DNA from: Cytobacillus gottheilii
Lineage (GTDB): Bacteria > Bacillota > Bacilli > Bacillales > Cytobacillaceae
Assembly: GCF_001636345.1 (NCBI RefSeq)
Contig: NZ_KV440945.1
Coordinates: 2,333,631-2,397,630 of the forward strand
Length of the DNA: 64,000 nucleotides
Direction of reading: 5' to 3'
The translations under genes were made by a program, and so were the position numbers. The notes beneath the pieces are model-generated. The model worked only from the letters and a program-made list of their open reading frames with translations, had not been told where the DNA came from and searched no databases. The stretch's first letter is position 1, and each line of letters starts with the position of its first letter. Shown here piece by piece: positions 1 through 64,000 of the stretch.

Positions 1-19
1 ATTAAGGGGGAAATAAAAA

Positions 20-517
20 ATGATGAACAGTACAAAAAAACTAACCATTACTGCATTTATTGCAGCTATTACGACGGTTTCCAGCAGTCTTATTTACATA
101 CCGGTAGGATTTGCAAAAATCTTTCCTATTCAGCATTTTGCTAATGTGCTCTCGGCTGTTTTGCTTGGCCCATGGTATGCAGTTATTCAAGCTTTTCTTT
201 CATCAACTTTAAGAAATATGCTGGGAACAGGCAGTATTTTTGCTTATCCAGGCAGTATGATTGGTGCCTTTTTAGCAGCAATTCTTTTCTCCAAAACTCG
301 TAAACTCAGTTTTGCAGCAGCAGGTGAAGTGGTTGGAACAGGCATATTAGGTGCAATGGCGACCTATCCGATTTCTGTCCTTTTCCTTGGACAGGAAGCA
401 GCGCTATTTGGGTTTGTGCCTGCATTTATCTTCAGCAGCTTTACAGGTGCTTTGATGGGTTACGGATTATTGAAAGTAATGGTGAAAAATAAAGCATTAG
501 GAGGCATTTTACAATGA
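20..517 (+). CDS. thiW: ThiW, ECF-transporter S component for a thiamine precursor
   Basis: This small hydrophobic protein of 165 residues has about five membrane segments and the look of the ThiW family, the substrate-binding S component of an energy-coupling-factor importer. In comparative genomics ThiW is predicted to carry the thiazole precursor of thiamine. It needs a shared ATPase/EcfT module encoded elsewhere. The start is an ATGATG pair behind an AAGGGGGAA ribosome site; either ATG could be used. It overlaps the next gene, thiD, by four bases and so is translationally coupled to thiD-thiM-thiE. A TPP riboswitch would be expected just upstream, but the window begins too late to show it. 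The family call is confident; the substrate is inferred from the neighbours. Confidence 0.88.
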   Translation: MMNSTKKLTITAFIAAITTVSSSLIYIPVGFAKIFPIQHFANVLSAVLLGPWYAVIQAFLSSTLRNMLGTGSIFAYPGSMIGAFLAAILFSKTRKLSFAAAGEVVGTGILGAMATYPISVLFLGQEAALFGFVPAFIFSSFTGALMGYGLLKVMVKNKALGGILQ

Positions 518-1341
518 AAACAGCATTGACGATTGCAGGCTCAGATTCAGGCGGAGGTGCCGGTATTCAAGCGGACTTAAAATCATTTAGCGCAAATGGC
601 GTTTTTGGGATGTCCGTTATTACTGCTATTACAGCTCAAAATACACAGGAAGTTCGTTCTGTACAGGATATAGATGTGAATATTATCAGAGATCAAATAG
701 AAGCTGTATTTGATGATATTACGGTTGATGCCGTAAAAATCGGGATGCTTTCATCTGCAGACACAATTAAAACGGTAACGCAAGGCCTGCAAAAATATGC
801 GCCGTCTCATATTGTGCTTGACCCAGTCATGGTTTCAAAAGGCGGGCATCATTTGCTGAGACAAGAAGCAGTGACTTCTTTAATAGATCACATGCTTCCG
901 CTCGCAACTATTATAACCCCTAATATCCCAGAAGCAGAGGTCATTCTTGGTTATCCTATTTCAAACAAGAAAGACATGGAGAAAGCATGTATGGATATGA
1001 CACAACTTGGTGCCAGATCGGTGTTGTTAAAGGGAGGGCATATGGAAGGGGATCCAGATGATTTGTACTATGATGGAACCAATTTTCATTGGATTAGCGG
1101 CACGAGAATTGAGACAAAAAATACACATGGAACAGGGTGTACTCTTTCTTCGGCAATTGCTGCTAACCTTGCTCGCGGGTTTGATATGCTTGAAGCGGTG
1201 AAGCGAGGAAAATCATATATACATATGGCAATTGAGCATAGCCTTGATATTGGCAACGGTCATGGCCCAACAAACCATTTTTATGATTTATACAGAAAAG
1301 CAAAAATGTATCAGGAGGCAGAGAAGACATGGAGCAACTGA
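514..1341 (+). CDS. thiD: hydroxymethylpyrimidine/phosphomethylpyrimidine kinase
   Basis: ThiD phosphorylates HMP twice to give HMP pyrophosphate, the pyrimidine half of thiamine. The N-terminus carries the ribokinase-like glycine-rich stretch AGSDSGGGAGIQAD, and the C-terminal anion-hole motif THGTGCTLSSAIA is intact. Its 275 residues match the usual length. The start overlaps the end of thiW (ATGA), with a GGAGG-like site inside thiW, and its end overlaps thiM by 13 bases. This is one operon for salvage of both thiamine halves. Confidence 0.95.
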   Translation: MKTALTIAGSDSGGGAGIQADLKSFSANGVFGMSVITAITAQNTQEVRSVQDIDVNIIRDQIEAVFDDITVDAVKIGMLSSADTIKTVTQGLQKYAPSHIVLDPVMVSKGGHHLLRQEAVTSLIDHMLPLATIITPNIPEAEVILGYPISNKKDMEKACMDMTQLGARSVLLKGGHMEGDPDDLYYDGTNFHWISGTRIETKNTHGTGCTLSSAIAANLARGFDMLEAVKRGKSYIHMAIEHSLDIGNGHGPTNHFYDLYRKAKMYQEAEKTWSN

Positions 1342-2132
1342 GCGTGAATCAAATTTTCAGAGACTTGGAAACTGGGAAACCTTTAATCCATCAAATTACG
1401 AATAATGTAACCATTAACGATTGTGCGAATGCAACATTGGCAATTGGTGCATCTCCTGTAATGGCTACAAGTATAGAAGAAGTTGAAGCGATGGCTGGAC
1501 TTGCAGATGCTCTAGTGATTAATTTTGGTACCATTACAGCCGATATGTACGAATCCATGGTGCTGGCAGGAAAGGCAGCAAACAGAAAAGGGATTCCAGT
1601 CGTTTTTGATCCGGTTGGAGTAGGCGCTACTCCATATAGAACCCAAAAGGCAATGGATTATATGAAAAAAGTGAAGGTGGATATTGTAAGAGGGAATGGA
1701 ACGGAGGTTTACGCACTTATTGGCGATCAGGCGAATACCCGAGGTGTTGATGCTGGTGAATTATCCTTAACTCATACTGAATTAGCAAAGCTGGCTGCTG
1801 AGAAGCTGAATGCAGTTATTGTCATAAGCGGTAAACATGATGCCATATCAGATGGAACTAGAGTGGCAGAAATCGAGAATGGTGATATTTGGTTAACAGC
1901 TGTGACTGGCACTGGATGCATGACAACCGCTCTAATTGCTTCTTGTGCAGGTGTTTCTGAGGATTATTTCTCTGCAGCAGTTGTTGGAATGGGCATTATG
2001 AGCCTTGCTGGAGAGCGAGCGAGAAGGAAAATTTCAGACGGTGAAGGCATTGGCACGTTTAAAGTAAAGTTAATGGATGAAATCTTCACCATGAATGAAA
2101 CTGTCTGGGAGAGAGAGGTTATATTGCGATGA
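1329..2132 (+). CDS. thiM: hydroxyethylthiazole kinase
   Basis: ThiM phosphorylates 4-methyl-5-(2-hydroxyethyl)thiazole to the form used by ThiE. The protein has 267 residues, as expected. It shows the family signatures HQITNNVTINDCAN near the N-terminus, VFDPVGVGAT in the middle and the anion-hole motif TGTGCMTTALIAS near residue 200. The start lies 13 bases inside the 3' end of thiD, preceded by AGGAGG. Together with ThiW this makes a thiazole-salvage module; no thiazole-synthesis genes (thiF, thiS, thiG, thiO) are in view. Confidence 0.95.
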   Translation: MEQLSVNQIFRDLETGKPLIHQITNNVTINDCANATLAIGASPVMATSIEEVEAMAGLADALVINFGTITADMYESMVLAGKAANRKGIPVVFDPVGVGATPYRTQKAMDYMKKVKVDIVRGNGTEVYALIGDQANTRGVDAGELSLTHTELAKLAAEKLNAVIVISGKHDAISDGTRVAEIENGDIWLTAVTGTGCMTTALIASCAGVSEDYFSAAVVGMGIMSLAGERARRKISDGEGIGTFKVKLMDEIFTMNETVWEREVILR

Positions 2133-2773
2133 AAATGGATTATAGCGTTTATTTGGTAACAGAGGAGTCCCGTGATTTAAAAGATTTGCTTTATATTGTA
2201 GAAGAAGCCGTTAAGGGCGGTGCAACCATTGTGCAGCTTCGTGAGAAAACGAGTGAAGGCAAACTATTTTTCGAAAAAGCCTTAAAGTTAAAAAGGCTTT
2301 TAGATCAGTACGATGTTCCTCTCATTATAAACGATCGAGTTGATGTAGCTTTAGCTGTTCATGCGGCAGGCATACATGTGGGCCAAACAGATCTCCCTTT
2401 AAAAGCGATAAGAGCAATTGTGCCAGATTCCATGATTATAGGTGTTTCTGTTTCAAATCCAGAAGAAGCACAGGCAGCACAGAGAGATGGGGCAGACTAT
2501 GTAGGTGTTGGCGCTGCATTTCCAACTGCTTCAAAAGGAGATGCAACAGTCCTTCCTCCAGGCATGCTTGAAAAAACAGTTCAATCTGTCACGATTCCTG
2601 CTGTTGCAATCGGAGGCATCAATCATGGGAACATCCCCCAGCTCAACCATATAAACCTTGCAGGAGCTGCAATCGTTTCAGCGATCATGAATGCACCTTC
2701 TCCACGTGAAGCAGCGGAACAGTTTGGAGCATTGCTGCTCGGCAGAAAAGGATCTAAAGAGGGAATAATTTGA
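2129..2773 (+). CDS. thiE: thiamine phosphate synthase
   Basis: ThiE joins HMP pyrophosphate and thiazole phosphate to thiamine phosphate. The TIM-barrel motifs are present: VQLREK, the NDRVDVALAVHAAGIHVGQ segment with its substrate and metal contacts, GVSVSNPEEA, and the phosphate-binding VAIGGIN. The 214 residues agree with the family. It overlaps thiM by four bases (ATGA) and ends the operon. I see no strong terminator behind it. Confidence 0.95.
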   Translation: MKMDYSVYLVTEESRDLKDLLYIVEEAVKGGATIVQLREKTSEGKLFFEKALKLKRLLDQYDVPLIINDRVDVALAVHAAGIHVGQTDLPLKAIRAIVPDSMIIGVSVSNPEEAQAAQRDGADYVGVGAAFPTASKGDATVLPPGMLEKTVQSVTIPAVAIGGINHGNIPQLNHINLAGAAIVSAIMNAPSPREAAEQFGALLLGRKGSKEGII

Positions 2774-2879
2774 GAAGCATAACTGATAAGGAATATTGAG
2801 TCAGTAGAAACCGTTCCTCTGGCTCTTTGTCCATTGATTCCTGTATACTAGAGGCTATCAATTGTATGGAGGGATATAA

Positions 2880-3407
2880 ATGAGATTGAAGGATAAAAAA
2901 GTCATAGCACTTGTTGAGAATGAATTTGAGGATCTAGAGCTATGGTATCCGATTTTACGGCTTCAAGAAGAGGGAGCAACTGTTGATTTAGTCGGGCAAG
3001 AGGCAAATAAACAGTATATTGGAAAATATGGCGTCCCCGCGCAATCGGCATATGCTTTTACGGATATCAATGCGGAGGATTATGATGCTATTCTGGTTCC
3101 CGGAGGATGGGCGCCAGACAAGCTAAGACGTTATCCGGAAGTGCTGAAGATGGTTCAGCATATGGATGAAAAGAAAAAGCCTATCGGACAAATTTGTCAT
3201 GCTGGCTGGGTGCTTATTTCAGCAAACATCTTACAAGGAAAAAAGGTCACCAGCACACCTGGAATCAAAGATGATATGACAAATGCTGGTGCTATATGGA
3301 GTGATGAGGCAGTCGTTACGGACGGCCATATTGTGTCCAGCCGCAGACCGCCAGACTTGCCTCCTTATGTTAAGGCATTTGCGGATGTATTAGCAGAACA
3401 AAAATAA
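2880..3407 (+). CDS. DJ-1/PfpI family protein (YfkM/GSP18-like)
   Basis: This 175-residue protein belongs to the DJ-1/PfpI glutamine-amidotransferase-like fold. The nucleophile elbow is IGQICHAGW at about residue 105, with Cys followed by His as in PfpI and Bacillus YfkM; the conserved Glu lies near residue 16 (NEFEDLE). Such proteins act as stress chaperone/deglycase or protease-like enzymes; the exact role here is not decidable from sequence. The start is backed by GGAGGG. The gene stands alone and is closed by a good terminator. Confidence 0.85.
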   Translation: MRLKDKKVIALVENEFEDLELWYPILRLQEEGATVDLVGQEANKQYIGKYGVPAQSAYAFTDINAEDYDAILVPGGWAPDKLRRYPEVLKMVQHMDEKKKPIGQICHAGWVLISANILQGKKVTSTPGIKDDMTNAGAIWSDEAVVTDGHIVSSRRPPDLPPYVKAFADVLAEQK

Positions 3408-3446
3408 TCCTAACGTACATTCAATCATATATGACTTACATGTAAG

Positions 3447-3479
3447 GTCTGTTCCTAATTAGAGGAACAGGCTTTTTTT
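3447..3479 (+). terminator. intrinsic terminator after the DJ-1/PfpI gene
   Basis: A stem built from CTGTTCCT and AGGAACAG with a six-base loop is followed by a run of seven T. It lies 40 bases after the stop codon. Confidence 0.85.
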
Positions 3480-3582
3480 GTGGAAAATACGGTAGCATTG
3501 GCAGGGTTCAAACGTTTGAGCAGGTGAATAGGTGTTCTCTCAATTTACATGAAAGGCCAAGGAAATTCGTTTCATCGTTTTT

Positions 3583-3627
3583 TTAAGAAATTCTTAAGAT
3601 TTTTGCTATCCATTTGTTAAGATTTTT
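3583..3627 (+). promoter_or_regulatory. TTAAGA repeats upstream of the two-component operon
   Basis: Three TTAAGA hexamers begin at 3583, 3594 and 3617, i.e. 11 and 23 bp apart, on one face of the helix. The first two also form the perfect palindrome TTAAGAAATTCTTAA. Direct hexamers at 11-bp spacing are typical of OmpR/PhoB-type regulators, so this is a candidate autoregulatory operator for the response regulator starting at 3680. Binding is inferred. Confidence 0.5.
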
Positions 3628-3679
3628 CTAGTAAGATAGAAATTAATTAAAGTAGTGAGCAGGAAGAAGGCAGGGCAGA

Positions 3680-4375
3680 ATGATGGCAAAGTATAATGTG
3701 CTGGTTGTGGATGATGAGAAGGAAATCCGCGATGCAATTGAAATTTATTTAAAAAATGAAGGCATTACGGTGGTAAAAGCAAGCGATGGAGTGGAAGCAT
3801 TAGAAGTACTTCAGCACAGCGAAATCCACCTTATAATCTTGGATGTCATGATGCCAAGATTAGATGGAATTGGAGCAACATATAAAATTAGAGAAGAAAA
3901 GAATATCCCGATTATTATCTTAAGTGCGAAAAGTGAGGATACAGACAAAATCTTAGGACTGCAGGTAGGTGCAGATGATTATGTCACCAAGCCTTTTAAT
4001 CCAATGGAGCTAGTTGCACGCGTAAAATCCCAGCTGCGCAGATATGTAACCTTTGGGAATTTTGAAGGAGCAAAAAAAGAGATTAACCTAAACGGATTGA
4101 CATTAAATACAGCTGCAAAGGAAGTCTGTTTGAATGGGGAGTCCATAAAGCTGACACCAATCGAATATAAAATAACAGAGCTGCTGATAACAAATGCAGG
4201 CACCGTTTTTTCGATTAATGAAATCTATGAAAAAGTATGGAAAGAACCTTGTTTTAACGCAGAAAATACGGTTGCTGTACATATTCGTAAAATTCGTGAA
4301 AAGATTGAAATTGATCCGAAAAATCCAAGATATTTAAAGGTGGTGTGGGGCATTGGCTACAAAATGGAAAGGTAA
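3680..4375 (+). CDS. OmpR/PhoB-family response regulator (VanR-like)
   Basis: An N-terminal receiver domain (residues about 5-120) shows the acidic pair DD, the phospho-acceptor Asp55 in LIILDVMMPRLDG, and the conserved Lys in YVTKPF. A winged-helix DNA-binding domain fills the C-terminal half, ending in the typical LKVVWGIGYKMER. At 231 residues it matches VanR/OmpR regulators. The start may be either of two consecutive codons (ATGATG). It overlaps the kinase gene by 23 bases. The stimulus is unknown. Confidence 0.92.
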   Translation: MMAKYNVLVVDDEKEIRDAIEIYLKNEGITVVKASDGVEALEVLQHSEIHLIILDVMMPRLDGIGATYKIREEKNIPIIILSAKSEDTDKILGLQVGADDYVTKPFNPMELVARVKSQLRRYVTFGNFEGAKKEINLNGLTLNTAAKEVCLNGESIKLTPIEYKITELLITNAGTVFSINEIYEKVWKEPCFNAENTVAVHIRKIREKIEIDPKNPRYLKVVWGIGYKMER

Positions 4376-6593
4376 GTTCCTTATCTTTATTTGCTCCATA
4401 CTGCTAGCTTATGGAACGAGCGGATTATTCACTGCTATATTGTATTCCAATGAATTCTTTCATAAAGACAATTATTTTCAAACCGATGAATTTCAAATGG
4501 ATTTGGGCGAGTTTGCAGCTCTACTAAATATATATGAATTAAACAATCTCACACTTGAAGAAGCAAAAGAAAATATTATGGTCTCTAAAGAAGACATAGA
4601 GGAACATCGATACAGATACGGAGAGCTGCAGGAACAAATTGATAATATTACGATGCAATATGAAGAGCGTATTCAAACGGCATTAAATTCAAATAATCAG
4701 AAGGCTGCCGATGCGTATATTGAAGAAAGAGACAATAAGATAAAAGATATCACCCAAAACTTCGAAAGCGATGAATATGTTATACCAAAGGTAAAGGCTG
4801 AAAAAGAAGCAAAACTCGAACAATTTTATCAAGAAAAAGAGAGCTTTAAGGAACATTTTACTGATTCTGCTAAAACATTTACCTATTACTTTGAAAACAC
4901 TGTTACAGGAAAAACGTATACCAATTTAGAAGCTGAAGAGACAGCGGATACTTATTTTACTAGTGAACATACATACTTTTTCACTGATTATACAATTGGT
5001 GATGTGATGTCAGACTATTATATGCTGCCGCTTGGAGAGCTGCCAAGAGAGCTAGAACAGGTTGACTACAGCGAATTCAATGGAAAAATTGCTTTAGCCC
5101 GTTCTTTGCCAGATCAAAGTCAATATATCAATGAAATGCATAAATATGAAGATTTGCAGATTCTGTTTATTTTACTGGCTGCAACAAGTCTTATTCTGCT
5201 GATTCTATCAATCGTAATAATCAAAAAATCGAAGCTTATTACCGCAGAAATTCATCAAATAAAGCACTACTATGAAAAATTCCCAATCGACACTCGTGTG
5301 ATCCTTTGTATTCTAGCTTTTATCGGTGCATTTATGTCACTGGACTTTATCCATCATAGTACTCGCTACCTATTAGATGATAGCTATTTTCTAAACGAAT
5401 TAATTGTATCCTTCTTAGGCTATTATATTTGTTTTTCACTCGCCATTATTCAATCCGTTTTTCTCTTTGGCGTGCTGACTGATCCTGCTGCGATTGCGGA
5501 TGACTGGAAAAAAGGGATCAGCTACCGGCTTCTTTCTATATGCCGCAGAGGGTTCAAGAATCTTAGGGGAAATATTAAAGGTGCCTTCTTAGAACAACCG
5601 CTGGGAACACAAGTCATGCTGCTGCTCGGAAGTATTTTCTTTACTGGTCTATGTGCTTTTACGATGATGATTCATCCTCTTTTTATCATCATATATCTTC
5701 TTCTATTAGGAATTGTATGCATACCAGCGATCATCATGTTTGTGAGGAATGTCGGTACGCTTCAGCAGCTTGCCAAAAAAACAAACGAGCTGGCACAAGG
5801 AAAGCTTGGGGAAGATTTACATATTCCTGAACAAATAGATTTGGCAAACATGGCGAAGGATTTGAATGCGCTTAGACAGATTGTAAAAGCATCGCAAAAG
5901 GAACAAGCCAAAAGTGAACGGCTAAAAACAGAGCTTATTACGAACGTTTCACATGATTTAAGAACGCCTTTAACGTCCATCATCAATTATACAGAACTGC
6001 TAAAGTCACAACAGCTATCAGACCAAGAGCGTGACTCGTATCTTGACATTATTGATCAAAAATCAAAGAGACTAAAAGGCTTAATTGAGGATTTATTCGA
6101 AGTCTCTAAGATGGCAAGCGGAAACGTCGAGCTTTCTAAAGAAAAGGGAGATTTAGTACAGCTGCTTCATCAGGCGATTGCCGAGTATGATACAGATATA
6201 CAGAATTCTAACCTCCAGTTCAGACTATCGGTCACGGAAAGCCCCGTATTTGTGCTAGTAGACGGGCAAAAAGTCTGGCGAGTTTTCGATAATTTAATAT
6301 CAAATATATTGAAATACTCTCTTGAGCATTCACGCGTTTATATATCGCTCATAGAAGAAAGTCAACAGGCTCAGATTATATTTAAAAATATCTCAAAATA
6401 TGAATTAAACGATGAAAGTGAAGAATTATTTGAGCGTTTTAAAAGAGGAGATACTTCACGGCATACGGAAGGTTCAGGATTAGGACTTGCCATTGCAAAA
6501 TCAATCATAGATTTGCATGACGGAGAATTAGTCATTGATACAGATGGTGATTTATTTAAAGTTAGCATAGTGCTTCAAAAAGTAAATATATAA
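4353..6593 (+). CDS. large multi-pass sensor histidine kinase
   Basis: A 746-residue kinase paired with the preceding regulator. Visible order: TM1 (residues 8-31), a long charged, Glu/Lys-rich extracellular domain to about 267, TM2 (269-291), four more membrane segments (about 316-335, 351-375, 420-441, 444-466), a HAMP-like linker, the phospho-acceptor His534 in NVSHDLRTPL, and an ATPase domain with the G box GSGLGLAIAKS near 706. The start is TTG behind AAAGGTGGTG, inside the regulator gene. Six membrane spans and an extracellular domain of over 200 residues are unusual for this class. It is followed after only 16 bases by a sigma-factor gene. Confidence 0.9.
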   Translation: MATKWKGKFLIFICSILLAYGTSGLFTAILYSNEFFHKDNYFQTDEFQMDLGEFAALLNIYELNNLTLEEAKENIMVSKEDIEEHRYRYGELQEQIDNITMQYEERIQTALNSNNQKAADAYIEERDNKIKDITQNFESDEYVIPKVKAEKEAKLEQFYQEKESFKEHFTDSAKTFTYYFENTVTGKTYTNLEAEETADTYFTSEHTYFFTDYTIGDVMSDYYMLPLGELPRELEQVDYSEFNGKIALARSLPDQSQYINEMHKYEDLQILFILLAATSLILLILSIVIIKKSKLITAEIHQIKHYYEKFPIDTRVILCILAFIGAFMSLDFIHHSTRYLLDDSYFLNELIVSFLGYYICFSLAIIQSVFLFGVLTDPAAIADDWKKGISYRLLSICRRGFKNLRGNIKGAFLEQPLGTQVMLLLGSIFFTGLCAFTMMIHPLFIIIYLLLLGIVCIPAIIMFVRNVGTLQQLAKKTNELAQGKLGEDLHIPEQIDLANMAKDLNALRQIVKASQKEQAKSERLKTELITNVSHDLRTPLTSIINYTELLKSQQLSDQERDSYLDIIDQKSKRLKGLIEDLFEVSKMASGNVELSKEKGDLVQLLHQAIAEYDTDIQNSNLQFRLSVTESPVFVLVDGQKVWRVFDNLISNILKYSLEHSRVYISLIEESQQAQIIFKNISKYELNDESEELFERFKRGDTSRHTEGSGLGLAIAKSIIDLHDGELVIDTDGDLFKVSIVLQKVNI

Positions 6594-6609
6594 AAAAGTA
6601 GGGACCATT

Positions 6610-7128
6610 ATGGACGAAGATTATTTCAATGAATTATATGAACGTTATTTTCATCGGCTCTATCACGTTGCCTATCGAATCACTAAAGATCAGCAGCTGG
6701 CTGAGGATGCTGTGCATGAAACATATATCAAGGCGATTAAGAAAATACAATGTGTTGAAGATTCAAAAAAGATAGGGGCTTGGTTATCTGTGATTGCTGC
6801 AAGAACTGCGATTGATATAATCCGAAAAGAGAAAAAAAGCAATGTAATGTCTATGGAGCATATTCACCTTAAAGCAAGTTCGCTGCAGACGGATCATAAT
6901 GTTGTCGAAAAGGATGTAGAGGCATCATTATTTAATCAGAATTTATATAAGGCTATTCATCAGCTTTCAGCACATTACCAAACCATTCTGCTATTAAAGC
7001 TTCAAAAAGGGTTGAAAGAACAAGAAATCGCTGATATCCTGCATATAAATCAGAATACCGTAAAAACTCGCTTGTATCGGGCTAGACAAAAGCTAAAGAT
7101 TCTAGTCAACAGGTTAGAAACAGCCTAA
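6610..7128 (+). CDS. ECF-type RNA polymerase sigma factor
   Basis: This 172-residue protein has sigma region 2 (DEDYFNELYERYFHRLYHVAYR, with the DAVHETYIKAI core helix) and region 4 with the helix-turn-helix EQEIADILHINQNTVKTRLYRAR. Region 3 is absent, as in ECF sigma factors. It starts 16 bases after the kinase gene, so the three genes look cotranscribed. No anti-sigma gene follows: a strong terminator comes immediately. Activity may therefore be set by two-component control of transcription rather than by a membrane anti-sigma factor; this is inference. Confidence 0.88.
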   Translation: MDEDYFNELYERYFHRLYHVAYRITKDQQLAEDAVHETYIKAIKKIQCVEDSKKIGAWLSVIAARTAIDIIRKEKKSNVMSMEHIHLKASSLQTDHNVVEKDVEASLFNQNLYKAIHQLSAHYQTILLLKLQKGLKEQEIADILHINQNTVKTRLYRARQKLKILVNRLETA

Positions 7129-7157
7129 AAAAAAAGAGGGGATCCCCTCTTTTTTTT
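7127..7157. terminator. bidirectional terminator between sigma gene and hxlR-type gene
   Basis: The perfect palindrome GAGGGGATCCCCTC is flanked by nine A on the left and eight T on the right, so it can end transcription from both convergent genes. Confidence 0.9.
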
Positions 7158-7195
7158 GTGTTTATGTTTATCTCTTCAATTAAGAGGTAAATGGA

Positions 7196-7519
7196 TTATG
7201 TTTCATCCGCTGAAATCCATTCTTGTGACCATTTTTCAACCTCGCGTAAGACAGGCTCTAACGAAATGCCTTTCTCTGTTAAAGAGTACTCAATAATCAC
7301 CGGGGTTTCAGGGATGACTTTTCGTTTAATAATTCCTTGCTTTTCCATTTCTTTTAACCGCTCTGATAAAACTTTTCCGCTAATGCCTACAGATGTTTGA
7401 ATCGATCCAAACCGTTTTGGACCAGTGAGAAGCTGATGTATTAACAGAGCCGTCCAGCGTTGGCTTAAAATTGAAATGGCTTTTTCAAAGCGAGGACAAA
7501 TGTCAGTTTCTTTCATCAT
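7196..7519 (-). CDS. HxlR-family transcriptional regulator
   Basis: A 107-residue winged-helix protein of the HxlR/YodB family: recognition region LSERLKEMEKQGIIKRK and the family ending YSLTEKG. Cys8 in DICPRFEKA matches the N-terminal redox-sensing Cys of YodB, CatR and HypR, which respond to quinones, diamide or similar electrophiles. The gene is divergent from an FMN-dependent reductase, the common target of such sensors. Operator-like GTTAC/GTAAC repeats lie between them. The inducer is inferred. Confidence 0.9.
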   Translation of the reverse strand: MMKETDICPRFEKAISILSQRWTALLIHQLLTGPKRFGSIQTSVGISGKVLSERLKEMEKQGIIKRKVIPETPVIIEYSLTEKGISLEPVLREVEKWSQEWISADET

Positions 7520-7585
7520 TCGTTCACTCCTTATAGCTTTATTATACCATTAAAAAAACAGAAATAAAATTACATTAGATAATAA

Positions 7586-7620
7586 AGTAACTTGACAATA
7601 GTGAATTGATAAAATATACT
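7586..7620 (+). promoter_or_regulatory. sigma-A promoter of the FMN reductase gene
   Basis: A near-perfect promoter, TTGACA at 7592-7597 and TATACT at 7615-7620 with a 17-bp spacer, reads toward the reductase. An AGTAAC half-site (7586-7591) abuts the -35 box, placing a likely repressor site right at the promoter. Confidence 0.8.
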
Positions 7621-7622
7621 TG

Positions 7623-7695
7623 GTTACATAAAGTAACTTATTGATAGAAAGAATTGAAATATCTTTTATTCAGCAGTTACTTACATCTATGTAAC
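7623..7695. promoter_or_regulatory. candidate HxlR operators, GTTAC/GTAAC inverted repeats
   Basis: Two inverted repeats follow the promoter: GTTAC-N5-GTAAC at 7623-7637, over the expected transcription start, and GTTAC-N10-GTAAC at 7676-7695, which also contains TTACATCTATGTAA. Position and symmetry fit repression by the divergent HxlR protein. Confidence 0.65.
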
Positions 7696-7743
7696 GGATA
7701 TCCAGCATGAGTTTTTATCGTTTAAAAAAGGGAGGAAATAAAA

Positions 7744-8283
7744 ATGGCAAATTTAAAAATTGGAATAATATTAGGCAGTACTCGTGAAGGAAGAGTAAGT
7801 CCGCAGGTTGGTGAATGGGTTAAAGGGATTGCTGATCAGCGCAGTGATGCAGAATATGAAATTGTAGATATTGCAGATTTCAACCTGCCGTTTTTAGGTA
7901 CCACTAGTGAAGCAGAAGGCATTAAAAAATGGTCGGAAAAACTGACTAGCCTAGATGGATTTGTATTTATTGTTCAAGAATACAACCACAGCATTACAGG
8001 TGCTCTTAAAAATGCCTTAGACTTAGCGCGTGATGAATGGCATAACAAAGCAGCAGGTATTGTAAGCTATGGATCAACAGGTGGAGCTCGTGCAGCAGAA
8101 CATTTGCGTGGTATTCTAGCTGAACTTCATGTTGCCGATGTTCGCACACATCCAACATTGTCCCTATTTACAGATTTTGAGAACTTCAGTGAATTCAAAC
8201 CAGCAGATCTTCATCTTGACAATGTGAATACCATGCTGGATCAAGTGAATGCTTGGAGCGGGGCTCTTAAAACATTACGATAA
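7744..8283 (+). CDS. NAD(P)H-dependent FMN reductase
   Basis: A flavodoxin-fold reductase of 179 residues. The FMN phosphate loop is GSTREGRVSPQVGEW (about residues 11-25), and QEYNHSITGALKNALD plus SYGSTGGARAAEHLR are the family flavin-contact segments. Members reduce quinones, azo compounds or FMN. The start follows GGGAGGAAAT. Divergence from an HxlR-type sensor suggests induction by electrophiles or quinones, and the promoter is embedded in operator repeats. Confidence 0.9.
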   Translation: MANLKIGIILGSTREGRVSPQVGEWVKGIADQRSDAEYEIVDIADFNLPFLGTTSEAEGIKKWSEKLTSLDGFVFIVQEYNHSITGALKNALDLARDEWHNKAAGIVSYGSTGGARAAEHLRGILAELHVADVRTHPTLSLFTDFENFSEFKPADLHLDNVNTMLDQVNAWSGALKTLR

Positions 8284-8306
8284 AATACTTTTAATAGCAC
8301 AAGAGG

Positions 8307-8339
8307 AAAAAGCAAGGGAGAAGTTTCCCTTGCTTTTTT
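8307..8339 (+). terminator. terminator of the FMN reductase gene
   Basis: AGCAAGGGA pairs with TCCCTTGCT across a six-base loop, with A upstream and six T downstream. Confidence 0.88.
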
Positions 8340-8364
8340 GTTCGCTTAACAACACTTTGTAGGA

Positions 8365-8535
8365 TTAATTCAGCAGATAATGTAATAAAACTGGGAAGAA
8401 AATTAGGATAGTAAGACTTTGCGCAAAGGTAACTGTAATAGCCTTTTTCCAAGAATTTCGTTTAGGGTAAGTGTTAAAAACTCTCTGAAAGAAAAGAAAT
8501 CTGATCCACCAGAACAGCAGAGTATAAATAATCAT
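8365..8535 (-). CDS. possible small membrane protein (56 aa)
   Basis: An open frame of 56 codons reads MIIYTLLFWWIRFLFFQRVF, then a short basic stretch (PKRNSWKK), then a second hydrophobic segment ending FPVLLHYLLN. The layout of two hydrophobic helices around a positive loop looks like a real small membrane protein, but there is no clear ribosome site before the ATG and I recognise no family. It could be a remnant of a longer gene. Confidence 0.35.
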   Translation of the reverse strand: MIIYTLLFWWIRFLFFQRVFNTYPKRNSWKKAITVTFAQSLTILIFFPVLLHYLLN

Positions 8536-8602
8536 AGTATTAAATATATATGAATCTTAATTCGATTCTATCCGTATACATAATCAGTCCATAAGTGATG
8601 GT

Positions 8603-8737
8603 ATGAAGAATGAGATAATATTATGGAGAGGCAAGAATAATGGGGATGAAATATGGTATAGAATAATTTACGGCAGTCTGGCTTTAGGCGGTTTGCTTGT
8701 CATTGCCGCCATTGTTTGTTACTTTATCATTCTATAG
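8603..8737 (+). CDS. possible single-pass micro-membrane protein (44 aa)
   Basis: A 44-codon frame begins MKNEIILWRGKNNGDEIWYR and ends in one clean hydrophobic helix (IIYGSLALGGLLVIAAIVCYF). Charge distribution and helix length suit a bitopic small protein. No good ribosome site precedes this ATG; the GGAGAGG at about 8634 precedes a different frame. It is a weak candidate. Confidence 0.3.
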   Translation: MKNEIILWRGKNNGDEIWYRIIYGSLALGGLLVIAAIVCYFIIL

Positions 8738-9022
8738 AGAGTAAGAGGGTAAACAATCAATTGTTCCTCTGATAAATATCATCAAACAATTTAAACTCAA
8801 AATATATCAACTAAATGATTTAAATAAGTTAAGCTATCGCAGCATTCTAAAATCATGGATATTCTACATATATTGTATAAAGGAGTTGTAGTGCGTTTTT
8901 CGAATACAATAATACTTCTTATGGTAGAATAAAAGACTAGCTGCAAGGCACTTCTCTTCTGAAGAGCATTTTTTATAAATATTGATTTACGAGTGCACCA
9001 GCCAGTCAAGGGAGAGATTGGT

Positions 9023-9694
9023 GTGGCACAATGGGAGATTGCGATTGATTCACTTTCTAAAATTTCAGTTTTATCAAATCCAAATAATGAACCAGTAACG
9101 ATTATCGGACAAGTAGAGGGTTTAAAGTGCATCGGAGTCGGAACAGATGCTGCCGTTTTTCAATTTTTAGATGCACCCCATTATGCATATAAGGTTTATG
9201 CAAAGGATAAAATTGATAAAGTTAAGGCAGAAGCAGGTGTTTATGAACAGATAGGAGAATCTCCATTTTTCTCTACTTATTATGGTTCTGGGGAGTTTTT
9301 CATTGTTTTAAGTTATGAAGATGGTAAAACACTATATGATTGTGTCCTCCAGGGTATTCATATCCCTAACCAAGTTGTAGAGGATGTTGAAAGTGCCAGA
9401 GATTTTGTTCGAAGTAAAGGGCTGAATCCTCGAGATATTCATTTGAAAAATATATTGCTGCAGAATGGTAGAGGAAAGATTTTAGATGTATCCGAATATA
9501 TTCAATCTGGTAATGATTTAAGATGGGAACATCTAAAAAAAGGATATGAAGAATATTATCATCTAATCGATGGAAAATCGGTTCCGTTTTGGGTCGTGGA
9601 AACTGTCCGAAAATGGTATCACCAGCAAAATAAATATTTTCCTTTCTTTGATGACTTTCTGAAATTAGTTCAAAAGCTTAATTTTATGAAATAG
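9023..9694 (+). CDS. YrzF-like serine/threonine kinase-fold protein
   Basis: A small kinase-like protein resembling Bacillus YrzF/YbdM. The nucleotide Lys lies in YAYKVYAKDK, the catalytic-loop equivalent is RDIHLKNILLQN, and the metal-binding motif reads ILDVSEY instead of DFG. It is shorter than a full Hanks kinase, so its activity and substrate are uncertain. I chose GTG at 9023 because AAGGGAGAG precedes it at good spacing; the frame is open from GTG 8993 but without such a site. Confidence 0.7.
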   Translation: MAQWEIAIDSLSKISVLSNPNNEPVTIIGQVEGLKCIGVGTDAAVFQFLDAPHYAYKVYAKDKIDKVKAEAGVYEQIGESPFFSTYYGSGEFFIVLSYEDGKTLYDCVLQGIHIPNQVVEDVESARDFVRSKGLNPRDIHLKNILLQNGRGKILDVSEYIQSGNDLRWEHLKKGYEEYYHLIDGKSVPFWVVETVRKWYHQQNKYFPFFDDFLKLVQKLNFMK

Positions 9695-9734
9695 GGTTGG
9701 TTAATAATAAATAATAGAGTGTATGATATTAATA

Positions 9735-9770
9735 GAAAAGCATCGATATTAACGTATTGATGCTTTTTTA
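9735..9770 (+). terminator. terminator after the kinase-like gene
   Basis: GCATCGATA and TATTGATGC (with one G-T pair) form a stem around a short loop, preceded by AAAA and followed by six T. Confidence 0.8.
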
Positions 9771-9931
9771 CATAGATTATTTGAAACAAGATAGCAAATA
9801 ATCTATGTGTGTTAAACTGTTAAATATAGTAAATTCAATCCTGCTGATTAGTCAAGAAGCTGTAAACTTTTAGAGGGAATTATTTGAATTTTATGTTAAT
9901 ATAATACTATTAAAGAAAGGTGGGGTTTTTT

Positions 9932-9991
9932 ATGGTACATGATATCGGAATAAAGTTAAACATGAAATTAAGGGGCAGGCTTTTCGAGTAA
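9932..9991 (+). other. 19-codon ORF with strong SD upstream of the methyltransferase
   Basis: AAAGGTGGGG is followed by an ATG and 19 codons (MVHDIGIKLNMKLRGRLFE) before a stop, 48 bases ahead of the methyltransferase remnant. It could be a leader peptide or the stub of a deleted gene. A TATAAT box lies at 9900-9905. The rest of the gap from 9771 to 10039 shows nothing recognisable. Confidence 0.25.
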
Positions 9992-10039
9992 TTCATAAGG
10001 AATGCTCGGAAAGTAACTTTATAACTTGGAGGAGCATTC

Positions 10040-10670
10040 ATGTTAAATAATCACGGATTCGATTTATGGGCGGATCAGTACGACAAAACTGTTCAAATTA
10101 GTGAAGAAAACAATCAGTATCCTTTTGCAGGCTACAAAAAGATACTAAACGCTATTTTTAATGAAATTATGCAGCTTAAACATGCAAAAGTTTTAGATAT
10201 TGGTATGGGTACAGGCGTACTTTCTAGTAAACTATATGATTATGATCATTTAATTGATGGAATCGACTTTTCAGCAAAAATGATTTCAATTGCTCGATCA
10301 AAAATGCCAGCCGCTACATTCATAGAGTGAGATATTTCAAAGGGTCTTCCTAGAGAGAAAATGAGAAATGAATATGATTTCATTGTCAGCACTTACACGC
10401 TTCACCACCTGACAGACAATGAAAAAATCAGTTTTATAACGGACTTGCTTTCTGTTCTGACTGATGACGGCAAGATCTTAATAGGTGACATTGCTTTTGC
10501 CAGCAGGGCAGAACTGGAGCAATGCAAGCAGGACAATCAGCTGAACTGGGATGATGATGAATTTTATTTTGTGTATAACGAAATCAAAACACCGCTGGAG
10601 CATATATGCAAATGCGAATTCGTACCCATTTCTCACTGTGGTGGTGTATTTGAATACAGCCAAGAGATTT
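10040..10670 (+). pseudogene. broken class I SAM-dependent methyltransferase
   Basis: Two in-frame pieces make one methyltransferase: the first has the SAM-binding motif VLDIGMGTGVLSSKL (about residues 51-65), the second continues with DISKGLP, DFIVSTYTLHHLTD and ILIGDIAFASRAELEQC. They are separated by a single TGA at 10328, where I expect Trp (TGG) from memory of the family, so a one-base nonsense change is likely. The 3' end is also lost, because after SHCGGVFEYS the frame runs into the terminal repeats of the IS21 element. The gene start has a good GGAGGAG site. Function is lost unless the stop is read through. Confidence 0.8.
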
Positions 10671-10740
10671 TACCACCCTCGCCATCTTTTTTACCACTCT
10701 CCGCCAAGGAATTTACCACTCTCCGCCACATGTTTACCAA
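10671..10740. repeat. left terminal repeats of the IS21 element
   Basis: Four TACCA(C/A) units at a 21-22 bp period; the middle copies share TACCACTCTCCGCCA. They are presumed transposase binding sites. Confidence 0.75.
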
Positions 10741-10745
10741 TGGAT

Positions 10746-10794
10746 AAAAAAGCCCTACAGATTAACATTCTAGTAATCTGATAGGGCTTTTATT
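10746..10794. terminator. hairpin terminator inside the IS21 left end
   Basis: AGCCCTA-CAGATTA pairs with TAATCTG-A-TAGGGCT, flanked by A and T runs. It can stop the istA-istB transcript and also transcription entering from outside. Confidence 0.75.
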
Positions 10795-10803
10795 ATTAAT
10801 TAA

Positions 10804-11016
10804 CTATTTAGATTGGTTACTGAAGTAATCGAAGATTATCATTCTAGTCCCTTCAAATATATCTTCCTCAGTCCAGCTATAAGGAATAGGTTCCTCGACG
10901 TATACCTCTAAAAGCATTTCATTTAGTTCCTTTGGGAAAGGAATCCAGGTTTTGTAACCCACCCAATAATAGTATTCTTCAATCTTCTGAATCTCCCTAG
11001 TGGTTTATGTGGCCAT
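10804..11016 (-). pseudogene. IS21 passenger ORF with early stop codon
   Basis: Seven bases after istB an ATG opens a 70-residue frame that reads MAT, then a stop (TAA at 11007-11005, probably from CAA), then a clean stretch beginning TTREIQKIEEYYYWVGYKTW and ending in DYFSNQSK. Apart from that codon it looks like a genuine small acidic protein. I do not recognise its family. It may be dead, or expressed from an internal start. Confidence 0.5.
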
Positions 11017-11023
11017 ATTAAGG

Positions 11024-11773
11024 TTACCTGCCTAACCCATGACGCTCACGCATAGAAACTTCTCCATCTAGTAGAATTTGATAGGAGTCATGAATAATAC
11101 GATCTAAGATTGCTTCCGCAATCGTTTCATTTCCTAGCTTTAAATGCCATCCACTAGGATCAATCTGTGAACAGAATATAGTGGAGCCAACCTTATGACG
11201 AGCTTCTGTAATTTCCAAGAGGATTGCTGCTTCATCCGTTGTTAAATCTGTTAATAGCCACTCATCTAGGATAAGGAGGTCGACTTTTGTATATTTCTTT
11301 ATGCTCTTCCGATAACTTCCGTCGGCTGCTAATTTAGCGAGTGACAGCTCATCCAGTAATTCTGGTAATCGAATATATTTAACGTTGAAAAACTGGCGAC
11401 AGGCAGATACTCCGAAGGCAGTAGCTAAGAATGACTTTCCTGAACCAGTAGGTCCTTTTAATATAATGTTGTGACTATCAAGTATATAATTACAACTAGC
11501 CAACTTCAAAATCAGTTCTTTGTTTAGCCTTCGATCTTCATGATATTCAAGGTCTTCAATACATGCATTGGAATTAAAAAAAGTCGCCATTTTGATTAAC
11601 CGTTGAAGTTTATTACTCTTTCGGCGGGCATGTTCTAAATCGACAAGTAAACTAAATCGATCTTCAAAAGTCATTTTTTGAAATTCTTTATTCGCTGCTT
11701 GTTCCTTATAGGCTTCTGCCATTCCACTTAATTTCATCTCGATTAATTTGGTTAATGTTTGTTCATTCATCAT
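11024..11773 (-). CDS. istB: IstB-like transposition helper ATPase
   Basis: A 249-residue AAA+ ATPase that assists the IstA transposase. Walker A is GPTGSGKSFLATAFG, Walker B is VDLLILDEWLL, and the C-terminus has the usual ILDRIIHDSYQILLDG and RERHGL segments. It overlaps istA by four bases (ATGA). The gene appears intact. Confidence 0.95.
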   Translation of the reverse strand: MMNEQTLTKLIEMKLSGMAEAYKEQAANKEFQKMTFEDRFSLLVDLEHARRKSNKLQRLIKMATFFNSNACIEDLEYHEDRRLNKELILKLASCNYILDSHNIILKGPTGSGKSFLATAFGVSACRQFFNVKYIRLPELLDELSLAKLAADGSYRKSIKKYTKVDLLILDEWLLTDLTTDEAAILLEITEARHKVGSTIFCSQIDPSGWHLKLGNETIAEAILDRIIHDSYQILLDGEVSMRERHGLGR

Positions 11774-13320
11774 TTATCCGTTCCCCCATAGTAAGAAGCT
11801 CCACGTGTAAAGCCAAAATTATTTGTGTTGATTTCTGTTTTCCGTTTTAATTCTTGCTCTGCGTCATTCTTCTTGTTAGTCTTCAGTAGCGTTTGAATAC
11901 TTTTGACCGTTGGTCTTTTAGTCATTGAGATTACCATCTTACAAGCACGTTCAATCTCATATTTCGTGTATCGACGCTCAAACTTCTTCAAAGAAAATAT
12001 AGATTGTAGGGCTAGCTTCTCTGTTTGTGAAGTATCTAGAAGATATTGAATTACACTTAACGTTGATTCTCCAATGTTTTCTGCCCATTCAATCGCAGCT
12101 TCTGGGGTTTGATCAACGAATAACTTGTGATTATCTGGCATATGATCGTGAACAGTGGTAGTTTGACCAAATTTACCATATAATCGTTTATGAGAGGCTA
12201 TTCTCATATGGTTAAAAAACACCTCTAAGAGTTTATCAGACACTCTCACTTCGACTTCTCGATTGATATATTCGTATGGTACGGAATAAAACATGCTATC
12301 GAAGGAAACATGATAGTCAGGTGCTACAGTTGTCTTTTTCCATTCAGACATTTTATAAGGTTCTATCGGAAGGGGAGAAAGGGCAAATTTCTCTTCTTCT
12401 TCAAATGCAGACAAACGCGACCCTTTTTTTCGAGTAAAGGGTCTTTTATTAAATTCGTCTAATCTCTTCCTAACCTCTTCGTTCAATTCATCAATAGTAA
12501 AGCAATGCATGTTTCTTAATGCTGCGATTATCCAAGTAGAAATCACTCCAACCGACCCTTCTACACTGGCTTTATCTTTAGGGGTACGAACCCTCGCTGG
12601 CATGACAACAGTATTGTAGTAGTCCGCCATCTCTTTATAAGCAGGATTTAAGATCAATTCGCGGGTTGTATGCTTAGTAACGCTTGTTTTTAGGTTGTCT
12701 GGAACGACAATTTGAGTCGTACCACCGAAATACCTATAGGCATTATTGTGAAGTGTGATCCATGAATGAGAGTCCATAGACAGGCTTGCTTCTGCGTATG
12801 ATAACTGGCTGCACGGCAAGGTCGCAACGAACACATAGGCTTTTACCTTTTCTCCAGTATCTCTATCAATGATGAATGCTGTGGAGCCCGCCCAATCGAC
12901 TTCCATGATTTCACCTGGTTTTCTGCGAATGCGCAAAGTAGCTTTGTATTTATCTGCATAATTACTGTAATGACGTAAGAAACTTCGATAAGAGTATGGG
13001 ATCTTTTGATTCGCTCTACATTCAGCTTCATATTCATGGTGGAGAAGTGACAGCGTCACATTGGGCTTCGCCAACTCCTCATGAATATAGTCAAAATTCA
13101 AGGGATGCCGACCTGAAGCCTCCAATGATTTCTGAGGAAAAAGAAATTCTTCAATCCATTTATCCGTCATTTCCTCCTCTAACGGACAGACTAGGCCCTT
13201 CTTTTCGGCAAGGGTGATGATCTCTGTTACTTTTTGACGAGAATGGCCAGTACTTGAGGCAATACCTCTAAGGCTAAAACCCTCATTCTGTAATTCCCAT
13301 ATCTTTCGATAATGAATCAT
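11770..13320 (-). CDS. istA: IstA-like DDE transposase of IS21 family
   Basis: A 516-residue transposase with an N-terminal helix-turn-helix (GFSLRGIASSTGHSRQKVTE), then an rve integrase core with acidic residues in MEVDWAG, IVVPDNLK and the Glu of DKASVEGSVG, followed by a C-terminal beta-barrel domain. The length is typical for IstA. It precedes istB in the usual order, so the element may be active. Confidence 0.95.
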   Translation of the reverse strand: MIHYRKIWELQNEGFSLRGIASSTGHSRQKVTEIITLAEKKGLVCPLEEEMTDKWIEEFLFPQKSLEASGRHPLNFDYIHEELAKPNVTLSLLHHEYEAECRANQKIPYSYRSFLRHYSNYADKYKATLRIRRKPGEIMEVDWAGSTAFIIDRDTGEKVKAYVFVATLPCSQLSYAEASLSMDSHSWITLHNNAYRYFGGTTQIVVPDNLKTSVTKHTTRELILNPAYKEMADYYNTVVMPARVRTPKDKASVEGSVGVISTWIIAALRNMHCFTIDELNEEVRKRLDEFNKRPFTRKKGSRLSAFEEEEKFALSPLPIEPYKMSEWKKTTVAPDYHVSFDSMFYSVPYEYINREVEVRVSDKLLEVFFNHMRIASHKRLYGKFGQTTTVHDHMPDNHKLFVDQTPEAAIEWAENIGESTLSVIQYLLDTSQTEKLALQSIFSLKKFERRYTKYEIERACKMVISMTKRPTVKSIQTLLKTNKKNDAEQELKRKTEINTNNFGFTRGASYYGGTDK

Positions 13321-13390
13321 ACAAAAAACCGCCTGAATAATAATGACACACCAATAGGTGAGCTCAATAATTATACAGAAGGCAATGTAG

Positions 13391-13470
13391 TGGTAAACAG
13401 CTTGTCATTTGCTGGTACATTTCTTGTCACTAGGTGGTAAATAGATTGTCATTAGTGGTACATTTCATTG
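13391..13470. repeat. right terminal repeats of the IS21 element
   Basis: Four units of about 22 bp with consensus TGGTAMATNNNTTGTCAYT, inverted relative to the left end. Confidence 0.75.
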
Positions 13471-13512
13471 GCCGTAATCAGTATTTATTATTTCGAAGTA
13501 ATCTCCGAGGGG

Positions 13513-13537
13513 GCAGCTATTTTTAGCTGCTCTTTTT
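13513..13537 (+). terminator. terminator right of the IS21 element
   Basis: GCAGCTA and TAGCTGC enclose TTTT and are followed by TCTTTTT. It probably served the methyltransferase gene before the insertion. Between it and 13680 I see nothing else. Confidence 0.75.
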
Positions 13538-13687
13538 ATGCTGGGTATTTATATAATTAGGAAAAGATTTAGAGAAAACAATTCTTCTATAGCAGTGTAG
13601 TTCTGTGATTTAGATCGTATAAATTGTGAACCCTGCTGCTCAGGTTAATCGTCTTTATATAAGCATTCATGAAAAGGAGGGAAGTCT

Positions 13688-14058
13688 GTGGATCTAGATA
13701 GAAACGAGAGCTTGCTAGTGAGTTCAATAGCATTGTAGAACTATATGTAAATGATATTAGAAAGATCGTTTTCTCATATGTAAAAAACCAACACACAATG
13801 GAAGATATCACTCAAGAAGTTTTTCTAACAGCTTATAATAACTTTCATACTTTTCGAGGTAAGGGTTCCATTAAGAATTGGCTGCTTAAGATAGCAGTCA
13901 ACAAATCAAAGGATTATTTAAAAAGCTGGCATCACCGAAAGGTTCAAATGACTCACATTCAAAAAGCTCTTAATACACATGTGTTTAACGAGCTGGATAT
14001 GACTCAGACTGAAATAGAACAGTTTGCAGAAGTGATTTCAAAAAATCAAAACAGATAA
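13688..14058 (+). pseudogene. decayed ECF sigma factor gene
   Basis: AAAAGGAGGG precedes a GTG and four codons (MDLD), after which the sequence must shift one frame to continue as ELASEFNSIVELYVNDIRK, then region 2 of an ECF sigma factor with MEDITQEVFLTAYNNFHTF and WLLKIAVNKSKDYLKSW. The protein stops after about 120 residues, with no region 4, the promoter-binding helix-turn-helix. Both the frameshift and the loss of region 4 indicate an inactive gene. The next frame downstream is the tail of its probable anti-sigma partner. Confidence 0.7.
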
Positions 14059-14438
14059 AGAAAGAAAAGAAACATTTTAAAATCCTTTTACCAGCTGCTG
14101 CAGTATTATTTCTCGTTTTTTTAACAGGTATTCTTCTAAGTTTGTTCATATCTGAGTCGGAAAATCAAACAGCTTCCATTGAAGAGAAAGCTGAACTTAT
14201 TTACGGAGAGCCCATTGTCATTCCGGAAATAGAAGGGTTTGACATTCTATTTTCTGCTATTACGATGCTTCCTGCTCAAAATGATCAACCCTCAAACTTA
14301 ACGATCTCCTATGGGAAAGGAAAAGGTGAATTAGATTCTAATTTTAATAGTGAAGAGAAGAGGAAATCATGGGAAGAACAGCAGGATCGATTGTGTCACA
14401 GTGACGCCCCGGAATTCCTCGAAATCTGTCGAAAATAA
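14013..14438 (+). pseudogene. remnant of membrane anti-sigma-like protein
   Basis: A frame without a credible start begins inside the sigma remnant, with a Lys-rich stretch (KKEKKHFK), a membrane helix (ILLPAAAVLFLVFLTGILLS) and an extracytoplasmic domain containing IYGEPIVIPEIEGFDILFSA. This is the layout of an ECF anti-sigma factor lacking its N-terminal zinc/sigma-binding domain. The simplest reading is one deletion that removed sigma region 4 and the anti-sigma N-terminus, joining the leftovers near 14040. Confidence 0.55.
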
Positions 14439-14465
14439 AAACCACCTCTCTTATTTAGAGAGGTA
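14437..14465 (-). terminator. terminator for the minus-strand epimerase gene
   Basis: On the minus strand ACCTCTC-TAAATAA-GAGAGGT is followed by GGTTTTTATTTT, 11 bases after the stop. Confidence 0.8.
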
Positions 14466-14475
14466 GCAGTGTTCA

Positions 14476-15363
14476 TCAGTTTACTATAATAGCTCTTAAG
14501 GCTTCATCTAAGGTTTTATATTGAAAATCAAATCCTGATTGAACCAGTCTTTCGGGCACTACCCAGCGGCTTTTTAAGACTAGCTCAGTTTCTGTTCCTA
14601 TAAAAACAGCACCAAGTTCAAGCATCCATTTAAAAGCCGGAAGACCAAAGCTTTTTTTCATATGTGCCCTTATTAATCGCATCTGCTCTATGTTTTTTAC
14701 TGGGTGGGGAGCAGAACAGTTAAAAACTCCTTCCAGGTGTTTATTGTCTTTTAAGAAAAGAGTTATTTGAAAAAGGTCTTCAATGTGAATCCAGCTGAAC
14801 ATTTGGCTGCCGGATCCCTGCTTGCCGCCAAGACCAAATTTCACCAGATTTACATAAGGTGTCATAACACCGCCGTCAGGTCCGAGCACGATCGCAATTC
14901 TTAGGGCTGCTTGTCTCGTTTTTGGCAACTGGAAAGAGAAAAAGGCATCTTCCCAAGATGTGGCTACATTTACTGAAAAGCCAGAGCCGATTTCACCTTC
15001 TGCTTCGGTCATGGGCCGGTCTTCAGCATGACGGTAGATGGTTGCAGTGCTCGAATTGATCCATAGCTCTGGGGGATTTTCACATGCCTGCAGGGCTTTC
15101 CCTAATATATTTGTTGTCTCCGTTCTGGAGGTAAATATTTCTTTTTTATTTTTCTCATTGTAGCGGCAGTTCACCGATTTTCCAGCTAAATTAATGAGCA
15201 TTTCTGCGCCTTCTAACGCGGAAATGATGTCTTTTTCATGATTCCAGGCAATAGCAGGGGCAGTTCTGGCAATGATGATGACTTCATAACCGAGTTCTTG
15301 AAATTTTTGTTGAAAATAAGTGCCAACAAAACCTGTTCCTCCAGCTAAGACAACCTTTTTCAA
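14476..15363 (-). CDS. TIGR01777-family NAD-dependent epimerase-like protein (YfhF-like)
   Basis: An SDR-fold protein with the N-terminal nucleotide loop VVLAGGTGFVGTYF, the segment MLINLAGKSVNCRYNEKNK typical of the TIGR01777 family, and a C-terminal DUF1731-type region ending LDEALRAI. The usual active-site Tyr/Lys pair is not obvious, as in other members, and the substrate is unknown. I choose TTG at 15363, which has GGGGAGTGGAG at good spacing and gives MKKVVLAGG; the frame is open further up to 15435, but that part overlaps the preceding gene. Confidence 0.82.
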   Translation of the reverse strand: MKKVVLAGGTGFVGTYFQQKFQELGYEVIIIARTAPAIAWNHEKDIISALEGAEMLINLAGKSVNCRYNEKNKKEIFTSRTETTNILGKALQACENPPELWINSSTATIYRHAEDRPMTEAEGEIGSGFSVNVATSWEDAFFSFQLPKTRQAALRIAIVLGPDGGVMTPYVNLVKFGLGGKQGSGSQMFSWIHIEDLFQITLFLKDNKHLEGVFNCSAPHPVKNIEQMRLIRAHMKKSFGLPAFKWMLELGAVFIGTETELVLKSRWVVPERLVQSGFDFQYKTLDEALRAIIVN

Positions 15364-15382
15364 TTTCTCCACTCCCCAATCT

Positions 15383-16135
15383 TTAGCTTTTTTGTATTTT
15401 GGATGGATTGTTGATTTTATAAGGGACTGCTTCATCTATTAAAAATTCTTCTTCTGCGTCCTTGCCTTGAGGCAGCTTTTTCTTGACGATTTTTCCGTCA
15501 AATTCGAGCTGTTCACCGGGAGAAAGCTCCCATTTCTTTAAAGTTTTAGAATGTGAACACCAGGCAAGTCCTACTTCAATCTTTTCTTCCTGTTGAATCG
15601 TTACATTCTCAAGAACCACCACTTCATCATTTTCTTCATTAAAATGATTCCAGCTTAACGCAAATTGCTTAACCTGTGCCGTAAAGTGAACTTTATCTTC
15701 TGGCAGAACAACCTTTTTTGGACTTTCTTTCTTCGGTTTTTTGGTTTCTTTTTTCGTTACAGTTTTTTTGGCTGCTGCAGGTTCTTGCTCTTTTTTCTCA
15801 CTTTGAATTGAAGCAGGAGCCTGAGGAGCTTCACCGGCATCAGATAAATAGATTTTTCCAAAGCTTGCGGCCTGCATCTCTTTTAAGAAGGCAGGATGGA
15901 TGCAGCCTAAGCTGCCATCTTCAAATTCAATAATGATGGTATTTCCTGAATGATCTTGACCGTATACCTCATAGCCCTTAATGGTTACAATGGACTGCTG
16001 TTTTCGATCTTTGTACCAATATTCACTTTTAGAGGCTGGCAAGCCCCATTCTTTCACTTTTTCTGTATATTCATCTGTATTTTCAAATTGAATATAATCG
16101 CCTTTTGGAGGAACGATTGTTTTTAATTCACTCAT
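15383..16135 (-). CDS. uncharacterised two-domain protein with a Lys/Glu linker
   Basis: I do not recognise the family. The N-terminal part (to about residue 95) has WYKDRKQQSIVTIKGYEVYG and a segment FEDGSLGCIHPAFLKEM. A low-complexity linker rich in Lys, Glu and Ala follows (KKTVTKKETKKPKKESPKK), then a C-terminal domain with predicted beta strands. There is no signal peptide, so it is probably cytoplasmic. ATG 16135 (MSELKTIVPP) is preferred; an ATG eight codons earlier is also open. It lies 19 bases upstream of the epimerase start and is likely cotranscribed. Confidence 0.6.
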   Translation of the reverse strand: MSELKTIVPPKGDYIQFENTDEYTEKVKEWGLPASKSEYWYKDRKQQSIVTIKGYEVYGQDHSGNTIIIEFEDGSLGCIHPAFLKEMQAASFGKIYLSDAGEAPQAPASIQSEKKEQEPAAAKKTVTKKETKKPKKESPKKVVLPEDKVHFTAQVKQFALSWNHFNEENDEVVVLENVTIQQEEKIEVGLAWCSHSKTLKKWELSPGEQLEFDGKIVKKKLPQGKDAEEEFLIDEAVPYKINNPSKIQKS

Positions 16136-16269
16136 CTTTTCAAGTTCCCTCGCTTTCATTCCTTATGCTTTATAGTATATTCTATACTAGAAAAGAAGTA
16201 ATTTCGAATCATTTCAGGGAATATATTCGGATATACTAAAGGTGAATATGTTCGGAAAGGCGGAGCAGG

Positions 16270-16758
16270 ATGAGTGCAGATACAGCTAAATTTAAAGAAG
16301 TAATGGGCAACTATCCAACTGGAGTTACAGTTATAACAACAGTTGACGAGAGCGGTACACCACTTGGGTTAACAGTAAATTCATTTGCGTCCGTATCATT
16401 GGACCCGCTGATGATCCTTTGGTCTATTGATCATAAGGTTTCTTCACATGATGTGTTTAAGGAATCAGGCAAATTTGCTGTTCATGTATTAGCGGAAGAT
16501 CAGGGAGAGCTATGTGCATTATTTGCAAGCAAGGGTATTGATCGATTTGCCAACTGCGAATGGAAACTATCACAACAAGGATTGCCGATCATCGAGGGTG
16601 CTTTGGGTGTTATGCAATGTAAAACATTTAAGAGTGTTGAAGCAGGAGATCATACCATTTTAATTGGGGAAGTTACTGACATTGATAGCCGTAAAAAAGA
16701 ACCGCTGCTTTATCATAATCGCAAGTTTGGAAAGATTCCTGCTGAGTTTTATGAATAA
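16270..16758 (+). CDS. flavin reductase family protein (HpaC-like)
   Basis: A 162-residue FMN-binding split-barrel protein. MGNYPTGVTVITT at the N-terminus, GLTVNSFASVSLDPLMILWSI, and the late segment AGDHTILIGEV are the flavin-contact signatures of the HpaC/flavin-reductase family. Members supply reduced flavin to two-component monooxygenases or act alone; no monooxygenase partner is nearby. GGCGGAGCAGG precedes the start. Confidence 0.9.
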   Translation: MSADTAKFKEVMGNYPTGVTVITTVDESGTPLGLTVNSFASVSLDPLMILWSIDHKVSSHDVFKESGKFAVHVLAEDQGELCALFASKGIDRFANCEWKLSQQGLPIIEGALGVMQCKTFKSVEAGDHTILIGEVTDIDSRKKEPLLYHNRKFGKIPAEFYE

Positions 16759-16767
16759 GCTAAATTT

Positions 16768-16800
16768 TTAGAGACCAAATCATTGATTTGGTCTCTTTGT
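16768..16800 (+). terminator. terminator after the flavin reductase gene
   Basis: AGAGACCAAAT pairs with ATTTGGTCTCT, then TTTGTT. Confidence 0.75.
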
Positions 16801-16840
16801 TAGCTGAATTGAATTTACAAAAGAAAAATGAAGTAAAGAA

Positions 16841-17341
16841 TTATTCATTTTCGTTTTCCTGTTTTAATTTAAATACCCATCTATGATAAAGTCTAGAAAG
16901 GTAGAATGTGAACCACATTGTTATAAAACTCCAATACCAAGACCATTTTTTGTATCTAATTAAATTTGTGTACTTTATCGCAATTGCTTCAAAAACTGTT
17001 ATGGATGCCGAATATAAGGTATAATAACAAAATTTATATAATTTATTTCTTTTCTCAGGATAATGCAGATTAAATAATGAACATAAGGCAGGATAGACAA
17101 AATATTCAAATGTAAAACTTGACTTATTCGCTTTTTTGAAAAATAGCCGATAAGGGTAGGAGATCAATCCTTTTTCAACGACGAGAAGTCCAAATAGCCA
17201 TGTAATTGTCTGTTTAAACAAAAAGGAAACATGTGCTTCGCGAATTCTGTTCTTTGGTACAAATATCATTAATAAAATGGACATAACAATCCAAGCTGAA
17301 ATTTCAACTGTTTTATCTAATTTATGTTTCAAGATCTTCAC
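16841..17341 (-). CDS. CBO0543-like multi-pass membrane protein
   Basis: A 166-residue protein with about four hydrophobic segments (AWIVMSILLMIFVP, TWLFGLLVVEKG, a central FEYFVYPALCSLFNLHYPE stretch, and FITMWFTFYLSRLYHRW). The FTFEYFVYP and FNLHYP motifs match what I recall of the CBO0543 family of unknown function in spore-formers. Start is GTG 17341 or, more likely by ribosome-site spacing (AGAGGTGA), TTG 17332. No functional claim is possible. Confidence 0.6.
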   Translation of the reverse strand: MKILKHKLDKTVEISAWIVMSILLMIFVPKNRIREAHVSFLFKQTITWLFGLLVVEKGLISYPYRLFFKKANKSSFTFEYFVYPALCSLFNLHYPEKRNKLYKFCYYTLYSASITVFEAIAIKYTNLIRYKKWSWYWSFITMWFTFYLSRLYHRWVFKLKQENENE

Positions 17342-17568
17342 CTCTATACCTATAGAATGGTTATGAAGTCTTGTTTTATGTATACATTTTTACAGGGTAT
17401 TTGTAATTTGAATGCATATTACATTCATCATAAGAGTATCTGGAAATCACATTGTGAACAATATAACATTGCCCCATCAGCAAAACTTTTGTAAGATAAA
17501 ACAAAAAATCTCTATATATACATAAAAGGAAATACATTAGCTGTTATAAAATAAAGGTGTGTAATTAA

Positions 17569-18690
17569 ATGAAAAAAATTATCGTAATTGGCGCAGGCAT
17601 TCTCGGTGCTTCCGCTGCTTATCATCTTGCCCGTAAAGGTACAGAAGTAATCTTAATTGATCGCTATGATAAGGGGCAGGCAACAGATGCTGCTGCCGGA
17701 ATCGTCTGTCCATGGCTTTCACAGAGGAGAAATAAGCCATGGTATACACTCGTGAAGAATGGTGCGAACTATTATGCCGAATTAATTAAGATGCTCGATG
17801 AAGACGGAGAAAAGAATACGGGATATAAAAAGGTAGGAGCAATTGCTCTTCAATCTGAGAACAACAAGCTATTAAAGTTAAAAGAAAGAGCTTTTCTGAA
17901 AAGAGAAGAAGCACCGGAAATCGGTGACATTACTGAAATTAATGCCATTAAACAAAAGGAATTGTTTCCGCCGTTAAGTGATCAATATGAAGCTGTGCAT
18001 GTAAGCGGAGGAGCACGAGTCAACGGCGGCAGACTCCGGCTTTCTTTGGTCAATGCAGCCCAAAAAAATGGAGCGCGAATTATTAATGGTTCTGCGCGTT
18101 TGCTGTCAGAGGATCAGAAAGTGATTGGTGCAGAGGTAAATGGAGAACATATACTGGCAGACGAAGTGATTGCTGTACCTGGTGTATGGGCAAAAGAATT
18201 GTTGTCACCGCTGCAAATTGATTTTCAAGTGTTTGCTCAAAAAGCGCAAATCATTCATTTAAAGCTCCAGGATGAACGTACAGGAGATTGGCCAGTGATT
18301 ATGCCGCCAAACAACCAATACATGCTTGCATTCGAAAACGGTAAGATTGTGGCAGGTGCCACACATGAAGATTTGGAAACTTTAGAACTGCGGGTGACCG
18401 CAGGAGGGGTTCACGACATCTTAACGAAAGCACTGCAAATCGCACCAAGTCTTGAGGATGCTGAGCTTACTGAAGTAAAGGTAGGATTTCGTCCGCACAC
18501 GCCTGGATTTTTACCAGTATTTGGGCGGATCCCTGAATTTAAAGGAATTCTTACTGCTAATGGCTTAGGAGCCTCAGGGCTGACAGCTGGTCCTTACGTA
18601 GGAAAATTATTAGCACAAATAGCTCTTGGAGAAGAAGCGGAAGTGAACCTGGAGGATTATGATGTAAGTACCGCTATTAAAACGAAGTAA
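17569..18690 (+). CDS. FAD-dependent D-amino-acid oxidase/dehydrogenase-family protein
   Basis: The N-terminus has the dinucleotide loop IIVIGAGILGASAAYHLA and the acidic end of the second strand (LIDRYD); TDAAAGIVCPWLSQRR follows. The C-terminus has GFRPHTPGFLPVFGRIPE and LTANGLGASGLTAGPYVGK, typical of the DAO family (DadA, ThiO, glycine oxidase). At 373 residues it is full length. Its substrate is probably a D-amino or secondary amino acid. It lies just upstream of the TPP riboswitch but is not under it; a ThiO-like role is possible but unsupported. Confidence 0.85.
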   Translation: MKKIIVIGAGILGASAAYHLARKGTEVILIDRYDKGQATDAAAGIVCPWLSQRRNKPWYTLVKNGANYYAELIKMLDEDGEKNTGYKKVGAIALQSENNKLLKLKERAFLKREEAPEIGDITEINAIKQKELFPPLSDQYEAVHVSGGARVNGGRLRLSLVNAAQKNGARIINGSARLLSEDQKVIGAEVNGEHILADEVIAVPGVWAKELLSPLQIDFQVFAQKAQIIHLKLQDERTGDWPVIMPPNNQYMLAFENGKIVAGATHEDLETLELRVTAGGVHDILTKALQIAPSLEDAELTEVKVGFRPHTPGFLPVFGRIPEFKGILTANGLGASGLTAGPYVGKLLAQIALGEEAEVNLEDYDVSTAIKTK

Positions 18691-18691
18691 T

Positions 18692-18705
18692 AAAAAGCGT
18701 TTACA
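18692..18705 (+). promoter_or_regulatory. cre-like site over the lux-like operon promoter
   Basis: AAAAAGCGTTTACA matches the CcpA cre consensus (TGWNANCGNTNWCA) at all but the first two positions, and its last six bases are the -35 box of the promoter below, which would suit repression by CcpA. Confidence 0.4.
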
Positions 18706-18728
18706 ATAGCTCTAATAATTGCTAAACT
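18700..18728 (+). promoter_or_regulatory. promoter of the TPP-riboswitch operon
   Basis: TTTACA (18700-18705), a 17-bp spacer and TAAACT (18723-18728) place transcription start near 18735, just before the TPP aptamer. Confidence 0.6.
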
Positions 18729-18742
18729 AGTTACGAATTGAA

Positions 18743-18840
18743 TAAATACGGGAGCCTGTGGAATCAGGCTGAGAGTATGACTAACTGTCATAGACCGTTT
18801 GAACCTGTTGGATAATGCCAGCGTAGGAAATGTGATTAGG
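18743..18840 (+). promoter_or_regulatory. TPP riboswitch (THI element)
   Basis: The conserved aptamer pieces are present in order: GGGAGCC, the pyrimidine-sensing GGCTGAGAGT (CTGAGA at 18769-18774), an optional P3 stem (TATGAC/GTCATA), and the pyrophosphate-sensing AACCTGTTGGATAATGCCAG with GCGTAGGAAATG. It is followed by an intrinsic terminator, so TPP should end transcription before the LuxE/LuxC/ABC/SDR operon. The bases GCCAGC (18817-18822) are complementary to GCTGGC at the tip of the terminator, giving a possible antiterminator pairing. Confidence 0.95.
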
Positions 18841-18848
18841 GTATAACT

Positions 18849-18880
18849 ATACACTTTGCTGGCGCGAAGTGTATTTTTTT
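18849..18880 (+). terminator. riboswitch-controlled terminator
   Basis: ATACACTTTGC and GCGAAGTGTAT form an 11-bp stem with loop TGGC, followed by seven T. It lies directly after the TPP aptamer and some 175 bases before the first gene. Confidence 0.9.
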
Positions 18881-19054
18881 ATATCATTTTTTTAAAAGGA
18901 AATCATGGACTGTTCACTTAGAGTATTAAAGGTGATCACTATGTCCTGCATTGCTTTTTAAAATATCCTTCACTTATTACACCATCCCCCAATCTAGTTG
19001 ACTGCGGGCATTATCGTATTCAGGCCACTGATTATAGAAAGGCTGGAATCGAAT

Positions 19055-20131
19055 ATGACCCAAAAAGAGTTAATAGCTTCCATTCAACAATTTATTCACG
19101 ACGAACATTCTCATGATTTTAATGAGCTTGCACTGCAGCTGTTCCGATATCAGTTTGAGCATAATCTGCCATTTCAGCGTTTTAGCAAGCAAAAAAGAAA
19201 AACACCTCGAAATGTTAAAAATTGGAGAGACATCCCTTCTGTGCCGATTCAGGCTTTTAAAGATGTGCCGCTATCCTGTATATCTACAGAGCAAGCTGAA
19301 GCTACTTTTATGACGAGCGGTACAACTAAACACATAAAAGGAAAGCATTATCACCCAACACTGACAGTGTTTGATTCATCGATGATTACAAATTTTAAAA
19401 AGAGATTCATGAAAGAGCAAAAAGCGATAAAGATGGGAATTTTGTTTCCTGATCATGAGGAAATGCCCAATTCCTCACTAGCACGGTACTTATTTCTGGC
19501 TAAAGCGTTTTTTGGCACTCCAGAAAGCAAGTATACATTGTCTGGTAATGGTATCAATTTTGAGTTGCTGCTTGAAGAATTAAAAACCGCGCAACAGTCA
19601 GGAGAGGCATATGCCTTATTAGGTGCAAGCTTTAGTTTTGTTCATCTAATCGATTATTTACAGGAAAAACAGCTATATTTTAAACTTCCAAAAGGCAGCA
19701 GGATTTTAGATACAGGTGGTTATAAAAACCAGTCCAGACATGTGGAGACAGGGGAATTCTATACAGCATTAAAAACACACTTAGGTATCGAGAAATCAGA
19801 TTGCATCAATATGTACGGCATGACAGAGTTAAGCACACAGTTTTATGATGACGGCAATGAAGAAATTCCATCTGTAAAATCAGGACCACATTGGATCCGT
19901 ACTAGAGTTATAAATCCCTTAACTGGATTAGATATGCCATTTGGAGAAAATGGTGTGCTTGTTCATTATGACCTAGCTAATTTTAATTCTGCACTCAGCA
20001 TTTTAACAGAGGATTTAGGTGTAGAGACTGACAAAGGATTTCAGCTTTTAGGCAGGGTCCAAGGCTCTGAGCAAAAAGGATGCTCACTTGCAGTCGATGA
20101 ATTTCTCCGATATGCGAAGGAGGAATCATAA
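19055..20131 (+). CDS. LuxE-like acyl-protein synthetase / acyl ligase
   Basis: This 358-residue protein belongs to the LuxE family, which activates a carboxylic acid as acyl-AMP and passes it to its own Cys before handing it to LuxC. It shows the adenylation-type loop FMTSGTTKH (about residues 85-93), DTGGYKNQSR, NMYGMTELSTQFYDD, and the C-terminal Cys343 in EQKGCSLAVDEF, matching the acyl-acceptor Cys of LuxE. ATG 19055 is chosen as it has an AGAAAGG-type site; a TTG 19 codons earlier is open but adds non-homologous residues. It is the first gene behind the TPP riboswitch. No luciferase (luxAB) genes are near, so its acid is not a bioluminescence substrate. Confidence 0.88.
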   Translation: MTQKELIASIQQFIHDEHSHDFNELALQLFRYQFEHNLPFQRFSKQKRKTPRNVKNWRDIPSVPIQAFKDVPLSCISTEQAEATFMTSGTTKHIKGKHYHPTLTVFDSSMITNFKKRFMKEQKAIKMGILFPDHEEMPNSSLARYLFLAKAFFGTPESKYTLSGNGINFELLLEELKTAQQSGEAYALLGASFSFVHLIDYLQEKQLYFKLPKGSRILDTGGYKNQSRHVETGEFYTALKTHLGIEKSDCINMYGMTELSTQFYDDGNEEIPSVKSGPHWIRTRVINPLTGLDMPFGENGVLVHYDLANFNSALSILTEDLGVETDKGFQLLGRVQGSEQKGCSLAVDEFLRYAKEES

Positions 20132-21579
20132 TGGAAATCACTGCTGGCTATTTGCCTGAAATGAACAATGAAACCATTGAATATAGGGAAATTATCTATT
20201 CTTATAACGGACTAACTGCAAAAGTGAAAGTACCTCAGCTTTCTCCGCAGCAGTTATCGAAGATCATGTCGATCGTGAAAGCTAATGCCCACATTTTAAA
20301 GAGCTTTTCAGTATCAGAGCTGGTAGCTATTATTGATCAAGCGATTCATATATTACTAGATCGTCAATCAAAACAGCGGAGATTAGCGGAGACTTGGCTG
20401 CCAATCATTACAGGATATGATCAGGAAATCATCCGTACAGGTTTAACCACATTTTTGCAGCGGTTTCGAAAACACGAGCTTCAGCGTTTTCTGGTGGAGG
20501 ACTTCGGAAATCCGCAGCTCCTGGATGATTTTCAGCCTTTGGTGAAAGGCGGCTATTCAAAAGCAGTAGGAGCAGATGTTACCGGGCATATTTGGGCTGG
20601 AAATGTTCCTGGCCTTCCACTATGGAGCTTTATTTCAGCGTTGCTCGTCAAGTCTGGAAGCGTTGGAAAAACAGCAAGTGAAGAGCCGCTATTTGCCGGA
20701 TTATTTGCGGACATTCTAGCAGAGGTAGAACCAAAGATAAAGAATTGCTTTGCCATTGTGACATGGAAAGGCGGAGATGAAGAAAGGGAGGCTCTTTTTT
20801 TTGAAGGATGTGAGACGATCATTGCTTATGGAAGTGATCAAAGCCTTGCATCTATTAAACAGAGAGTACCGGTTACAAGCAAGCTCATTTCCCATGGTCA
20901 TAAAATCAGTTTCTCGATTATCGGGAAAGAAAGTCTTCATATGCAAAAAGCAGTAGAAACGAGTCATTTGGCTGCACTGGATCTCATTCGCTATGATCAG
21001 CAAGGCTGCTATTCACCTCAAGCAATTTTTGTTCAAAAAGGCGGGCTGATTACACCTGGTGAATTTGCGAAATATCTTGCTCACGAGCTGTCCGCGCTGG
21101 AAATCCGGTTCCCGCGCAGAGAACTGTCAATAGAAGAGTCTGCTTCTTTCATTCGCAATCAGCAAAGAGAAGAAATGAGCTTGTTTGCAGAGGAAAATAA
21201 AGAAATAATCTCTGATGAAAACGGAAGATGGATTGTCATTTATAAAGATCATTCAAGTGAATTCCTGCCAAGTGTTTTAAACAGGTCTATTCAAGTATTT
21301 GCTTTTGATGAAATTGACGAGGTGTTAGAAAAGATTAAGCATTATAAAAAATGGCTGCAGACAGCAGGTATGAGTACCTCTCCGGAAAATGTCTTTCTGT
21401 GGAGTCAAAAACTATCGCTTCATGGGGTTACAAGAATGACGGGGATTGGCAGGATGACCTCCCCAGAAGCAGGCTGGCACCAGGATGGCGGCTTTAGTTT
21501 AGCAGATTTAGTGAAGATGACTGATATTGAAGCAAGCACATTAGAGTTGGCTGAGCCGCTTTCTGCTTATTCAAATTAA
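20131..21579 (+). CDS. LuxC-like acyl reductase (aldehyde-forming)
   Basis: A 482-residue protein of the LuxC family (NADPH-dependent reduction of an acyl thioester to an aldehyde). The catalytic Cys is Cys293 in RYDQQGCYSPQAIFV; the upstream segment HIWAGNVPGLPLWSFISALLVKSG is the nucleotide-binding part of this aldehyde-dehydrogenase fold. It overlaps the LuxE gene by one base, so the two proteins probably form a LuxEC complex. The TPP-controlled context suggests a thiamine-related acid rather than a long-chain fatty acid; that is inference. Confidence 0.88.
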   Translation: MEITAGYLPEMNNETIEYREIIYSYNGLTAKVKVPQLSPQQLSKIMSIVKANAHILKSFSVSELVAIIDQAIHILLDRQSKQRRLAETWLPIITGYDQEIIRTGLTTFLQRFRKHELQRFLVEDFGNPQLLDDFQPLVKGGYSKAVGADVTGHIWAGNVPGLPLWSFISALLVKSGSVGKTASEEPLFAGLFADILAEVEPKIKNCFAIVTWKGGDEEREALFFEGCETIIAYGSDQSLASIKQRVPVTSKLISHGHKISFSIIGKESLHMQKAVETSHLAALDLIRYDQQGCYSPQAIFVQKGGLITPGEFAKYLAHELSALEIRFPRRELSIEESASFIRNQQREEMSLFAEENKEIISDENGRWIVIYKDHSSEFLPSVLNRSIQVFAFDEIDEVLEKIKHYKKWLQTAGMSTSPENVFLWSQKLSLHGVTRMTGIGRMTSPEAGWHQDGGFSLADLVKMTDIEASTLELAEPLSAYSN

Positions 21580-21591
21580 AGGAGAGTGATC

Positions 21592-22341
21592 TTGTTGGGT
21601 TTTTTAGAGATTCAAAATGTTCGTTTTTCTTACGGTCAGCAGCGAAACATTATAGATCACGTCTCATGGCAAATTGAAAAGGGAGAGTTTCACTGTCTGC
21701 TTGGCAGGAGCGGCTGCGGAAAAACAACCTTACTAAAACTTGCTGCTGGTTTACTGCAGGGTGAAGATGGACAGATCATGATTAATAATAAGAAGGTAAC
21801 AAAACCATCGAATGAATATGGTTTTGTATTTCAATCACCCACATTGCTTGAGTGGAAAACGGCCATCGAAAATGTTCTACTGCCTATTAAATTGAAAAGA
21901 AAAATCAAAGAGCAAGATCAACTCGAGGCCAATAACCTATTAGCTCAAGTCGGTTTAGCAGAGCATATCCACAAATTTCCTTCTGAACTATCAGGCGGTC
22001 AGCAAAGCAGGGTTGCTATTGCAAGGGCTCTAATTCATAAACCGATTATTCTCTTTTTAGATGAACCTTTTGCTGCTTTAGATGCCATTACAAGGGAAGA
22101 ACTGCAGCACGATCTCCTTCAATTGTGCAAGGAACAGGAAACAACCGTTTTATTTATTACACATGATATTTCTGAAGCTGTGTTTTTAGCCGATCGTATA
22201 GCGGTGATGGACAGGGGCAAAATCATTTTTGATACCATAATAAACTTGGAAAGACCCCGTCTGGAACATACCCGTTATAGTGTTTCTTTTAATACATACA
22301 GCAAAAAGATAAGAGATGTTTTGGGGAGTAAACATATATGA
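21592..22341 (+). CDS. ABC transporter ATPase (ThiZ/SsuB/TauB type)
   Basis: Walker A is LLGRSGCGKTTLLKL, the Q loop is in FVFQSPTLLEW, the signature is LSGGQQSRVAIARAL and Walker B is ILFLDEPFAALDA. It belongs to the nitrate/taurine/thiamine-precursor group of importers. The start is TTG at 21592 (or 21595), correctly spaced from AAAGGAG; the GTG at 21586 lies too close to it. It overlaps the permease gene by four bases. Control by a TPP riboswitch points to import of a thiamine precursor or breakdown product. Confidence 0.9.
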   Translation: MLGFLEIQNVRFSYGQQRNIIDHVSWQIEKGEFHCLLGRSGCGKTTLLKLAAGLLQGEDGQIMINNKKVTKPSNEYGFVFQSPTLLEWKTAIENVLLPIKLKRKIKEQDQLEANNLLAQVGLAEHIHKFPSELSGGQQSRVAIARALIHKPIILFLDEPFAALDAITREELQHDLLQLCKEQETTVLFITHDISEAVFLADRIAVMDRGKIIFDTIINLERPRLEHTRYSVSFNTYSKKIRDVLGSKHI

Positions 22342-23090
22342 ACAGACATGCTGGTGTATCAATCGGAATCTTTATTGTGCTGCTGATTATCTGGGAGCTT
22401 GCAGCACAGAGAATGTCACAGCTCGTTTTGCCTTCGCCTATGATCATTTTGGAGACTTTATGGCTGCATCTAACGAGCGGATATTTTCTTCCTCACATAG
22501 GGATAACGATTTCAGAAGTACTGTTAGGTCTTTTACTTGGAGGACTTTTTGGATTAACAGCTGGAATCGTGATGGGAGAGTCAGTCTTTTTTCGCAAAGT
22601 ATTAACTCCTTATTTAATTGCCAGCCAGGCAGTGCCGAAGCTGGCTTTAGCTCCCTTATTCATTTTATGGTTTGGATTTGGCATGACATCAAAGGTCGTA
22701 ATCACTGCTTTAGTTTGTTTTTTTCCTATATTAGAAAACACGATGACAGGTTTAAAGTATAGCAATAAACAGCAGTTAGATTTGTTTAGAATGCTTGGTG
22801 CAAACAAATGGCAAATCCTCTTTCAATTAAAAATTCCTGCGGGCATTCCAGCTATTATTGCCGGTTTTCGTGTAGGTGTTGTGCTGGCATTGGTTGGAGC
22901 TGTGGTAGGAGAATTTATTGGAGGCAGTGAGGGACTTGGTGCTGTCATTATTGCTTCACAGGGAATGATGGATACCCCGCTTATGTTTTCCAGTCTTATT
23001 TTGCTCACAGCACTCGGTATGATGTTATATCAGACTGTCAATTTAATTGAAAATAAATACTTCGCTAAATATATAAGGAGACAAAGATAA
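22338..23090 (+). CDS. ABC transporter permease (ThiX/SsuC type)
   Basis: A 250-residue inner-membrane permease with about six helices. The EAA loop motif is visible around FRMLGANKWQILFQLKIPAGIPAIIAG, which contacts the ATPase. It belongs to the BPD-type permeases of the nitrate/taurine/HMP group. It lies between the ATPase and binding-protein genes with no spacing. Confidence 0.9.
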   Translation: MNRHAGVSIGIFIVLLIIWELAAQRMSQLVLPSPMIILETLWLHLTSGYFLPHIGITISEVLLGLLLGGLFGLTAGIVMGESVFFRKVLTPYLIASQAVPKLALAPLFILWFGFGMTSKVVITALVCFFPILENTMTGLKYSNKQQLDLFRMLGANKWQILFQLKIPAGIPAIIAGFRVGVVLALVGAVVGEFIGGSEGLGAVIIASQGMMDTPLMFSSLILLTALGMMLYQTVNLIENKYFAKYIRRQR

Positions 23091-24092
23091 ATGAGAAAAA
23101 TAGTCTGCATGATTCTGTGTACGTCCTTTATACTTTTCGCTTGCAGCAGTTCCAGTGAAGATGCAGGTAATAATAAGGAAACAGAAAAAATAACCATAGC
23201 TAATTGGAGCAAGCTGATTACAGAGCAAACAAATTTACTTGTAGATGAGGAAAAAGGATTCTTTTCCAAAAAAGGCTTAGAAGTTGAGATTATTCCGGGG
23301 AACGGGGGAGGAGATGCAATTAAAAACATCCTTTCCGGAAATGCAGATATCGCTTTTACTGATCCTGGATCATTATTTTTTGCCTTGGATCAAGGTGAAA
23401 AGCTAAAGGTTATATATAATATTTATCCTCAAAATGTTTTCAACATTGTATCACTAAAAGAAAATAATCTGACACGTCCGGAAGATTTAAAAGGAAAGAC
23501 AATAGGTGTATATAGTTTGTCCAGCGGAACGCGGCAAAATTTGCTGATTGCTCTTCATCAGGCAGGGCTGAAGGAAAACGACGTAAAAATAGTAGAAACA
23601 GGATTATTAAATTTTGCTCCGCTGATACAGGGGCAAGTGGATGCAACTGCCGCTACCGATACGGGTCTTTATACTGGTCAGCAGAAGGGGCTTGGAGAAG
23701 TGGATGTCATAGAGGTGAAGGACTATCTTAATATGCCAAGTGATGTTTTTGTTGTAACAGAGAAATATTATAAAGAAAATGAAGCATTGCTTAAGGCGTT
23801 TTTGCAATCCTATAAAGAGAGTGCGGAATGGATGATTGAAAACCCTAATGAAGCAGCAGAACTGGCCGCCGAGTATGCAATTGACGGACAGGATACAGCT
23901 ATGAATCTGGAAATCATTAAATTGCGAAATAAATCTAGTATATATAAGGAAGACGATTATCGGCTGGGGGAAGTTGATCCAGAAGTATTACAGGATGCAG
24001 CAGACACTTATTTTGAGCTTGGGCTAATAAAAAAGAAGCTCGATATGAATGAGGTTATAGATGATCTTCTCTATGAGGAGCGTGAAAACTGA
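23091..24092 (+). CDS. substrate-binding lipoprotein (ThiY/NMT1-like)
   Basis: A 333-residue lipoprotein: signal peptide with lipobox LFACSS (Cys near residue 18), then a periplasmic-binding-protein fold with ITEQTNLLVDEEKGFFSKKG and GDAIKNILSGNADIAFTDPG, typical of the SsuA/THI5/NMT1 family that includes the formylaminopyrimidine-binding ThiY. AAGGAGACAAAG precedes the start. It defines the ligand of the importer; a pyrimidine- or thiazole-type compound is likely from the riboswitch but not shown by sequence. Confidence 0.88.
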   Translation: MRKIVCMILCTSFILFACSSSSEDAGNNKETEKITIANWSKLITEQTNLLVDEEKGFFSKKGLEVEIIPGNGGGDAIKNILSGNADIAFTDPGSLFFALDQGEKLKVIYNIYPQNVFNIVSLKENNLTRPEDLKGKTIGVYSLSSGTRQNLLIALHQAGLKENDVKIVETGLLNFAPLIQGQVDATAATDTGLYTGQQKGLGEVDVIEVKDYLNMPSDVFVVTEKYYKENEALLKAFLQSYKESAEWMIENPNEAAELAAEYAIDGQDTAMNLEIIKLRNKSSIYKEDDYRLGEVDPEVLQDAADTYFELGLIKKKLDMNEVIDDLLYEEREN

Positions 24093-24856
24093 TGCTGATG
24101 GATGGAAAAGTGGTTCTCGTAACTGGAGCCAGCAGAGGAATCGGTGCAAGTATTGCTCGTGCCTTTGCAAAAGAAGGTGCTCTAGTCATTATCAATTATC
24201 TGCAAAATCGTGAAGCGGCCGAAAGGGTAGCAAAGGAATGTTCTGATTTAGGTGGTGAAGGCTGGCCAATTCAAGGTGATGTTACCAACGAACTTGCAGT
24301 GCAAGAGATGATTGAAGAGGCTATGGAAGCAGGGAGTATTGATGTACTGGTCAATAATGCTTTTAAATCCTATATTTTTGATGCTGAAAACCGTAAACCA
24401 GCAGGAGAATTATCGTGGCCGGAGTACCAGGAGCAGATAGACGGCTCGCTGCAGTCTGCATACAATATGTGTCAGGCTGTTATTCCTATTATGAAAACCC
24501 AAAGTAAAGGCAGTATTATTAATATCACTACCAATCTAATTGAACGGCCAGTTGTTCCATACCATGACTATAATACTGGTAAATCCGCATTAGCAGGGTA
24601 TTCAAAAAACCTGGCAGCTGATCTTGGAAGGTTTGGGATCCGTGTAAATTGTGTAGCGCCAGGTCTTGTGTATCCTACCGATGCAACGAAGCACACTAAA
24701 CAAGATTTAAAGGACAGCATCATCTCCCAAACACCATTGCGCAGATTGGCGAAGCCAGAGGATATTGCCGGACCAGTCTTATTTTTAGCATCAGATATGA
24801 GTTCATTTATAACAGGTCAGACTTTAATGGTTGATGGCGGATTGGTGATGAAATAG
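24092..24856 (+). CDS. short-chain dehydrogenase/reductase (FabG-like)
   Basis: A classical SDR of 254 residues: cofactor loop VTGASRGIGASIARA, VNNA(FKS) motif, catalytic Tyr/Lys in YHDYNTGKSALAGYSKN, and the tail LASDMSSFITGQTLMVDGG. It overlaps the binding-protein gene by one base and so belongs to the TPP-controlled operon. In this context it may reduce the aldehyde made by the LuxC-like enzyme to an alcohol; this is inference. Other FabG-type roles are possible. Confidence 0.88.
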   Translation: MLMDGKVVLVTGASRGIGASIARAFAKEGALVIINYLQNREAAERVAKECSDLGGEGWPIQGDVTNELAVQEMIEEAMEAGSIDVLVNNAFKSYIFDAENRKPAGELSWPEYQEQIDGSLQSAYNMCQAVIPIMKTQSKGSIINITTNLIERPVVPYHDYNTGKSALAGYSKNLAADLGRFGIRVNCVAPGLVYPTDATKHTKQDLKDSIISQTPLRRLAKPEDIAGPVLFLASDMSSFITGQTLMVDGGLVMK

Positions 24857-24893
24857 ACGTCTAGCTATTTTATAAACTGTACTCTGCTAAAAA

Positions 24894-24923
24894 TTAGACT
24901 CTGTTTCGTGAAGCCTTTATAAT
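24894..24923 (+). promoter_or_regulatory. promoter of the NAD(P)-binding oxidoreductase gene
   Basis: TTAGAC and TATAAT with an 18-bp spacer lie 33 bases before the ATG. Confidence 0.45.
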
Positions 24924-24955
24924 AGCTATAAGAAAAAAGGAACGGAGACTTTTAT

Positions 24956-25624
24956 ATGCCTAAAACAGCCGTAATCGCTGGTGCAACTGGTTTAGTAGGA
25001 AGAGAACTGCTTCAGCTGCTTTTAAATGAAAATGCATACGAGAAGGTAGTTGCTCTGGTGCGCAGACCGCTGGAAATACAAAATGACAAATTAGTCGAAG
25101 TCGTTTGCGATTTTAACAACTTGCATGCTTATGAGGAACTATTTAAAGCAGAAGATATATTTTGCTGTTTAGGTACAACGATTAAAAAAGCAAAGACACA
25201 AGAAGCAATGTATAAGATTGATGTTGAATATCCTGCTGCAATGGCTAAGCTGGCACACAGACAAGGAGCACAGCATTTTATCTTGATTAGTTCAATGAAT
25301 GCCAACCCAAATTCCAGAATTTTTTATTCGCGAATGAAAGGAGAGCTTGAACAAAAAATCAAGGAATTGGACTTACCCGCCTTTTCCATCATTCATCCCG
25401 CATTGCTTGTTGGAGAACGGGAAGAATTCAGATTAGGAGAAGGTGCAGCAATCACTGTATATAAACTCTTATCTAAAATGTTTTCATCATCAAAGCTAAG
25501 TTCGATCGGAATAAAAGCACATAATGTAGCTGTGGCCATGTATAATATTGCTCAATTGGATCGCAATGGAACAAAAACATATTCATCTCAAGAGTTATAT
25601 GAACTTTCGATGAAAAACACTTGA
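24956..25624 (+). CDS. NAD(P)H-binding oxidoreductase (HTATIP2-like SDR)
   Basis: A 222-residue atypical SDR: nucleotide loop AVIAGATGLVGRELLQLLL, then IFCCLGTTIKKAKTQEAMYKID and the SSMNANPNSRIFYSRMKGELEQ segment with the YxxxK pair. It resembles the small HTATIP2/Tip30-type group common in Bacillus. The substrate is unknown. It stands alone behind its own promoter. Confidence 0.82.
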   Translation: MPKTAVIAGATGLVGRELLQLLLNENAYEKVVALVRRPLEIQNDKLVEVVCDFNNLHAYEELFKAEDIFCCLGTTIKKAKTQEAMYKIDVEYPAAMAKLAHRQGAQHFILISSMNANPNSRIFYSRMKGELEQKIKELDLPAFSIIHPALLVGEREEFRLGEGAAITVYKLLSKMFSSSKLSSIGIKAHNVAVAMYNIAQLDRNGTKTYSSQELYELSMKNT

Positions 25625-25695
25625 TGCTGGGAAAAAACGAAATTAATCTTTCTAAAACACGAATATTCAATATCTTGGTTTGGGTATTTAAACAA

Positions 25696-25833
25696 GTCCG
25701 TTCCATTGCGCTGCGGACCCTCGCTTTCCGTGGGGAGGAAGCTGAGCCTCCTCGGAGCAAGCTCCTGCGGGGTCTCACCTTTTCCTCTATTGCCCACAGG
25801 AGTCAAGGGTCCTCCGCTCCATTTCACTCATGC
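25696..25833. repeat. dispersed GC-rich intergenic repeat
   Basis: About 138 bases much richer in G+C than the surroundings, with imperfect dyad symmetry: TGCGGACCCTCG and TTCCGTGGGG on the left are mirrored by the complement of CCCACAGGAGTC and AAGGGTCCTCCGC on the right. I recall very similar blocks scattered between genes in Bacillaceae genomes; a count in the whole genome would confirm. It is not translated convincingly in any frame. Confidence 0.6.
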
Positions 25834-25851
25834 TAATAAATACATTTATAA

Positions 25852-25901
25852 TCGTAAAAAAAACCGAATGATTAGAAAGATGACTTCCTAACCATTCGGT
25901 T
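25852..25901 (-). terminator. terminator for the minus-strand SE1832-like gene
   Basis: On the minus strand ACCGAATGGTTAG pairs imperfectly with CTAATCATTCGGT and is followed by a T run. Confidence 0.65.
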
Positions 25902-25963
25902 CTATGAGAGTGTTAAATAATTATATCCCATGTCCCAGCTTCTTTATTATCTCAAATAATGAT

Positions 25964-26137
25964 TTACTCTGCCTTCATCCGATGATAAGACTGCAGTTCC
26001 TCTTCAATCATTTTCATTTTTTCTTCCTGTGCAGTGGTTGAACGTCCAAATGATTCCAGTTTTTCTACATCATCCTGGAGACGCATATATTCCATTTTTA
26101 ATTCTGCGATTTTTGTTTCTATTTGTTTATCAGTCAT
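25964..26137 (-). CDS. SE1832-like small coiled-coil protein
   Basis: A 57-codon gene with GGGAGGAATT before the ATG. The product starts MTDKQIETKIAELKMEYMRL and is almost entirely charged helix (EKLES, EEKMKMIEEELQS), like the SE1832 family of small Firmicute proteins of unknown function. It is short but has a strong ribosome site and its own terminator. Confidence 0.65.
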   Translation of the reverse strand: MTDKQIETKIAELKMEYMRLQDDVEKLESFGRSTTAQEEKMKMIEEELQSYHRMKAE

Positions 26138-26200
26138 TTTAATTCCTCCCTCTATAAATGTTGATTTATCAACGGTTTGACCCGTTGGTGGGGTGTCAAA

Positions 26201-26525
26201 AAAATATTTTTCGACACGTCTTCTAACAAAATTTTAATAATATGTGAAACTATTCCAACGTATGGGTACGCTACGCGGTCACTACTGGATAATGATGGTA
26301 AGTAGTGCTAGGAAAATATGTGATGCACAATGGATCTCTGCGTAGCTTATGATGACGTACCCTCCCATGTCTCTGGGCATCTAAGTGCCTACATTCCTTC
26401 GTTCGGTCTAGTCATAAGGCAGAGGCTAGCGAAGCTCCTTTAGGGACTCGAGGTCGAATGGAAAAAATAATGCCAGCTTCTCCGTGTCATCCTGTTGTCT
26501 AGGTCTGTTAAGGGGATGTAGAACT
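26201..26525. ncRNA. possible bridge RNA region of the IS110-type element
   Basis: This 325-base non-coding stretch is the only room in the element for a guide RNA. It is GC-richer than the flanks and contains several short complementary segments (e.g. AAGGCAGAGGCTAGCG and CTAGGTCTG). Family knowledge of IS110 bridge RNAs supports its presence; I could not fold it, and the exact ends and strand are unknown. Confidence 0.35.
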
Positions 26526-27803
26526 TTACATAGCCTCTGCGAGACTAGGAATATCCTTCATCATTCGCTGTGCGTCAAATGCTTTGTGCTTGGTACTGAT
26601 CCCATGTAACACTTTTAATAGTTTTCCGCATAGAACCACGATGGATTGCTTCTTACGTAACGGATTAACCTTACGGTTTGTGTAATACTCATGTAGCTTT
26701 CGAAAGGCTTCATTATGGCGAATCATTGGCATCATCACTCGGAAAAGGAGGGCGCGTAGCTTTCTTCTGCCCCGTTTGGAGATGCGTTTTTGTCCTTTGT
26801 GCTGACCGGAGGAATTTTCACGTAATGTTAATCCCGCGAGTTTAATGATTTGGCGTGGATCTTCATAGTGTGAAAAGCTACCGATTTCAGCTAACAAATC
26901 GACAATTGTGGTATCACCAAGTCCTTGAACCGTTGAGAGCCATTCGTACTCTACAGATGTTTGAACGAGCTCAACTAAGTGCTGTGTAATACTTTCAATT
27001 TCTTGTTCCAATTGGTTGTAACGACGAACGAGTGTGGCGATTTCAATACGGGCCATTTCACGTCCCTCTGTTACTCCGATGGAATTAGCAGCGACTTCAA
27101 TAAGGCGAATTGCTTTCGGTCGTTGGGGAGATTTGAGCCCATCAACCTGGCGGTAAAGTGCTAATACTTCATCGGGATGTTTCTGGTGAAGATCACTAGG
27201 AAATGGGGTACACTCTAGTACTGCCATTGCCATCTTTCCGAATGACGGAAAGACCTGGGTGAACTCAGGAAAATAGCGATCTAACCAGCGAATCATCATG
27301 TTTTTAACAGCTCCAAGTTCCTCTGTCAACTTACTTTTAAACGTTGACCCAACACGAAGTTCTGCCTCCACGTCTTTCAAGATTCGCGGATAACTAAAGC
27401 GTCCATCTTTAACAAGACGAGCGATCACTAAAGCATCTTTGCGGTCATGTTTGGTTGGTAAATTGTCATCCAACTCCTTTGACCGTTTGACGTGCATAGG
27501 GTTGGTCATAGCCAGGGGAATCCCCCGATCCTCGAGGAAATAGGCTAAATTAAGCCAGTAATGGCCTGTAGGTTCAATCCCGACAATGACTTCCGTTTTT
27601 TCGTATTCTTTCATTGCAGCCAAAATACGTTGATAAAAACTCAAGAAACCATCACTAGATTGTAATACCGAGAAAGATTTTTGTAGTACCCGTCCACGAT
27701 CATCTACAAAGCAAGCAAAATGTTTTCGCTTGGCAATGTCGATTCCGACTACGAGTGTTTTTTCGGTGACTTGATTTATTTTCTGATTTTGTTTAAAATC
27801 CAT
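26526..27803 (-). CDS. IS110-family DEDD transposase
   Basis: A 425-residue transposase. The N-terminal RuvC-like domain has the first Asp in VVGIDIAKRKHFA, EPTGHYW as the Glu motif, and DRKDALVIARLVKDGR with the paired Asp residues; the C-terminal Transposase_20 domain contains LSTVQGLGDTTIVDLLAEIGSF and KLAGLTLRENSSGQHKGQKRISKRG with its serine. It appears intact. GGAGTCC precedes the start. The enzyme is thought to use a bridge RNA encoded in the element ends. Confidence 0.93.
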   Translation of the reverse strand: MDFKQNQKINQVTEKTLVVGIDIAKRKHFACFVDDRGRVLQKSFSVLQSSDGFLSFYQRILAAMKEYEKTEVIVGIEPTGHYWLNLAYFLEDRGIPLAMTNPMHVKRSKELDDNLPTKHDRKDALVIARLVKDGRFSYPRILKDVEAELRVGSTFKSKLTEELGAVKNMMIRWLDRYFPEFTQVFPSFGKMAMAVLECTPFPSDLHQKHPDEVLALYRQVDGLKSPQRPKAIRLIEVAANSIGVTEGREMARIEIATLVRRYNQLEQEIESITQHLVELVQTSVEYEWLSTVQGLGDTTIVDLLAEIGSFSHYEDPRQIIKLAGLTLRENSSGQHKGQKRISKRGRRKLRALLFRVMMPMIRHNEAFRKLHEYYTNRKVNPLRKKQSIVVLCGKLLKVLHGISTKHKAFDAQRMMKDIPSLAEAM

Positions 27804-28143
27804 TTTGGAGTCCTCCTTGGTTACCTAAGTTAGGGGTCATTTCGCCACACGATTTGACACCCCGAATCATACCAAGAGGGCTCTTTTTTGTTCAAGTCCC
27901 CGAAAATCCTTCTAACAGGAATGCTCCTTATTAAAACTTATAAAACTAGTTTATAAAAAATGAATCGTTAAAACAAAAATCAAATTGACTGCTTTTTCAG
28001 TGATTTGCGAATAACGAGAGTATTCAATCTGCTAATTGTGCTATTATGTGGTAAAGCGAAACATCACTAATCAGCAAATGTTTATCAGATGCAAAATGTG
28101 ATAAGAAGAAATATAAATAGAAGAATGAAGGGGCTGCTGCAAA

Positions 28144-28761
28144 ATGAAAAAACTCTTACTCACAGGCTTCGAGCCGTTTTTACAATTTAAAATAAATCCA
28201 ACTATGAAAATAGCTGCTGAATTAAATGGACAAAGTATTGGTGACTATGAGATCCACTCGGAAATATTGCCAGTAGATTTTCGTATTGCCGGCCAGAAAC
28301 TTCTGTCTTACATAGAAAAATATAAGCCTGATACTGTTATTTCACTGGGGTTAGCTGGTGGACGCTATAAAATAACGCCAGAGCGAATAGCCATTAATAT
28401 AAATGATGGTGAATCAGATAACAGCGGAAATAAACTGGAGGATGAGCGAATCATTGACGAAGGAGAAGACGGCTATTTTACAACACTCCCCATAAGAAAC
28501 ATGATTAATAGCCTGCAAAGCAGTGGACTGCCTGCTGAAATTTCGAATTCTGCTGGAACATATCTATGTAATCACATCATGTATCAAGCTTTGCATTATG
28601 CAAAGAAACAGGATGCTGACATGAAAGCTGGTTTTATTCATATACCTGCTTCACATGAATTAGCAGTAGTGCACGGCAAAATCCCAAGCATGTCACATGA
28701 AGACTTACTAAAAGGAATCCGTATTTGTATTGAGGTGCTTTCGGAAAATGATAGATCATAA
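28144..28761 (+). CDS. pcp: pyrrolidone-carboxylate peptidase
   Basis: Pcp removes N-terminal pyroglutamate from peptides. The catalytic triad is visible: Glu in GRYKITPERIAIN (about residue 81), Cys in SAGTYLCNHIMYQAL (about residue 141), and His in GFIHIPASHE (about residue 165). The 205 residues are normal. It leads an operon with the three 5-oxoprolinase subunits, so the released pyroglutamate can be opened to glutamate. Confidence 0.93.
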   Translation: MKKLLLTGFEPFLQFKINPTMKIAAELNGQSIGDYEIHSEILPVDFRIAGQKLLSYIEKYKPDTVISLGLAGGRYKITPERIAININDGESDNSGNKLEDERIIDEGEDGYFTTLPIRNMINSLQSSGLPAEISNSAGTYLCNHIMYQALHYAKKQDADMKAGFIHIPASHELAVVHGKIPSMSHEDLLKGIRICIEVLSENDRS

Positions 28762-29521
28762 GATCATACCCGCGGTCATGCAGACAGGAGAGAGGAGCAT
28801 CCGCTTTTCTTTTGGTGAAGAGATCTCGGATGAGACTTTTCAGCAAATAAAAGTATTTGGTCAACTTATTCGAACATACGGAAAGTTTGAAATTGAAGAT
28901 GTGGTACCGAGCTACACAACCGTACATGTATATTTTCATTCGAACACAATATCACCTATTGAATGGGCACATAAATTACTTGAAAACTGGAATGAAATTG
29001 ATTTAAAAACAAATAAAGATCAACCCTATAATCATATTCAAATTCCTGTGTGCTATGAGGAAGAATTTGCTCTTGATATACAAAAAGTGATGAAACATAC
29101 AAGTTTGACACATAACGAAATGATTAACCTTCATACAGCACCAGCCTATGCTGTCCATGCCATCGGATTTTTGCCGGGATTTCCCTATTTAGGCGGTTTG
29201 CATCCACGTTTAGCGACTCCTCGCTTAGAGGTGCCAAGAGAGAGATTAGGAGAAGGGACTGTTGGCATTGGCGGTGCCCAAACAGGTGTATATCCAGTAA
29301 GTTCACCTGGAGGCTGGAATATTATTGGCCGCACCCCTCTCTCACTCTATCAGCCTAAACGCAAAATCCCTTTCCTATGCAAAGCTGGTGATATCGTTAG
29401 GTTTCAAGCAATCTCAGTGAAACAGTTTTGGGAGATTAAAAGAGATTTAGAACAAAATCCAGATGATATACAGCATTGGGTAACAAGAATATCAGCTGAA
29501 GATAATAGAGGTGAACAATGA
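28748..29521 (+). CDS. pxpB: 5-oxoprolinase subunit PxpB (KipI-like)
   Basis: PxpB with PxpA and PxpC hydrolyses 5-oxoproline to glutamate using ATP. Family motifs: SYTTVHVYF, the AHAIGFLPGFPYLGGL region, and GTVGIGGAQTGVYPVSSPGGWNIIGRTP. The ATG at 28748 overlaps pcp by 14 bases and has GAGGTG upstream; the frame is open six codons further without better support. It overlaps pxpA by four bases. Confidence 0.93.
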   Translation: MIDHKIIPAVMQTGERSIRFSFGEEISDETFQQIKVFGQLIRTYGKFEIEDVVPSYTTVHVYFHSNTISPIEWAHKLLENWNEIDLKTNKDQPYNHIQIPVCYEEEFALDIQKVMKHTSLTHNEMINLHTAPAYAVHAIGFLPGFPYLGGLHPRLATPRLEVPRERLGEGTVGIGGAQTGVYPVSSPGGWNIIGRTPLSLYQPKRKIPFLCKAGDIVRFQAISVKQFWEIKRDLEQNPDDIQHWVTRISAEDNRGEQ

Positions 29522-30282
29522 GAATAGATATAAATGCAGATGTTGGCGAAAGCTACGGTTTATATAAAATGGGTGAAGATAATGAATTGTTTCAGAGTAT
29601 TACTTCTGCTAATATTGCCTGCGGCTTTCATGCAGGTGACTATAACGTAATGTTCTCTTCTGTCAAATTGGCAGCAGAAAGAGGAGTGGCGGTTGGTGCA
29701 CACCCAGGTTATCAGGACATTCAAGGGTTTGGGAGACGAAATATTGAAATGACTCCCTCCGAAATATATAACTGTGTTGTTTATCAAATCGGTGCATTAA
29801 AAGTGTTTTGTGATGTGAATGGGATTTCTCTTCAGCATGTTAAGCCGCATGGAGCACTTTATAATAAAGGTGCAAGTGATGCACAAACAGCAAAAGCAAT
29901 TGCTGAAGCAACATATGATGCTGCGCCGAATGCCATTCTTTTTGGATTGGCAGGCAGTCAACTGCTTATACAGGCTGAGAACGCTGGCTTAAAAACTGCT
30001 GCAGAAGCATTTGCCGACCGCACTTATACTGAAGATGGCTATTTGACTCCACGCAGTACACCGCAATCGGTCTTAACCGACCGTGATCTAATACTGGAGC
30101 AAGTCAAAAATATCGTCATTCATAAAAGAGTCCGTACGCTATCTGGCAGCTGGATCTCTTTGAATGCAGAAACCATTTGCATTCATGGAGACGGACAAAA
30201 AGCGGCTGCGATTACTCGTTTTATCCGTGCTGAGTTAGAAAAAGAGGGGATTTCAGTCCTTTCGGCAGGCGATATGAAATGA
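29518..30282 (+). CDS. pxpA: 5-oxoprolinase subunit PxpA (LamB/YcsF family)
   Basis: A 254-residue polysaccharide-deacetylase-like barrel protein. DINADVGESYG, NIACGFHAGD and VKPHGALYNK are the metal/substrate motifs of the LamB/YcsF family. It is translationally coupled to both neighbours by ATGA overlaps. It carries out ring opening within the PxpABC complex. Confidence 0.94.
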   Translation: MRIDINADVGESYGLYKMGEDNELFQSITSANIACGFHAGDYNVMFSSVKLAAERGVAVGAHPGYQDIQGFGRRNIEMTPSEIYNCVVYQIGALKVFCDVNGISLQHVKPHGALYNKGASDAQTAKAIAEATYDAAPNAILFGLAGSQLLIQAENAGLKTAAEAFADRTYTEDGYLTPRSTPQSVLTDRDLILEQVKNIVIHKRVRTLSGSWISLNAETICIHGDGQKAAAITRFIRAELEKEGISVLSAGDMK

Positions 30283-31136
30283 TTCCTATCCTTAAGGTCA
30301 GAAAATCTGGCATTTACTGTTCCTTTCAGGATTTAGGCCGTAAAGGGCATCAGAAATTTGGAATTCCGATCTCAGGAGCTCTTGATCAGAAGGCTTTTTC
30401 CTTAGGCAATTATATTATGAAAAATGATCCAAATGCAGCAGCCATTGAGATATTATTTATGGGCTTAGAGCTGGAAGTGCTTGCAGATCATCGATTGCTT
30501 TTTACCGGGAGGGAAGTAAGCGCGACTTTAGATGGAGTTCCAATCCCAATGTGGAAAACATTCACTGCTAGAAAGGGGCAGATTATAAAAGCTAGTGGAA
30601 ACAAAGACTCGAAGATTAGTTATCTGTTTTCTGAAACAGGTTTTAGTGCACCTCAATATTTTAATAGTTCATCCGTATTTCCAAAAGGACAACTTGGATC
30701 AGCCCTTTCAAAAGGAATGATTCTTTATGCAGCCGGACCAGCTAGTAAAAGTGGCGAGCGAGGGTTAGTACAATCTGAAATTCCTGTTTATGAATCAGAA
30801 ATTAAGGTGAAGATTTGGAAAAGTCCTCATCTTCAAATGTTTGAAAAAAGCTGTAGACAAGCTTTTGAAAGTGTGGAGTATGTCTTAAAAACAGGCGATC
30901 GTATGGGATATTTTTTATCAGGACCAGCTATGGTTAGCAAACATGGTCATGATATTTTGTCAGAAGCTGTCCAATTTGGAACCATTCAGGTTCCAAGCAG
31001 CGGTCAGCCCATTATTCTGATGGCAGATGCACAAACAATAGGTGGTTATACGACAATTGGAAAAGTTGCGGAGGAGGATTTATGGAAGCTGGCACAGCTT
31101 CCGATCGGCGGCAAGGTTAGGTTCGCTTTTAAATAG
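30279..31136 (+). CDS. pxpC: 5-oxoprolinase subunit PxpC (KipA-like)
   Basis: The biotin-dependent carboxyltransferase-like subunit, 285 residues; shorter than some members. Signatures: SFQDLGRKGHQKFGIPISGALD, RMGYFLSGP and the C-terminal GQPIILMADAQTIGGYTTIGKV. It ends the operon. No transporter gene accompanies it, unlike in many pxp operons. Confidence 0.92.
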   Translation: MIPILKVRKSGIYCSFQDLGRKGHQKFGIPISGALDQKAFSLGNYIMKNDPNAAAIEILFMGLELEVLADHRLLFTGREVSATLDGVPIPMWKTFTARKGQIIKASGNKDSKISYLFSETGFSAPQYFNSSSVFPKGQLGSALSKGMILYAAGPASKSGERGLVQSEIPVYESEIKVKIWKSPHLQMFEKSCRQAFESVEYVLKTGDRMGYFLSGPAMVSKHGHDILSEAVQFGTIQVPSSGQPIILMADAQTIGGYTTIGKVAEEDLWKLAQLPIGGKVRFAFK

Positions 31137-31399
31137 GACAAAGCAAATAGCTGTTTTCAGTCTGGCTAATAATGACGGCCGGCAGTAATCGCAAAAAGAT
31201 AGGAAGAGAACGTTAGATCACGTGATGTTTTTACTATTAAACAGCTTCTTATTATCTATAATTATTAGTGAAATATAGTATTTGGCAAGAATGGAATAAA
31301 CTTCAATGTATATTTAATCATTTATTTCGGGTTTATAAATAGTAAAATTGAAATAGATCATATATACTAAAGGAACTAAAGCTATGTGGGGTGTGGATC

Positions 31400-32437
31400 A
31401 TGAGCTGTGATATTTGCCATCCAAAAGCATTTGGTTACACAGTATATTTTTCAGATGAAAATCAAGCAGACAAAATAATTCAATATCTTTCTGCAGAAAA
31501 TGACATGCACGACGGACATGTCATTAACCAAAGACTTGTATGGGTTTTAGAATCACTTTTCTTTGACTTTCTTGATTATGCAGAGGCACATTTAAACATG
31601 GATACTATTTTTGCCGTACAATCTGATCGCCTGGATCCTTTAAAGGCATTGCATTCATTAAAAAATGCACGAGAGTTTCAGCCTTTAAGAGAAGCCAGCT
31701 GGGTAGATGAAATCATCATCAATAAGAGTTTAACCACTCATTACCAGCCAATTGTTACGGTCGAAAACGGGCTGGTAAAGATTGTAGGGCAAGAATTATT
31801 GTCAAGAGGGCTGTCTGAAGAGGGAAAGCTGATTTCTCCTTTTCATATGTTTGAAGCAGCTCGAGTGAGAAATCGACTCTTTGCACTAGACCATGCTTGC
31901 AGAATCAATTCGGTCAGTAATGCGGGAGAAGTTGAAAAGGATCAGCTGATTTTTATAAACTTTTTGCCAACTGCAATCTATTCGCCTGAGCATTGCCTGA
32001 AAAGCACGCTTGAGCTGATTGAAAAAAAAGGCATCAAGTCTTCGCAAATTGTATTTGAAGTTGTAGAAACAGATGAAGTTAAAAACATTGCACATCTAAA
32101 GCGGATATTAGAGTATTACCGTAAGCATGGTTTTCAATATGCATTAGATGATGTTGGTGTAGGTTATAATGGCATTAATAAAATTAGAGAACTTAAACCT
32201 GACTTTGTTAAATTAGCGCTGGAATTTTCGAACGGTGTAAGCACTGATCCTGAAAAACAAGAAATGGCAAAGTCCGTTTTGGACATTACTCAGGAGATAG
32301 GTGGTGTGGCACTCGCTGAAGGAGTAGAAACTGAGGAGGATTTCCTTTATCTGCAAGCACTTGGCTATGAACTTTTTCAGGGATACTACTTCTCAAAGCC
32401 TGTGCCAAAACCCATTCAAGAATTAAAAGCAAGCTAA
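31400..32437 (+). CDS. EAL-domain c-di-GMP phosphodiesterase
   Basis: A soluble 345-residue protein. The first 105 residues form an unassigned sensor-like domain with CDICHPKAFGYTVYF; the rest is an EAL domain. The EAL motif itself reads ELL (Glu132 in GQELLSRG), and the other metal and catalytic residues are kept: INFLPT, FEVVETDE, ALDDVGVGYNG, KLALEF and ALAEGVETEED. Activity is therefore likely. ATG 31400 is used, behind GGGGTG. It stands alone. Confidence 0.85.
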   Translation: MSCDICHPKAFGYTVYFSDENQADKIIQYLSAENDMHDGHVINQRLVWVLESLFFDFLDYAEAHLNMDTIFAVQSDRLDPLKALHSLKNAREFQPLREASWVDEIIINKSLTTHYQPIVTVENGLVKIVGQELLSRGLSEEGKLISPFHMFEAARVRNRLFALDHACRINSVSNAGEVEKDQLIFINFLPTAIYSPEHCLKSTLELIEKKGIKSSQIVFEVVETDEVKNIAHLKRILEYYRKHGFQYALDDVGVGYNGINKIRELKPDFVKLALEFSNGVSTDPEKQEMAKSVLDITQEIGGVALAEGVETEEDFLYLQALGYELFQGYYFSKPVPKPIQELKAS

Positions 32438-32442
32438 TAGTA

Positions 32443-32478
32443 TGCTGCAGTGTATGAACATACGCTGCAGTTTTTTTA
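32443..32478 (+). terminator. terminator after the EAL gene
   Basis: CTGCAGTGTATG and CATACGCTGCAG (one G-T pair) form a 12-bp stem with a two-base loop, then seven T. It insulates the following biosynthetic operon. Confidence 0.9.
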
Positions 32479-32554
32479 TGCCATAAAAGCATTTTTTATT
32501 TTTATTAAGCTAGTCAATAATAAAAAATTTGATAGAATATTAGAATGTAATATG

Positions 32555-32569
32555 TTACTTTTTAAGTAA
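32555..32569. promoter_or_regulatory. inverted repeat before the KAS III operon
   Basis: TTACTT-TTT-AAGTAA lies 26 bases ahead of the first start codon of the operon, within the likely promoter zone. It is a candidate operator; no regulator gene is adjacent. Confidence 0.35.
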
Positions 32570-32594
32570 TTATATGTTTGAGGTGTAAAAGAAA

Positions 32595-33584
32595 ATGGCA
32601 AGAAAAGTGAAAATAACAGGAATAGGCATCTATTTGCCTAAAAGAATTGTAACAGCTTCTGAAATTGATATGCTGATTGGTGCAGCCCCTGGCTGGAGTG
32701 AAGCGAAATCTGGTGTCAAACAGCGACATTTTATTATAGATGAAACTGCTTCATTTATGGGAGCAGAGGCGGCGAAAATGGCACTTAAACATGCAGGCAT
32801 GAGCTTGGATGATATAGATTGTATTGTAAGCGGGAGCGGCACGATGGAACAAGCAATTCCATGTAATGCCGCTCTTATTCAAAAGGAGCTGGGATTAGAA
32901 CATTCGGGTGTACCGGCTTTTGATATAAATTCTACTTGTTTAGGATTTGTAGCTGCTCTTGATGTGATCAGCTATATGATTGATGCAGGAAAATATAAAA
33001 ATGTTCTAATCATAAATTCTGAAATTTCCTCAGTTGGCTTAAACTGGCGCCAGGATGAAAGCAGTGTGCTTTTCGGTGATGGAGCAACCGCAGCCATCAT
33101 CACGAAAAGTGAGGGTTCTTCATGTATATTGACATCAAGAATGGAAACATATAGTGCGGGTGCTGCTTTTTCTGAGATTCGCGGAGGCGGAACCAAGGTA
33201 CATCCACGCCATTATAGTGAAGAGACAAAGGCAGATTATTTATTTGATATGGACGGCAAAGCTATTTTTAGAATGTCGTCAAAATTGATGAATCCCTTTA
33301 TAGAAAAGTTATTTAGCGGAACCGGGCTGGGGATGAAGGATATCAATATGGTCATCCCTCATCAGGCAAGCTGGGCAGCGATGAAGATTATCCGCAAAAA
33401 GCTGAATGTCGAAGAACCTCGTTTTATGAGTATTATTGAAAACTATGGAAATATGATTTCTGCTTCTATCCCTCTTGCCTTATATGAAGCAATAAAAGAA
33501 AAACGAATTCAAAGAGGTGATCGAATTTTGCTGCTGGGAACTTCTGCTGGTCTGAGCATTGGAGGAATGGTTCTTGAATTTTAA
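32595..33584 (+). CDS. KAS III (FabH/OleA-like) condensing enzyme
   Basis: A 329-residue thiolase-fold ketosynthase. The catalytic Cys115 lies in DINSTCLGF, His256 in VIPHQAS and Asn286 in ENYGNMISASIP, so the Cys-His-Asn triad is complete. It opens a tight six-gene operon with ATP-grasp, SDR, metallo-hydrolase, adenylate-forming and GNAT-like genes, which argues for a secondary-metabolite or special-lipid role rather than housekeeping fatty acid synthesis. Start has GAGGTG upstream. Confidence 0.9.
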   Translation: MARKVKITGIGIYLPKRIVTASEIDMLIGAAPGWSEAKSGVKQRHFIIDETASFMGAEAAKMALKHAGMSLDDIDCIVSGSGTMEQAIPCNAALIQKELGLEHSGVPAFDINSTCLGFVAALDVISYMIDAGKYKNVLIINSEISSVGLNWRQDESSVLFGDGATAAIITKSEGSSCILTSRMETYSAGAAFSEIRGGGTKVHPRHYSEETKADYLFDMDGKAIFRMSSKLMNPFIEKLFSGTGLGMKDINMVIPHQASWAAMKIIRKKLNVEEPRFMSIIENYGNMISASIPLALYEAIKEKRIQRGDRILLLGTSAGLSIGGMVLEF

Positions 33585-34716
33585 GTCTGTGCTTGTTACT
33601 GGAGCAAGGTCACCGGGTGCTCTTCATATATGCAGATTATTATATAATGCTGGTGTGAAGGTGTTTGGAGCTGATAGTGATCCTTTCTCACTTACAAAAG
33701 CTTCAAATTCGATCGAGAAATTTATCCTTCTGCCTTCAGCTAAATTTGCAACGGATTCTTATATTGATAAACTCAATGAAATGATCTGTACCTATAACAT
33801 TGACCTTATTATTCCAACCTGCGAGGAAACATTTTATTTATCTAAAAAAGCAGAACATCTTACCTGTCCTGTTTTTGCAGGGGATTTTAAGCAGTTAGAA
33901 CTTCTGCATAATAAATATACATTTATCCAACTTGCAGAAAGCTGTATCATGCCAGTTCCAAAAACTAATGAGTTATCTAAAGATGCAGTTGAAGATTATA
34001 GCAAAATGCCGAATGGTTTTATTTTAAAGCGCAAATTCACCCGTTTTTCAGATCATATAATGTATGGAGATCGAATGGAAAGCATTCCGTCAGAGTTGTT
34101 TGAGGATACTTCTGAATGGATTATACAGGAAAGACTGACAGGGGTTCAGTATTGTTCATACTCAATTGCTTTAAAGGGAGAAGTTCTCGCACATTCTGTT
34201 TATAAAGCAGAATACACAGCAGGCGAAGGGGCATCTCTCCATTTTCAGCATGTGCCTAGGCCTGACATCGAGGATTTTGTACTGAAAATAGTCAAAACAT
34301 TGCAATATTCAGGGCAAATCTCTTTTGATTTTATCGTAAATGAAAGCGATCAAGCCATCCCTATTGAATGCAATCCCCGCACTACAAGCGGTATTCATTT
34401 ATTTGGGACAGAGCTCATTGAGCACTTGCAATCCAAACATAGTGAAATGCTTTATCCAAGGAAAGAAATACATTATATGATCAGTGCTGCCATGCTCTTA
34501 TATGGTTATTCAAATATCAGAAAAACCAAAAAAACGAAAGAATGGCTTAAAATTATGTTTACCTCTCGTGATATTATTTTTAACATGAAGGATATAAAGC
34601 CTTTATTCTATCAATCTATTAGTTTAATCAATATATGGAGACAAAGCAGAAAGAATTCAGTAAGTATACTTACACAATCAACTCTCGATATTTGCTGGGA
34701 TGGTGAAGAGTTTTGA
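33574..34716 (+). CDS. ATP-grasp ligase (carbamoyl-phosphate-synthetase-like)
   Basis: The N-terminus (SVLVTGARSPGALHICRLLYNAG) is a pre-ATP-grasp Rossmann domain; HNKYTFIQLAE, FILKRKFTRFSD and the metal-binding IPIECNPRTTSGIHLF mark an ATP-grasp domain. Such enzymes join a carboxylate to an amine or other nucleophile. TTG at 33574 is chosen because GGAGGA lies eight bases before it; it overlaps the KAS III gene by 11 bases. About 380 residues. Substrates unknown. Confidence 0.82.
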   Translation: MNFKSVLVTGARSPGALHICRLLYNAGVKVFGADSDPFSLTKASNSIEKFILLPSAKFATDSYIDKLNEMICTYNIDLIIPTCEETFYLSKKAEHLTCPVFAGDFKQLELLHNKYTFIQLAESCIMPVPKTNELSKDAVEDYSKMPNGFILKRKFTRFSDHIMYGDRMESIPSELFEDTSEWIIQERLTGVQYCSYSIALKGEVLAHSVYKAEYTAGEGASLHFQHVPRPDIEDFVLKIVKTLQYSGQISFDFIVNESDQAIPIECNPRTTSGIHLFGTELIEHLQSKHSEMLYPRKEIHYMISAAMLLYGYSNIRKTKKTKEWLKIMFTSRDIIFNMKDIKPLFYQSISLINIWRQSRKNSVSILTQSTLDICWDGEEF

Positions 34717-35708
34717 AGATGGTCGTAACAGGTGCGACAGGATTTCTTGGTCAAAAGCTTGCAGTGAGATTAGCACAAATGGGACATGATGTAATCGGGC
34801 TTGGCCGAAATGAACAAGCGGGAAGAAATTTACAAAGAAGCGGCATATTGTTTAAGCAGGTAGAACTTTCGAATCGCCAGGATGTGCTTGATGCTTGTCA
34901 AAACGCAGATTATGTATTCCATTGTGGTGCGCTATCGTCACCATGGGGAAAATATGAAGACTTTTATCAAGCAAATGTCATGGGAACAAAGCATATCATT
35001 GAAGCTTGTCAAATGCATGGAATTAAACGCCTGATTCATGTCTCCACACCTAGTATCTATTTTTATTATGATGAAAGAAAGAATGTAAAAGAAGACGATG
35101 TTCTCCCGCCTACATTTGTGAATGAATATGCACAAACCAAATTTTTAGCAGAAAAAGAGGTTGATGAGGCCTTTCGGAATGGCTTACCTGTCATTACCAT
35201 CAGACCAAGAGCGATCTTTGGACCTGGAGATCAAGCGATCCTGCCACGGCTTATAAGGGTTTGCGAAAAGGGTGCACTTCCGAAAATCGGGAATGAAAAG
35301 GTAGAGGTGGACGTCACTTATGTTGAAAATGTCGTCGATGCTCTGCTTTTGTGCATGAGTTCAGGCAATCATACGCTTGGCCAAAAGTACAATATTACAA
35401 ATGGTGTTAATGTTGATTTATATGGAATAGTTGAGAAAGTAATGGACCAGCTTGGAAAGCCAGTCCGTTATAAAAAAATATCCGAAAAAACAGCATTTAC
35501 GATAGCGAAAGGGCTCGAGTTCGTTTTCAAACATTTCCTGCGCGGACGTGAACCTGTTTTAACAAGATATACGGTAAGCGTGCTTTCAAAAAGCCAGACA
35601 CTGAATATTGAGAAAGCAAAAGCAGAATTAGGGTATCAGCCTCGGGTCAGCGTTGAAGAAGGCATGCTTCATTTTACAGAATGGTGGAAAGAAAACAATG
35701 GCAATTGA
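34713..35708 (+). CDS. NAD-dependent epimerase/3-beta-HSD-type SDR (OleD-like)
   Basis: An extended SDR of 331 residues: GATGFLGQKLAVRLAQMG, DYVFHCGALSSPWGKYEDFYQANVMGT, YAQTKFLAEKEV with Tyr/Lys, and ITIRPRAIFGPGDQAILPRL. The 3-beta-hydroxysteroid-dehydrogenase subgroup includes OleD, which reduces the product of OleA; beside a KAS III this is suggestive. It starts at TTG overlapping the ATP-grasp stop (TTGA). Confidence 0.85.
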   Translation: MKMVVTGATGFLGQKLAVRLAQMGHDVIGLGRNEQAGRNLQRSGILFKQVELSNRQDVLDACQNADYVFHCGALSSPWGKYEDFYQANVMGTKHIIEACQMHGIKRLIHVSTPSIYFYYDERKNVKEDDVLPPTFVNEYAQTKFLAEKEVDEAFRNGLPVITIRPRAIFGPGDQAILPRLIRVCEKGALPKIGNEKVEVDVTYVENVVDALLLCMSSGNHTLGQKYNITNGVNVDLYGIVEKVMDQLGKPVRYKKISEKTAFTIAKGLEFVFKHFLRGREPVLTRYTVSVLSKSQTLNIEKAKAELGYQPRVSVEEGMLHFTEWWKENNGN

Positions 35709-36549
35709 ATGGGTTAAATTATACGAATGCGGTTATTGCACACATCCTGAAAAAATCGTCAATCCAAAGGGTAGTCTCAAACCTGTCAAATTTCCCGCAA
35801 CCGTAGCGCTTATTAAACATCAAACAAAAGGATATATTTTATTTGATACAGGCTATGCACAACGATTTTTGACCGAAACTGAAAAATTTCCTTATTCGAT
35901 CTACAGAAAGCTGACGCCTGTTTTTTTTACTGAAGAACAGGCGATTGTCCATCAGCTTGCCAAGGATGGAATAAAAGCAGAAGAGATAACAACGATCATC
36001 CTTTCGCATTTTCATGGAGATCATACAGCCGGATTAAAGGATTTTCCTCATGCTGAGATTGTCACCTTTCGAAAAGGATATGAAGATGTTGAGTATAACA
36101 GTAAGCTTCGAGCTTTAACGAAAGGCTGCCTGCTTGATTTACTTCCTGCAGATTTTAATAGCAGATCCCGATTTATTGATGATGAACGCCAAGTGGAGTT
36201 ATCGAACAGAGGAGATTTTCATGAAGGATATACTGTTTTCACAGATGACGACACGATCGTTGCAGTTGACTTAACTGGACATGCCATCGGTCAGTTTGGC
36301 GTATTTATAACCTTAAAAAGCGGTAAAGTTTTATTTCTATGCGCTGATGCAGTATGGAGCAGCATTGCGTATGAAAAACTAGTTTACCCGCATGTGATTG
36401 CTAATCTATTGATTGCGGATAAACGAGCGTATGTTCATCATATCCAGCGGCTGCATTCCTTAATGCATACTCATCCTGGGATTGAAATACTGCCAACACA
36501 TTGTCAGGTGACATGGAACAAAGTACAAAAAGGTGAAATCTATGAGTAA
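35698..36549 (+). CDS. MBL-fold metallo-hydrolase
   Basis: A 283-residue metallo-beta-lactamase-fold protein with the zinc motif LSHFHGDHTAGL, a later VDLTGHAIGQFGV and the metal Asp in VLFLCADAVWS, and a final TLPTH-like LPTHCQVTW. It resembles lactonase-type hydrolases. ATG 35698 has GGTGGAAAG before it; the frame upstream overlaps the SDR. It could act as a thioesterase, lactonase or esterase of the pathway. Confidence 0.85.
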   Translation: MAIEWVKLYECGYCTHPEKIVNPKGSLKPVKFPATVALIKHQTKGYILFDTGYAQRFLTETEKFPYSIYRKLTPVFFTEEQAIVHQLAKDGIKAEEITTIILSHFHGDHTAGLKDFPHAEIVTFRKGYEDVEYNSKLRALTKGCLLDLLPADFNSRSRFIDDERQVELSNRGDFHEGYTVFTDDDTIVAVDLTGHAIGQFGVFITLKSGKVLFLCADAVWSSIAYEKLVYPHVIANLLIADKRAYVHHIQRLHSLMHTHPGIEILPTHCQVTWNKVQKGEIYE

Positions 36550-37867
36550 ATGGAAAATTCTAATGCAGTACATAAAAACAAAAAGAAGAACCTTTCGTTC
36601 TAGAACCGATTTATTGGCATACCAACATAGCAAGATCAAATCTCACCTGGAATACGTCCAGCAAAATTCACCGTTTTATGCTGATTTACTGAAGCCGTAC
36701 CAAAAAGAAATAAATGAACATCGGTGGGATGAACTGCCGATTATAGATAAAACGATCATGATGGAACATTTTGATACATTTAATACGGTCAATATTCGTG
36801 CGAACGAAGCGTTTAAAGTTGCAATGGAGGCAGAAGAGACGAGAAACTTCTCACCGAAAATTCGCGATGTTTCCATCGGGTTATCCTCTGGTACTAGCGG
36901 AAACAGGGGAATATTTTTAATTTCTGATCAGGAAAGAGCGATTTGGAGTGGGACGATTCTCGCAAAATTGCTGCCTTCCTCCATTTTTAGAAAGCATACA
37001 ATCGCTTTTTTCCTAAGAGCAAACAACAATTTATATGAGGCAGCAGGAGAAGGACGAATCTCTTTTCATTTTTTTGACCTTTTGGATTCCTTAGAATCAC
37101 ATCAAAAGAGATTAAATGATTTAAAACCTTCCATTGTTGTTGGACCACCATCGATGTTAAGAATGATAGCTGACTGGCAGAAGCAAAATGAAGTGGAAAT
37201 AACTCCTCAGAAAATCATATCTGTTGCAGAAGTACTTGAAGAGATTGATCAGCGTTATATTGAAAAAGTATTTCAGCAAAAGCTTCATAATGTTTATCAA
37301 TGTACAGAAGGCTTTTTGGCAGCCACATGCAGTCATGGAACCATTCATTTCAATGAAGATCTTGTTTGTATACATAAACAGTATGTAGATAAAGAAAAAG
37401 GCATGTTCATGCCAGTCATTACCGATTTCACAAGAACATCTCAGCCGATTATTCGCTATCAGCTTAATGATTTATTAGTTGAAAAGAAAACAGCCTGTTC
37501 GTGCGGATCTCCATTTATGGCCGTTGAGCGAATAGATGGTCGCAGTGATGATCTTTTTTACGGAATTCACACAGAGAGCGGAGAGAAGCTGCCGATCTTT
37601 CCAGACTTTTTAAGAAGAGCCGTTATGACAGCACACGAGCAGATCACTGAATATAAAATGGTGCAGTCGCACTTGGATAAAATCATCATCTTGATTAAGG
37701 GTAAAGATGATCAAACGGAAATGGAGCAAGAAGTAAAGAAACATATATGGAGGTTATATGATACATTGCACCTTCATCGTCCACAGCTAATTTTCCAAAT
37801 GTATGATGAAACCCCTTCTCATATTAAGCGCAAACGAATTGAAAGCAGACTGCAAGAAAAACCATGA
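36542..37867 (+). CDS. adenylate-forming enzyme (PaaK / F390-synthetase-related)
   Basis: A 441-residue adenylate-forming enzyme of the PaaK/CoF-synthetase type. The phosphate loop is LSSGTSGNRGIFL (about residues 115-127); NVYQCTEGFLAATC and TDFTRTSQPIIRYQLND are later core motifs, and ACSCGSPFMAVERIDGR a zinc-like Cys pair segment as in PaaK. It activates a carboxylic acid, possibly to a CoA or carrier thioester. AAAGGTGA precedes the chosen ATG. It overlaps its neighbours. Confidence 0.83.
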   Translation: MSKWKILMQYIKTKRRTFRSRTDLLAYQHSKIKSHLEYVQQNSPFYADLLKPYQKEINEHRWDELPIIDKTIMMEHFDTFNTVNIRANEAFKVAMEAEETRNFSPKIRDVSIGLSSGTSGNRGIFLISDQERAIWSGTILAKLLPSSIFRKHTIAFFLRANNNLYEAAGEGRISFHFFDLLDSLESHQKRLNDLKPSIVVGPPSMLRMIADWQKQNEVEITPQKIISVAEVLEEIDQRYIEKVFQQKLHNVYQCTEGFLAATCSHGTIHFNEDLVCIHKQYVDKEKGMFMPVITDFTRTSQPIIRYQLNDLLVEKKTACSCGSPFMAVERIDGRSDDLFYGIHTESGEKLPIFPDFLRRAVMTAHEQITEYKMVQSHLDKIIILIKGKDDQTEMEQEVKKHIWRLYDTLHLHRPQLIFQMYDETPSHIKRKRIESRLQEKP

Positions 37868-39012
37868 TCGTATACCTTTATGATCAACATTCATTTGACC
37901 AGATCCCTTGGAGTGAAATCGACAATGGCGCTTACATACAGGCATATTTTGAACATCTTGTAAGAGATGGGGTTCAACAATATATTGAAAATGTGAAAAC
38001 AGATTTATATTTTATTAGAATAGATCACCTGCTTTTACCGATCACCAAAAATGATAGCCAATATGAAAATTCGTATGTATGTTCTCCTTATACACATTAT
38101 ATTTCTTATGCCAAGGAAGAGCTTTGGGAGCTAGGCAATAAGCCATTAGAATATATTTTTGAAAAAATCATCAGCCTATTAGGATTTTGTCTTCGAAAAA
38201 GCTCGTTTAATAAAGTGGTGATTGTGAACAATTGGCTGTTATCGACTAACTTATATTCTGCCCAGCTTACATCACAGCAAATGAAAGATCTAACGGCGTG
38301 TTTAACAGAAGCTTTTCCAGAGCATACCATCATGTTCCGCTCTCTTAATAATAAGCTGCATCTTTCTATGATGAGAGATTTTCGTGAAGCGGGTTATAGA
38401 AAAATCATGTCTCGTTCGATTTATTTGCTGAATGAAGACGCTGGAAGCAACTTAACAGGAAAAGAGAAAAAGTTGCTGCGGCAAGATGCCTCATTGTTTG
38501 CCAAGCATATGCTGCTGGTGGAAGAGACGCCTAGGAATATAGAAAGGTATGCATCTTGCGCTTATGAACTTTATCGTCAGCTGTATATTCAGAAATACTC
38601 CCAGCATAATCCGCAATTTAATATGAGATATTTTAACGAAATTATGAAGAAAAACTTGATGCATTTTAAATGGATTAAAAATGAGGATGTCGTAGGGGTC
38701 ATAGGCTATTTTACGGTTCATTCTGTATTGACAACACCTATTTTGGGATACAACACAAAAATAGGTAAACAACTAGGCTTATATCGAATACTTTCATATT
38801 TGATCACAAAAGAGATCCTCGATCACGGATATATCGGACACAGAAGTGCTGGTGCAAGTGAATTTAAAAGGAAACGCGGAGCAAAACAGTATATCGAATA
38901 CAATGTCATTTATCAGAAACATTTGTCCTTTAGCCGAAAATGGTCGTGGATGCTTGTAAAATGGGTGATGGACCGATTTGTGGAACCACTGGCGAAAAAA
39001 AGAAAGTTTTAA
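37864..39012 (+). CDS. GNAT/FemAB-like acyltransferase candidate
   Basis: A 382-residue protein that ends the operon. The C-terminal half looks like a GNAT/FemAB fold: WIKNEDVVGVIGYFTVHSVLTTP, then YNTKIGKQLGLYRILSYLI and a tail SAGASEFKRKRGAKQYIEYNV that recalls lysine-rich acyltransferase ends. The N-terminal half (IVYLYDQHSFDQIPW) is not recognised. It would transfer an acyl group in the pathway. The family is uncertain. Confidence 0.55.
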   Translation: MIVYLYDQHSFDQIPWSEIDNGAYIQAYFEHLVRDGVQQYIENVKTDLYFIRIDHLLLPITKNDSQYENSYVCSPYTHYISYAKEELWELGNKPLEYIFEKIISLLGFCLRKSSFNKVVIVNNWLLSTNLYSAQLTSQQMKDLTACLTEAFPEHTIMFRSLNNKLHLSMMRDFREAGYRKIMSRSIYLLNEDAGSNLTGKEKKLLRQDASLFAKHMLLVEETPRNIERYASCAYELYRQLYIQKYSQHNPQFNMRYFNEIMKKNLMHFKWIKNEDVVGVIGYFTVHSVLTTPILGYNTKIGKQLGLYRILSYLITKEILDHGYIGHRSAGASEFKRKRGAKQYIEYNVIYQKHLSFSRKWSWMLVKWVMDRFVEPLAKKRKF

Positions 39013-39045
39013 GGTAGGAGATCGGAGGATTTTTGTTGGAACTCT

Positions 39046-39462
39046 GGTATTCCCGAAACCAGTTCCCCGCTAGGATTTCAGGAATTAGAATAACATTGTA
39101 AATCCCGAAACCAATTCCATGCAAGGATTTCAGGAATCAGCACATCAATGTAATTCCCGAAACCAGTTCCATGCAAGGATTTCAGGAATCAAAACGTCAA
39201 TGTAATTCCCGAAACCAGTTCCATGCAAGGATTTCAGGAATCAGAACGTCAATGTAATTCCCGAAACCAGTTCCATGCAAGGATTTCAGGAATCAGAACA
39301 TCAATGTAAATCTCGAAACCAGTTCCATGCAAGGATTTCAGGAATCAGAACATCAATGTAAATCTCGAAACCAGTTCCCCGCTAGGATTTCAGGAATCAG
39401 AATAACATTGTAATTCCCGAAACCAGTCGACCGCAGGATTTGGGGGAATCAGAACACAGAGG
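39046..39462. repeat. eight tandem copies of a 52-bp hairpin repeat
   Basis: A strict 52-bp period: the core GCAAGGATTTCAGGAATC (GCTAGG or GCAGG in the outer units) recurs at 39069, 39121, 39173, 39225, 39277, 39329, 39381 and 39433. In each unit ATTCCCGAAA pairs with TTTCAGGAAT with one mismatch, giving a series of stem-loops. Outer units vary most (CCCCGCTAGG, CGACCGCAGG). There are no unique spacers, so it is not CRISPR. No frame stays open across it. It directly follows the KAS III operon. Confidence 0.92.
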
Positions 39463-39534
39463 TAAGATAATAAGAGCCTTACAAGAAATCGTTATATCTA
39501 AATAACAAAAACCGCCTAAATACTTATTTTTCCA

Positions 39535-39563
39535 TTGATATTTCTCTCTGCATGCTATATGAT
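39535..39563 (+). promoter_or_regulatory. promoter of a predicted structured RNA
   Basis: TTGATA (39535-39540), 17 bp, TATGAT (39558-39563), with no coding frame on this strand downstream before a terminator. Confidence 0.6.
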
Positions 39564-39569
39564 AAGAAC

Positions 39570-39808
39570 TAAGCTGCATTGTACGTAATCATAATTAAGT
39601 TTTAACCTTTAAGCTGTAATAGGGAGTTTAAAATCAAAACAGGAATGACAAGCCTCTGTCTATAAGACAAGGAGGACATGCAGGATCGTTTTTGCGAACA
39701 CCCACTTTGAGAAGTGGTGGTTTAAAACTTTCTTATACTTTATTACGGCAAAGGCGGCTTTCTAATTGTAAATGGAACTCAGTTCTCAATTTGGGAACTG
39801 AGTTTTTT
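39570..39808 (+). ncRNA. predicted stand-alone structured RNA (about 240 nt)
   Basis: Between the promoter and a strong terminator no gene is encoded, but nested complementarity is seen: GCTGTAATA (39613-39621) with TATTACGGC (39741-39749), then AGTTTAAA (39625-39632) with TTTAAAACT, enclosing two hairpins, CCTC-TGTC-TATAA-GACA-AGGAGG and CCACTT-TGAG-AAGTGG. A closed multi-branch stem of this size could be a regulatory RNA, for example 6S-like or an uncharacterised class. The gene beyond is on the other strand, so it is not an obvious riboswitch. Confidence 0.5.
39776..39808 (+). terminator. terminator of the predicted RNA
   Basis: AACTCAGTTC and GAACTGAGTT form a 10-bp stem with a nine-base loop, followed by a T run. 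Confidence 0.9.
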
Positions 39809-39899
39809 GTTGTCTCAAGCTAGTGATTTTGTTAGCGGAAAGAATTTTAATACTTATTTTCTCTGAATCATATGGTGACACATTAAAGACTGCAAATGA

Positions 39900-40238
39900 C
39901 TATTTTTTAATAATGAGGAAGGTGCCTTTAATTTGACTAGGAGCAGATTCCATCACACTTCCATGCCAATAAATTTTAACTTTTTGTCCGGTTTTATATT
40001 CTGATTTGATAAATTTATTTAATGCCGGTATATCATAAGAAGAACCTTCGAATAGATAAAATTCATCTAGTTCAGATTGAGTTTTCGCTTTGATTTCAGG
40101 TGCTGAAGCAGATTCGGCGACCAAAATGCTTGAATCTGCAGGGCTTATGACATAGCCTTCTGTAGTCCTTAAATTAAAGAACCAGATTAAGAATAAAGCT
40201 GTAACTATAATTAATAAAGAGATAATGGGTTTCTTCAT
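39900..40238 (-). CDS. DUF3221-type (YobA-like) anchored protein
   Basis: A 112-residue protein with an N-terminal membrane anchor/signal (ISLLIIVTALFLIWFF) and a small beta-rich domain with EGYVISPADSSILVAES and YKTGQKVKIYWHG, as in DUF3221/YobA proteins of unknown function. AGGAGCAGATTTA precedes the start on the minus strand. It is probably on the outer face of the membrane. Confidence 0.7.
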   Translation of the reverse strand: MKKPIISLLIIVTALFLIWFFNLRTTEGYVISPADSSILVAESASAPEIKAKTQSELDEFYLFEGSSYDIPALNKFIKSEYKTGQKVKIYWHGSVMESAPSQIKGTFLIIKK

Positions 40239-40717
40239 TAAATCTGCTCCTTGACACTATTTATATCATTAGACGGTAAGGGTACTGGAAATGTTTCAGA
40301 TTCAAAGTTCAAATAAATTTTATGATAAGAATGTTATAGCCATAAAAAAACTTGTATTGAATAGCAGTAATCTCGGCTGGAAAGGATTTAAAAAGCGTCT
40401 AGAGTTTAACTTCTATAGCAGCAGCTCCATATCAATCGAAAAAGTAAATAGAATTTTTACCCAACAAAAACAATTGTAAATTTTTAAATTATTTGGTATC
40501 TTTAAAATGGAAAATTGAATAATAGGTAAGATAATCCTTATTATTCTGCATACTCAAGCTTTATGATCTGTCCATACATAAGCTAGGAGGGATGTGCATT
40601 AGTCATTAAAACACTTTATTACCTTGTTTAAGTATGTTTTTAACCTGTAATCAATGGTGAAAACATCAGAGTGAAAACTGAAAATATTGTAGAAAAAACT
40701 ATTTTTTTAAATAATTT
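40239..40717. other. intergenic stretch before mmgD
   Basis: About 480 bases without a gene I can support. A 62-codon frame at 40291-40479 lacks family similarity and a good ribosome site. The useful element is the cre-like site at its right edge. Confidence 0.5.
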
Positions 40718-40731
40718 TGTAAGGGCTTTCA
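40718..40731 (+). promoter_or_regulatory. cre-like site before mmgD
   Basis: TGTAAGGGCTTTCA fits the CcpA cre consensus at all but one position, 31 bases ahead of the mmgD start. The B. subtilis mmg operon is also under CcpA control, so glucose repression is likely. Confidence 0.55.
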
Positions 40732-40762
40732 CTAAAACGATATAGGGAATGGAGGATGAAAT

Positions 40763-41881
40763 ATGAGCAATGAAGTTATCTACTCTCCAGGTTTAGACGG
40801 TGTTGCAGCAGCAGAAACACGTATTTCTCTACTTGATACGAAGTTAGGAGAAATTGTCATTAAAGGCTATGATTTAATACAGCTTTCAGAGTCAAAAGAA
40901 TATCTGGATATTGTTCATTTATTATTAGAAGATGCACTGCCTAGTCCTGCGGATAAAGTAAAGCTAGCCAAACAGCTGCAGGATGAATATCAAATTCCCT
41001 CTGAGATCAACGGTATTTTCAAGCTATTACCTCATGAAACGCACCCGATGGATGGACTTCGAACGGGAATCTCAGCTTTAGCCGGCTTTGATCGTGAGAT
41101 AGACGATTCTTCAGCAGAAGCGAATAAAAGAAAAGCTTATAAATTGCTTGGCCATATGCCAAACATAGTAGCGAACAGCTATCACATTCTTCAGAAGAAG
41201 GAACCGATTGCACCGCTTGAAGAATTGTCATATAGTGCAAACTTTTATTATATGCTGACAGGAAAAGTACCTACATCACTTGAAGAACGCATTTTTGATC
41301 AATCACTTGTCCTCTATAGTGAGCATGAAATGCCAAACTCCACATTTACTGCCAGAGTCATAGCTTCCACTAAATCAGATTTATACGGTGCCCTGACTGG
41401 TGCGGTGTCCTCACTGAAAGGAAACTTGCATGGCGGCGCCAATGAAGCAGTTATGTATATGCTGCTAGACGCTAAAACACCAGCTGAATTTGAAGCACTG
41501 CTTCAGTCAAAACTGGAAAAGAAAGAGAAAATTATGGGCTTTGGCCATCGAGTGTATATGAAAAAGATGGATCCGCGGGCATTGCTTATGAAAAAAGCGT
41601 TAAAAGAGCTTTGTGATGAACAAGGCAATGACCTTTTATATCAGATGTGTGAGGCCGGGGAAAAAGTAATGGAGCGGGAAAAAGGAATTTTCCCAAATCT
41701 TGATTATTATGCGGCACCGGTATATTGGATGCTTGGTATTCCAATCCCTCTATATACACCGATCTTTTTTAGCTCAAGAACTGTAGGATTATGTGCACAT
41801 GTAATTGAGCAGCATGAAAACAATAAATTATTCAGACCAAGAGTTCATTATGTAGGCGAACGGCATCTGTTAAATCAATAA
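40763..41881 (+). CDS. mmgD: 2-methylcitrate synthase / citrate synthase
   Basis: MmgD condenses propionyl-CoA with oxaloacetate. Citrate-synthase signatures: GNLHGGANEAVMYML with the first catalytic His and GFGHRVYMKKMDPRA with the second; the catalytic Asp follows in FPNLDYYAAPVYWMLG. The 372 residues match MmgD/PrpC. GGAGGATGAAAT precedes the start. A hairpin AAACAACT-GGGG-AGTTGTTT directly after the stop lacks a T tract and may only stabilise or attenuate the transcript. Confidence 0.92.
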   Translation: MSNEVIYSPGLDGVAAAETRISLLDTKLGEIVIKGYDLIQLSESKEYLDIVHLLLEDALPSPADKVKLAKQLQDEYQIPSEINGIFKLLPHETHPMDGLRTGISALAGFDREIDDSSAEANKRKAYKLLGHMPNIVANSYHILQKKEPIAPLEELSYSANFYYMLTGKVPTSLEERIFDQSLVLYSEHEMPNSTFTARVIASTKSDLYGALTGAVSSLKGNLHGGANEAVMYMLLDAKTPAEFEALLQSKLEKKEKIMGFGHRVYMKKMDPRALLMKKALKELCDEQGNDLLYQMCEAGEKVMEREKGIFPNLDYYAAPVYWMLGIPIPLYTPIFFSSRTVGLCAHVIEQHENNKLFRPRVHYVGERHLLNQ

Positions 41882-41985
41882 AACAACTGGGGAGTTGTTT
41901 AAACGCCGTCCGCCGAAAAAGTGCGTGTTCTGCCAAACACACCTTTTAACTATAGCTGAAATGAATATGAAAGGAAAGATGACTA

Positions 41986-43422
41986 GTGATAAAAGTGACA
42001 AATGAAACGAAAACCGATCGTTTGCTGGAGCAAATTGCTGATTATGTGATTGATAAAGAGATTACGAGTGAAGAAGCTTACCAGACGGCACATTATGTGT
42101 TGCTTGATACATTGGGCTGCGGAATCCTTGCTCTCAATTATCAGGAGTGCACGAAACTTCTGGGGCCAGTCGTACCGGGGACAGTTGTTCCGAATGGCAC
42201 AAGAGTACCGGGAACTTCATATGTACTAGATCCCGTTAGTGGTGCGTTTAATATTGGCTGTATGATCAGATGGCTGGACTATAACGATACATGGCTTGCG
42301 GCAGAGTGGGGACATCCATCCGATAACCTAGGAGGCATACTTGCTGTTGCCGATTATTTGAGCAGAGTTAATATCTCAGAAGGAAAAGAGCCATTTACCG
42401 TTCAAGATGTATTAGAAATGATGATCAAAGCACATGAAATCCAAGGTGTTCTTGCTCTGGAAAATAGTTTGAATCGCGTCGGACTTGATCATGTTCTATT
42501 CGTGAAAATTGCTACAACGGCTGTTGCTGCGAAAATGATTGGCTGTACAAGACAGGAGATTATCAACGCGCTATCAAATGCCTGGATTGATAACTCTGCT
42601 CTTAGAACCTATCGTCATGCACCAAATACGGGATCAAGAAAATCATGGGCTGCAGGAGATGCAACAAGCCGGGGCGTTCATTTTGCTCTTATGGCGAAAA
42701 AAGGTGAAATGGGCTATCCATCGGCATTATCCGCACCAGGCTGGGGGTTCCAAGATGTTCTTTTTAACACGAAAGAATTAACACTTGCCCGTGAGCTGGA
42801 GTCCTATGTAATGGAGCATGTATTGTTTAAGGTTTCATTCCCGGCAGAATTCCATGCGCAAACAGCTGCAGAATGTGCAGTGAAGCTGCATCCGCTTGTG
42901 AAGGATCGTTTAGACGAAATTGATAAGATCGATATTATTACACATGAATCAGCAATCCGCATTATTGATAAAAAAGGACCGCTTTATAATCCTGCTGACC
43001 GTGATCACTGTCTGCAATATATTACGGCAATCGGCTTGTTAAAAGGACATATTACCGCAGAATATTACGAAGATGCGACAGCCGCTGAGCCTGAGGTTGA
43101 TCAGCTTAGAGACAAAATGGTTGTCACAGAGGATAAGCAATTCAGTGTTGATTACTTAGATCCGAACAAGCGCTCAATCGCTAATTCGGTGCAGGTTCAC
43201 TTTAAAGATGGAACTGCGACAGAAAAACTGACTAGTGAATATCCATTAGGACATCGTTTCCGCAGAGAGGAAGCACTTCCAAAGGTCATTCAAAAGTTCA
43301 CTGACAATTTAAAGTCTTATTACAGTGAAGAGCAGCAGGAAAAGATTGAAAAGGCGTGTTTTGACAAGTCATCTCTTGCAAAAATGACCGTCAATGAATT
43401 TGTTGAGCTATTTGTCCGATAA
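41986..43422 (+). CDS. mmgE: 2-methylcitrate dehydratase (MmgE/PrpD)
   Basis: A 478-residue MmgE/PrpD-family protein: [39 protein letters not shown] and [17 protein letters not shown] are diagnostic. It dehydrates 2-methylcitrate to methylaconitate. The start is GTG with AAAGGAAAG before it. It lies between mmgD and mmgF in the B. subtilis order. Confidence 0.94.
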
Positions 43423-43473
43423 AATAAATTGATGAGAGATTGAAAGAAAAATAGTGTAAAAGGAGGACAGAAC

Positions 43474-44382
43474 ATGGCGTGGATTGTAGATCAGCCTTTA
43501 ACACAAGCAGAGCTGGCGGATGCTTTTCGCAAGCTTGTTGACAACGCAAATATCGTGCAAATTCCCGGTGCACATGATGCAATGGCTGCGTTAATTGCAA
43601 AAAATACTGGATTTAATGCTCTTTACTTATCTGGAGCAGCCTATACCGCGAGTAAAGGACTGCCCGATTTAGGAATTGTCACTTCTACTGAAGTAGCGGA
43701 CAGAGCAAGAGATATTATACGGGCAACAAATCTGCCGTTGCTAGTAGATATCGACACTGGGTTTGGCGGCGTTTTAAATACAGCTAGAACGGCAAGAGAA
43801 ATGGCAGAATCCCATGTCGCTGCTGTGCAAATAGAAGATCAGCAGCTCCCTAAGAAGTGCGGACATCTTAATGGAAAACAATTGACAACAACAGAGGAAA
43901 TGGTGCAAAAGATCAAAGTGATTAAGGAAACAGCACCAACCCTTTATGTGGTTGCCAGAACAGATGCACGCGGTGTGGAGGGAATGGCTGCCGCATTGGA
44001 GCGTGCAAAAGCATATGCAGAGGCAGGAGCAGATGCTATTTTTCCAGAAGCCTTGCAATCAGAAGAAGAGTTTAGACAGTTTGCGGCACAGCTGTCAGTA
44101 CCGCTGCTTGCCAATATGACCGAATTTGGAAAAACACCATATTATTCAGCAGAAGAATTTGCACAGATGGGCTATAAAATGGTGATTTACCCTGTTACCT
44201 CTTTACGGGTGGCAGCTAAAGCATACGAGAGTGTTTTTTCCCTTATAAAAAATACCGGAAGTCAGAAAGAAGCTCTCGAAAATATGCAGACTCGAAGCGA
44301 ATTATATGAGACGATTTCTTATTATAAATTTGAAGAGATGGACAATAAAATGGCCAAAACAGTTTTAAATAAAGGACAGTAA
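43474..44382 (+). CDS. mmgF: methylisocitrate lyase
   Basis: A 302-residue PEP-mutase/isocitrate-lyase superfamily enzyme that cleaves 2-methylisocitrate to pyruvate and succinate. LVDIDTGFGG, VQIEDQQLPKKCGHLNGK (with the catalytic Cys of the KKCGH motif) and VVARTDARGVEGM are all present. AAAGGAGGACAG precedes the ATG. Confidence 0.95.
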   Translation: MAWIVDQPLTQAELADAFRKLVDNANIVQIPGAHDAMAALIAKNTGFNALYLSGAAYTASKGLPDLGIVTSTEVADRARDIIRATNLPLLVDIDTGFGGVLNTARTAREMAESHVAAVQIEDQQLPKKCGHLNGKQLTTTEEMVQKIKVIKETAPTLYVVARTDARGVEGMAAALERAKAYAEAGADAIFPEALQSEEEFRQFAAQLSVPLLANMTEFGKTPYYSAEEFAQMGYKMVIYPVTSLRVAAKAYESVFSLIKNTGSQKEALENMQTRSELYETISYYKFEEMDNKMAKTVLNKGQ

Positions 44383-44470
44383 CATAGTCTTGAAATGAAT
44401 AAGAGGAGAAATGAGAATACCTTTTCAGCGGTTTTTCTCATCTCTCTTTCCTGATGGGAGGTTCATGAGG

Positions 44471-46162
44471 ATGGAGAAAGCAAATACGATGTCACAAAAT
44501 CCTTATCTTTTTTACGACAGCATTACTGCTCCTTTCACCCCAGAAGACTTTACAGATGACGATGTTTTAATTGCAAAAACGGCAGAGCTTTTTGTAAAAA
44601 CTGAAGTGAAGCCTAAATTGGGTGATATTGAAAAACAGCAGCATGCTGAAGTAGTGAATTTATTCCGTAAGGCCGGTGAACTTGGTTTATTAAGTATTGA
44701 AATCCCTGAAGATTATGGCGGCTTTCAATTAGATAAAAGTATTTCTGGCGTTGTCGCTGAAAAGCTGGGATGGGCAGGATCATTCAGTGTTTCGTTTAAC
44801 ATTCATGCCGGTGTTGGCACACTGCCTTATATATACTATGGAACTGAGGAGCAAAAGCAAAAGTATTTGCTAAAACTCGGTTCAGGTGAATGGATTGGCG
44901 CATATGCACTGACAGAATCAAATGCAGGCTCTGATGCTTTAAACGCTAAAACAACAGCAAAACAGTTAGACGACGGCAGCTGGGTTATTAATGGGGAAAA
45001 ACAATGGATTACAAATGCCAATGTTGCAGATGTTTTTCTCGTATTTGCGAAATCCGATCAAGGCATGACCGCATTTATTGTCGACAGAGATTTTAAAGGC
45101 GTTTCGATTGGTGCTGAAGAAGAAAAGATGGGAATCAAAGGATCTTCTACAGCTACCTTGATTTTGGCAGATTGTCCTGTTCCTTCTGAAAATGTACTCG
45201 GCGATATAGGTAAAGGTCATCTTGTAGCATTAAACATTCTGAATTTAGCACGCTTAAAACTGTCCTTTGCCAACATTGGGACAGCAAAACAAGCACTTCA
45301 GCTGGCCATTCATTATGCGGAGGAGCGGCAGCAGTTTGGGAAGAGCATTAGCGAGTTTCATATGATCCAAGAAAAACTGGCCAATATGGCGCTTGCTATT
45401 TTTGGTGCAGAAAGTATTTCATATCGGACAGCAGGCTATATTGATGAAGTTTTAAATAGCAAAGATTCAACTGAAGGCTTTAATTCGCTTGTTTCTGCTT
45501 TTGCACTAGAGGCTTCGATCTGTAAAGTGTTTGGTTCTGAGGCATTGGCTAGTAACGTGGATGAAGCTGTCCAGATACATGGCGGCAATGGCTATATGAA
45601 AGACTATACGGTTGAAGCACTTTATCGTGATGCAAGAATTAGCCGCATTTTTGAAGGTACGAATGAAATCAACAGGCTAACCATTGCGAAGAATGCATTA
45701 AAAAGAACTTCTTTGCCGAGCTCTATTAAAGATTTAAATAAGAAAGAGCAATTGACTCGACAAGAAGGTTATTTAGTCGGCGCTGCTGAATTATTCGACA
45801 AAATTTTGAAAGCGCTTACCCAGAAACGTCAGCCTAAAAATATTGAACAAGAGCTGATGAGAATACTGGCTGATGTGACAAGTGAACTATATGTGATGGA
45901 TTCTTGCTATAAAAGAAGTCTTAAACATCCAGATCATGAAGTTATACAGCTATTATCAGAAACGATTTGTGAAGAAGGCTTTTATAAAATTGCTTCTGGT
46001 GCAGCAGTGATGATTGCCTGTTTATATGAAAATGAGATGGAGAGAGAAGAAAAATTGAATGAAGTCTCATCCATTTATGTGCCAATCAGAAGCCAAACGC
46101 TAATAAAGAAAAGAAAAATCGCTCAAGCAATCCTGCAAAAGGGTCAATATTTTACCGTATAG
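44471..46162 (+). CDS. acyl-CoA dehydrogenase (FadE/AcdA-like)
   Basis: A 563-residue flavoprotein dehydrogenase. GAYALTESNAGSDALNAKTTA and WITNANVADVFLVFAKSD form the middle domain; YAEERQQFGKSISEFHMIQEKLA, QIHGGNGYMKDYTVEALYRDARI and IFEGTNEINRLTIAKNAL hold the flavin and catalytic Glu region. A C-terminal extension follows, as in Bacillus FadE/AcdA. ATG 44471 has GGGAGG nine bases upstream; an upstream ATG (44411) is too close to its ribosome site. Context suggests a branched-chain or isobutyryl-type substrate. Confidence 0.85.
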   Translation: MEKANTMSQNPYLFYDSITAPFTPEDFTDDDVLIAKTAELFVKTEVKPKLGDIEKQQHAEVVNLFRKAGELGLLSIEIPEDYGGFQLDKSISGVVAEKLGWAGSFSVSFNIHAGVGTLPYIYYGTEEQKQKYLLKLGSGEWIGAYALTESNAGSDALNAKTTAKQLDDGSWVINGEKQWITNANVADVFLVFAKSDQGMTAFIVDRDFKGVSIGAEEEKMGIKGSSTATLILADCPVPSENVLGDIGKGHLVALNILNLARLKLSFANIGTAKQALQLAIHYAEERQQFGKSISEFHMIQEKLANMALAIFGAESISYRTAGYIDEVLNSKDSTEGFNSLVSAFALEASICKVFGSEALASNVDEAVQIHGGNGYMKDYTVEALYRDARISRIFEGTNEINRLTIAKNALKRTSLPSSIKDLNKKEQLTRQEGYLVGAAELFDKILKALTQKRQPKNIEQELMRILADVTSELYVMDSCYKRSLKHPDHEVIQLLSETICEEGFYKIASGAAVMIACLYENEMEREEKLNEVSSIYVPIRSQTLIKKRKIAQAILQKGQYFTV

Positions 46163-46219
46163 TAAACTAGCAGCTTAACATTCATAGCTTCTAAGCTTTT
46201 TAAGGATGGAGGTTTTTAT

Positions 46220-47125
46220 ATGAAAAAAATAGGATTTATTGGATTGGGAAATATGGGTCTGCCGATGAGTGCCAATTTATTAAAGGCTGGCTATATCGTA
46301 TATGGTTCTGATATTAACGAAAAAGCAGAAGAAGCTTTTCAAAAGCTTGGCGGCAAGATTGGTACACCAGCTGAAGAATTGACAGGAATTTGTGAAGTCA
46401 TCTTTACTAGTCTTCCTTCAAATAAGGCTGCTGAGTCCGTGTATTTTGGCAAACATGGACTTATTGAACAGAGCTCAAATAAATGTATTTTAATTGATAC
46501 AAGTACAATTTCACCGGAGCTTCATCAAAAAATAGAAAAGGCCATAAAAGAGAATGGCGGCCAATTTATAGCTGCACCAGTGAGCGGAGGGGTCGTCGGT
46601 GCTGTCAATAAGACACTAACTTTTATGGCAGGCGGTTCAAAGACGGTGTTCGACCAGGCATTGCCTGTCATGGAAGCAATGGGAGAAAATATTTTTCATA
46701 TTAGTGAAAAAGTAGATAGTGGAACCATCACAAAGCTGATGAACAATTTGCTGATTGGCTATTACACTTGGGGTGTGGCAGAAGCGTTAACGCTTGCTGA
46801 GAAAAGCGGACTAGATTTAGGACAGCTTTTTGAAGTATTAAATGTAAGTTATGGCCAGAGCCGTATATACGAACGAAATTACGAATCTTTTATTGCTAAG
46901 GATGATTATAATCCTGGCTTTACTCTAAAACTGCTGATTAAGGATTTACAATTTGCGATGGAGCTTTCTGAGCAGCAGCAAGTCGAACTGCCAATTTCTA
47001 AAACGCTGCTGGCAAACTATCAAAAAGCAGATGCTGAGGGGTATGGAGATCTTGATATGTCCATTGTTTATAAAATGATTCAGGATCGCAATAATACAAA
47101 CAAAGAGGAGGAACGGCTCGTATGA
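46220..47125 (+). CDS. mmsB: 3-hydroxyisobutyrate dehydrogenase
   Basis: A 301-residue beta-hydroxyacid dehydrogenase: N-terminal [21 protein letters not shown], substrate loop [21 protein letters not shown] and catalytic Lys in [11 protein letters not shown]. With mmsA directly downstream it converts 3-hydroxyisobutyrate to methylmalonate semialdehyde. GGATGGAGG precedes the start; ATGA overlap with mmsA. Confidence 0.9.
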
Positions 47126-48579
47126 TTCATACAGATGTTAAAAAAATGAAAAATCATATTAATGGAGAATGGGTAGAGTCTTTAGGTGAAGCAACAGAAT
47201 CTGTGCCCAATCCGGCTACTGGTAAAATTATTGCGTATGTGCCACTTTCAACGGAGGAAGATGTAAATCGTGCCGTGGAAGCAGCTCAAGCTGCTTATAC
47301 CTCTTGGTCAAAGGTGCCCGTTCCGAATCGAGCTCGCTATTTATATAAATATTTGGAGCTGCTGCAAACACATAAAGAGGAGCTTGCACAGATTATTACC
47401 GCTGAAAATGGAAAAACACTCAAGGATGCAAGAGGAGAAGTTCAGCGCGGCATTGAAGTGGTAGAGCTTGCTGTCTCTGCACCTAATCTGATGATGGGAG
47501 ATGCACTTCCGAACATTGCAGAAGGAATTGATGGCTCGATTTGGCGCTACCCGCTTGGTGTTGTCGCAGGAATCACGCCTTTTAATTTCCCGATGATGGT
47601 GCCATTATGGATGTACCCGCTTGCGATCGCGTGCGGAAATACATTTGTCTTAAAAGTATCAGAGCGTACACCGATTCTTGCTGAAAGATTAGTAGATTTA
47701 TTTTATGCATCCGGCTTCCCAAAGGGCGTCTTAAATTTAGTTCATGGCGGTAAAGACGTGGTCAACGGCATACTGGACCATCCGCAAATTGCGGCGGTTT
47801 CATTTGTCGGCTCTGAACCTGTTGCAAAATATGTGTATGAAAAAGGATCAGCGAATGGAAAGAGAGTGCAGGCATTGGCAGGTGCTAAAAACCATGGCGT
47901 GGTTTTAGGTGACTGCAACCTGGAGAAAACCGTTCAAGGTGTGATTGGTGCAGCATTCGGCAGCAGCGGTGAACGCTGTATGGCATGTTCTGTTGTCGCG
48001 GTCACCGAGGATATTGCGGATGAATTTGTTGCTCTACTAACAGAAGAAACACGGAAATTAACAGCAGGAGAAGGGACAAATGAGGAGCATTTTGTTGGCC
48101 CTCTTATTCGCGAATCGCATAAAGAACGAGTTTTAAGCTATATTTATAGCGGAGTATCCGAAGGAGCTAAGCTTCTAGTCGATGGCAGGGAAGACAGCAA
48201 AAAAGAAGAAGGCTATTATGTTGGTGCAACGCTATTTGATCATGTCACAAAAGATATGAAAATATGGCAGGATGAAATTTTTGCTCCTGTGTTAAGCATT
48301 GTCAGAATAAAAGATTTACAAGAAGGAATAGAACTGACAAATCAATCAAAGTTTGCAAATGGTGCAGTTATTTATACTTCAAGCGGAAAAAGTGCACAAA
48401 TCTTCCGCAACTCTATCGATGCCGGCATGATCGGTGTTAACGTCAATGTACCAGCACCTATGGCCTTTTTCTCATTTGCAGGCAACAAGGCATCTTTCTA
48501 TGGAGATCTAGGTACAAACGGCAAGGATGGAGTACAGTTTTATACGAGAAAAAAAGTGGTTACGGAGCGGTGGTTTTAA
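47122..48579 (+). CDS. mmsA: CoA-acylating methylmalonate-semialdehyde dehydrogenase
   Basis: A 485-residue aldehyde-dehydrogenase-fold enzyme releasing propionyl-CoA and CO2. [31 protein letters not shown] and the catalytic Cys in [14 protein letters not shown], plus [15 protein letters not shown], identify the MmsA/IolA group. It links valine breakdown to the methylcitrate genes just upstream. Confidence 0.93.
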
Positions 48580-48608
48580 TAGCAGTCAAATTGAACCTGT
48601 AATAATCA

Positions 48609-48645
48609 TAAATTCCCCTGGACTTTTTCAGGGGAATTTATTGCT
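48609..48645 (+). terminator. hairpin after mmsA
   Basis: AAATTCCCCTG and CAGGGGAATTT form an 11-bp stem; the T tract is weak, so termination may be partial and the next gene may be partly read through. Confidence 0.55.
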
Positions 48646-48780
48646 AAGACTTATTGTTAATAAAATATGAACATATGGTTTCGAAGAGAGTCATCAGTTA
48701 TGAAGCATGTTAAGATGAAACCAGGCTGAACATCCATAGAACAATGAAAACATGTAAAGCATTATATGAGGAGGATTCCA

Positions 48781-49815
48781 ATGACAGACGTTGTAATTGC
48801 GGAAGTGAAGGGAAATGGCGTAGCAACTTTAACACTCAACCGTCCTAAAGCCATTAATTCGCTTTCCTGTGAAATGATTTCGATCATAAGTGAGAAATTA
48901 ACAAAGTGGCAATCGGATGACTCAATCAAAGTAATTGTCATGAAAGGGGAAGGAGCGAAAGGTTTTTGTGCGGGAGGGGATATTAAGACTCTAAATGAAG
49001 CACAATCAAGTGAAATCGCTTTTGAACGTGCATGCCACTTTTTTGAATTGGAGTATATGCTTGATCTCTTTATCTATGAATTTGAAAAACCGATTATAGC
49101 GATATTAGACGGCATTGTGATGGGCGGCGGTGTAGGGCTTTCTAGTGGGGCTTCACATCGTATTGTGACGGAACGGACAAAATGGGCTATGCCTGAGATG
49201 AATATTGGCTTTTTCCCTGACGTTGCTGCCGCCTATTTTCTAAATAAAGCGCCAGGTCAGATCGGGGCATATCTTGCTTTAACAGGCTCAACGATTAATG
49301 GCGCTGATGTATTACATATTCATGCAGGTGAAGAATATATATCCAGTGATGACATTCCTCTATTTTTACAGGAAATTGAAGCATTTGAATGGGAGGAAGC
49401 ATCTCAAGTTGGAGAGATGATCAAGAAATACAGCAAGACACCTGCAGAAAGAAGCCTTCTGAAAGAAATGGAAGAAGAGATTAATTCTCATTTCCGCTAT
49501 GACACTGTTGAAGAGATCATATCTTCATTAGAAAATGCCTCTAGTGAATTTGCGGCAGATACGTTAAAGTTACTAATGTCGAAGTCACCTGTATCATTAA
49601 AGGTGAGCTTAAAGCAATTAAGAGATGGCAAAGTAAAAACAGTCCGGGAATGTTTTGAAACAGATTATGTACTGGCATTAAACTTTTTAAAGCATCGTGA
49701 TTTTTATGAAGGAATCCGTTCGGTAATGATTGATAAGGATCGTAATCCTCAATATCAGTATAAGAAGCTGGAAGATGTTTCAGAGCAATTCGTTAAGAGT
49801 TTCTTTACCCTATAG
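48781..49815 (+). CDS. 3-hydroxyisobutyryl-CoA hydrolase (enoyl-CoA hydratase family)
   Basis: A 344-residue crotonase-fold enzyme of the HIBYL-CoA hydrolase subgroup: TLNRPKAINSLSCEM, KGFCAGGDIK, MGGGVGLSSGASHRIVTERTKWAMPEMNIGFFPDVAAAYFL. The longer C-terminus and the Glu/Asp residues of MPEMNIGFFPD fit the hydrolase rather than a hydratase. It would supply free 3-hydroxyisobutyrate to MmsB. GAGGAGG precedes ATG 48781. No own regulator seen. Confidence 0.85.
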   Translation: MTDVVIAEVKGNGVATLTLNRPKAINSLSCEMISIISEKLTKWQSDDSIKVIVMKGEGAKGFCAGGDIKTLNEAQSSEIAFERACHFFELEYMLDLFIYEFEKPIIAILDGIVMGGGVGLSSGASHRIVTERTKWAMPEMNIGFFPDVAAAYFLNKAPGQIGAYLALTGSTINGADVLHIHAGEEYISSDDIPLFLQEIEAFEWEEASQVGEMIKKYSKTPAERSLLKEMEEEINSHFRYDTVEEIISSLENASSEFAADTLKLLMSKSPVSLKVSLKQLRDGKVKTVRECFETDYVLALNFLKHRDFYEGIRSVMIDKDRNPQYQYKKLEDVSEQFVKSFFTL

Positions 49816-49825
49816 ATAAATAATA

Positions 49826-49860
49826 AAGTGGCGTCCAAATGGAACGCCACTATCCTTTTA
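49826..49860. terminator. bidirectional terminator, hydrolase gene / nrdG
   Basis: AGTGGCGT and ACGCCACT enclose a short loop, with A/T runs on both sides, between two convergent genes. Confidence 0.8.
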
Positions 49861-50307
49861 TTATGTTAAGTAATGGATCGTTTGGTTTGCACTCCCTCTA
49901 AATGGAAGTGTGGAGTCTTTCTGTCCGATAATAAATCGGCCATCGACCAATACATCACAATAGGACAATAATTCCTGCTGGTCGCTGCTTCCTTTTTCCT
50001 GAATCTCAGCAAGTGTATAGCCAGTATATGCCCAAATATGCTTACCAAGACTTTTAAGTGTTTTCGCTACAAGCTTAACTTCTTTAGCCTGAAAAAAAGG
50101 ATCACCACCGCTTAATGTGATATCTGTTAACGGATTCATTGCTTCCTGGACAACTTCTTCAACATTCATATCTGTTCCGTTTTGCATATGCCAGCTGCTG
50201 GGATTATGACAGCCAGGGCATTGATGGGGACATCCAGCAAAGAAAATGATGGTCCGCAGCCCTTCACCATCCACGACTGAATCATGCAAAATATTCATCA
50301 CCTTCAT
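49861..50307 (-). CDS. nrdG: anaerobic RNR-activating radical-SAM protein
   Basis: A 148-residue activase that installs the glycyl radical on NrdD. The iron-sulfur motif is AGCPHQCPGCHNPSSW (C-x3-C-x2-C), followed by the SAM-binding LSGGDPFFQAKEV. It overlaps nrdD by four bases. Works only without oxygen, so the organism can grow anaerobically or microaerobically. Confidence 0.94.
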   Translation of the reverse strand: MKVMNILHDSVVDGEGLRTIIFFAGCPHQCPGCHNPSSWHMQNGTDMNVEEVVQEAMNPLTDITLSGGDPFFQAKEVKLVAKTLKSLGKHIWAYTGYTLAEIQEKGSSDQQELLSYCDVLVDGRFIIGQKDSTLPFRGSANQTIHYLT

Positions 50308-52196
50308 TTGTTTGCCCCGTGCTTCACTCGATCTCGTTCTTCTTCCATTTTTGCACTATTCCACTTGCTCATATCACCAACTAAATAACCAGTTATCCTG
50401 CGAATACGATGAAAGTCACCCTCATCAGTGCTTTTACAGCTCGGACATTCTTCATCAATTAACCCATTATATCCGCAGACTTTGCAATGATCCACTGGAT
50501 GATTAATGCTGCCATAACCGATATGATGTTCTGCCATCGCTTTCACAAGCCTATCTAAAGCAGTTACATTTCGCCTTACGTCACCATCAAGCTCAATATA
50601 AGAAATATGGCCAGCATTGCACAGTTCATGGAAGGGACCTTCTAACCTAATTTTATCGATTGCCCTGATAGAATAATGAACGGGAATATGAAAGGAATTG
50701 GTGTAATAGGCCCGGTCAGTTATATCTTTTATCTCGCCAAATAGAAGCTGATCCTGCTGTACAAATTTGCCGCTTAGCCCTTCAGCAGGTGTAGCAATTA
50801 AACTATAATTCATATCATATCTTTCGGCTGCATCATCCATCTTATTTCGCAAAAATTGAATAATTTCATAGCCAAGTTTCCAGCTTTCCTCGTCTTCACC
50901 ATGATGATTTCCTGTTAAAGCTTTTAAACATTCTGCCAAACCGATAAAACCGAGCGATAAAGTGCCTTGTTTCAAGATTACTTCTAATGTGTCATCTGGC
51001 TTCAATTGTTCGCCTCCAAGCCAAACACCTTGAGAATAGAGGAAAGTAAAATCCCTTGCCTGCTTTTTAGCCTGAAATAAATAACGATCGTAGAGCTGAC
51101 GGATGATTATTTCACTATATTCGTTTAATAAGTGATAAAACTCAGCAATGCTGCTGGAAGTGAGAGCAAGCTTGACTAGATTGACACTCGTAAAAGATAA
51201 GTTTCCTCTGCCGACACTGTTTTCCTCACCATGCCGATTGCTCATAACTCTCGTTCTGCAGCCCATATAGGAAACTTCCGATTCAGGAGTTCCGTTATAA
51301 TGGGCAAGATTGAACGGTGAATCAATAAAAGAAAAATTAGGGAATAAACGTTTTGCAGTTGTTTCTAAAGCCAATTGATATAAATCATAATTAGGATCAT
51401 CAGCAAAGTAATTAACGCCTTTTTTCATTTTAAACACTTGAATAGGGAAGATAGGTGTTTCGCCTTTTCCAAGGCCTGCCTGGGTGGCAAGCAGCAGATT
51501 TTTGATTAGCAATCGTCCTTCTTTTGATGTGTCTGTTCCATAATTAATTGAAGTAAAAGGAGTCTGACCGCCCCCGCGGCTATGCATGCTATTTAAATTA
51601 TGTATAAATGCTTCACACGCTTGATAAGTTGCCCGCTCCGTTTCAGCCCATGCCTGCTTGCTCTTTTCTTCATTTGTCCATTGCAGCGGATAGCTGTTTA
51701 AGCGTTTAAGTATTTTTAAATAGGTTCTTTTGACAAAAGGAGCCAGATCGAAATCAACGGCAGGAACGGACTGACCGCCATGCTGCATATTCTGATTGGA
51801 TTGGAAAACGATCGTGGCCAGTGCCATGGCACTCGTAATATCACTGGGTGTTCTCATAAAGCCATGGCCAGTATGAAAGCCAGTTTGCAAGAGCTTGCCG
51901 AGCGGTATTTGTGCACAGGTTGTTGTGCCGGTCGCATAATAATCAAGGTCGTGAGGGTAAATAAAGTTATCCTTCATTGCCTGTTTAGCTTCATCACTTA
52001 AAAGCTCTGTTTTTGTATAAAATTTAGATGCTTCGCTGGCAAACTTATTCATCATTCCACATGGACTTCGGCCATCCATGTTTGCATTTTCTTGTATTAA
52101 ATCTTGTTTTTTAGTAGTAACAATATCCTCAAAAGAAAGAGCCAATTGTTCATATTGTTCAAATGGGTCGGAATTCATCAAAATCGATTGTTTCAA
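50304..52196 (-). CDS. nrdD: class III anaerobic ribonucleotide reductase
   Basis: A glycyl-radical enzyme reducing ribonucleoside triphosphates. DGRSPCGMMNKFASE, GGQSVPAVDFDLAPFV, the zinc-binding pair CKVCGYNGLIDEECPSCKS and the radical Gly in RRITGYLVGDMSKWN are intact. I start it at TTG 52196, with GGAGGAGTAAAG before it, giving 630 residues and no N-terminal ATP-cone. The frame is open up to 52313, but that part would run through the NrdR boxes. Confidence 0.92.
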   Translation of the reverse strand: MKQSILMNSDPFEQYEQLALSFEDIVTTKKQDLIQENANMDGRSPCGMMNKFASEASKFYTKTELLSDEAKQAMKDNFIYPHDLDYYATGTTTCAQIPLGKLLQTGFHTGHGFMRTPSDITSAMALATIVFQSNQNMQHGGQSVPAVDFDLAPFVKRTYLKILKRLNSYPLQWTNEEKSKQAWAETERATYQACEAFIHNLNSMHSRGGGQTPFTSINYGTDTSKEGRLLIKNLLLATQAGLGKGETPIFPIQVFKMKKGVNYFADDPNYDLYQLALETTAKRLFPNFSFIDSPFNLAHYNGTPESEVSYMGCRTRVMSNRHGEENSVGRGNLSFTSVNLVKLALTSSSIAEFYHLLNEYSEIIIRQLYDRYLFQAKKQARDFTFLYSQGVWLGGEQLKPDDTLEVILKQGTLSLGFIGLAECLKALTGNHHGEDEESWKLGYEIIQFLRNKMDDAAERYDMNYSLIATPAEGLSGKFVQQDQLLFGEIKDITDRAYYTNSFHIPVHYSIRAIDKIRLEGPFHELCNAGHISYIELDGDVRRNVTALDRLVKAMAEHHIGYGSINHPVDHCKVCGYNGLIDEECPSCKSTDEGDFHRIRRITGYLVGDMSKWNSAKMEEERDRVKHGANK

Positions 52197-52211
52197 TTTC
52201 TTTACTCCTCC

Positions 52212-52259
52212 AATACTATATATGCTTTGGTTGTATTTATTTGAATCTATATATAGTAA
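52212..52259. promoter_or_regulatory. two NrdR boxes upstream of nrdD
   Basis: AATACTATATATGCTT (52212-52227) and AATCTATATATAGTAA (52244-52259) resemble the NrdR consensus (acaCtATATATaGtgt). Their starts are 32 bp apart, about three helical turns, as known for functional NrdR pairs. They lie just before the ribosome site of nrdD. Confidence 0.7.
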
Positions 52260-52351
52260 TATACCGTTTAATTCTAGCTGTGAATCGGTAAAGGTTAGAA
52301 CATTTTGTGACAATTACTATTTTTGGAGGAGAATATTTCAAGAATAAATTA

Positions 52352-52384
52352 AACAAAAAGATCCCTTATATTTAAGGAATCTTA
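52352..52384 (-). terminator. terminator of the diguanylate cyclase gene
   Basis: On the minus strand AAGATTCCTTA and TAAGGGATCTT form a stem followed by TTTTTGTTT. Confidence 0.75.
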
Positions 52385-52398
52385 ATAGAATCATTGCT

Positions 52399-53478
52399 TT
52401 ATGATGCCACACATACTCTGTTACGGCCCAAGTGTTTGGCTAGGTAAAGTGCAGAGTCCGCATCATCAATTAACATAGCTGGGTTTTCAGTTGTTTCTCT
52501 ATAGCTCGCTACACCGACTGAAACAGTAATATAAATAGACTTGCCAGTGCTTAATAGAAAGGCATCCTTTTCTACGCTGTCTCGAATGCGTTCTGCAATT
52601 TCAACAGCTCTGGCAGCAGGGCAATCCAAAAGTAAAACGGTAAATTCCTCTCCGCCATTTCTGCTGACGATATCAAAATTTCTGGTCGCTTTCTGAAGCC
52701 TTGCCCCAAGTTCAATTAAAACGATGTCGCCTTCTTTATGTCCATATGTGTCGTTAATTTTCTTGAAATAATCTATATCTATATAAAGAAGAGAAAGCTG
52801 CTGATCACTATTTTTAACATCATGCACAAATCTATTGAACTCTTCATCAAACTTACGAACATTGTTTAAACCTGTAAGACTATCTGTTAAAGAATCATTC
52901 TTATACTTTGCAAACAGAGCTTGGCTTTCACGGATATATCGTATTAGATAAAACGTTAAAAAAGTGGAGATATATGAAATCAGCCAATATAAAGTAAGTA
53001 CTTCCATTATAATAGCTGGATCTTCACTTAGATAAACAAAAAAGATTGAAAAAATGATGTTGTTAAATGTGTAGATGGAAAAAATTCTAATTTTAGCGGA
53101 AAATTTTACTCTTGAAAAAAAGATGGCAAACAAGGTGCCAGTCACACTAATAATCAATGCATACAAAGATATAATTTCGGCTGATAGAATGAACCGGAAT
53201 ATAATGGTCATTGCCATGGATATCAGCGCTGGAAATGCTCCTCCGTAAAAAGCAAGCAGCAGTGTCGGTATAAAACGTAAGTCTACGAGTAAATCACCAA
53301 TATTGATGCTGAACAGCATTAATACAATACTAACAAAACCGCCGCAGATACCTGCAATTAGTTTCGTTTTCGCAGATGAATGCAATTGAAGCGGCTTTTT
53401 CATGATTACTTGAGAATATAGAAAAAGCAATGTGCCCAGTAAAGCTAAATTAGCTATAAATTCTTTTATGATCATCAT
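52399..53478 (-). CDS. membrane diguanylate cyclase (GGDEF)
   Basis: The N-terminal half holds six or so membrane helices, with a core (AGICGGFVSIVLM, DLRFIPTLLLAFYGG) like the 5TM-LytS sensor domain. The C-terminal GGDEF domain has LTDSLTGLNNVRKFDE, IDIDYFKKINDTYGH and active site RNGGEEF. The inhibitory I-site RNFD sits exactly five residues ahead. It therefore makes c-di-GMP with product feedback. ATG 53478 has GGGTGAT; seven codons upstream are also open. Confidence 0.88.
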   Translation of the reverse strand: MMIIKEFIANLALLGTLLFLYSQVIMKKPLQLHSSAKTKLIAGICGGFVSIVLMLFSINIGDLLVDLRFIPTLLLAFYGGAFPALISMAMTIIFRFILSAEIISLYALIISVTGTLFAIFFSRVKFSAKIRIFSIYTFNNIIFSIFFVYLSEDPAIIMEVLTLYWLISYISTFLTFYLIRYIRESQALFAKYKNDSLTDSLTGLNNVRKFDEEFNRFVHDVKNSDQQLSLLYIDIDYFKKINDTYGHKEGDIVLIELGARLQKATRNFDIVSRNGGEEFTVLLLDCPAARAVEIAERIRDSVEKDAFLLSTGKSIYITVSVGVASYRETTENPAMLIDDADSALYLAKHLGRNRVCVAS

Positions 53479-53693
53479 AGGTATCACCCAGAGTAACATA
53501 CCACATTCACAACTGAAAAAATACGGGTCTAAGCAATCTTCAAATAATTACTAGAAAGATTTCCTTTTAGCACCAAATGAGCCTTTTTCTTTTATATGAA
53601 AGCGAACAGATTAAAAAGCAAAAGAACTAAAATCCAAATCTATCATTTTGTGAATGAAACTCAAATAGATTACATAGAGTAATAGTAAATCAT

Positions 53694-53708
53694 TCGAAGT
53701 AATTACGA
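53694..53708. promoter_or_regulatory. Zur-like box before the YcgR/YcgQ pair
   Basis: TCGAAGTAATTACGA matches the Bacillus Zur core TCGTAATNATTACGA at 12 of 14 defined positions. It lies 16 bases before the ATG, where bound repressor would block transcription when zinc is plentiful. Confidence 0.6.
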
Positions 53709-53724
53709 TTTAGGAGAGATATTA

Positions 53725-54738
53725 ATGAGTGTAATCTCTAATATGCGGAGTTTATTAGTAACAATCCTACTATTTTTTATGTTGTCTCTATTCTTTTTTG
53801 GAGATCTTGAGGGCTTTTTCTTTCATGGGGATATTCTTGAAGGGGAGTTTAAATCAATCTTCGTCATTTTTATGGGAATCTTCCTGGAGGCTATTCCATT
53901 TCTTTTGATCGGAGTTATTTTTTCTTCAATTATTCACGAGTATATTTCCGAAGACTATATCAAAAGATGGATACCTAAGCACCCTGTAATGGCTGTAATC
54001 ACTGCTATTCTAATTGCTGCTATTACACCAGTATGTGAATGTGCCATAATCCCTGTTGTCCGCCGGCTTATACAGAAAGGGGTTCCGCTTCATGCTGGTA
54101 TGGCTATTTTAACAGCTGCTCCTATTCTTAATTTCGTTGTGTTTGGTTCCACTTTTTTTGCATTTCAAAACGATCCTGCCATTTATATCGGCAGAATGGC
54201 ATTATGTATTGCGGTTTCCTTTACGGTTGCCCTCATCATATATGTATTTTTCACTGGTTCAAGCATTTTACGTAAGCATACAAACGATTTCACCGCACCA
54301 GCGCACCATCATCATAATTATTCAAGATTCAACTCTATGGTGAACCATAGTATTGATGAGTTTTTCTTAGTGGGTAAATACTTCATTCTTGGCGGGCTCT
54401 TGGCTACTGCTGCACAAGTATATCTTAACCGCGGTTCTTTAATAGAAGCAAGCTCAGATCCAGTCATTGGAACAGCACTAATGATGGGACTGGCGTACTT
54501 GTTATCTCTGTGCTCTGAAGCTGATGCTTTTGTTGCGGCAGCGTTTCAGCATGTCGTGCCTCAGCATTCTATTCTTGCTTTTCTCGTCTTCGGACCTATG
54601 CTTGATTTAAAAAATACTCTCGTGATGCTTGCTAGTTTTAAAACGAAATTTGTTCTCTTTTTTATTTTAATTGTAACTGTGGTTGTCTTTTTATTGTGTA
54701 TGCTGGCAGGTGTATTTTTAAAGGAGGGGCTGGTATGA
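53725..54738 (+). CDS. YcgR-like UPF0718 permease
   Basis: A 337-residue protein with about eight membrane helices. ITPVCECAIIPVVRRLIQKGVP and LSLCSEADAFVAAAF contain Cys residues conserved in the UPF0718/COG0701 permeases, and HHHHN (cytoplasmic loop near residue 195) could bind metal. AGGAGAG precedes the start. It overlaps the next gene. The Zur-like box upstream points to a zinc-related role; a transporter substrate is not proven. Confidence 0.82.
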   Translation: MSVISNMRSLLVTILLFFMLSLFFFGDLEGFFFHGDILEGEFKSIFVIFMGIFLEAIPFLLIGVIFSSIIHEYISEDYIKRWIPKHPVMAVITAILIAAITPVCECAIIPVVRRLIQKGVPLHAGMAILTAAPILNFVVFGSTFFAFQNDPAIYIGRMALCIAVSFTVALIIYVFFTGSSILRKHTNDFTAPAHHHHNYSRFNSMVNHSIDEFFLVGKYFILGGLLATAAQVYLNRGSLIEASSDPVIGTALMMGLAYLLSLCSEADAFVAAAFQHVVPQHSILAFLVFGPMLDLKNTLVMLASFKTKFVLFFILIVTVVVFLLCMLAGVFLKEGLV

Positions 54739-55514
54739 ATTCTGAAGTACGTTTGGCTGTTTCTTTTCGGATGCAGTTACAGGGGATTATATTAATATCC
54801 ATAAGTCTTGTTATATTCAAGTTGTATCTAACTGGGAACATGGCTTATATTATGGCACCAAAGATGATGCCGTTTGTCCTTTTTGCCTTTATTGTCTTAC
54901 TGTTATTAGGAATGTATCGGCTTTTTCGTTCAAATAAAGAAGAAATGGCAGACTGTTATTGCTTGTCCGTTGACTCTCATAAAAGTTCATGGAAGGAGTA
55001 TCCAGTATATGGTGTGTTTTTGGCATCTATTATTCTTTCTTTTGTAACAGAAGACTTTCAATTAAACGCAGCTTCACTTGCAAACAGGGGAATCATCAGC
55101 TCTGTTTCACCAGACTTTGCTGATGAGGTGCTTCTGAGTGAAATTTACAATGAAGAGACAAAACGGATTACCGTAAATGATGATAACTACTTTAAAGTGA
55201 TGCAAGCAATGAACTCAGAATTGGATCAACTAATAGGAGTTAGCATTCAGATTCAAGGATTTATTTATCGGGAAAGTGAATTTAACGAAGATGAAGCGGT
55301 CATTGCCAGGCAGTCTATGACATGCTGTGTGGCTGACTCCAGTGTATATGGATATATGCTGGAAGGGGAAGTGCAGAAACTGCCGACAGGGGAGTGGTAC
55401 GATCTTGAAGGGACCATTCAGAAGGGAAGTATGGACGGGATTATGATGCCGGTCATCAGTATATCATCGATTAATAAAATAGAAACGCCTCAGGAAGTAT
55501 TTTTATATGAATGA
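54735..55514 (+). CDS. YcgQ-like TIGR03943 family membrane protein (DUF1980)
   Basis: A 259-residue protein with two or three N-terminal membrane helices and a soluble C-terminal half (VSIQIQGFIYRESEFNEDEAVIARQSMTCCVADSS). This is the partner protein of COG0701 permeases. ATG 54735 sits behind AAGGAGGGG and overlaps the permease stop by four bases. Function inferred from the pair and Zur-like site. Confidence 0.82.
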   Translation: MNSEVRLAVSFRMQLQGIILISISLVIFKLYLTGNMAYIMAPKMMPFVLFAFIVLLLLGMYRLFRSNKEEMADCYCLSVDSHKSSWKEYPVYGVFLASIILSFVTEDFQLNAASLANRGIISSVSPDFADEVLLSEIYNEETKRITVNDDNYFKVMQAMNSELDQLIGVSIQIQGFIYRESEFNEDEAVIARQSMTCCVADSSVYGYMLEGEVQKLPTGEWYDLEGTIQKGSMDGIMMPVISISSINKIETPQEVFLYE

Positions 55515-55551
55515 TTCTAGGAATAATGTTTCTTTATAAGAATGTACCTCT

Positions 55552-55582
55552 TGAAGCGTTTATAACAAACCGCTTTTATTTC
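55552..55582 (+). terminator. hairpin between ycgQ-like and cdaR-like genes
   Basis: AAGCG-TTT and AAA-C-CGCTT form a bulged stem followed by TTTATTT, between convergent genes. Confidence 0.5.
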
Positions 55583-55617
55583 AGCTGTAAAATTGAGAGA
55601 GAAGAACAAAAAGGTAT

Positions 55618-56676
55618 CTAATCGCTGGTATTACCCGAATCTGACAGAAATTTATATAAAATATACCCAGTAAAAAGCTCAAATAATTCGATGAAATGTT
55701 TTGGATTTTTCTCGGTCAGTGTTTCAATCTTCTGCAGACGATAGCTTAGAGTATTTCTGTGGATATGAAGGTCTGCTGCAATTTCATTCATGTCGCCGTT
55801 ATGCTTTACATAACTCAGCAGGGTCTCGATCAGTTCTTTGCCTTTTGTGCTATTGTTCATTTTCTCAATAATCGTAACGATATGATGGAGGTCACCATCT
55901 CGATTTGTGAGGTAATCAATAAATTGAACTTCGTTATAATAACAGTAGATTATTGACAATCCCATTTTATCGGCAATTTCAATCGCCCGCTGAGCCTCTT
56001 GAATTGATTTCGCTAAATGAGTATATGAACCTCCTATCCCAACTAGTGTTCCCTTAGCTAAATTGCTGGCTTCTAATCTTCTGATAAAGTCGCTATTTTC
56101 CGGCACAATGTATAAAACCATATGCTGATTATATCTGAGAGAATACTCTTGTTCTGTTAAAGTCATTTCTCTTACTTGTTTCCTTTTAACAATAATCGCC
56201 ATTCTCGGGATATTAAGAACAATGCCAAAGGTTTCCGCATTGCTGGTAAATGATTCATCGTAATCATCCTGACGAAAGACCCATTGATATAAAAATTCCT
56301 CTTTCATCTGTTCTTTAATTCTTCTTTCATAAAATAGAAACTCCTGGTTGATCAGCAGCTCAGCCGTAACTCGAACAAGTTCAGCAAATGAACCGACGAT
56401 TTTAGGATCTCCGCTTATTCCAATAACCCCAATGATTCTATTTCTAAAATATATAGGGATATTGACACCAGGTTTACTGGAGTGATCTGTTTTATAAATT
56501 GTAATCATCCTGCTTTGTTCAATAGAGTTAATGGCTCCTTCATGATAGGTATTTATTCTTTCCTTTTCACCGCTTCCGATTATTAATCCTTCTTCATTCA
56601 TAATGTTCACATTATATGGAATAACCGTCATAACTTTATCTGATATTTTTTGAGCTAGCACATTATCAATTCGCAT
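55618..56676 (-). CDS. cdaR: CdaR-family sugar-diacid regulator
   Basis: A 352-residue regulator with the N-terminal sugar-diacid recognition domain (VLAQKISDKVMTVIPYNVNIMN, VNIPIYFRNRIIGVIGISGDP) and a C-terminal PucR-type helix-turn-helix (NEIAADLHIHRNTLSYRLQKIETL). It is divergent from the glucarate operon and most likely activates it with D-glucarate or glycerate. Matching TTTGCCTAAA-type sites lie near its own start and near the operon promoter. Confidence 0.9.
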   Translation of the reverse strand: MRIDNVLAQKISDKVMTVIPYNVNIMNEEGLIIGSGEKERINTYHEGAINSIEQSRMITIYKTDHSSKPGVNIPIYFRNRIIGVIGISGDPKIVGSFAELVRVTAELLINQEFLFYERRIKEQMKEEFLYQWVFRQDDYDESFTSNAETFGIVLNIPRMAIIVKRKQVREMTLTEQEYSLRYNQHMVLYIVPENSDFIRRLEASNLAKGTLVGIGGSYTHLAKSIQEAQRAIEIADKMGLSIIYCYYNEVQFIDYLTNRDGDLHHIVTIIEKMNNSTKGKELIETLLSYVKHNGDMNEIAADLHIHRNTLSYRLQKIETLTEKNPKHFIELFELFTGYILYKFLSDSGNTSD

Positions 56677-56707
56677 ACAAACATCTCCTTGTACAAATAT
56701 ATGTGAA

Positions 56708-56717
56708 TTTGCCTAAA
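56708..56717. promoter_or_regulatory. candidate CdaR site 1
   Basis: TTTGCCTAAA lies 32 bases upstream of the cdaR start; its exact inverse (TTTAGGCAAA) occurs at 56889-56898. Confidence 0.45.
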
Positions 56718-56852
56718 TATCCTGTCCGGTTAGGAATAGAAGGTGGAACTCTATATATTTAGTATAATGTAAATTTTGTAAGCGGCTTCCTTCCGAATGG
56801 CTTCAAATCAATAAGTTCGTTAATTCGTAATAATATGGTCACCTGTTTGAAG

Positions 56853-56881
56853 TTGACAAAATACAAGAGAATATATACATC
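56853..56881 (+). promoter_or_regulatory. candidate promoter of the glucarate operon
   Basis: A consensus TTGACA at 56853-56858 is followed 15-17 bp later by TATACAT as a -10 region. Confidence 0.5.
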
Positions 56882-56888
56882 TGTAATT

Positions 56889-56898
56889 TTTAGGCAAA
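56889..56898. promoter_or_regulatory. candidate CdaR site 2
   Basis: TTTAGGCAAA, inverse of site 1, lies just downstream of the promoter; a related ATTACCTAAA follows at about 56930. Confidence 0.45.
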
Positions 56899-56949
56899 TG
56901 CATAAAAAACACCGAAAAAATTCAGACGATTACCTAAAGAAGTTTAATT

Positions 56950-56963
56950 AGTAATCGTTTACA
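56950..56963 (+). promoter_or_regulatory. cre-like site before the glucarate operon
   Basis: AGTAATCGTTTACA fits the cre consensus except for the first base, in the leader of the glucarate operon; catabolite repression is expected. Confidence 0.5.
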
Positions 56964-57116
56964 ATGAACTTGTGAAATATTTCTCAAAGGTTGTAAGGAA
57001 CTTGAACAATATCTAGATAATGTAAGAAAAGCTCAGCAACAATGAGAAGCAGCCATCTGCAATTCTCAAAATTCAACAACATTAGACCTATCCAATTCCA
57101 AAAAGGGGGAACTAAC

Positions 57117-58016
57117 ATGTTCGAAGCAAAAGGAGTACTGCCAGCACTTGTTACACCGCTAGATAAAAACGGAAATATTATGGAGGATTCTCTAAAGAAA
57201 GTAATTGATTATACAATCCAAGAAGGAGTCCATGGACTATTTGTTCTAGGCAGCAGCGGTGAGATTTACGGTCTTACAAAAGAACAAAAACGCAGAGTCT
57301 TAGAGCTCACAGTGGAACACACAGCCGGAAGAGTACCGATTTATTGCGGAGCAAGTGAAATTACAACAAGAGATTGTATTGATACTGCTCAAATGGCAAA
57401 AGACGTAGGCGGCGTAGCTGCTTTGTCCGTTTTAACACCTTACTTTATGACACCAAATCAGCAGGAACTAACTGCTCACTTTGCTGCAATTGCTAAATCA
57501 ACTGACTTGCCAGTAATCCTATATGGGAATGAAGGACGCACACAAGTGAAGATTGACGTGAACACTTGTGCAGAGCTGAGCAAGATTGACAATATCGTCG
57601 GAATAAAGGACAGCAGCGGAGATATGACAAAAATGATTGAGTATTTAAGAGTAACGGATCGAGATTCTTTCTCAGTTTTAGCAGGGCGCGACACACTGAT
57701 CTACGCTGGATTATGTCATGGTGCAACCGGTGCAATCGCCAGTACAGCGAATATAGCTCCAAGATTGGTTGCCGACATTTACAATGCTTTTATTGAAAAG
57801 GATTATAAGAAGTCATTGGAATTACAATTTAAACTTTCTCCATTGCGCTTAGCAGTAGATAAAGCTACATTCCCGGTTGTTTTAAAAGAAGGGTTAAGAA
57901 TGGTTGGCATCGATGTAGGCTATGCCTTTGCACCAGCAGCAGAAATGAGTCCTGAGAGCAAGCTGATTTTAGAAAACGTTTTAAAAGATTTAGAGCTATA
58001 TAACTCTTTTAACTAA
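57117..58016 (+). CDS. DapA-family lyase, probable 5-keto-4-deoxyglucarate aldolase
   Basis: A 299-residue Schiff-base lyase of the DapA/NanA family: LVTPLDKNGNI, GSSGEIYGLTKEQKR, the catalytic Lys in NIVGIKDSSGDM and Tyr in PVILYGNEGRTQ. It opens the glucarate operon. GudD makes 5-keto-4-deoxyglucarate; with tartronate-semialdehyde reductase and glycerate kinase next door, this protein is best placed to split it to pyruvate and tartronate semialdehyde, replacing the unrelated GarL. A dehydratase role is the alternative. ATG 57117 follows AAAGGGGGAA. Confidence 0.75.
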   Translation: MFEAKGVLPALVTPLDKNGNIMEDSLKKVIDYTIQEGVHGLFVLGSSGEIYGLTKEQKRRVLELTVEHTAGRVPIYCGASEITTRDCIDTAQMAKDVGGVAALSVLTPYFMTPNQQELTAHFAAIAKSTDLPVILYGNEGRTQVKIDVNTCAELSKIDNIVGIKDSSGDMTKMIEYLRVTDRDSFSVLAGRDTLIYAGLCHGATGAIASTANIAPRLVADIYNAFIEKDYKKSLELQFKLSPLRLAVDKATFPVVLKEGLRMVGIDVGYAFAPAAEMSPESKLILENVLKDLELYNSFN

Positions 58017-58047
58017 CAAACAAACCTAGAAAGGTAGGGAATTAGCC

Positions 58048-59373
58048 ATGCCATTACTCTATGCGGCACTTGGTGTTGTTTTAATCCTTATTTTGATGAT
58101 TCCTTTAAAAATGAATGGATTTATCGCTTTATTGTTAGCAGCTATATTAGTTGGTTTACTGCAGGGAATGGATTTGAATCACATACTCGAATCAATGACT
58201 CATGGGATCGGCGGTCAAATTGATGAATTGATTTTGATTCTAGGTTTTGGAGCTATGCTTGGTAATGTTATGGCGGATGCTGGAGCAGCTCAGAAAATTG
58301 CCAATACTTTGATCGATAAAATGGGCGTGAAACGAGTACAAATCGCTATGCTCATTGCAGCTTATATTTTAGGAATCACCATGTTCTTCGAAGTAGCTTT
58401 CGTACTGCTGATTCCTTTGGTCTTCACAATTGCAAGGCAAACGAAATTAAACCTGCTCTGGGTTGCGCTGCCAACAGTTGTGGGACTTTCTACAACGCAC
58501 AGCTTCCTGCCGCCGCATCCAGGTCCAGCAGCTGTAGCAGGCGTTTTTGGAGCCAGTCAAGGAGTCACACTGCTTTATGGATTAATGATTGCCATCCCAG
58601 TTGGAACAGCTATTGCCCTGCTTTGGCCTAGACTTCCATTCGTTAGAAGCATGAATCCGAGCATACCTGAAGGGTTAGTAACAACAAAGATGTTTACAGA
58701 AGAAGAAATGCCAGGCTTTTTTGCAAGTGTTTCAGCGACTTTAATCCCTGTATTCTTGATGGCAATATTGGCTATTGCTGAAATTTTCTTACCGGAAGGA
58801 AACACTTTTAGACACTATATGGAATTTTTTGGATCAGCACCTATCGCATTATTGCTGGCATTGCTTCTATCATTCTATCTATTAGGACCTAAAATCGGCA
58901 GAAGTTTAAAAGATGTTATGAATTCGTGTTCCAATGCTATTAAACCGATGGGGATGATCATTCTTGTAATCGGTGCAGGCGGAGCATTTAAAGAAATATT
59001 AGTAGAAAGCGGTGTATCTGATTATATCCAGCAGATCACCAGCGGCTGGGATATATCACCGATTATCCTCGCTTGGCTAATCGCAGTCATCTTACGGATA
59101 GCATTAGGGTCAGCAACTGTAGCTGTTATGACAGCATCAGGTATCGTGCTGCCAATCGCTCAGGCGTCTGGCATTAGCATGGAATTAATGGTTCTTGCAG
59201 TAACAAGCGGAAGCGTAGCCTTCTCACATGTAAATGATCCAGGATTCTGGATGTATAAGGAGTACCTAAACTTATCATTAGTAGACGCCTTGAAATCAAG
59301 AACAACCTATACAACAGCTCTTGCCATCCTAGGTTTGATTGGCGTACTAATCTTAAATCTATTTGTTGGATAA
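58048..59373 (+). CDS. GntP-family sugar-acid:proton symporter
   Basis: A 441-residue permease with about 12 helices. LILGFGAMLGNVMADAGAAQKIA, THSFLPPHPGPAAVAGVFGAS and LGSATVAVMTASGIVLP are GntP signatures. By position it should import D-glucarate or galactarate. Confidence 0.92.
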   Translation: MPLLYAALGVVLILILMIPLKMNGFIALLLAAILVGLLQGMDLNHILESMTHGIGGQIDELILILGFGAMLGNVMADAGAAQKIANTLIDKMGVKRVQIAMLIAAYILGITMFFEVAFVLLIPLVFTIARQTKLNLLWVALPTVVGLSTTHSFLPPHPGPAAVAGVFGASQGVTLLYGLMIAIPVGTAIALLWPRLPFVRSMNPSIPEGLVTTKMFTEEEMPGFFASVSATLIPVFLMAILAIAEIFLPEGNTFRHYMEFFGSAPIALLLALLLSFYLLGPKIGRSLKDVMNSCSNAIKPMGMIILVIGAGGAFKEILVESGVSDYIQQITSGWDISPIILAWLIAVILRIALGSATVAVMTASGIVLPIAQASGISMELMVLAVTSGSVAFSHVNDPGFWMYKEYLNLSLVDALKSRTTYTTALAILGLIGVLILNLFVG

Positions 59374-59449
59374 CATTAAATCGTTTTAAGGAGTTAGGAA
59401 TAGCTCTTTAAATATAAATCTTTTAAAAAATAGTAGGAGTGATTGAACA

Positions 59450-60337
59450 ATGAAAAAAGTAGGATTCATCGGACTAGGAATTATGGGAAAACCTATGAGT
59501 AAAAACTTAATAAAAGCTGGTTATCAGCTAGTTGTAAGTGACTTTAATAAAGATGCAGTAAAAGAATTAGAATCACTAGGTGCTGAATCAGCGTCCACTC
59601 CGAAAGAAATTGCTGAAAAAGTAGATGTAGTCATTACGATGCTTCCAAATTCTCCAAACGTGAAACAAGTTGCTTTAGCAGAAAACGGCTTAATAGAAGG
59701 TGCTCGTGATGGTCTGATCTTTGTCGATATGAGCTCAATTGCTCCGAAAGCTTCTCAGGAAATAAATAAAGAACTAGTTGAAAAAGGGGTGCAAATGCTG
59801 GACGCACCAGTTAGCGGCGGAGAGCCAAAAGCAATTGATGGAACGATTTCCGTTATGGTTGGCGGTAATAAAGAAGTTTTTGAAGATGTTAAAGAAATAT
59901 TAGAAGCAATGGCTGGATCTGTTGTACATGTTGGCGAAGTTGGAGCAGGAAATGTGACAAAGCTTGCAAACCAAGTGATTGTTGCTTTAAACATTGCAGC
60001 TGTATCAGAAGCATTCGTATTAGCTCACAAAGCCGGTGTAAATCCTGAAGCAGTGTATCAGGCGATCCGCGGCGGATTAGCAGGCAGTACAGTATTGGAT
60101 GCAAAAGCGCCAATGATGCTGGACCGCAACTTTAACCCAGGATTCCGCATCAATCTGCATATTAAAGACTTAACAAATGCAATGGAAACAAGCCATGAAT
60201 ATGGTTCTCCAGCGCCACTAACAGCAGCAGTGCTTGAAATGATGTATACATTAAAACAAGATGGATTCGAAATGGAAGACCATAGCAGTCTATTAAAATA
60301 CTATGAAAAATTGGCTAACACTGAAGTAAGCAAATAA
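59450..60337 (+). CDS. garR: tartronate semialdehyde reductase
   Basis: A 295-residue beta-hydroxyacid dehydrogenase: GFIGLGIMGKPMSKNLIKAGY, substrate loop DAPVSGGEPKAIDGTISVMVGG and catalytic Lys in VTKLANQVIVALN. The GarR group is distinguished by context and the GEPKA loop. It reduces tartronate semialdehyde to D-glycerate for the kinase downstream. Confidence 0.9.
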   Translation: MKKVGFIGLGIMGKPMSKNLIKAGYQLVVSDFNKDAVKELESLGAESASTPKEIAEKVDVVITMLPNSPNVKQVALAENGLIEGARDGLIFVDMSSIAPKASQEINKELVEKGVQMLDAPVSGGEPKAIDGTISVMVGGNKEVFEDVKEILEAMAGSVVHVGEVGAGNVTKLANQVIVALNIAAVSEAFVLAHKAGVNPEAVYQAIRGGLAGSTVLDAKAPMMLDRNFNPGFRINLHIKDLTNAMETSHEYGSPAPLTAAVLEMMYTLKQDGFEMEDHSSLLKYYEKLANTEVSK

Positions 60338-60406
60338 TACATCTAAATATGGGCAGGGAGATGAAAGTTTCCCTGCACCCTAATAAATCAAATTGGAGCG
60401 GTGAAC

Positions 60407-61756
60407 ATGAATACATTAAAAGAAACTGCATTAACACCTGTCGTAACAGCAATGGAAGTGTATCCTGTAGCTGGCCGAGATAGTATGCTGTTCAATCTAA
60501 GCGGTGCACACGGTGCCTATTTTACAAGAAATATAGTAATATTAAAGGATAGCAATGGTAATACCGGTGTTGGAGAAGTACCTGGGGGCGAAAGCATCAC
60601 AACAACATTAGAAGACGCCAAGAAATTTGTAATTGGAGCTTCTATTGGAAACTATAATAAAATTTTAAATGATGTCAGAAAAGAATTCGCAAATCGTGAT
60701 TCAGGCGGACGCGGCTTGCAAACATTTGATCTTCGGATCACCATTCACGCTGTTACAGCCATTGAAGCTGCTTTATTAGATCTTTTAGGAAAACACTTAA
60801 ATGTACCTGCTGCAGCACTTTTAGGTGAAGGCCAGCAGCGTGATAAAGTAAAAACATTAGGATATTTATTCTATATTGGAGACCGTAATAGAACTGATTT
60901 ACCTTATTACAGCAATGAAAATGCTGAAAACGAATGGTACCGTATTCGCCATGAAGAAGCATTAACACCAGAAGCAATCGTAAAACTAGCTGAAGCGTCT
61001 CAGGAATTATATGGCTTCAAGGATTTCAAGCTTAAAGGCGGGGTACTTGAAGGAAAAGAAGAAATTAAAGCAATTAAAGCATTAAAAGAGCGCTTCCCTG
61101 ATGCAAGAATTACACTGGATCCAAATGGAGCATGGTCATTAAAAGAAGCAGTTTCATTATGTAAGGATATGCACGGAATATTAGCATATGCTGAAGATCC
61201 ATGTGGTGCTGAAAATGGTTATTCAGGAAGAGAAGTTATGGCTGAATTCAAAAGACAAACAGGTCTTCCAACAGCAACGAATATGATCGCAACAGACTGG
61301 AGACAAATGGGTCATACGATCTCCCTTCAGTCAGTGGATATTCCACTTGCAGATCCGCATTTCTGGACCATGCAGGGTTCTGTACGTGTAGCGCAAATGT
61401 GCCATGAGTGGGGATTAACATGGGGTTCACACTCAAACAATCACTTTGATATCTCCTTAGCAATGTTCACACAAGCTGCAGCAGCTGCTCCTGGTGAAAT
61501 AACTGCTATTGATACTCACTGGATCTGGCAAGAAGGAATTGAGCGCTTAACAAAGGATCCATATAAAATTGAAGATGGCTATTTAACAATTCCAGATAAA
61601 TCGGGCCTAGGTGTTGAAGTGGATATGGACCAAATTTTAAAAGCAAATGAACTTTATCATAACATGGGATTAAATTCCCGTGACGATTCAGTCGGAATGC
61701 AATTCTATATCCCTAATTGGAAATTTGACAATAAGCGCCCTTGCCTTGTGCGCTAG
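60407..61756 (+). CDS. gudD: D-glucarate dehydratase
   Basis: A 449-residue enolase-superfamily enzyme. [18 protein letters not shown], the KDFKLKGG catalytic Lys pair region, ITLDPNGAW and AEDPCG metal ligands, ATNMIATDW, and the catalytic His/Asp part [12 protein letters not shown] are all kept. ATG 60407 is preferred over GTG 60401 because of spacing from GGAGCGG. It converts D-glucarate to 5-keto-4-deoxyglucarate. Confidence 0.95.
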
Positions 61757-61853
61757 TATATGAAGATGGATGGCTTAGGTCATCCTTCTTCCATTTAAGC
61801 AAATAAAAAAATGATAGAAACAGGAACGATTTCTATGTAAAGGAACGATGATT

Positions 61854-63014
61854 ATGAAGTTTGTAATAGCACCTGACTCATTCAAAGAAAGTATGTCGGC
61901 GAAAAAAGCTGCTACTGCGATTGAATCAGGAATACACGCAATTTTTCCTGACGCAGTATGTACAATTGTTCCTATGGCTGATGGAGGAGAAGGGACGGTT
62001 GAGTCACTAACATCGATGTCAGATGGAGATATCGTGAAAGTTGAAGTGGTAGGTCCATTAGGTGAAGCGGTAACAGCTGAATATGGAATCATTGACCATG
62101 GTGAAATTGCCGTGATCGAGATGGCAAGTGCGAGTGGAATAGAATTAATTTCATCGCAAGAGCGAGATCCTTTAATTACAACAACATATGGAACAGGACA
62201 GCTGATCAAGCATGCCCTTGACTCAGGAGTAAAGAGAATTTTAATAGGAATTGGCGGCAGTGCAACAAACGATGCGGGTGCAGGAATGCTGCAGGCATTA
62301 GGTGTTTCTTTTAAAGATCAAAATGGCAAAGAGCTGCCATACGGCGGCGGTGCACTTGACCTATTAGCTGAAATTGATATCAGTGGATTAGACAGCAGAA
62401 TAAAAGAAGTTCAGATTGATGTGGCTTGTGATGTAAGTAATCCGTTAATTGGATCTAATGGGGCATCTGCTATTTTTGGACCTCAAAAAGGAGCAACACC
62501 AGAAACAGTTGAAATTCTAGACCGAAACCTTGCTCATTTTGCAGAGCTAGTGAAAAGGGAACTTAATCTGGATATTGCTCATATGGAAGGAGCAGGTGCA
62601 GCAGGTGGCCTAGGTGGTGGACTATTAGCTTTTTTAAATGCCAGATTAAAAAAAGGCATTGAACTCGTTATAGAATATACGGGGTTAGAAGAGCATATAA
62701 AAGACGCAGACTATGTCTTTACTGGTGAAGGAAGTATTGATTCTCAAACCATATTCGGGAAAACACCATATGGAGTCGCAACTATTGCAAAAAAATATAA
62801 TATTCCAGTCTTTGCTGTAGCAGGTAAAATTGGTGAAGGGGTGGAACCTCTTTATGATACAGGATTTACTTCCATTTTTGGTATATTAAAAGGTGCGGTT
62901 CAATTAGAAGAAGCTTTAAAAGAAGGAGAAAAGAATCTGACTTTTACAGTAGAAAACATCTGTCGTTTAATAAATAAACTTCAGGCAGAAACGAACGAAA
63001 CAATCATTGGCTAA
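61854..63014 (+). CDS. glycerate kinase
   Basis: A 386-residue GarK/GlxK-family glycerate 2-kinase: VIAPDSFKESMSAKKAA, VPMADGGEGTVE, GIGGSATNDAGAGMLQALG and FTGEGSIDSQTIFGKTP. It ends the pathway at phosphoglycerate. ATG 61854 is better spaced from AAAGGA than the ATG two codons earlier. Confidence 0.94.
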   Translation: MKFVIAPDSFKESMSAKKAATAIESGIHAIFPDAVCTIVPMADGGEGTVESLTSMSDGDIVKVEVVGPLGEAVTAEYGIIDHGEIAVIEMASASGIELISSQERDPLITTTYGTGQLIKHALDSGVKRILIGIGGSATNDAGAGMLQALGVSFKDQNGKELPYGGGALDLLAEIDISGLDSRIKEVQIDVACDVSNPLIGSNGASAIFGPQKGATPETVEILDRNLAHFAELVKRELNLDIAHMEGAGAAGGLGGGLLAFLNARLKKGIELVIEYTGLEEHIKDADYVFTGEGSIDSQTIFGKTPYGVATIAKKYNIPVFAVAGKIGEGVEPLYDTGFTSIFGILKGAVQLEEALKEGEKNLTFTVENICRLINKLQAETNETIIG

Positions 63015-63081
63015 CCAAAGCCAAGGCGACAAGGTAGCCTTATATAATATATGTAACATGAATATCTAAAATAAAAAGTGT

Positions 63082-63115
63082 AAAAGCCTAAGCTAAAATT
63101 AGGCTTTTTTATTTT
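63082..63115 (+). terminator. terminator of the glucarate operon
   Basis: AAAAGCCTAA and TTAGGCTTTT form the stem, with six T. Confidence 0.88.
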
Positions 63116-63342
63116 GTTATCAATCTTTAACTCTAACACTTCAGCTTGAAATTCCCCTTGAAATGATAAGATTCTTCAATAAACACATTAAATACATGAG
63201 AATTTCTGCAGGCTGCTTACGCCAGATAAGCAAAAAGTCAAAGAGATTTTCAGCATCCAACTCTTTAAAGAACCTGAGATTCCATGAAAGGGAATACAAA
63301 TCGCTCAGAGTAAATGGTATAGTAATTATAAAGAGGTGGGAT

Positions 63343-63534
63343 ATGGAATTTTTAATTGCAATTGTTATTTTAATATTAGTTCTTTCATTAATTGGAACCT
63401 TAATTTTAACAAGAAAAAGTGATGAGAATTATCGTCAATCAACTAAAAGGAATACAGCCAATCTGACGATCATTTATGCAGTTGTAATAGTCGTATCATT
63501 GATTGCTTTAGGCGTATATATTAGGTTTTATTAA
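63343..63534 (+). CDS. small two-helix membrane protein (63 aa)
   Basis: ATG 63343 follows AAGAGGTGGG. The product is a short protein with two membrane helices (LIAIVILILVLSLIGTLIL and IIYAVVIVVSLIALGVYI) around a polar loop (TRKSDENYRQSTKRN). I do not recognise the family. The frame extends 60 codons upstream to 63163, but that part lacks a ribosome site and looks random. Confidence 0.65.
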   Translation: MEFLIAIVILILVLSLIGTLILTRKSDENYRQSTKRNTANLTIIYAVVIVVSLIALGVYIRFY

Positions 63535-63560
63535 GAGAACTTTTAAATTAGATATAAATA

Positions 63561-63600
63561 AAAAGCACCATTTACCTAAACTCCAGGTAATGGTGTTTTA
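63561..63600 (+). terminator. terminator after the small membrane protein
   Basis: GCACCATTTACCT pairs with AGGTAATGGTG(T) around a seven-base loop, then TTTT. Confidence 0.82.
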
Positions 63601-63775
63601 AGTTAATTGCAGTAGTGATATTCACGAAGAATACTAATAAGATTTAATATGTTCATATGGCAAATTTATAAACAAATTGGCTCTTTTATAAATCAAAAAC
63701 GCTACAATTTAATTAATTATTTTATACATATTGACTAAATGTGACCGTCAAGTAGAATGAAACAATTTTTGCTCG

Positions 63776-64000
63776 TTATTTTGAAACACTTTGTTCCCCA
63801 AATATGGTAGAACGATGCTTCATACGATAACTATCTTCATTTAAATGAATGATTTCTACTCGGTGAAGAATCCTATCTAGAATTGCTGTTGTTATAGCTT
63901 GATCACCCAATAATTCTCCCCATTCTTTTGGTGCCTTATTAGAGGTCAAGATAATGGAAGACTGATTATACAAGTCATTAATTAAATGAAAGAACATATT
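63776..64000 (-). CDS. IstB-like ATPase C-terminus, cut by window edge
   Basis: The last 70-odd residues of a second IstB-type helper: SIILTSNKAPKEWGELLGDQ, TAILDRILHRVEIIHLNEDSYRMKHR. The rest, with Walker motifs and presumably istA, lies beyond the right edge. It differs from the istB at 11.0-11.8 kb, so it belongs to another IS21-type element whose left end should lie near 63735-63775. Confidence 0.85.
   Translation of the reverse strand, partial: NMFFHLINDLYNQSSIILTSNKAPKEWGELLGDQAITTAILDRILHRVEIIHLNEDSYRMKHRSTIFGEQSVSK

Follow-up and report, generated by a model that had tools for sequence, protein, structure and literature searches.

We asked what six adjacent, same-strand genes in a stretch of Cytobacillus gottheilii DNA might make. 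ORF calling in the 64,000-nucleotide stretch analyzed (the window) places them at 32595-39012 (+), in the order KAS III, ATP-grasp, SDR, MBL, TIGR02304, and GNAT-type, behind a short palindrome:

32595..33584, + strand: KAS III of the MxnB/CorB-like clade (NF005541), by profile match, tree, and alignment
33574..34716, + strand: ATP-grasp ligase (PF02655; PRK06849-like), by profile match and alignment
34713..35708, + strand: extended SDR, OleD / 3-beta-HSD-like putative ketoreductase, by profile match
35698..36549, + strand: MBL-fold hydrolase of the AHL-lactonase superfamily with Trp replacing the lactonase Tyr, by profile match and alignment
36542..37867, + strand: TIGR02304 F390-synthetase-related adenylate-forming enzyme (PaaK-like), by profile match
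37864..39012, + strand: GNAT-type (Acetyltransf_6 / FemAB-like) transferase, via homologues
32555..32569, no strand: 6-3-6 palindrome (TTACTT/AAGTAA) upstream of the KAS gene, candidate operator

With the likely starts, consecutive genes overlap by 11, 4, 11, 8, and 4 bases, confirming the overlap-packed set described in the initial annotation; an SDR start at ATG 34719 instead of TTG 34713 would leave a 2-base gap at the ATP-grasp/SDR junction. The enzyme classes given there are also right by family matches, GNAT/FemAB only through homologues. The palindrome, the sole match to TTACTTNNNAAGTAA in the window, lies inside a stretch that is identical in the C. gottheilii sequence compared and may act as an operator. 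A promoter scan returned 27 sites against 28.2 expected, with no signal, and composition likewise gives no sign of recent foreign origin (GC 0.383 in the operon, 0.386 in the window). No ACP, CoA ligase, or transporter gene lies within the six-gene operon, and ORFs and profile matches of the window genes reveal no PKS gene in it. Among 37 genomes, at the limits used, the EAL and citrate synthase neighbors are both present only in G000 (this genome) and G017, so there is no empty insertion site to compare. Anti-phage defense and phage origin were rejected: none of the six proteins matches any PADLOC model at E 1e-5, and the GNAT and TIGR02304 alignments hold no viral-contig relative. Ten phage records contain an unannotated KAS at 26-30% identity, which is presumably an ordinary FabH.

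The six-gene operon is a real unit, because the KAS equivalog and TIGR02304 co-occur in the same 7 of the 397 genomes of the host's order. The same six-gene order is also present in other genera; the genes are thus not scattered in all relatives. Going beyond the initial annotation, we find that the core comprises four genes, KAS-SDR-MBL-TIGR02304, to which the ATP-grasp/GNAT pair is added as an exchangeable module. This core recurs in Bacillota, Fusobacteriota, and Pseudomonadota. Its genes stand together in 28 of 32 loci and follow the window's order in 26, a count that permits one inserted SDR gene in L025 and L034; the 32 loci exclude L061 (a second copy of the L052 E. coli operon) and L027 and L028 (TIGR02304 below cut-off). 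The E. coli version is found in 672 of 5426 complete E. coli genomes (about one in eight), Nissle 1917 among them.

Elsewhere, the ATP-grasp and GNAT genes are replaced by DUF3419 plus GNAT (DUF3419 in the Rhizobium version), a sulfotransferase, a glycosyltransferase, or PAP2/hydroxylase/desaturase genes; sulfotransferases lie beside the core in some relatives. Among 20 neighbor proteins scanned, a PAP2, two FA_hydroxylases, an FA_desaturase, and a DUF3419 fit lipid modification, and two glycosyltransferases and five further SDRs fit it less specifically. This lipid reading is selective, since the same 20 include three proteins without a family, two housekeeping proteins (CvfB-like; RNase PH/Ham1), and two Rieske proteins. 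Likenesses of neighbors to NCBIfam OlsE, HpnI, mycolate reductase, and KdsR all fall under cut-off; the hydroxylase of the E. coli version is nearest OlsE, an ornithine-lipid hydroxylase, at 67 bits, far below the cut-off of 475.

The pair itself is a separable, exchangeable module. The GNAT gene adjoins ATP-grasp in 18 of 21 loci and DUF3419 in the other three. Two Deinococcus plasmids carry ATP-grasp and GNAT with no core nearby, among hand-chosen plasmids (16 of 51 records with an F390 match and five more regions from 12 with a GNAT match). ATP-grasp without GNAT stands beside the core in five Bacillota loci (L036, L047, L062, L064, and L065), of which L062 stops at a contig end. The ATP-grasp protein exceeds the PF02655 cut-off (26.6 bits; 23.2) and falls below that of NF005315 (367; 406). 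Its E264/N266/R268 are invariant in all 21 aligned rows, from which the partly duplicated C. gottheilii ATP-grasp was excluded; here and below, aligned rows are a hand-picked subset of loci with near relatives excluded, and residue numbers follow the first row, plus one for the start residue in MBL and ATP-grasp. The window GNAT protein alone has no convincing family match in Pfam and NCBIfam profile scans. With a permissive E limit of 5, its homologues match Acetyltransf_6 in 7 of 17 rows (best 1.8e-9) and FemAB_like in 4 of 17 (best 1.5e-4). Its only two matches to solved structures are both doubtful, and structure prediction from a two-sequence alignment gave a mean pLDDT of 37.

The KAS scores 521 bits against NF005541 (cut-off 402), 256 against the general KAS III subfamily model NF006829 (cut-off 249), and 247 against TIGR00747 fabH, below the cut-off of 292.1; a separate fabH elsewhere in the genome reaches 438 bits. 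The full triad noted initially, C115/H256/N286, is invariant in 24 of 24 aligned rows. A Cys-His-Asn triad is common to KAS III enzymes generally, FabH included. Among solved structures, the nearest are MxnB (335 bits) and CorB (324), followed by FabH chains at 275 or less and OleA chains at 116 (entries of 3s23, named OleA in an excerpt of PMC5724707). In a 36-row tree, built without OleA and PpyS and with two outgroup rows on very long branches, a 100/100 branch parts two groups: the 24 core KASs with MxnB, CorB, and a single stand-alone KAS, and nine rows of FabH-type or other KASs. The forks that place MxnB and CorB inside the KAS family are weak (82-91% bootstrap). Core KASs and MxnB/CorB also have Q-x-x-P and CLSF motifs in common. 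By these comparisons, the operon KAS groups with MxnB and CorB, apart from FabH. According to PMC5724707 and PMC4901931, those two enzymes join two carrier-bound chains. A chain-joining KAS of this type would have a second substrate tunnel. This kinship does not prove non-decarboxylative chemistry, because FabH works with the same Cys-His-Asn triad and the tree published in PMC4578411 has MxnB/CorB inside the FabH clade.

At the position of the catalytic Glu of OleA and PpyS, mapped via MxnB V94 = PpyS E105 with OleA itself outside the alignment, the 24 KAS rows carry Ile (15) or Leu (9), then an invariant Pro. In OleA, an excerpt of PMC7064751 describes this Glu (E117), then Pro, as a catalytic base lent to the partner subunit. 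Without it, a plain acyl chain would not be deprotonated in the OleA way, and therefore a beta-ketoacyl partner must be assumed for chain joining. The missing base also fits a FabH-like decarboxylative route, in which the KAS would extend one acyl-CoA with malonyl-ACP, the SDR would give a 3-hydroxyacyl product, the MBL would release it, TIGR02304 would activate it, and ATP-grasp/GNAT would link an amino acid, yielding a simple, ornithine-lipid-like lipoamino acid. The score above the general KAS III cut-off and the hydroxylase's distant resemblance to OlsE point the same way. We nevertheless consider this route unlikely: the KAS is set apart from the hosts' FabH rows, beside chain-joining enzymes, it scores below the fabH cut-off, and the genome has a normal fabH.

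The SDR finds its best match in NF042422 OleD and is OleD kin, not a member, because its 243 bits lie below the equivalog cut-off of 580; its S111/Y139/K143 are invariant in 23 of 23 aligned rows. The initially suggested OleA/OleD likeness holds for this kinship and for the overall logic and fails for the KAS, with its Ile or Leu and its MxnB/CorB grouping. Membership in the OleA/Ole system is ruled out by the Glu position together with the SDR score, and the matches listed for the six proteins include no family of the OleB or OleC type. A functional analogue of OleABCD built from non-homologous parts would have the KAS as OleA, the SDR as OleD, TIGR02304 as OleC (beta-lactone closure), and the MBL as OleB (with the beta-lactone as its substrate), and would make beta-lactones or olefins. 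The roles match one-to-one and the SDR is nearest OleD, yet we judge this very improbable given the absent OleA Glu, the SDR's distance from the OleD cut-off, and the different folds of MBL and OleB; an olefin would also leave no obvious handle for the relatives' head-group modules.

The MBL exceeds the PF00753 cut-off and retains all metal ligands, with HxHxDH, H194, D216, and H267 invariant in 24 of 24 aligned rows. It belongs to the lactonase superfamily, with a weak match to PqsE (29 bits), and its best score against AHL-lactonase equivalogs is 85 bits, below the cut-off of 390. AHL lactonases have a functional Tyr at the third residue past the bridging Asp, seen in the lactonase rows alongside; the MBL rows have Trp there in 23 of 24 and Tyr in one. 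The cut-offs and this change rule out AHL-lactonase quorum quenching. Superfamily membership is consistent with a secreted lactone or pyrone signal or antibiotic, for which the KAS would form an alpha-pyrone or related lactone, to be opened, reduced, and decorated by the remaining enzymes; alpha-pyrones are the products of MxnB and CorB, per PMC5724707 and PMC4901931. We give this little credence, since the operon has no PKS or transporter gene and, in relatives, several of the accessory genes resemble lipid-modification genes. The last core protein scores 546.6 bits against TIGR02304 (cut-off 251.9).

The analysis supports the original suggestion of a dedicated biosynthetic operon, with enzymes that could condense and reduce an acyl chain, activate it, and couple it. 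From the observed gene content, order, conservation, co-occurrence, intact catalytic residues, KAS clade, and module exchange, we infer the reactions and product. Our tentative preference is for a two-chain lipid-type secondary metabolite or specialized membrane lipid of the alpha-branched beta-hydroxy type. The KAS would take up one acyl chain on C115, delivered by ACP or CoA, and condense it head-to-head with a second acyl thioester, probably a beta-ketoacyl one, in the manner of MxnB/CorB. The SDR would reduce the new beta-ketone to an alpha-branched beta-hydroxyacyl product, the MBL would hydrolyze the thioester (or a spontaneous lactone) to the free hydroxy acid, and the TIGR02304 enzyme would adenylate this acid for transfer. 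These four steps would form the conserved core. In the window's version of an exchangeable fifth, head-group step, ATP-grasp would attach a head of the amino-acid type through an amide bond, and GNAT would acylate, or transfer to, the amine of that head; in other bacteria, DUF3419 (whose reaction we assume to be as in BtaA), a sulfotransferase, a glycosyltransferase, or lipid-modifying genes would substitute.

No match to a characterized pathway emerged, in keeping with the initial annotation, and open-licence papers searched for the operon and its parts yielded nothing on this operon, in both cases among the matches listed. It is possible, if rather doubtful, that the core marks a class of two-chain bacterial lipids that spans phyla and has not been described before. 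It would have an alpha-branched beta-hydroxy scaffold from MxnB-like head-to-head condensation outside any PKS, and interchangeable heads that differ between lineages (sulfate, a sugar, or an amino acid added by ATP-grasp or DUF3419 plus GNAT); the probiotic E. coli Nissle 1917 would carry one member unnoticed. If so, a whole class of lipid-like metabolites with genes in tractable hosts has been overlooked, and MxnB/CorB-type chain-joining ketosynthases have a much wider natural role.

Several known systems resemble parts of this operon. Ornithine- and betaine-type lipids are made by OlsB/OlsE and BtaA; likenesses are the GNAT-type transferase, the OlsE-like hydroxylase of the E. coli version, and the DUF3419 of the Rhizobium version, whereas the operon places a ketosynthase-reductase core first and its GNAT homologues match Acetyltransf_6 and FemAB_like. 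AHL lactonases and PqsE share the MBL fold and all metal ligands, and the PQS pathway also pairs a KAS III with an MBL thioesterase, but the operon MBL differs in its Trp and its low PqsE score. With OleABCD, the operon shares the condense, reduce, activate logic and an SDR nearest OleD; it differs in a KAS lacking the OleA Glu, in MBL and PaaK-like enzymes replacing OleB and OleC, and in the additional ATP-grasp and GNAT. MxnB and CorB, of myxopyronin and corallopyronin synthesis, share with the operon KAS the fold, triad, both motifs, the same side of the tree relative to FabH, and a hydrophobic residue where OleA and PpyS carry the catalytic Glu. They join PKS-made chains, whereas the operon, with no PKS gene, follows its KAS with an SDR, an MBL, and an adenylating enzyme.

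Six open reading frames, all on the forward strand, run without a gap across 32595-39012 of the window. The initial annotation described overlaps at every junction; this stands with the likely start codons (11, 4, 11, 8, and 4 bases) and fails at one junction if the SDR begins at the alternative ATG 34719, which leaves a 2-base gap.

Features of the operon and its surroundings (window coordinates)
18738-18846; TPP riboswitch (RF00059), elsewhere in the window
32444-32471; terminator-like hairpin after the EAL-domain gene that lies upstream of the operon
32555; 6-3-6 palindrome between the EAL-domain gene and the operon, within sequence shared unchanged with C. gottheilii
Gene 1; + strand; ketosynthase III (KAS), NF005541, 521 bits against a cut-off of 402
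Gene 2; + strand; ATP-grasp ligase, PF02655 above cut-off
Gene 3; + strand; extended SDR
Gene 4; + strand; metallo-beta-lactamase-fold (MBL) hydrolase
Gene 5; + strand; TIGR02304 adenylate-forming enzyme, 547 bits against a cut-off of 252
Gene 6; + strand; GNAT-type protein, classed through homologous rows
39049-39427; 52-base tandem repeat array just 3' of the operon, 7.3 copies, 91% matches; site about 210 bases shorter in C. gottheilii
39568-39764; 6S RNA gene (RF00013, 67.9 bits), also 3' of the operon; C. gottheilii has a nearly identical copy

In a family-model scan, the window's GNAT-type protein alone gave no convincing family match; of the 17 homologous rows in its alignment, 7 match Acetyltransf_6 and 4 match FemAB_like.

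We compared 32 loci outside the window (L021-L026, L033-L036, L046-L060, and L062-L068), each with a TIGR02304 homologue, using models built for this analysis; because the loci were found through that protein, the counts describe TIGR02304 neighbors. A contiguous core of KAS, SDR, MBL, and TIGR02304 genes is present in 28 of them, with one SDR insert tolerated in L025 and L034, and absent from L049, L055, L067, and L068. Its order matches the window's in 26 loci, and KAS comes last in L048 (Fusobacterium) and L063. In 16 loci, KAS and SDR flank the ATP-grasp gene. The same six-gene order, which the initial annotation had proposed seeking in other genomes, was found with matching strand in 10 of the 32, including L021 (with a duplication) and L025 (with the insert). 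Six loci opened later contain the core in four cases (L090-L093) and lack it in two (L088 and L089). On one large Pseudomonas plasmid (L055), the core genes are dispersed over about 10 kb amid hypothetical genes and the ATP-grasp gene is apparently split in two frames; on another (L049), only TIGR02304 and one ATP-grasp gene were found.

The congener G017 (C. gottheilii, L021) carries the same six genes in the same order, and its TIGR02304 protein is 91% identical to the window's. A tandem duplication affects part of its ATP-grasp gene (L021:5086-7184), with a truncated 265-residue copy (residues 1-265) followed by a nearly whole one (12-380). Counting the window's genome each time, TIGR02304 scores above threshold in 7 of the 61 relatives, 7 of 397 genomes of the order, and 9 of 398 of the phylum. 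The KAS equivalog NF005541 exceeds its own cut-off in exactly the same seven genomes of the order, a coincidence with a chance probability of about 3e-15 in a calculation that ignores shared descent. In one additional genome, G379, a KAS relative scores under the NF005541 cut-off; it stands next to a gene read as an MMPL-type transporter, and the 17 kb read there contain no other core gene. Across 36 genomes of the genus, full-length GNAT matches occur in the same five that hold TIGR02304 above cut-off. C-terminal GNAT-gene remnants in G019 (L074, ~8728-9159) and G018 (L075, ~4949-5288), both without TIGR02304 above cut-off, suggest past loss. In E. coli, a seven-gene version combines the core with PAP2, sterol-desaturase-family, and acyl-CoA-desaturase genes; by megablast it is matched in 672 of 5426 complete genomes, in 671 of these over at least 80% of the query, and the Nissle 1917 copy sits between narI and tyrosine tRNA genes.

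Against solved structures, a 24-row KAS profile scored highest with 4v2p (335 bits), an entry titled only KETOSYNTHASE that we take to be MxnB, followed by CorB (4yuc, 324 bits), FabH chains (at most 275 bits), and OleA chains (116 bits). The Cys-His-Asn triad is kept in all 24 rows. PMC4578411 gives PpyS E105 as the counterpart of OleA E117, with V94 in MxnB and CorB, and in passages of PMC7064751 Glu-Pro occupies the E117 position in nearly all OleA proteins of one study. MxnB V94 aligns with residue 88 of the window's KAS; at this position all 24 family rows have Ile (15) or Leu (9).

In a 36-row maximum-likelihood tree, drawn from rows excluding OleA and PpyS and including two outgroup rows on very long branches, a 100/100 branch separates the 24 family KASs, MxnB, CorB, and a stand-alone KAS (L073) from nine FabH-type or other KAS rows, including the window genome's own fabH (L078) and a third KAS III (L086). 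MxnB and CorB nest within the family at weakly supported forks. The L073 gene (7998-8993) adjoins one read as an MMPL-type transporter. The published tree of PMC4578411 places MxnB and CorB inside the FabH clade. The chief rival reading is a decarboxylative, FabH-like start that would yield a single-chain hydroxyacyl lipoamino acid; we consider it unlikely. Passages of PMC5724707 and PMC4901931 describe MxnB and CorB as enzymes that couple two beta-ketoacyl chains, and report a second substrate tunnel in MxnB.

The SDR's nearest family is OleD, but its score lies far under the cut-off (243 against 580 bits). Among proteins of known structure it is closest to a decarboxylating sterol-4-carboxylate dehydrogenase, which makes a beta-keto or beta-hydroxy acid a plausible substrate. 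The MBL protein is closest to AHL lactonases (104 bits), with PqsE a weak match (29 bits); its metal ligands are complete, whereas the lactonase Tyr is replaced by Trp in 23 of 24 rows. This enzyme could plausibly hydrolyze a thioester or a lactone. The TIGR02304 protein is closest to PaaK-type ligases (97 bits), and the SxGTSG loop and a C-terminal Lys are invariant in 26 of 26 rows. Distant ATP-grasp matches are a chain deposited as carbamoylphosphate synthase large subunit (44 bits) and AMdnB (31 bits).

What accompanies the core varies. The ATP-grasp and GNAT genes occur together in 11 of the 19 Bacillota loci in the 32-locus set, and also in Paraburkholderia, Shinella zoogloeoides, Roseateles, and Rhizobium, the last also with a Rieske protein. 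Three loci (L053, L058, and L092) instead have GNAT with DUF3419, presumably a BtaA-type aminocarboxypropyl transferase. On two Deinococcus plasmids the ATP-grasp and GNAT pair occurs (L088:6868-9116 and L089:6838-9095), and the sequence read there shows no core. Since the 21 GNAT-gene clusters contain either ATP-grasp (18) or DUF3419 (3), the two seem to substitute for each other at a single step. Ketogulonicigenium and two Paracoccus loci have a sulfotransferase and a TetR regulator; the Paracoccus alcaliphilus neighborhood (L056) fits a sulfated product because a sulfate ABC transporter set follows its core and a sulfotransferase gene faces it. Glycosyltransferases adjoin the core in L063 (GT28-like) and Fusobacterium (L048:4246-11189, GT21-family, with a KAS-last core, a second SDR, and an unmatched 215-residue protein). 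PAP2, FA_hydroxylase, and FA_desaturase lie beside the core in E. coli, and FA_hydroxylase in Burkholderia.

Twenty neighbor proteins were scanned, among them three that match no family, two housekeeping proteins, two Rieske proteins, and five SDRs. Closer NCBIfam likenesses (OlsE, 67; HpnI, 49; mycolate reductase, 102; and KdsR, 193 bits) all fall below cut-off, and the SDR-type ones are not even the best-scoring matches. It is the PAP2, FA_hydroxylase, FA_desaturase, DUF3419, and glycosyltransferase genes among the neighbors that carry the lipid reading.

Our tentative proposal, held at somewhat less than even confidence, is that the operon would join two acyl thioesters, reduce the ketone, release the product, re-activate it, and finally add a head group. 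Sequence backs each enzyme class; we infer every reaction, the reaction order, and the product.

Searches on the operon or its parts gave no account of the operon among the matches listed from the main text of open-license PMC papers. The enzyme superfamilies are each already known; their combination, spread, and exchangeable heads seem, within the open-license literature searched, not to have been described. We call the operon related in kind to the chain-joining ketosynthase pathways.
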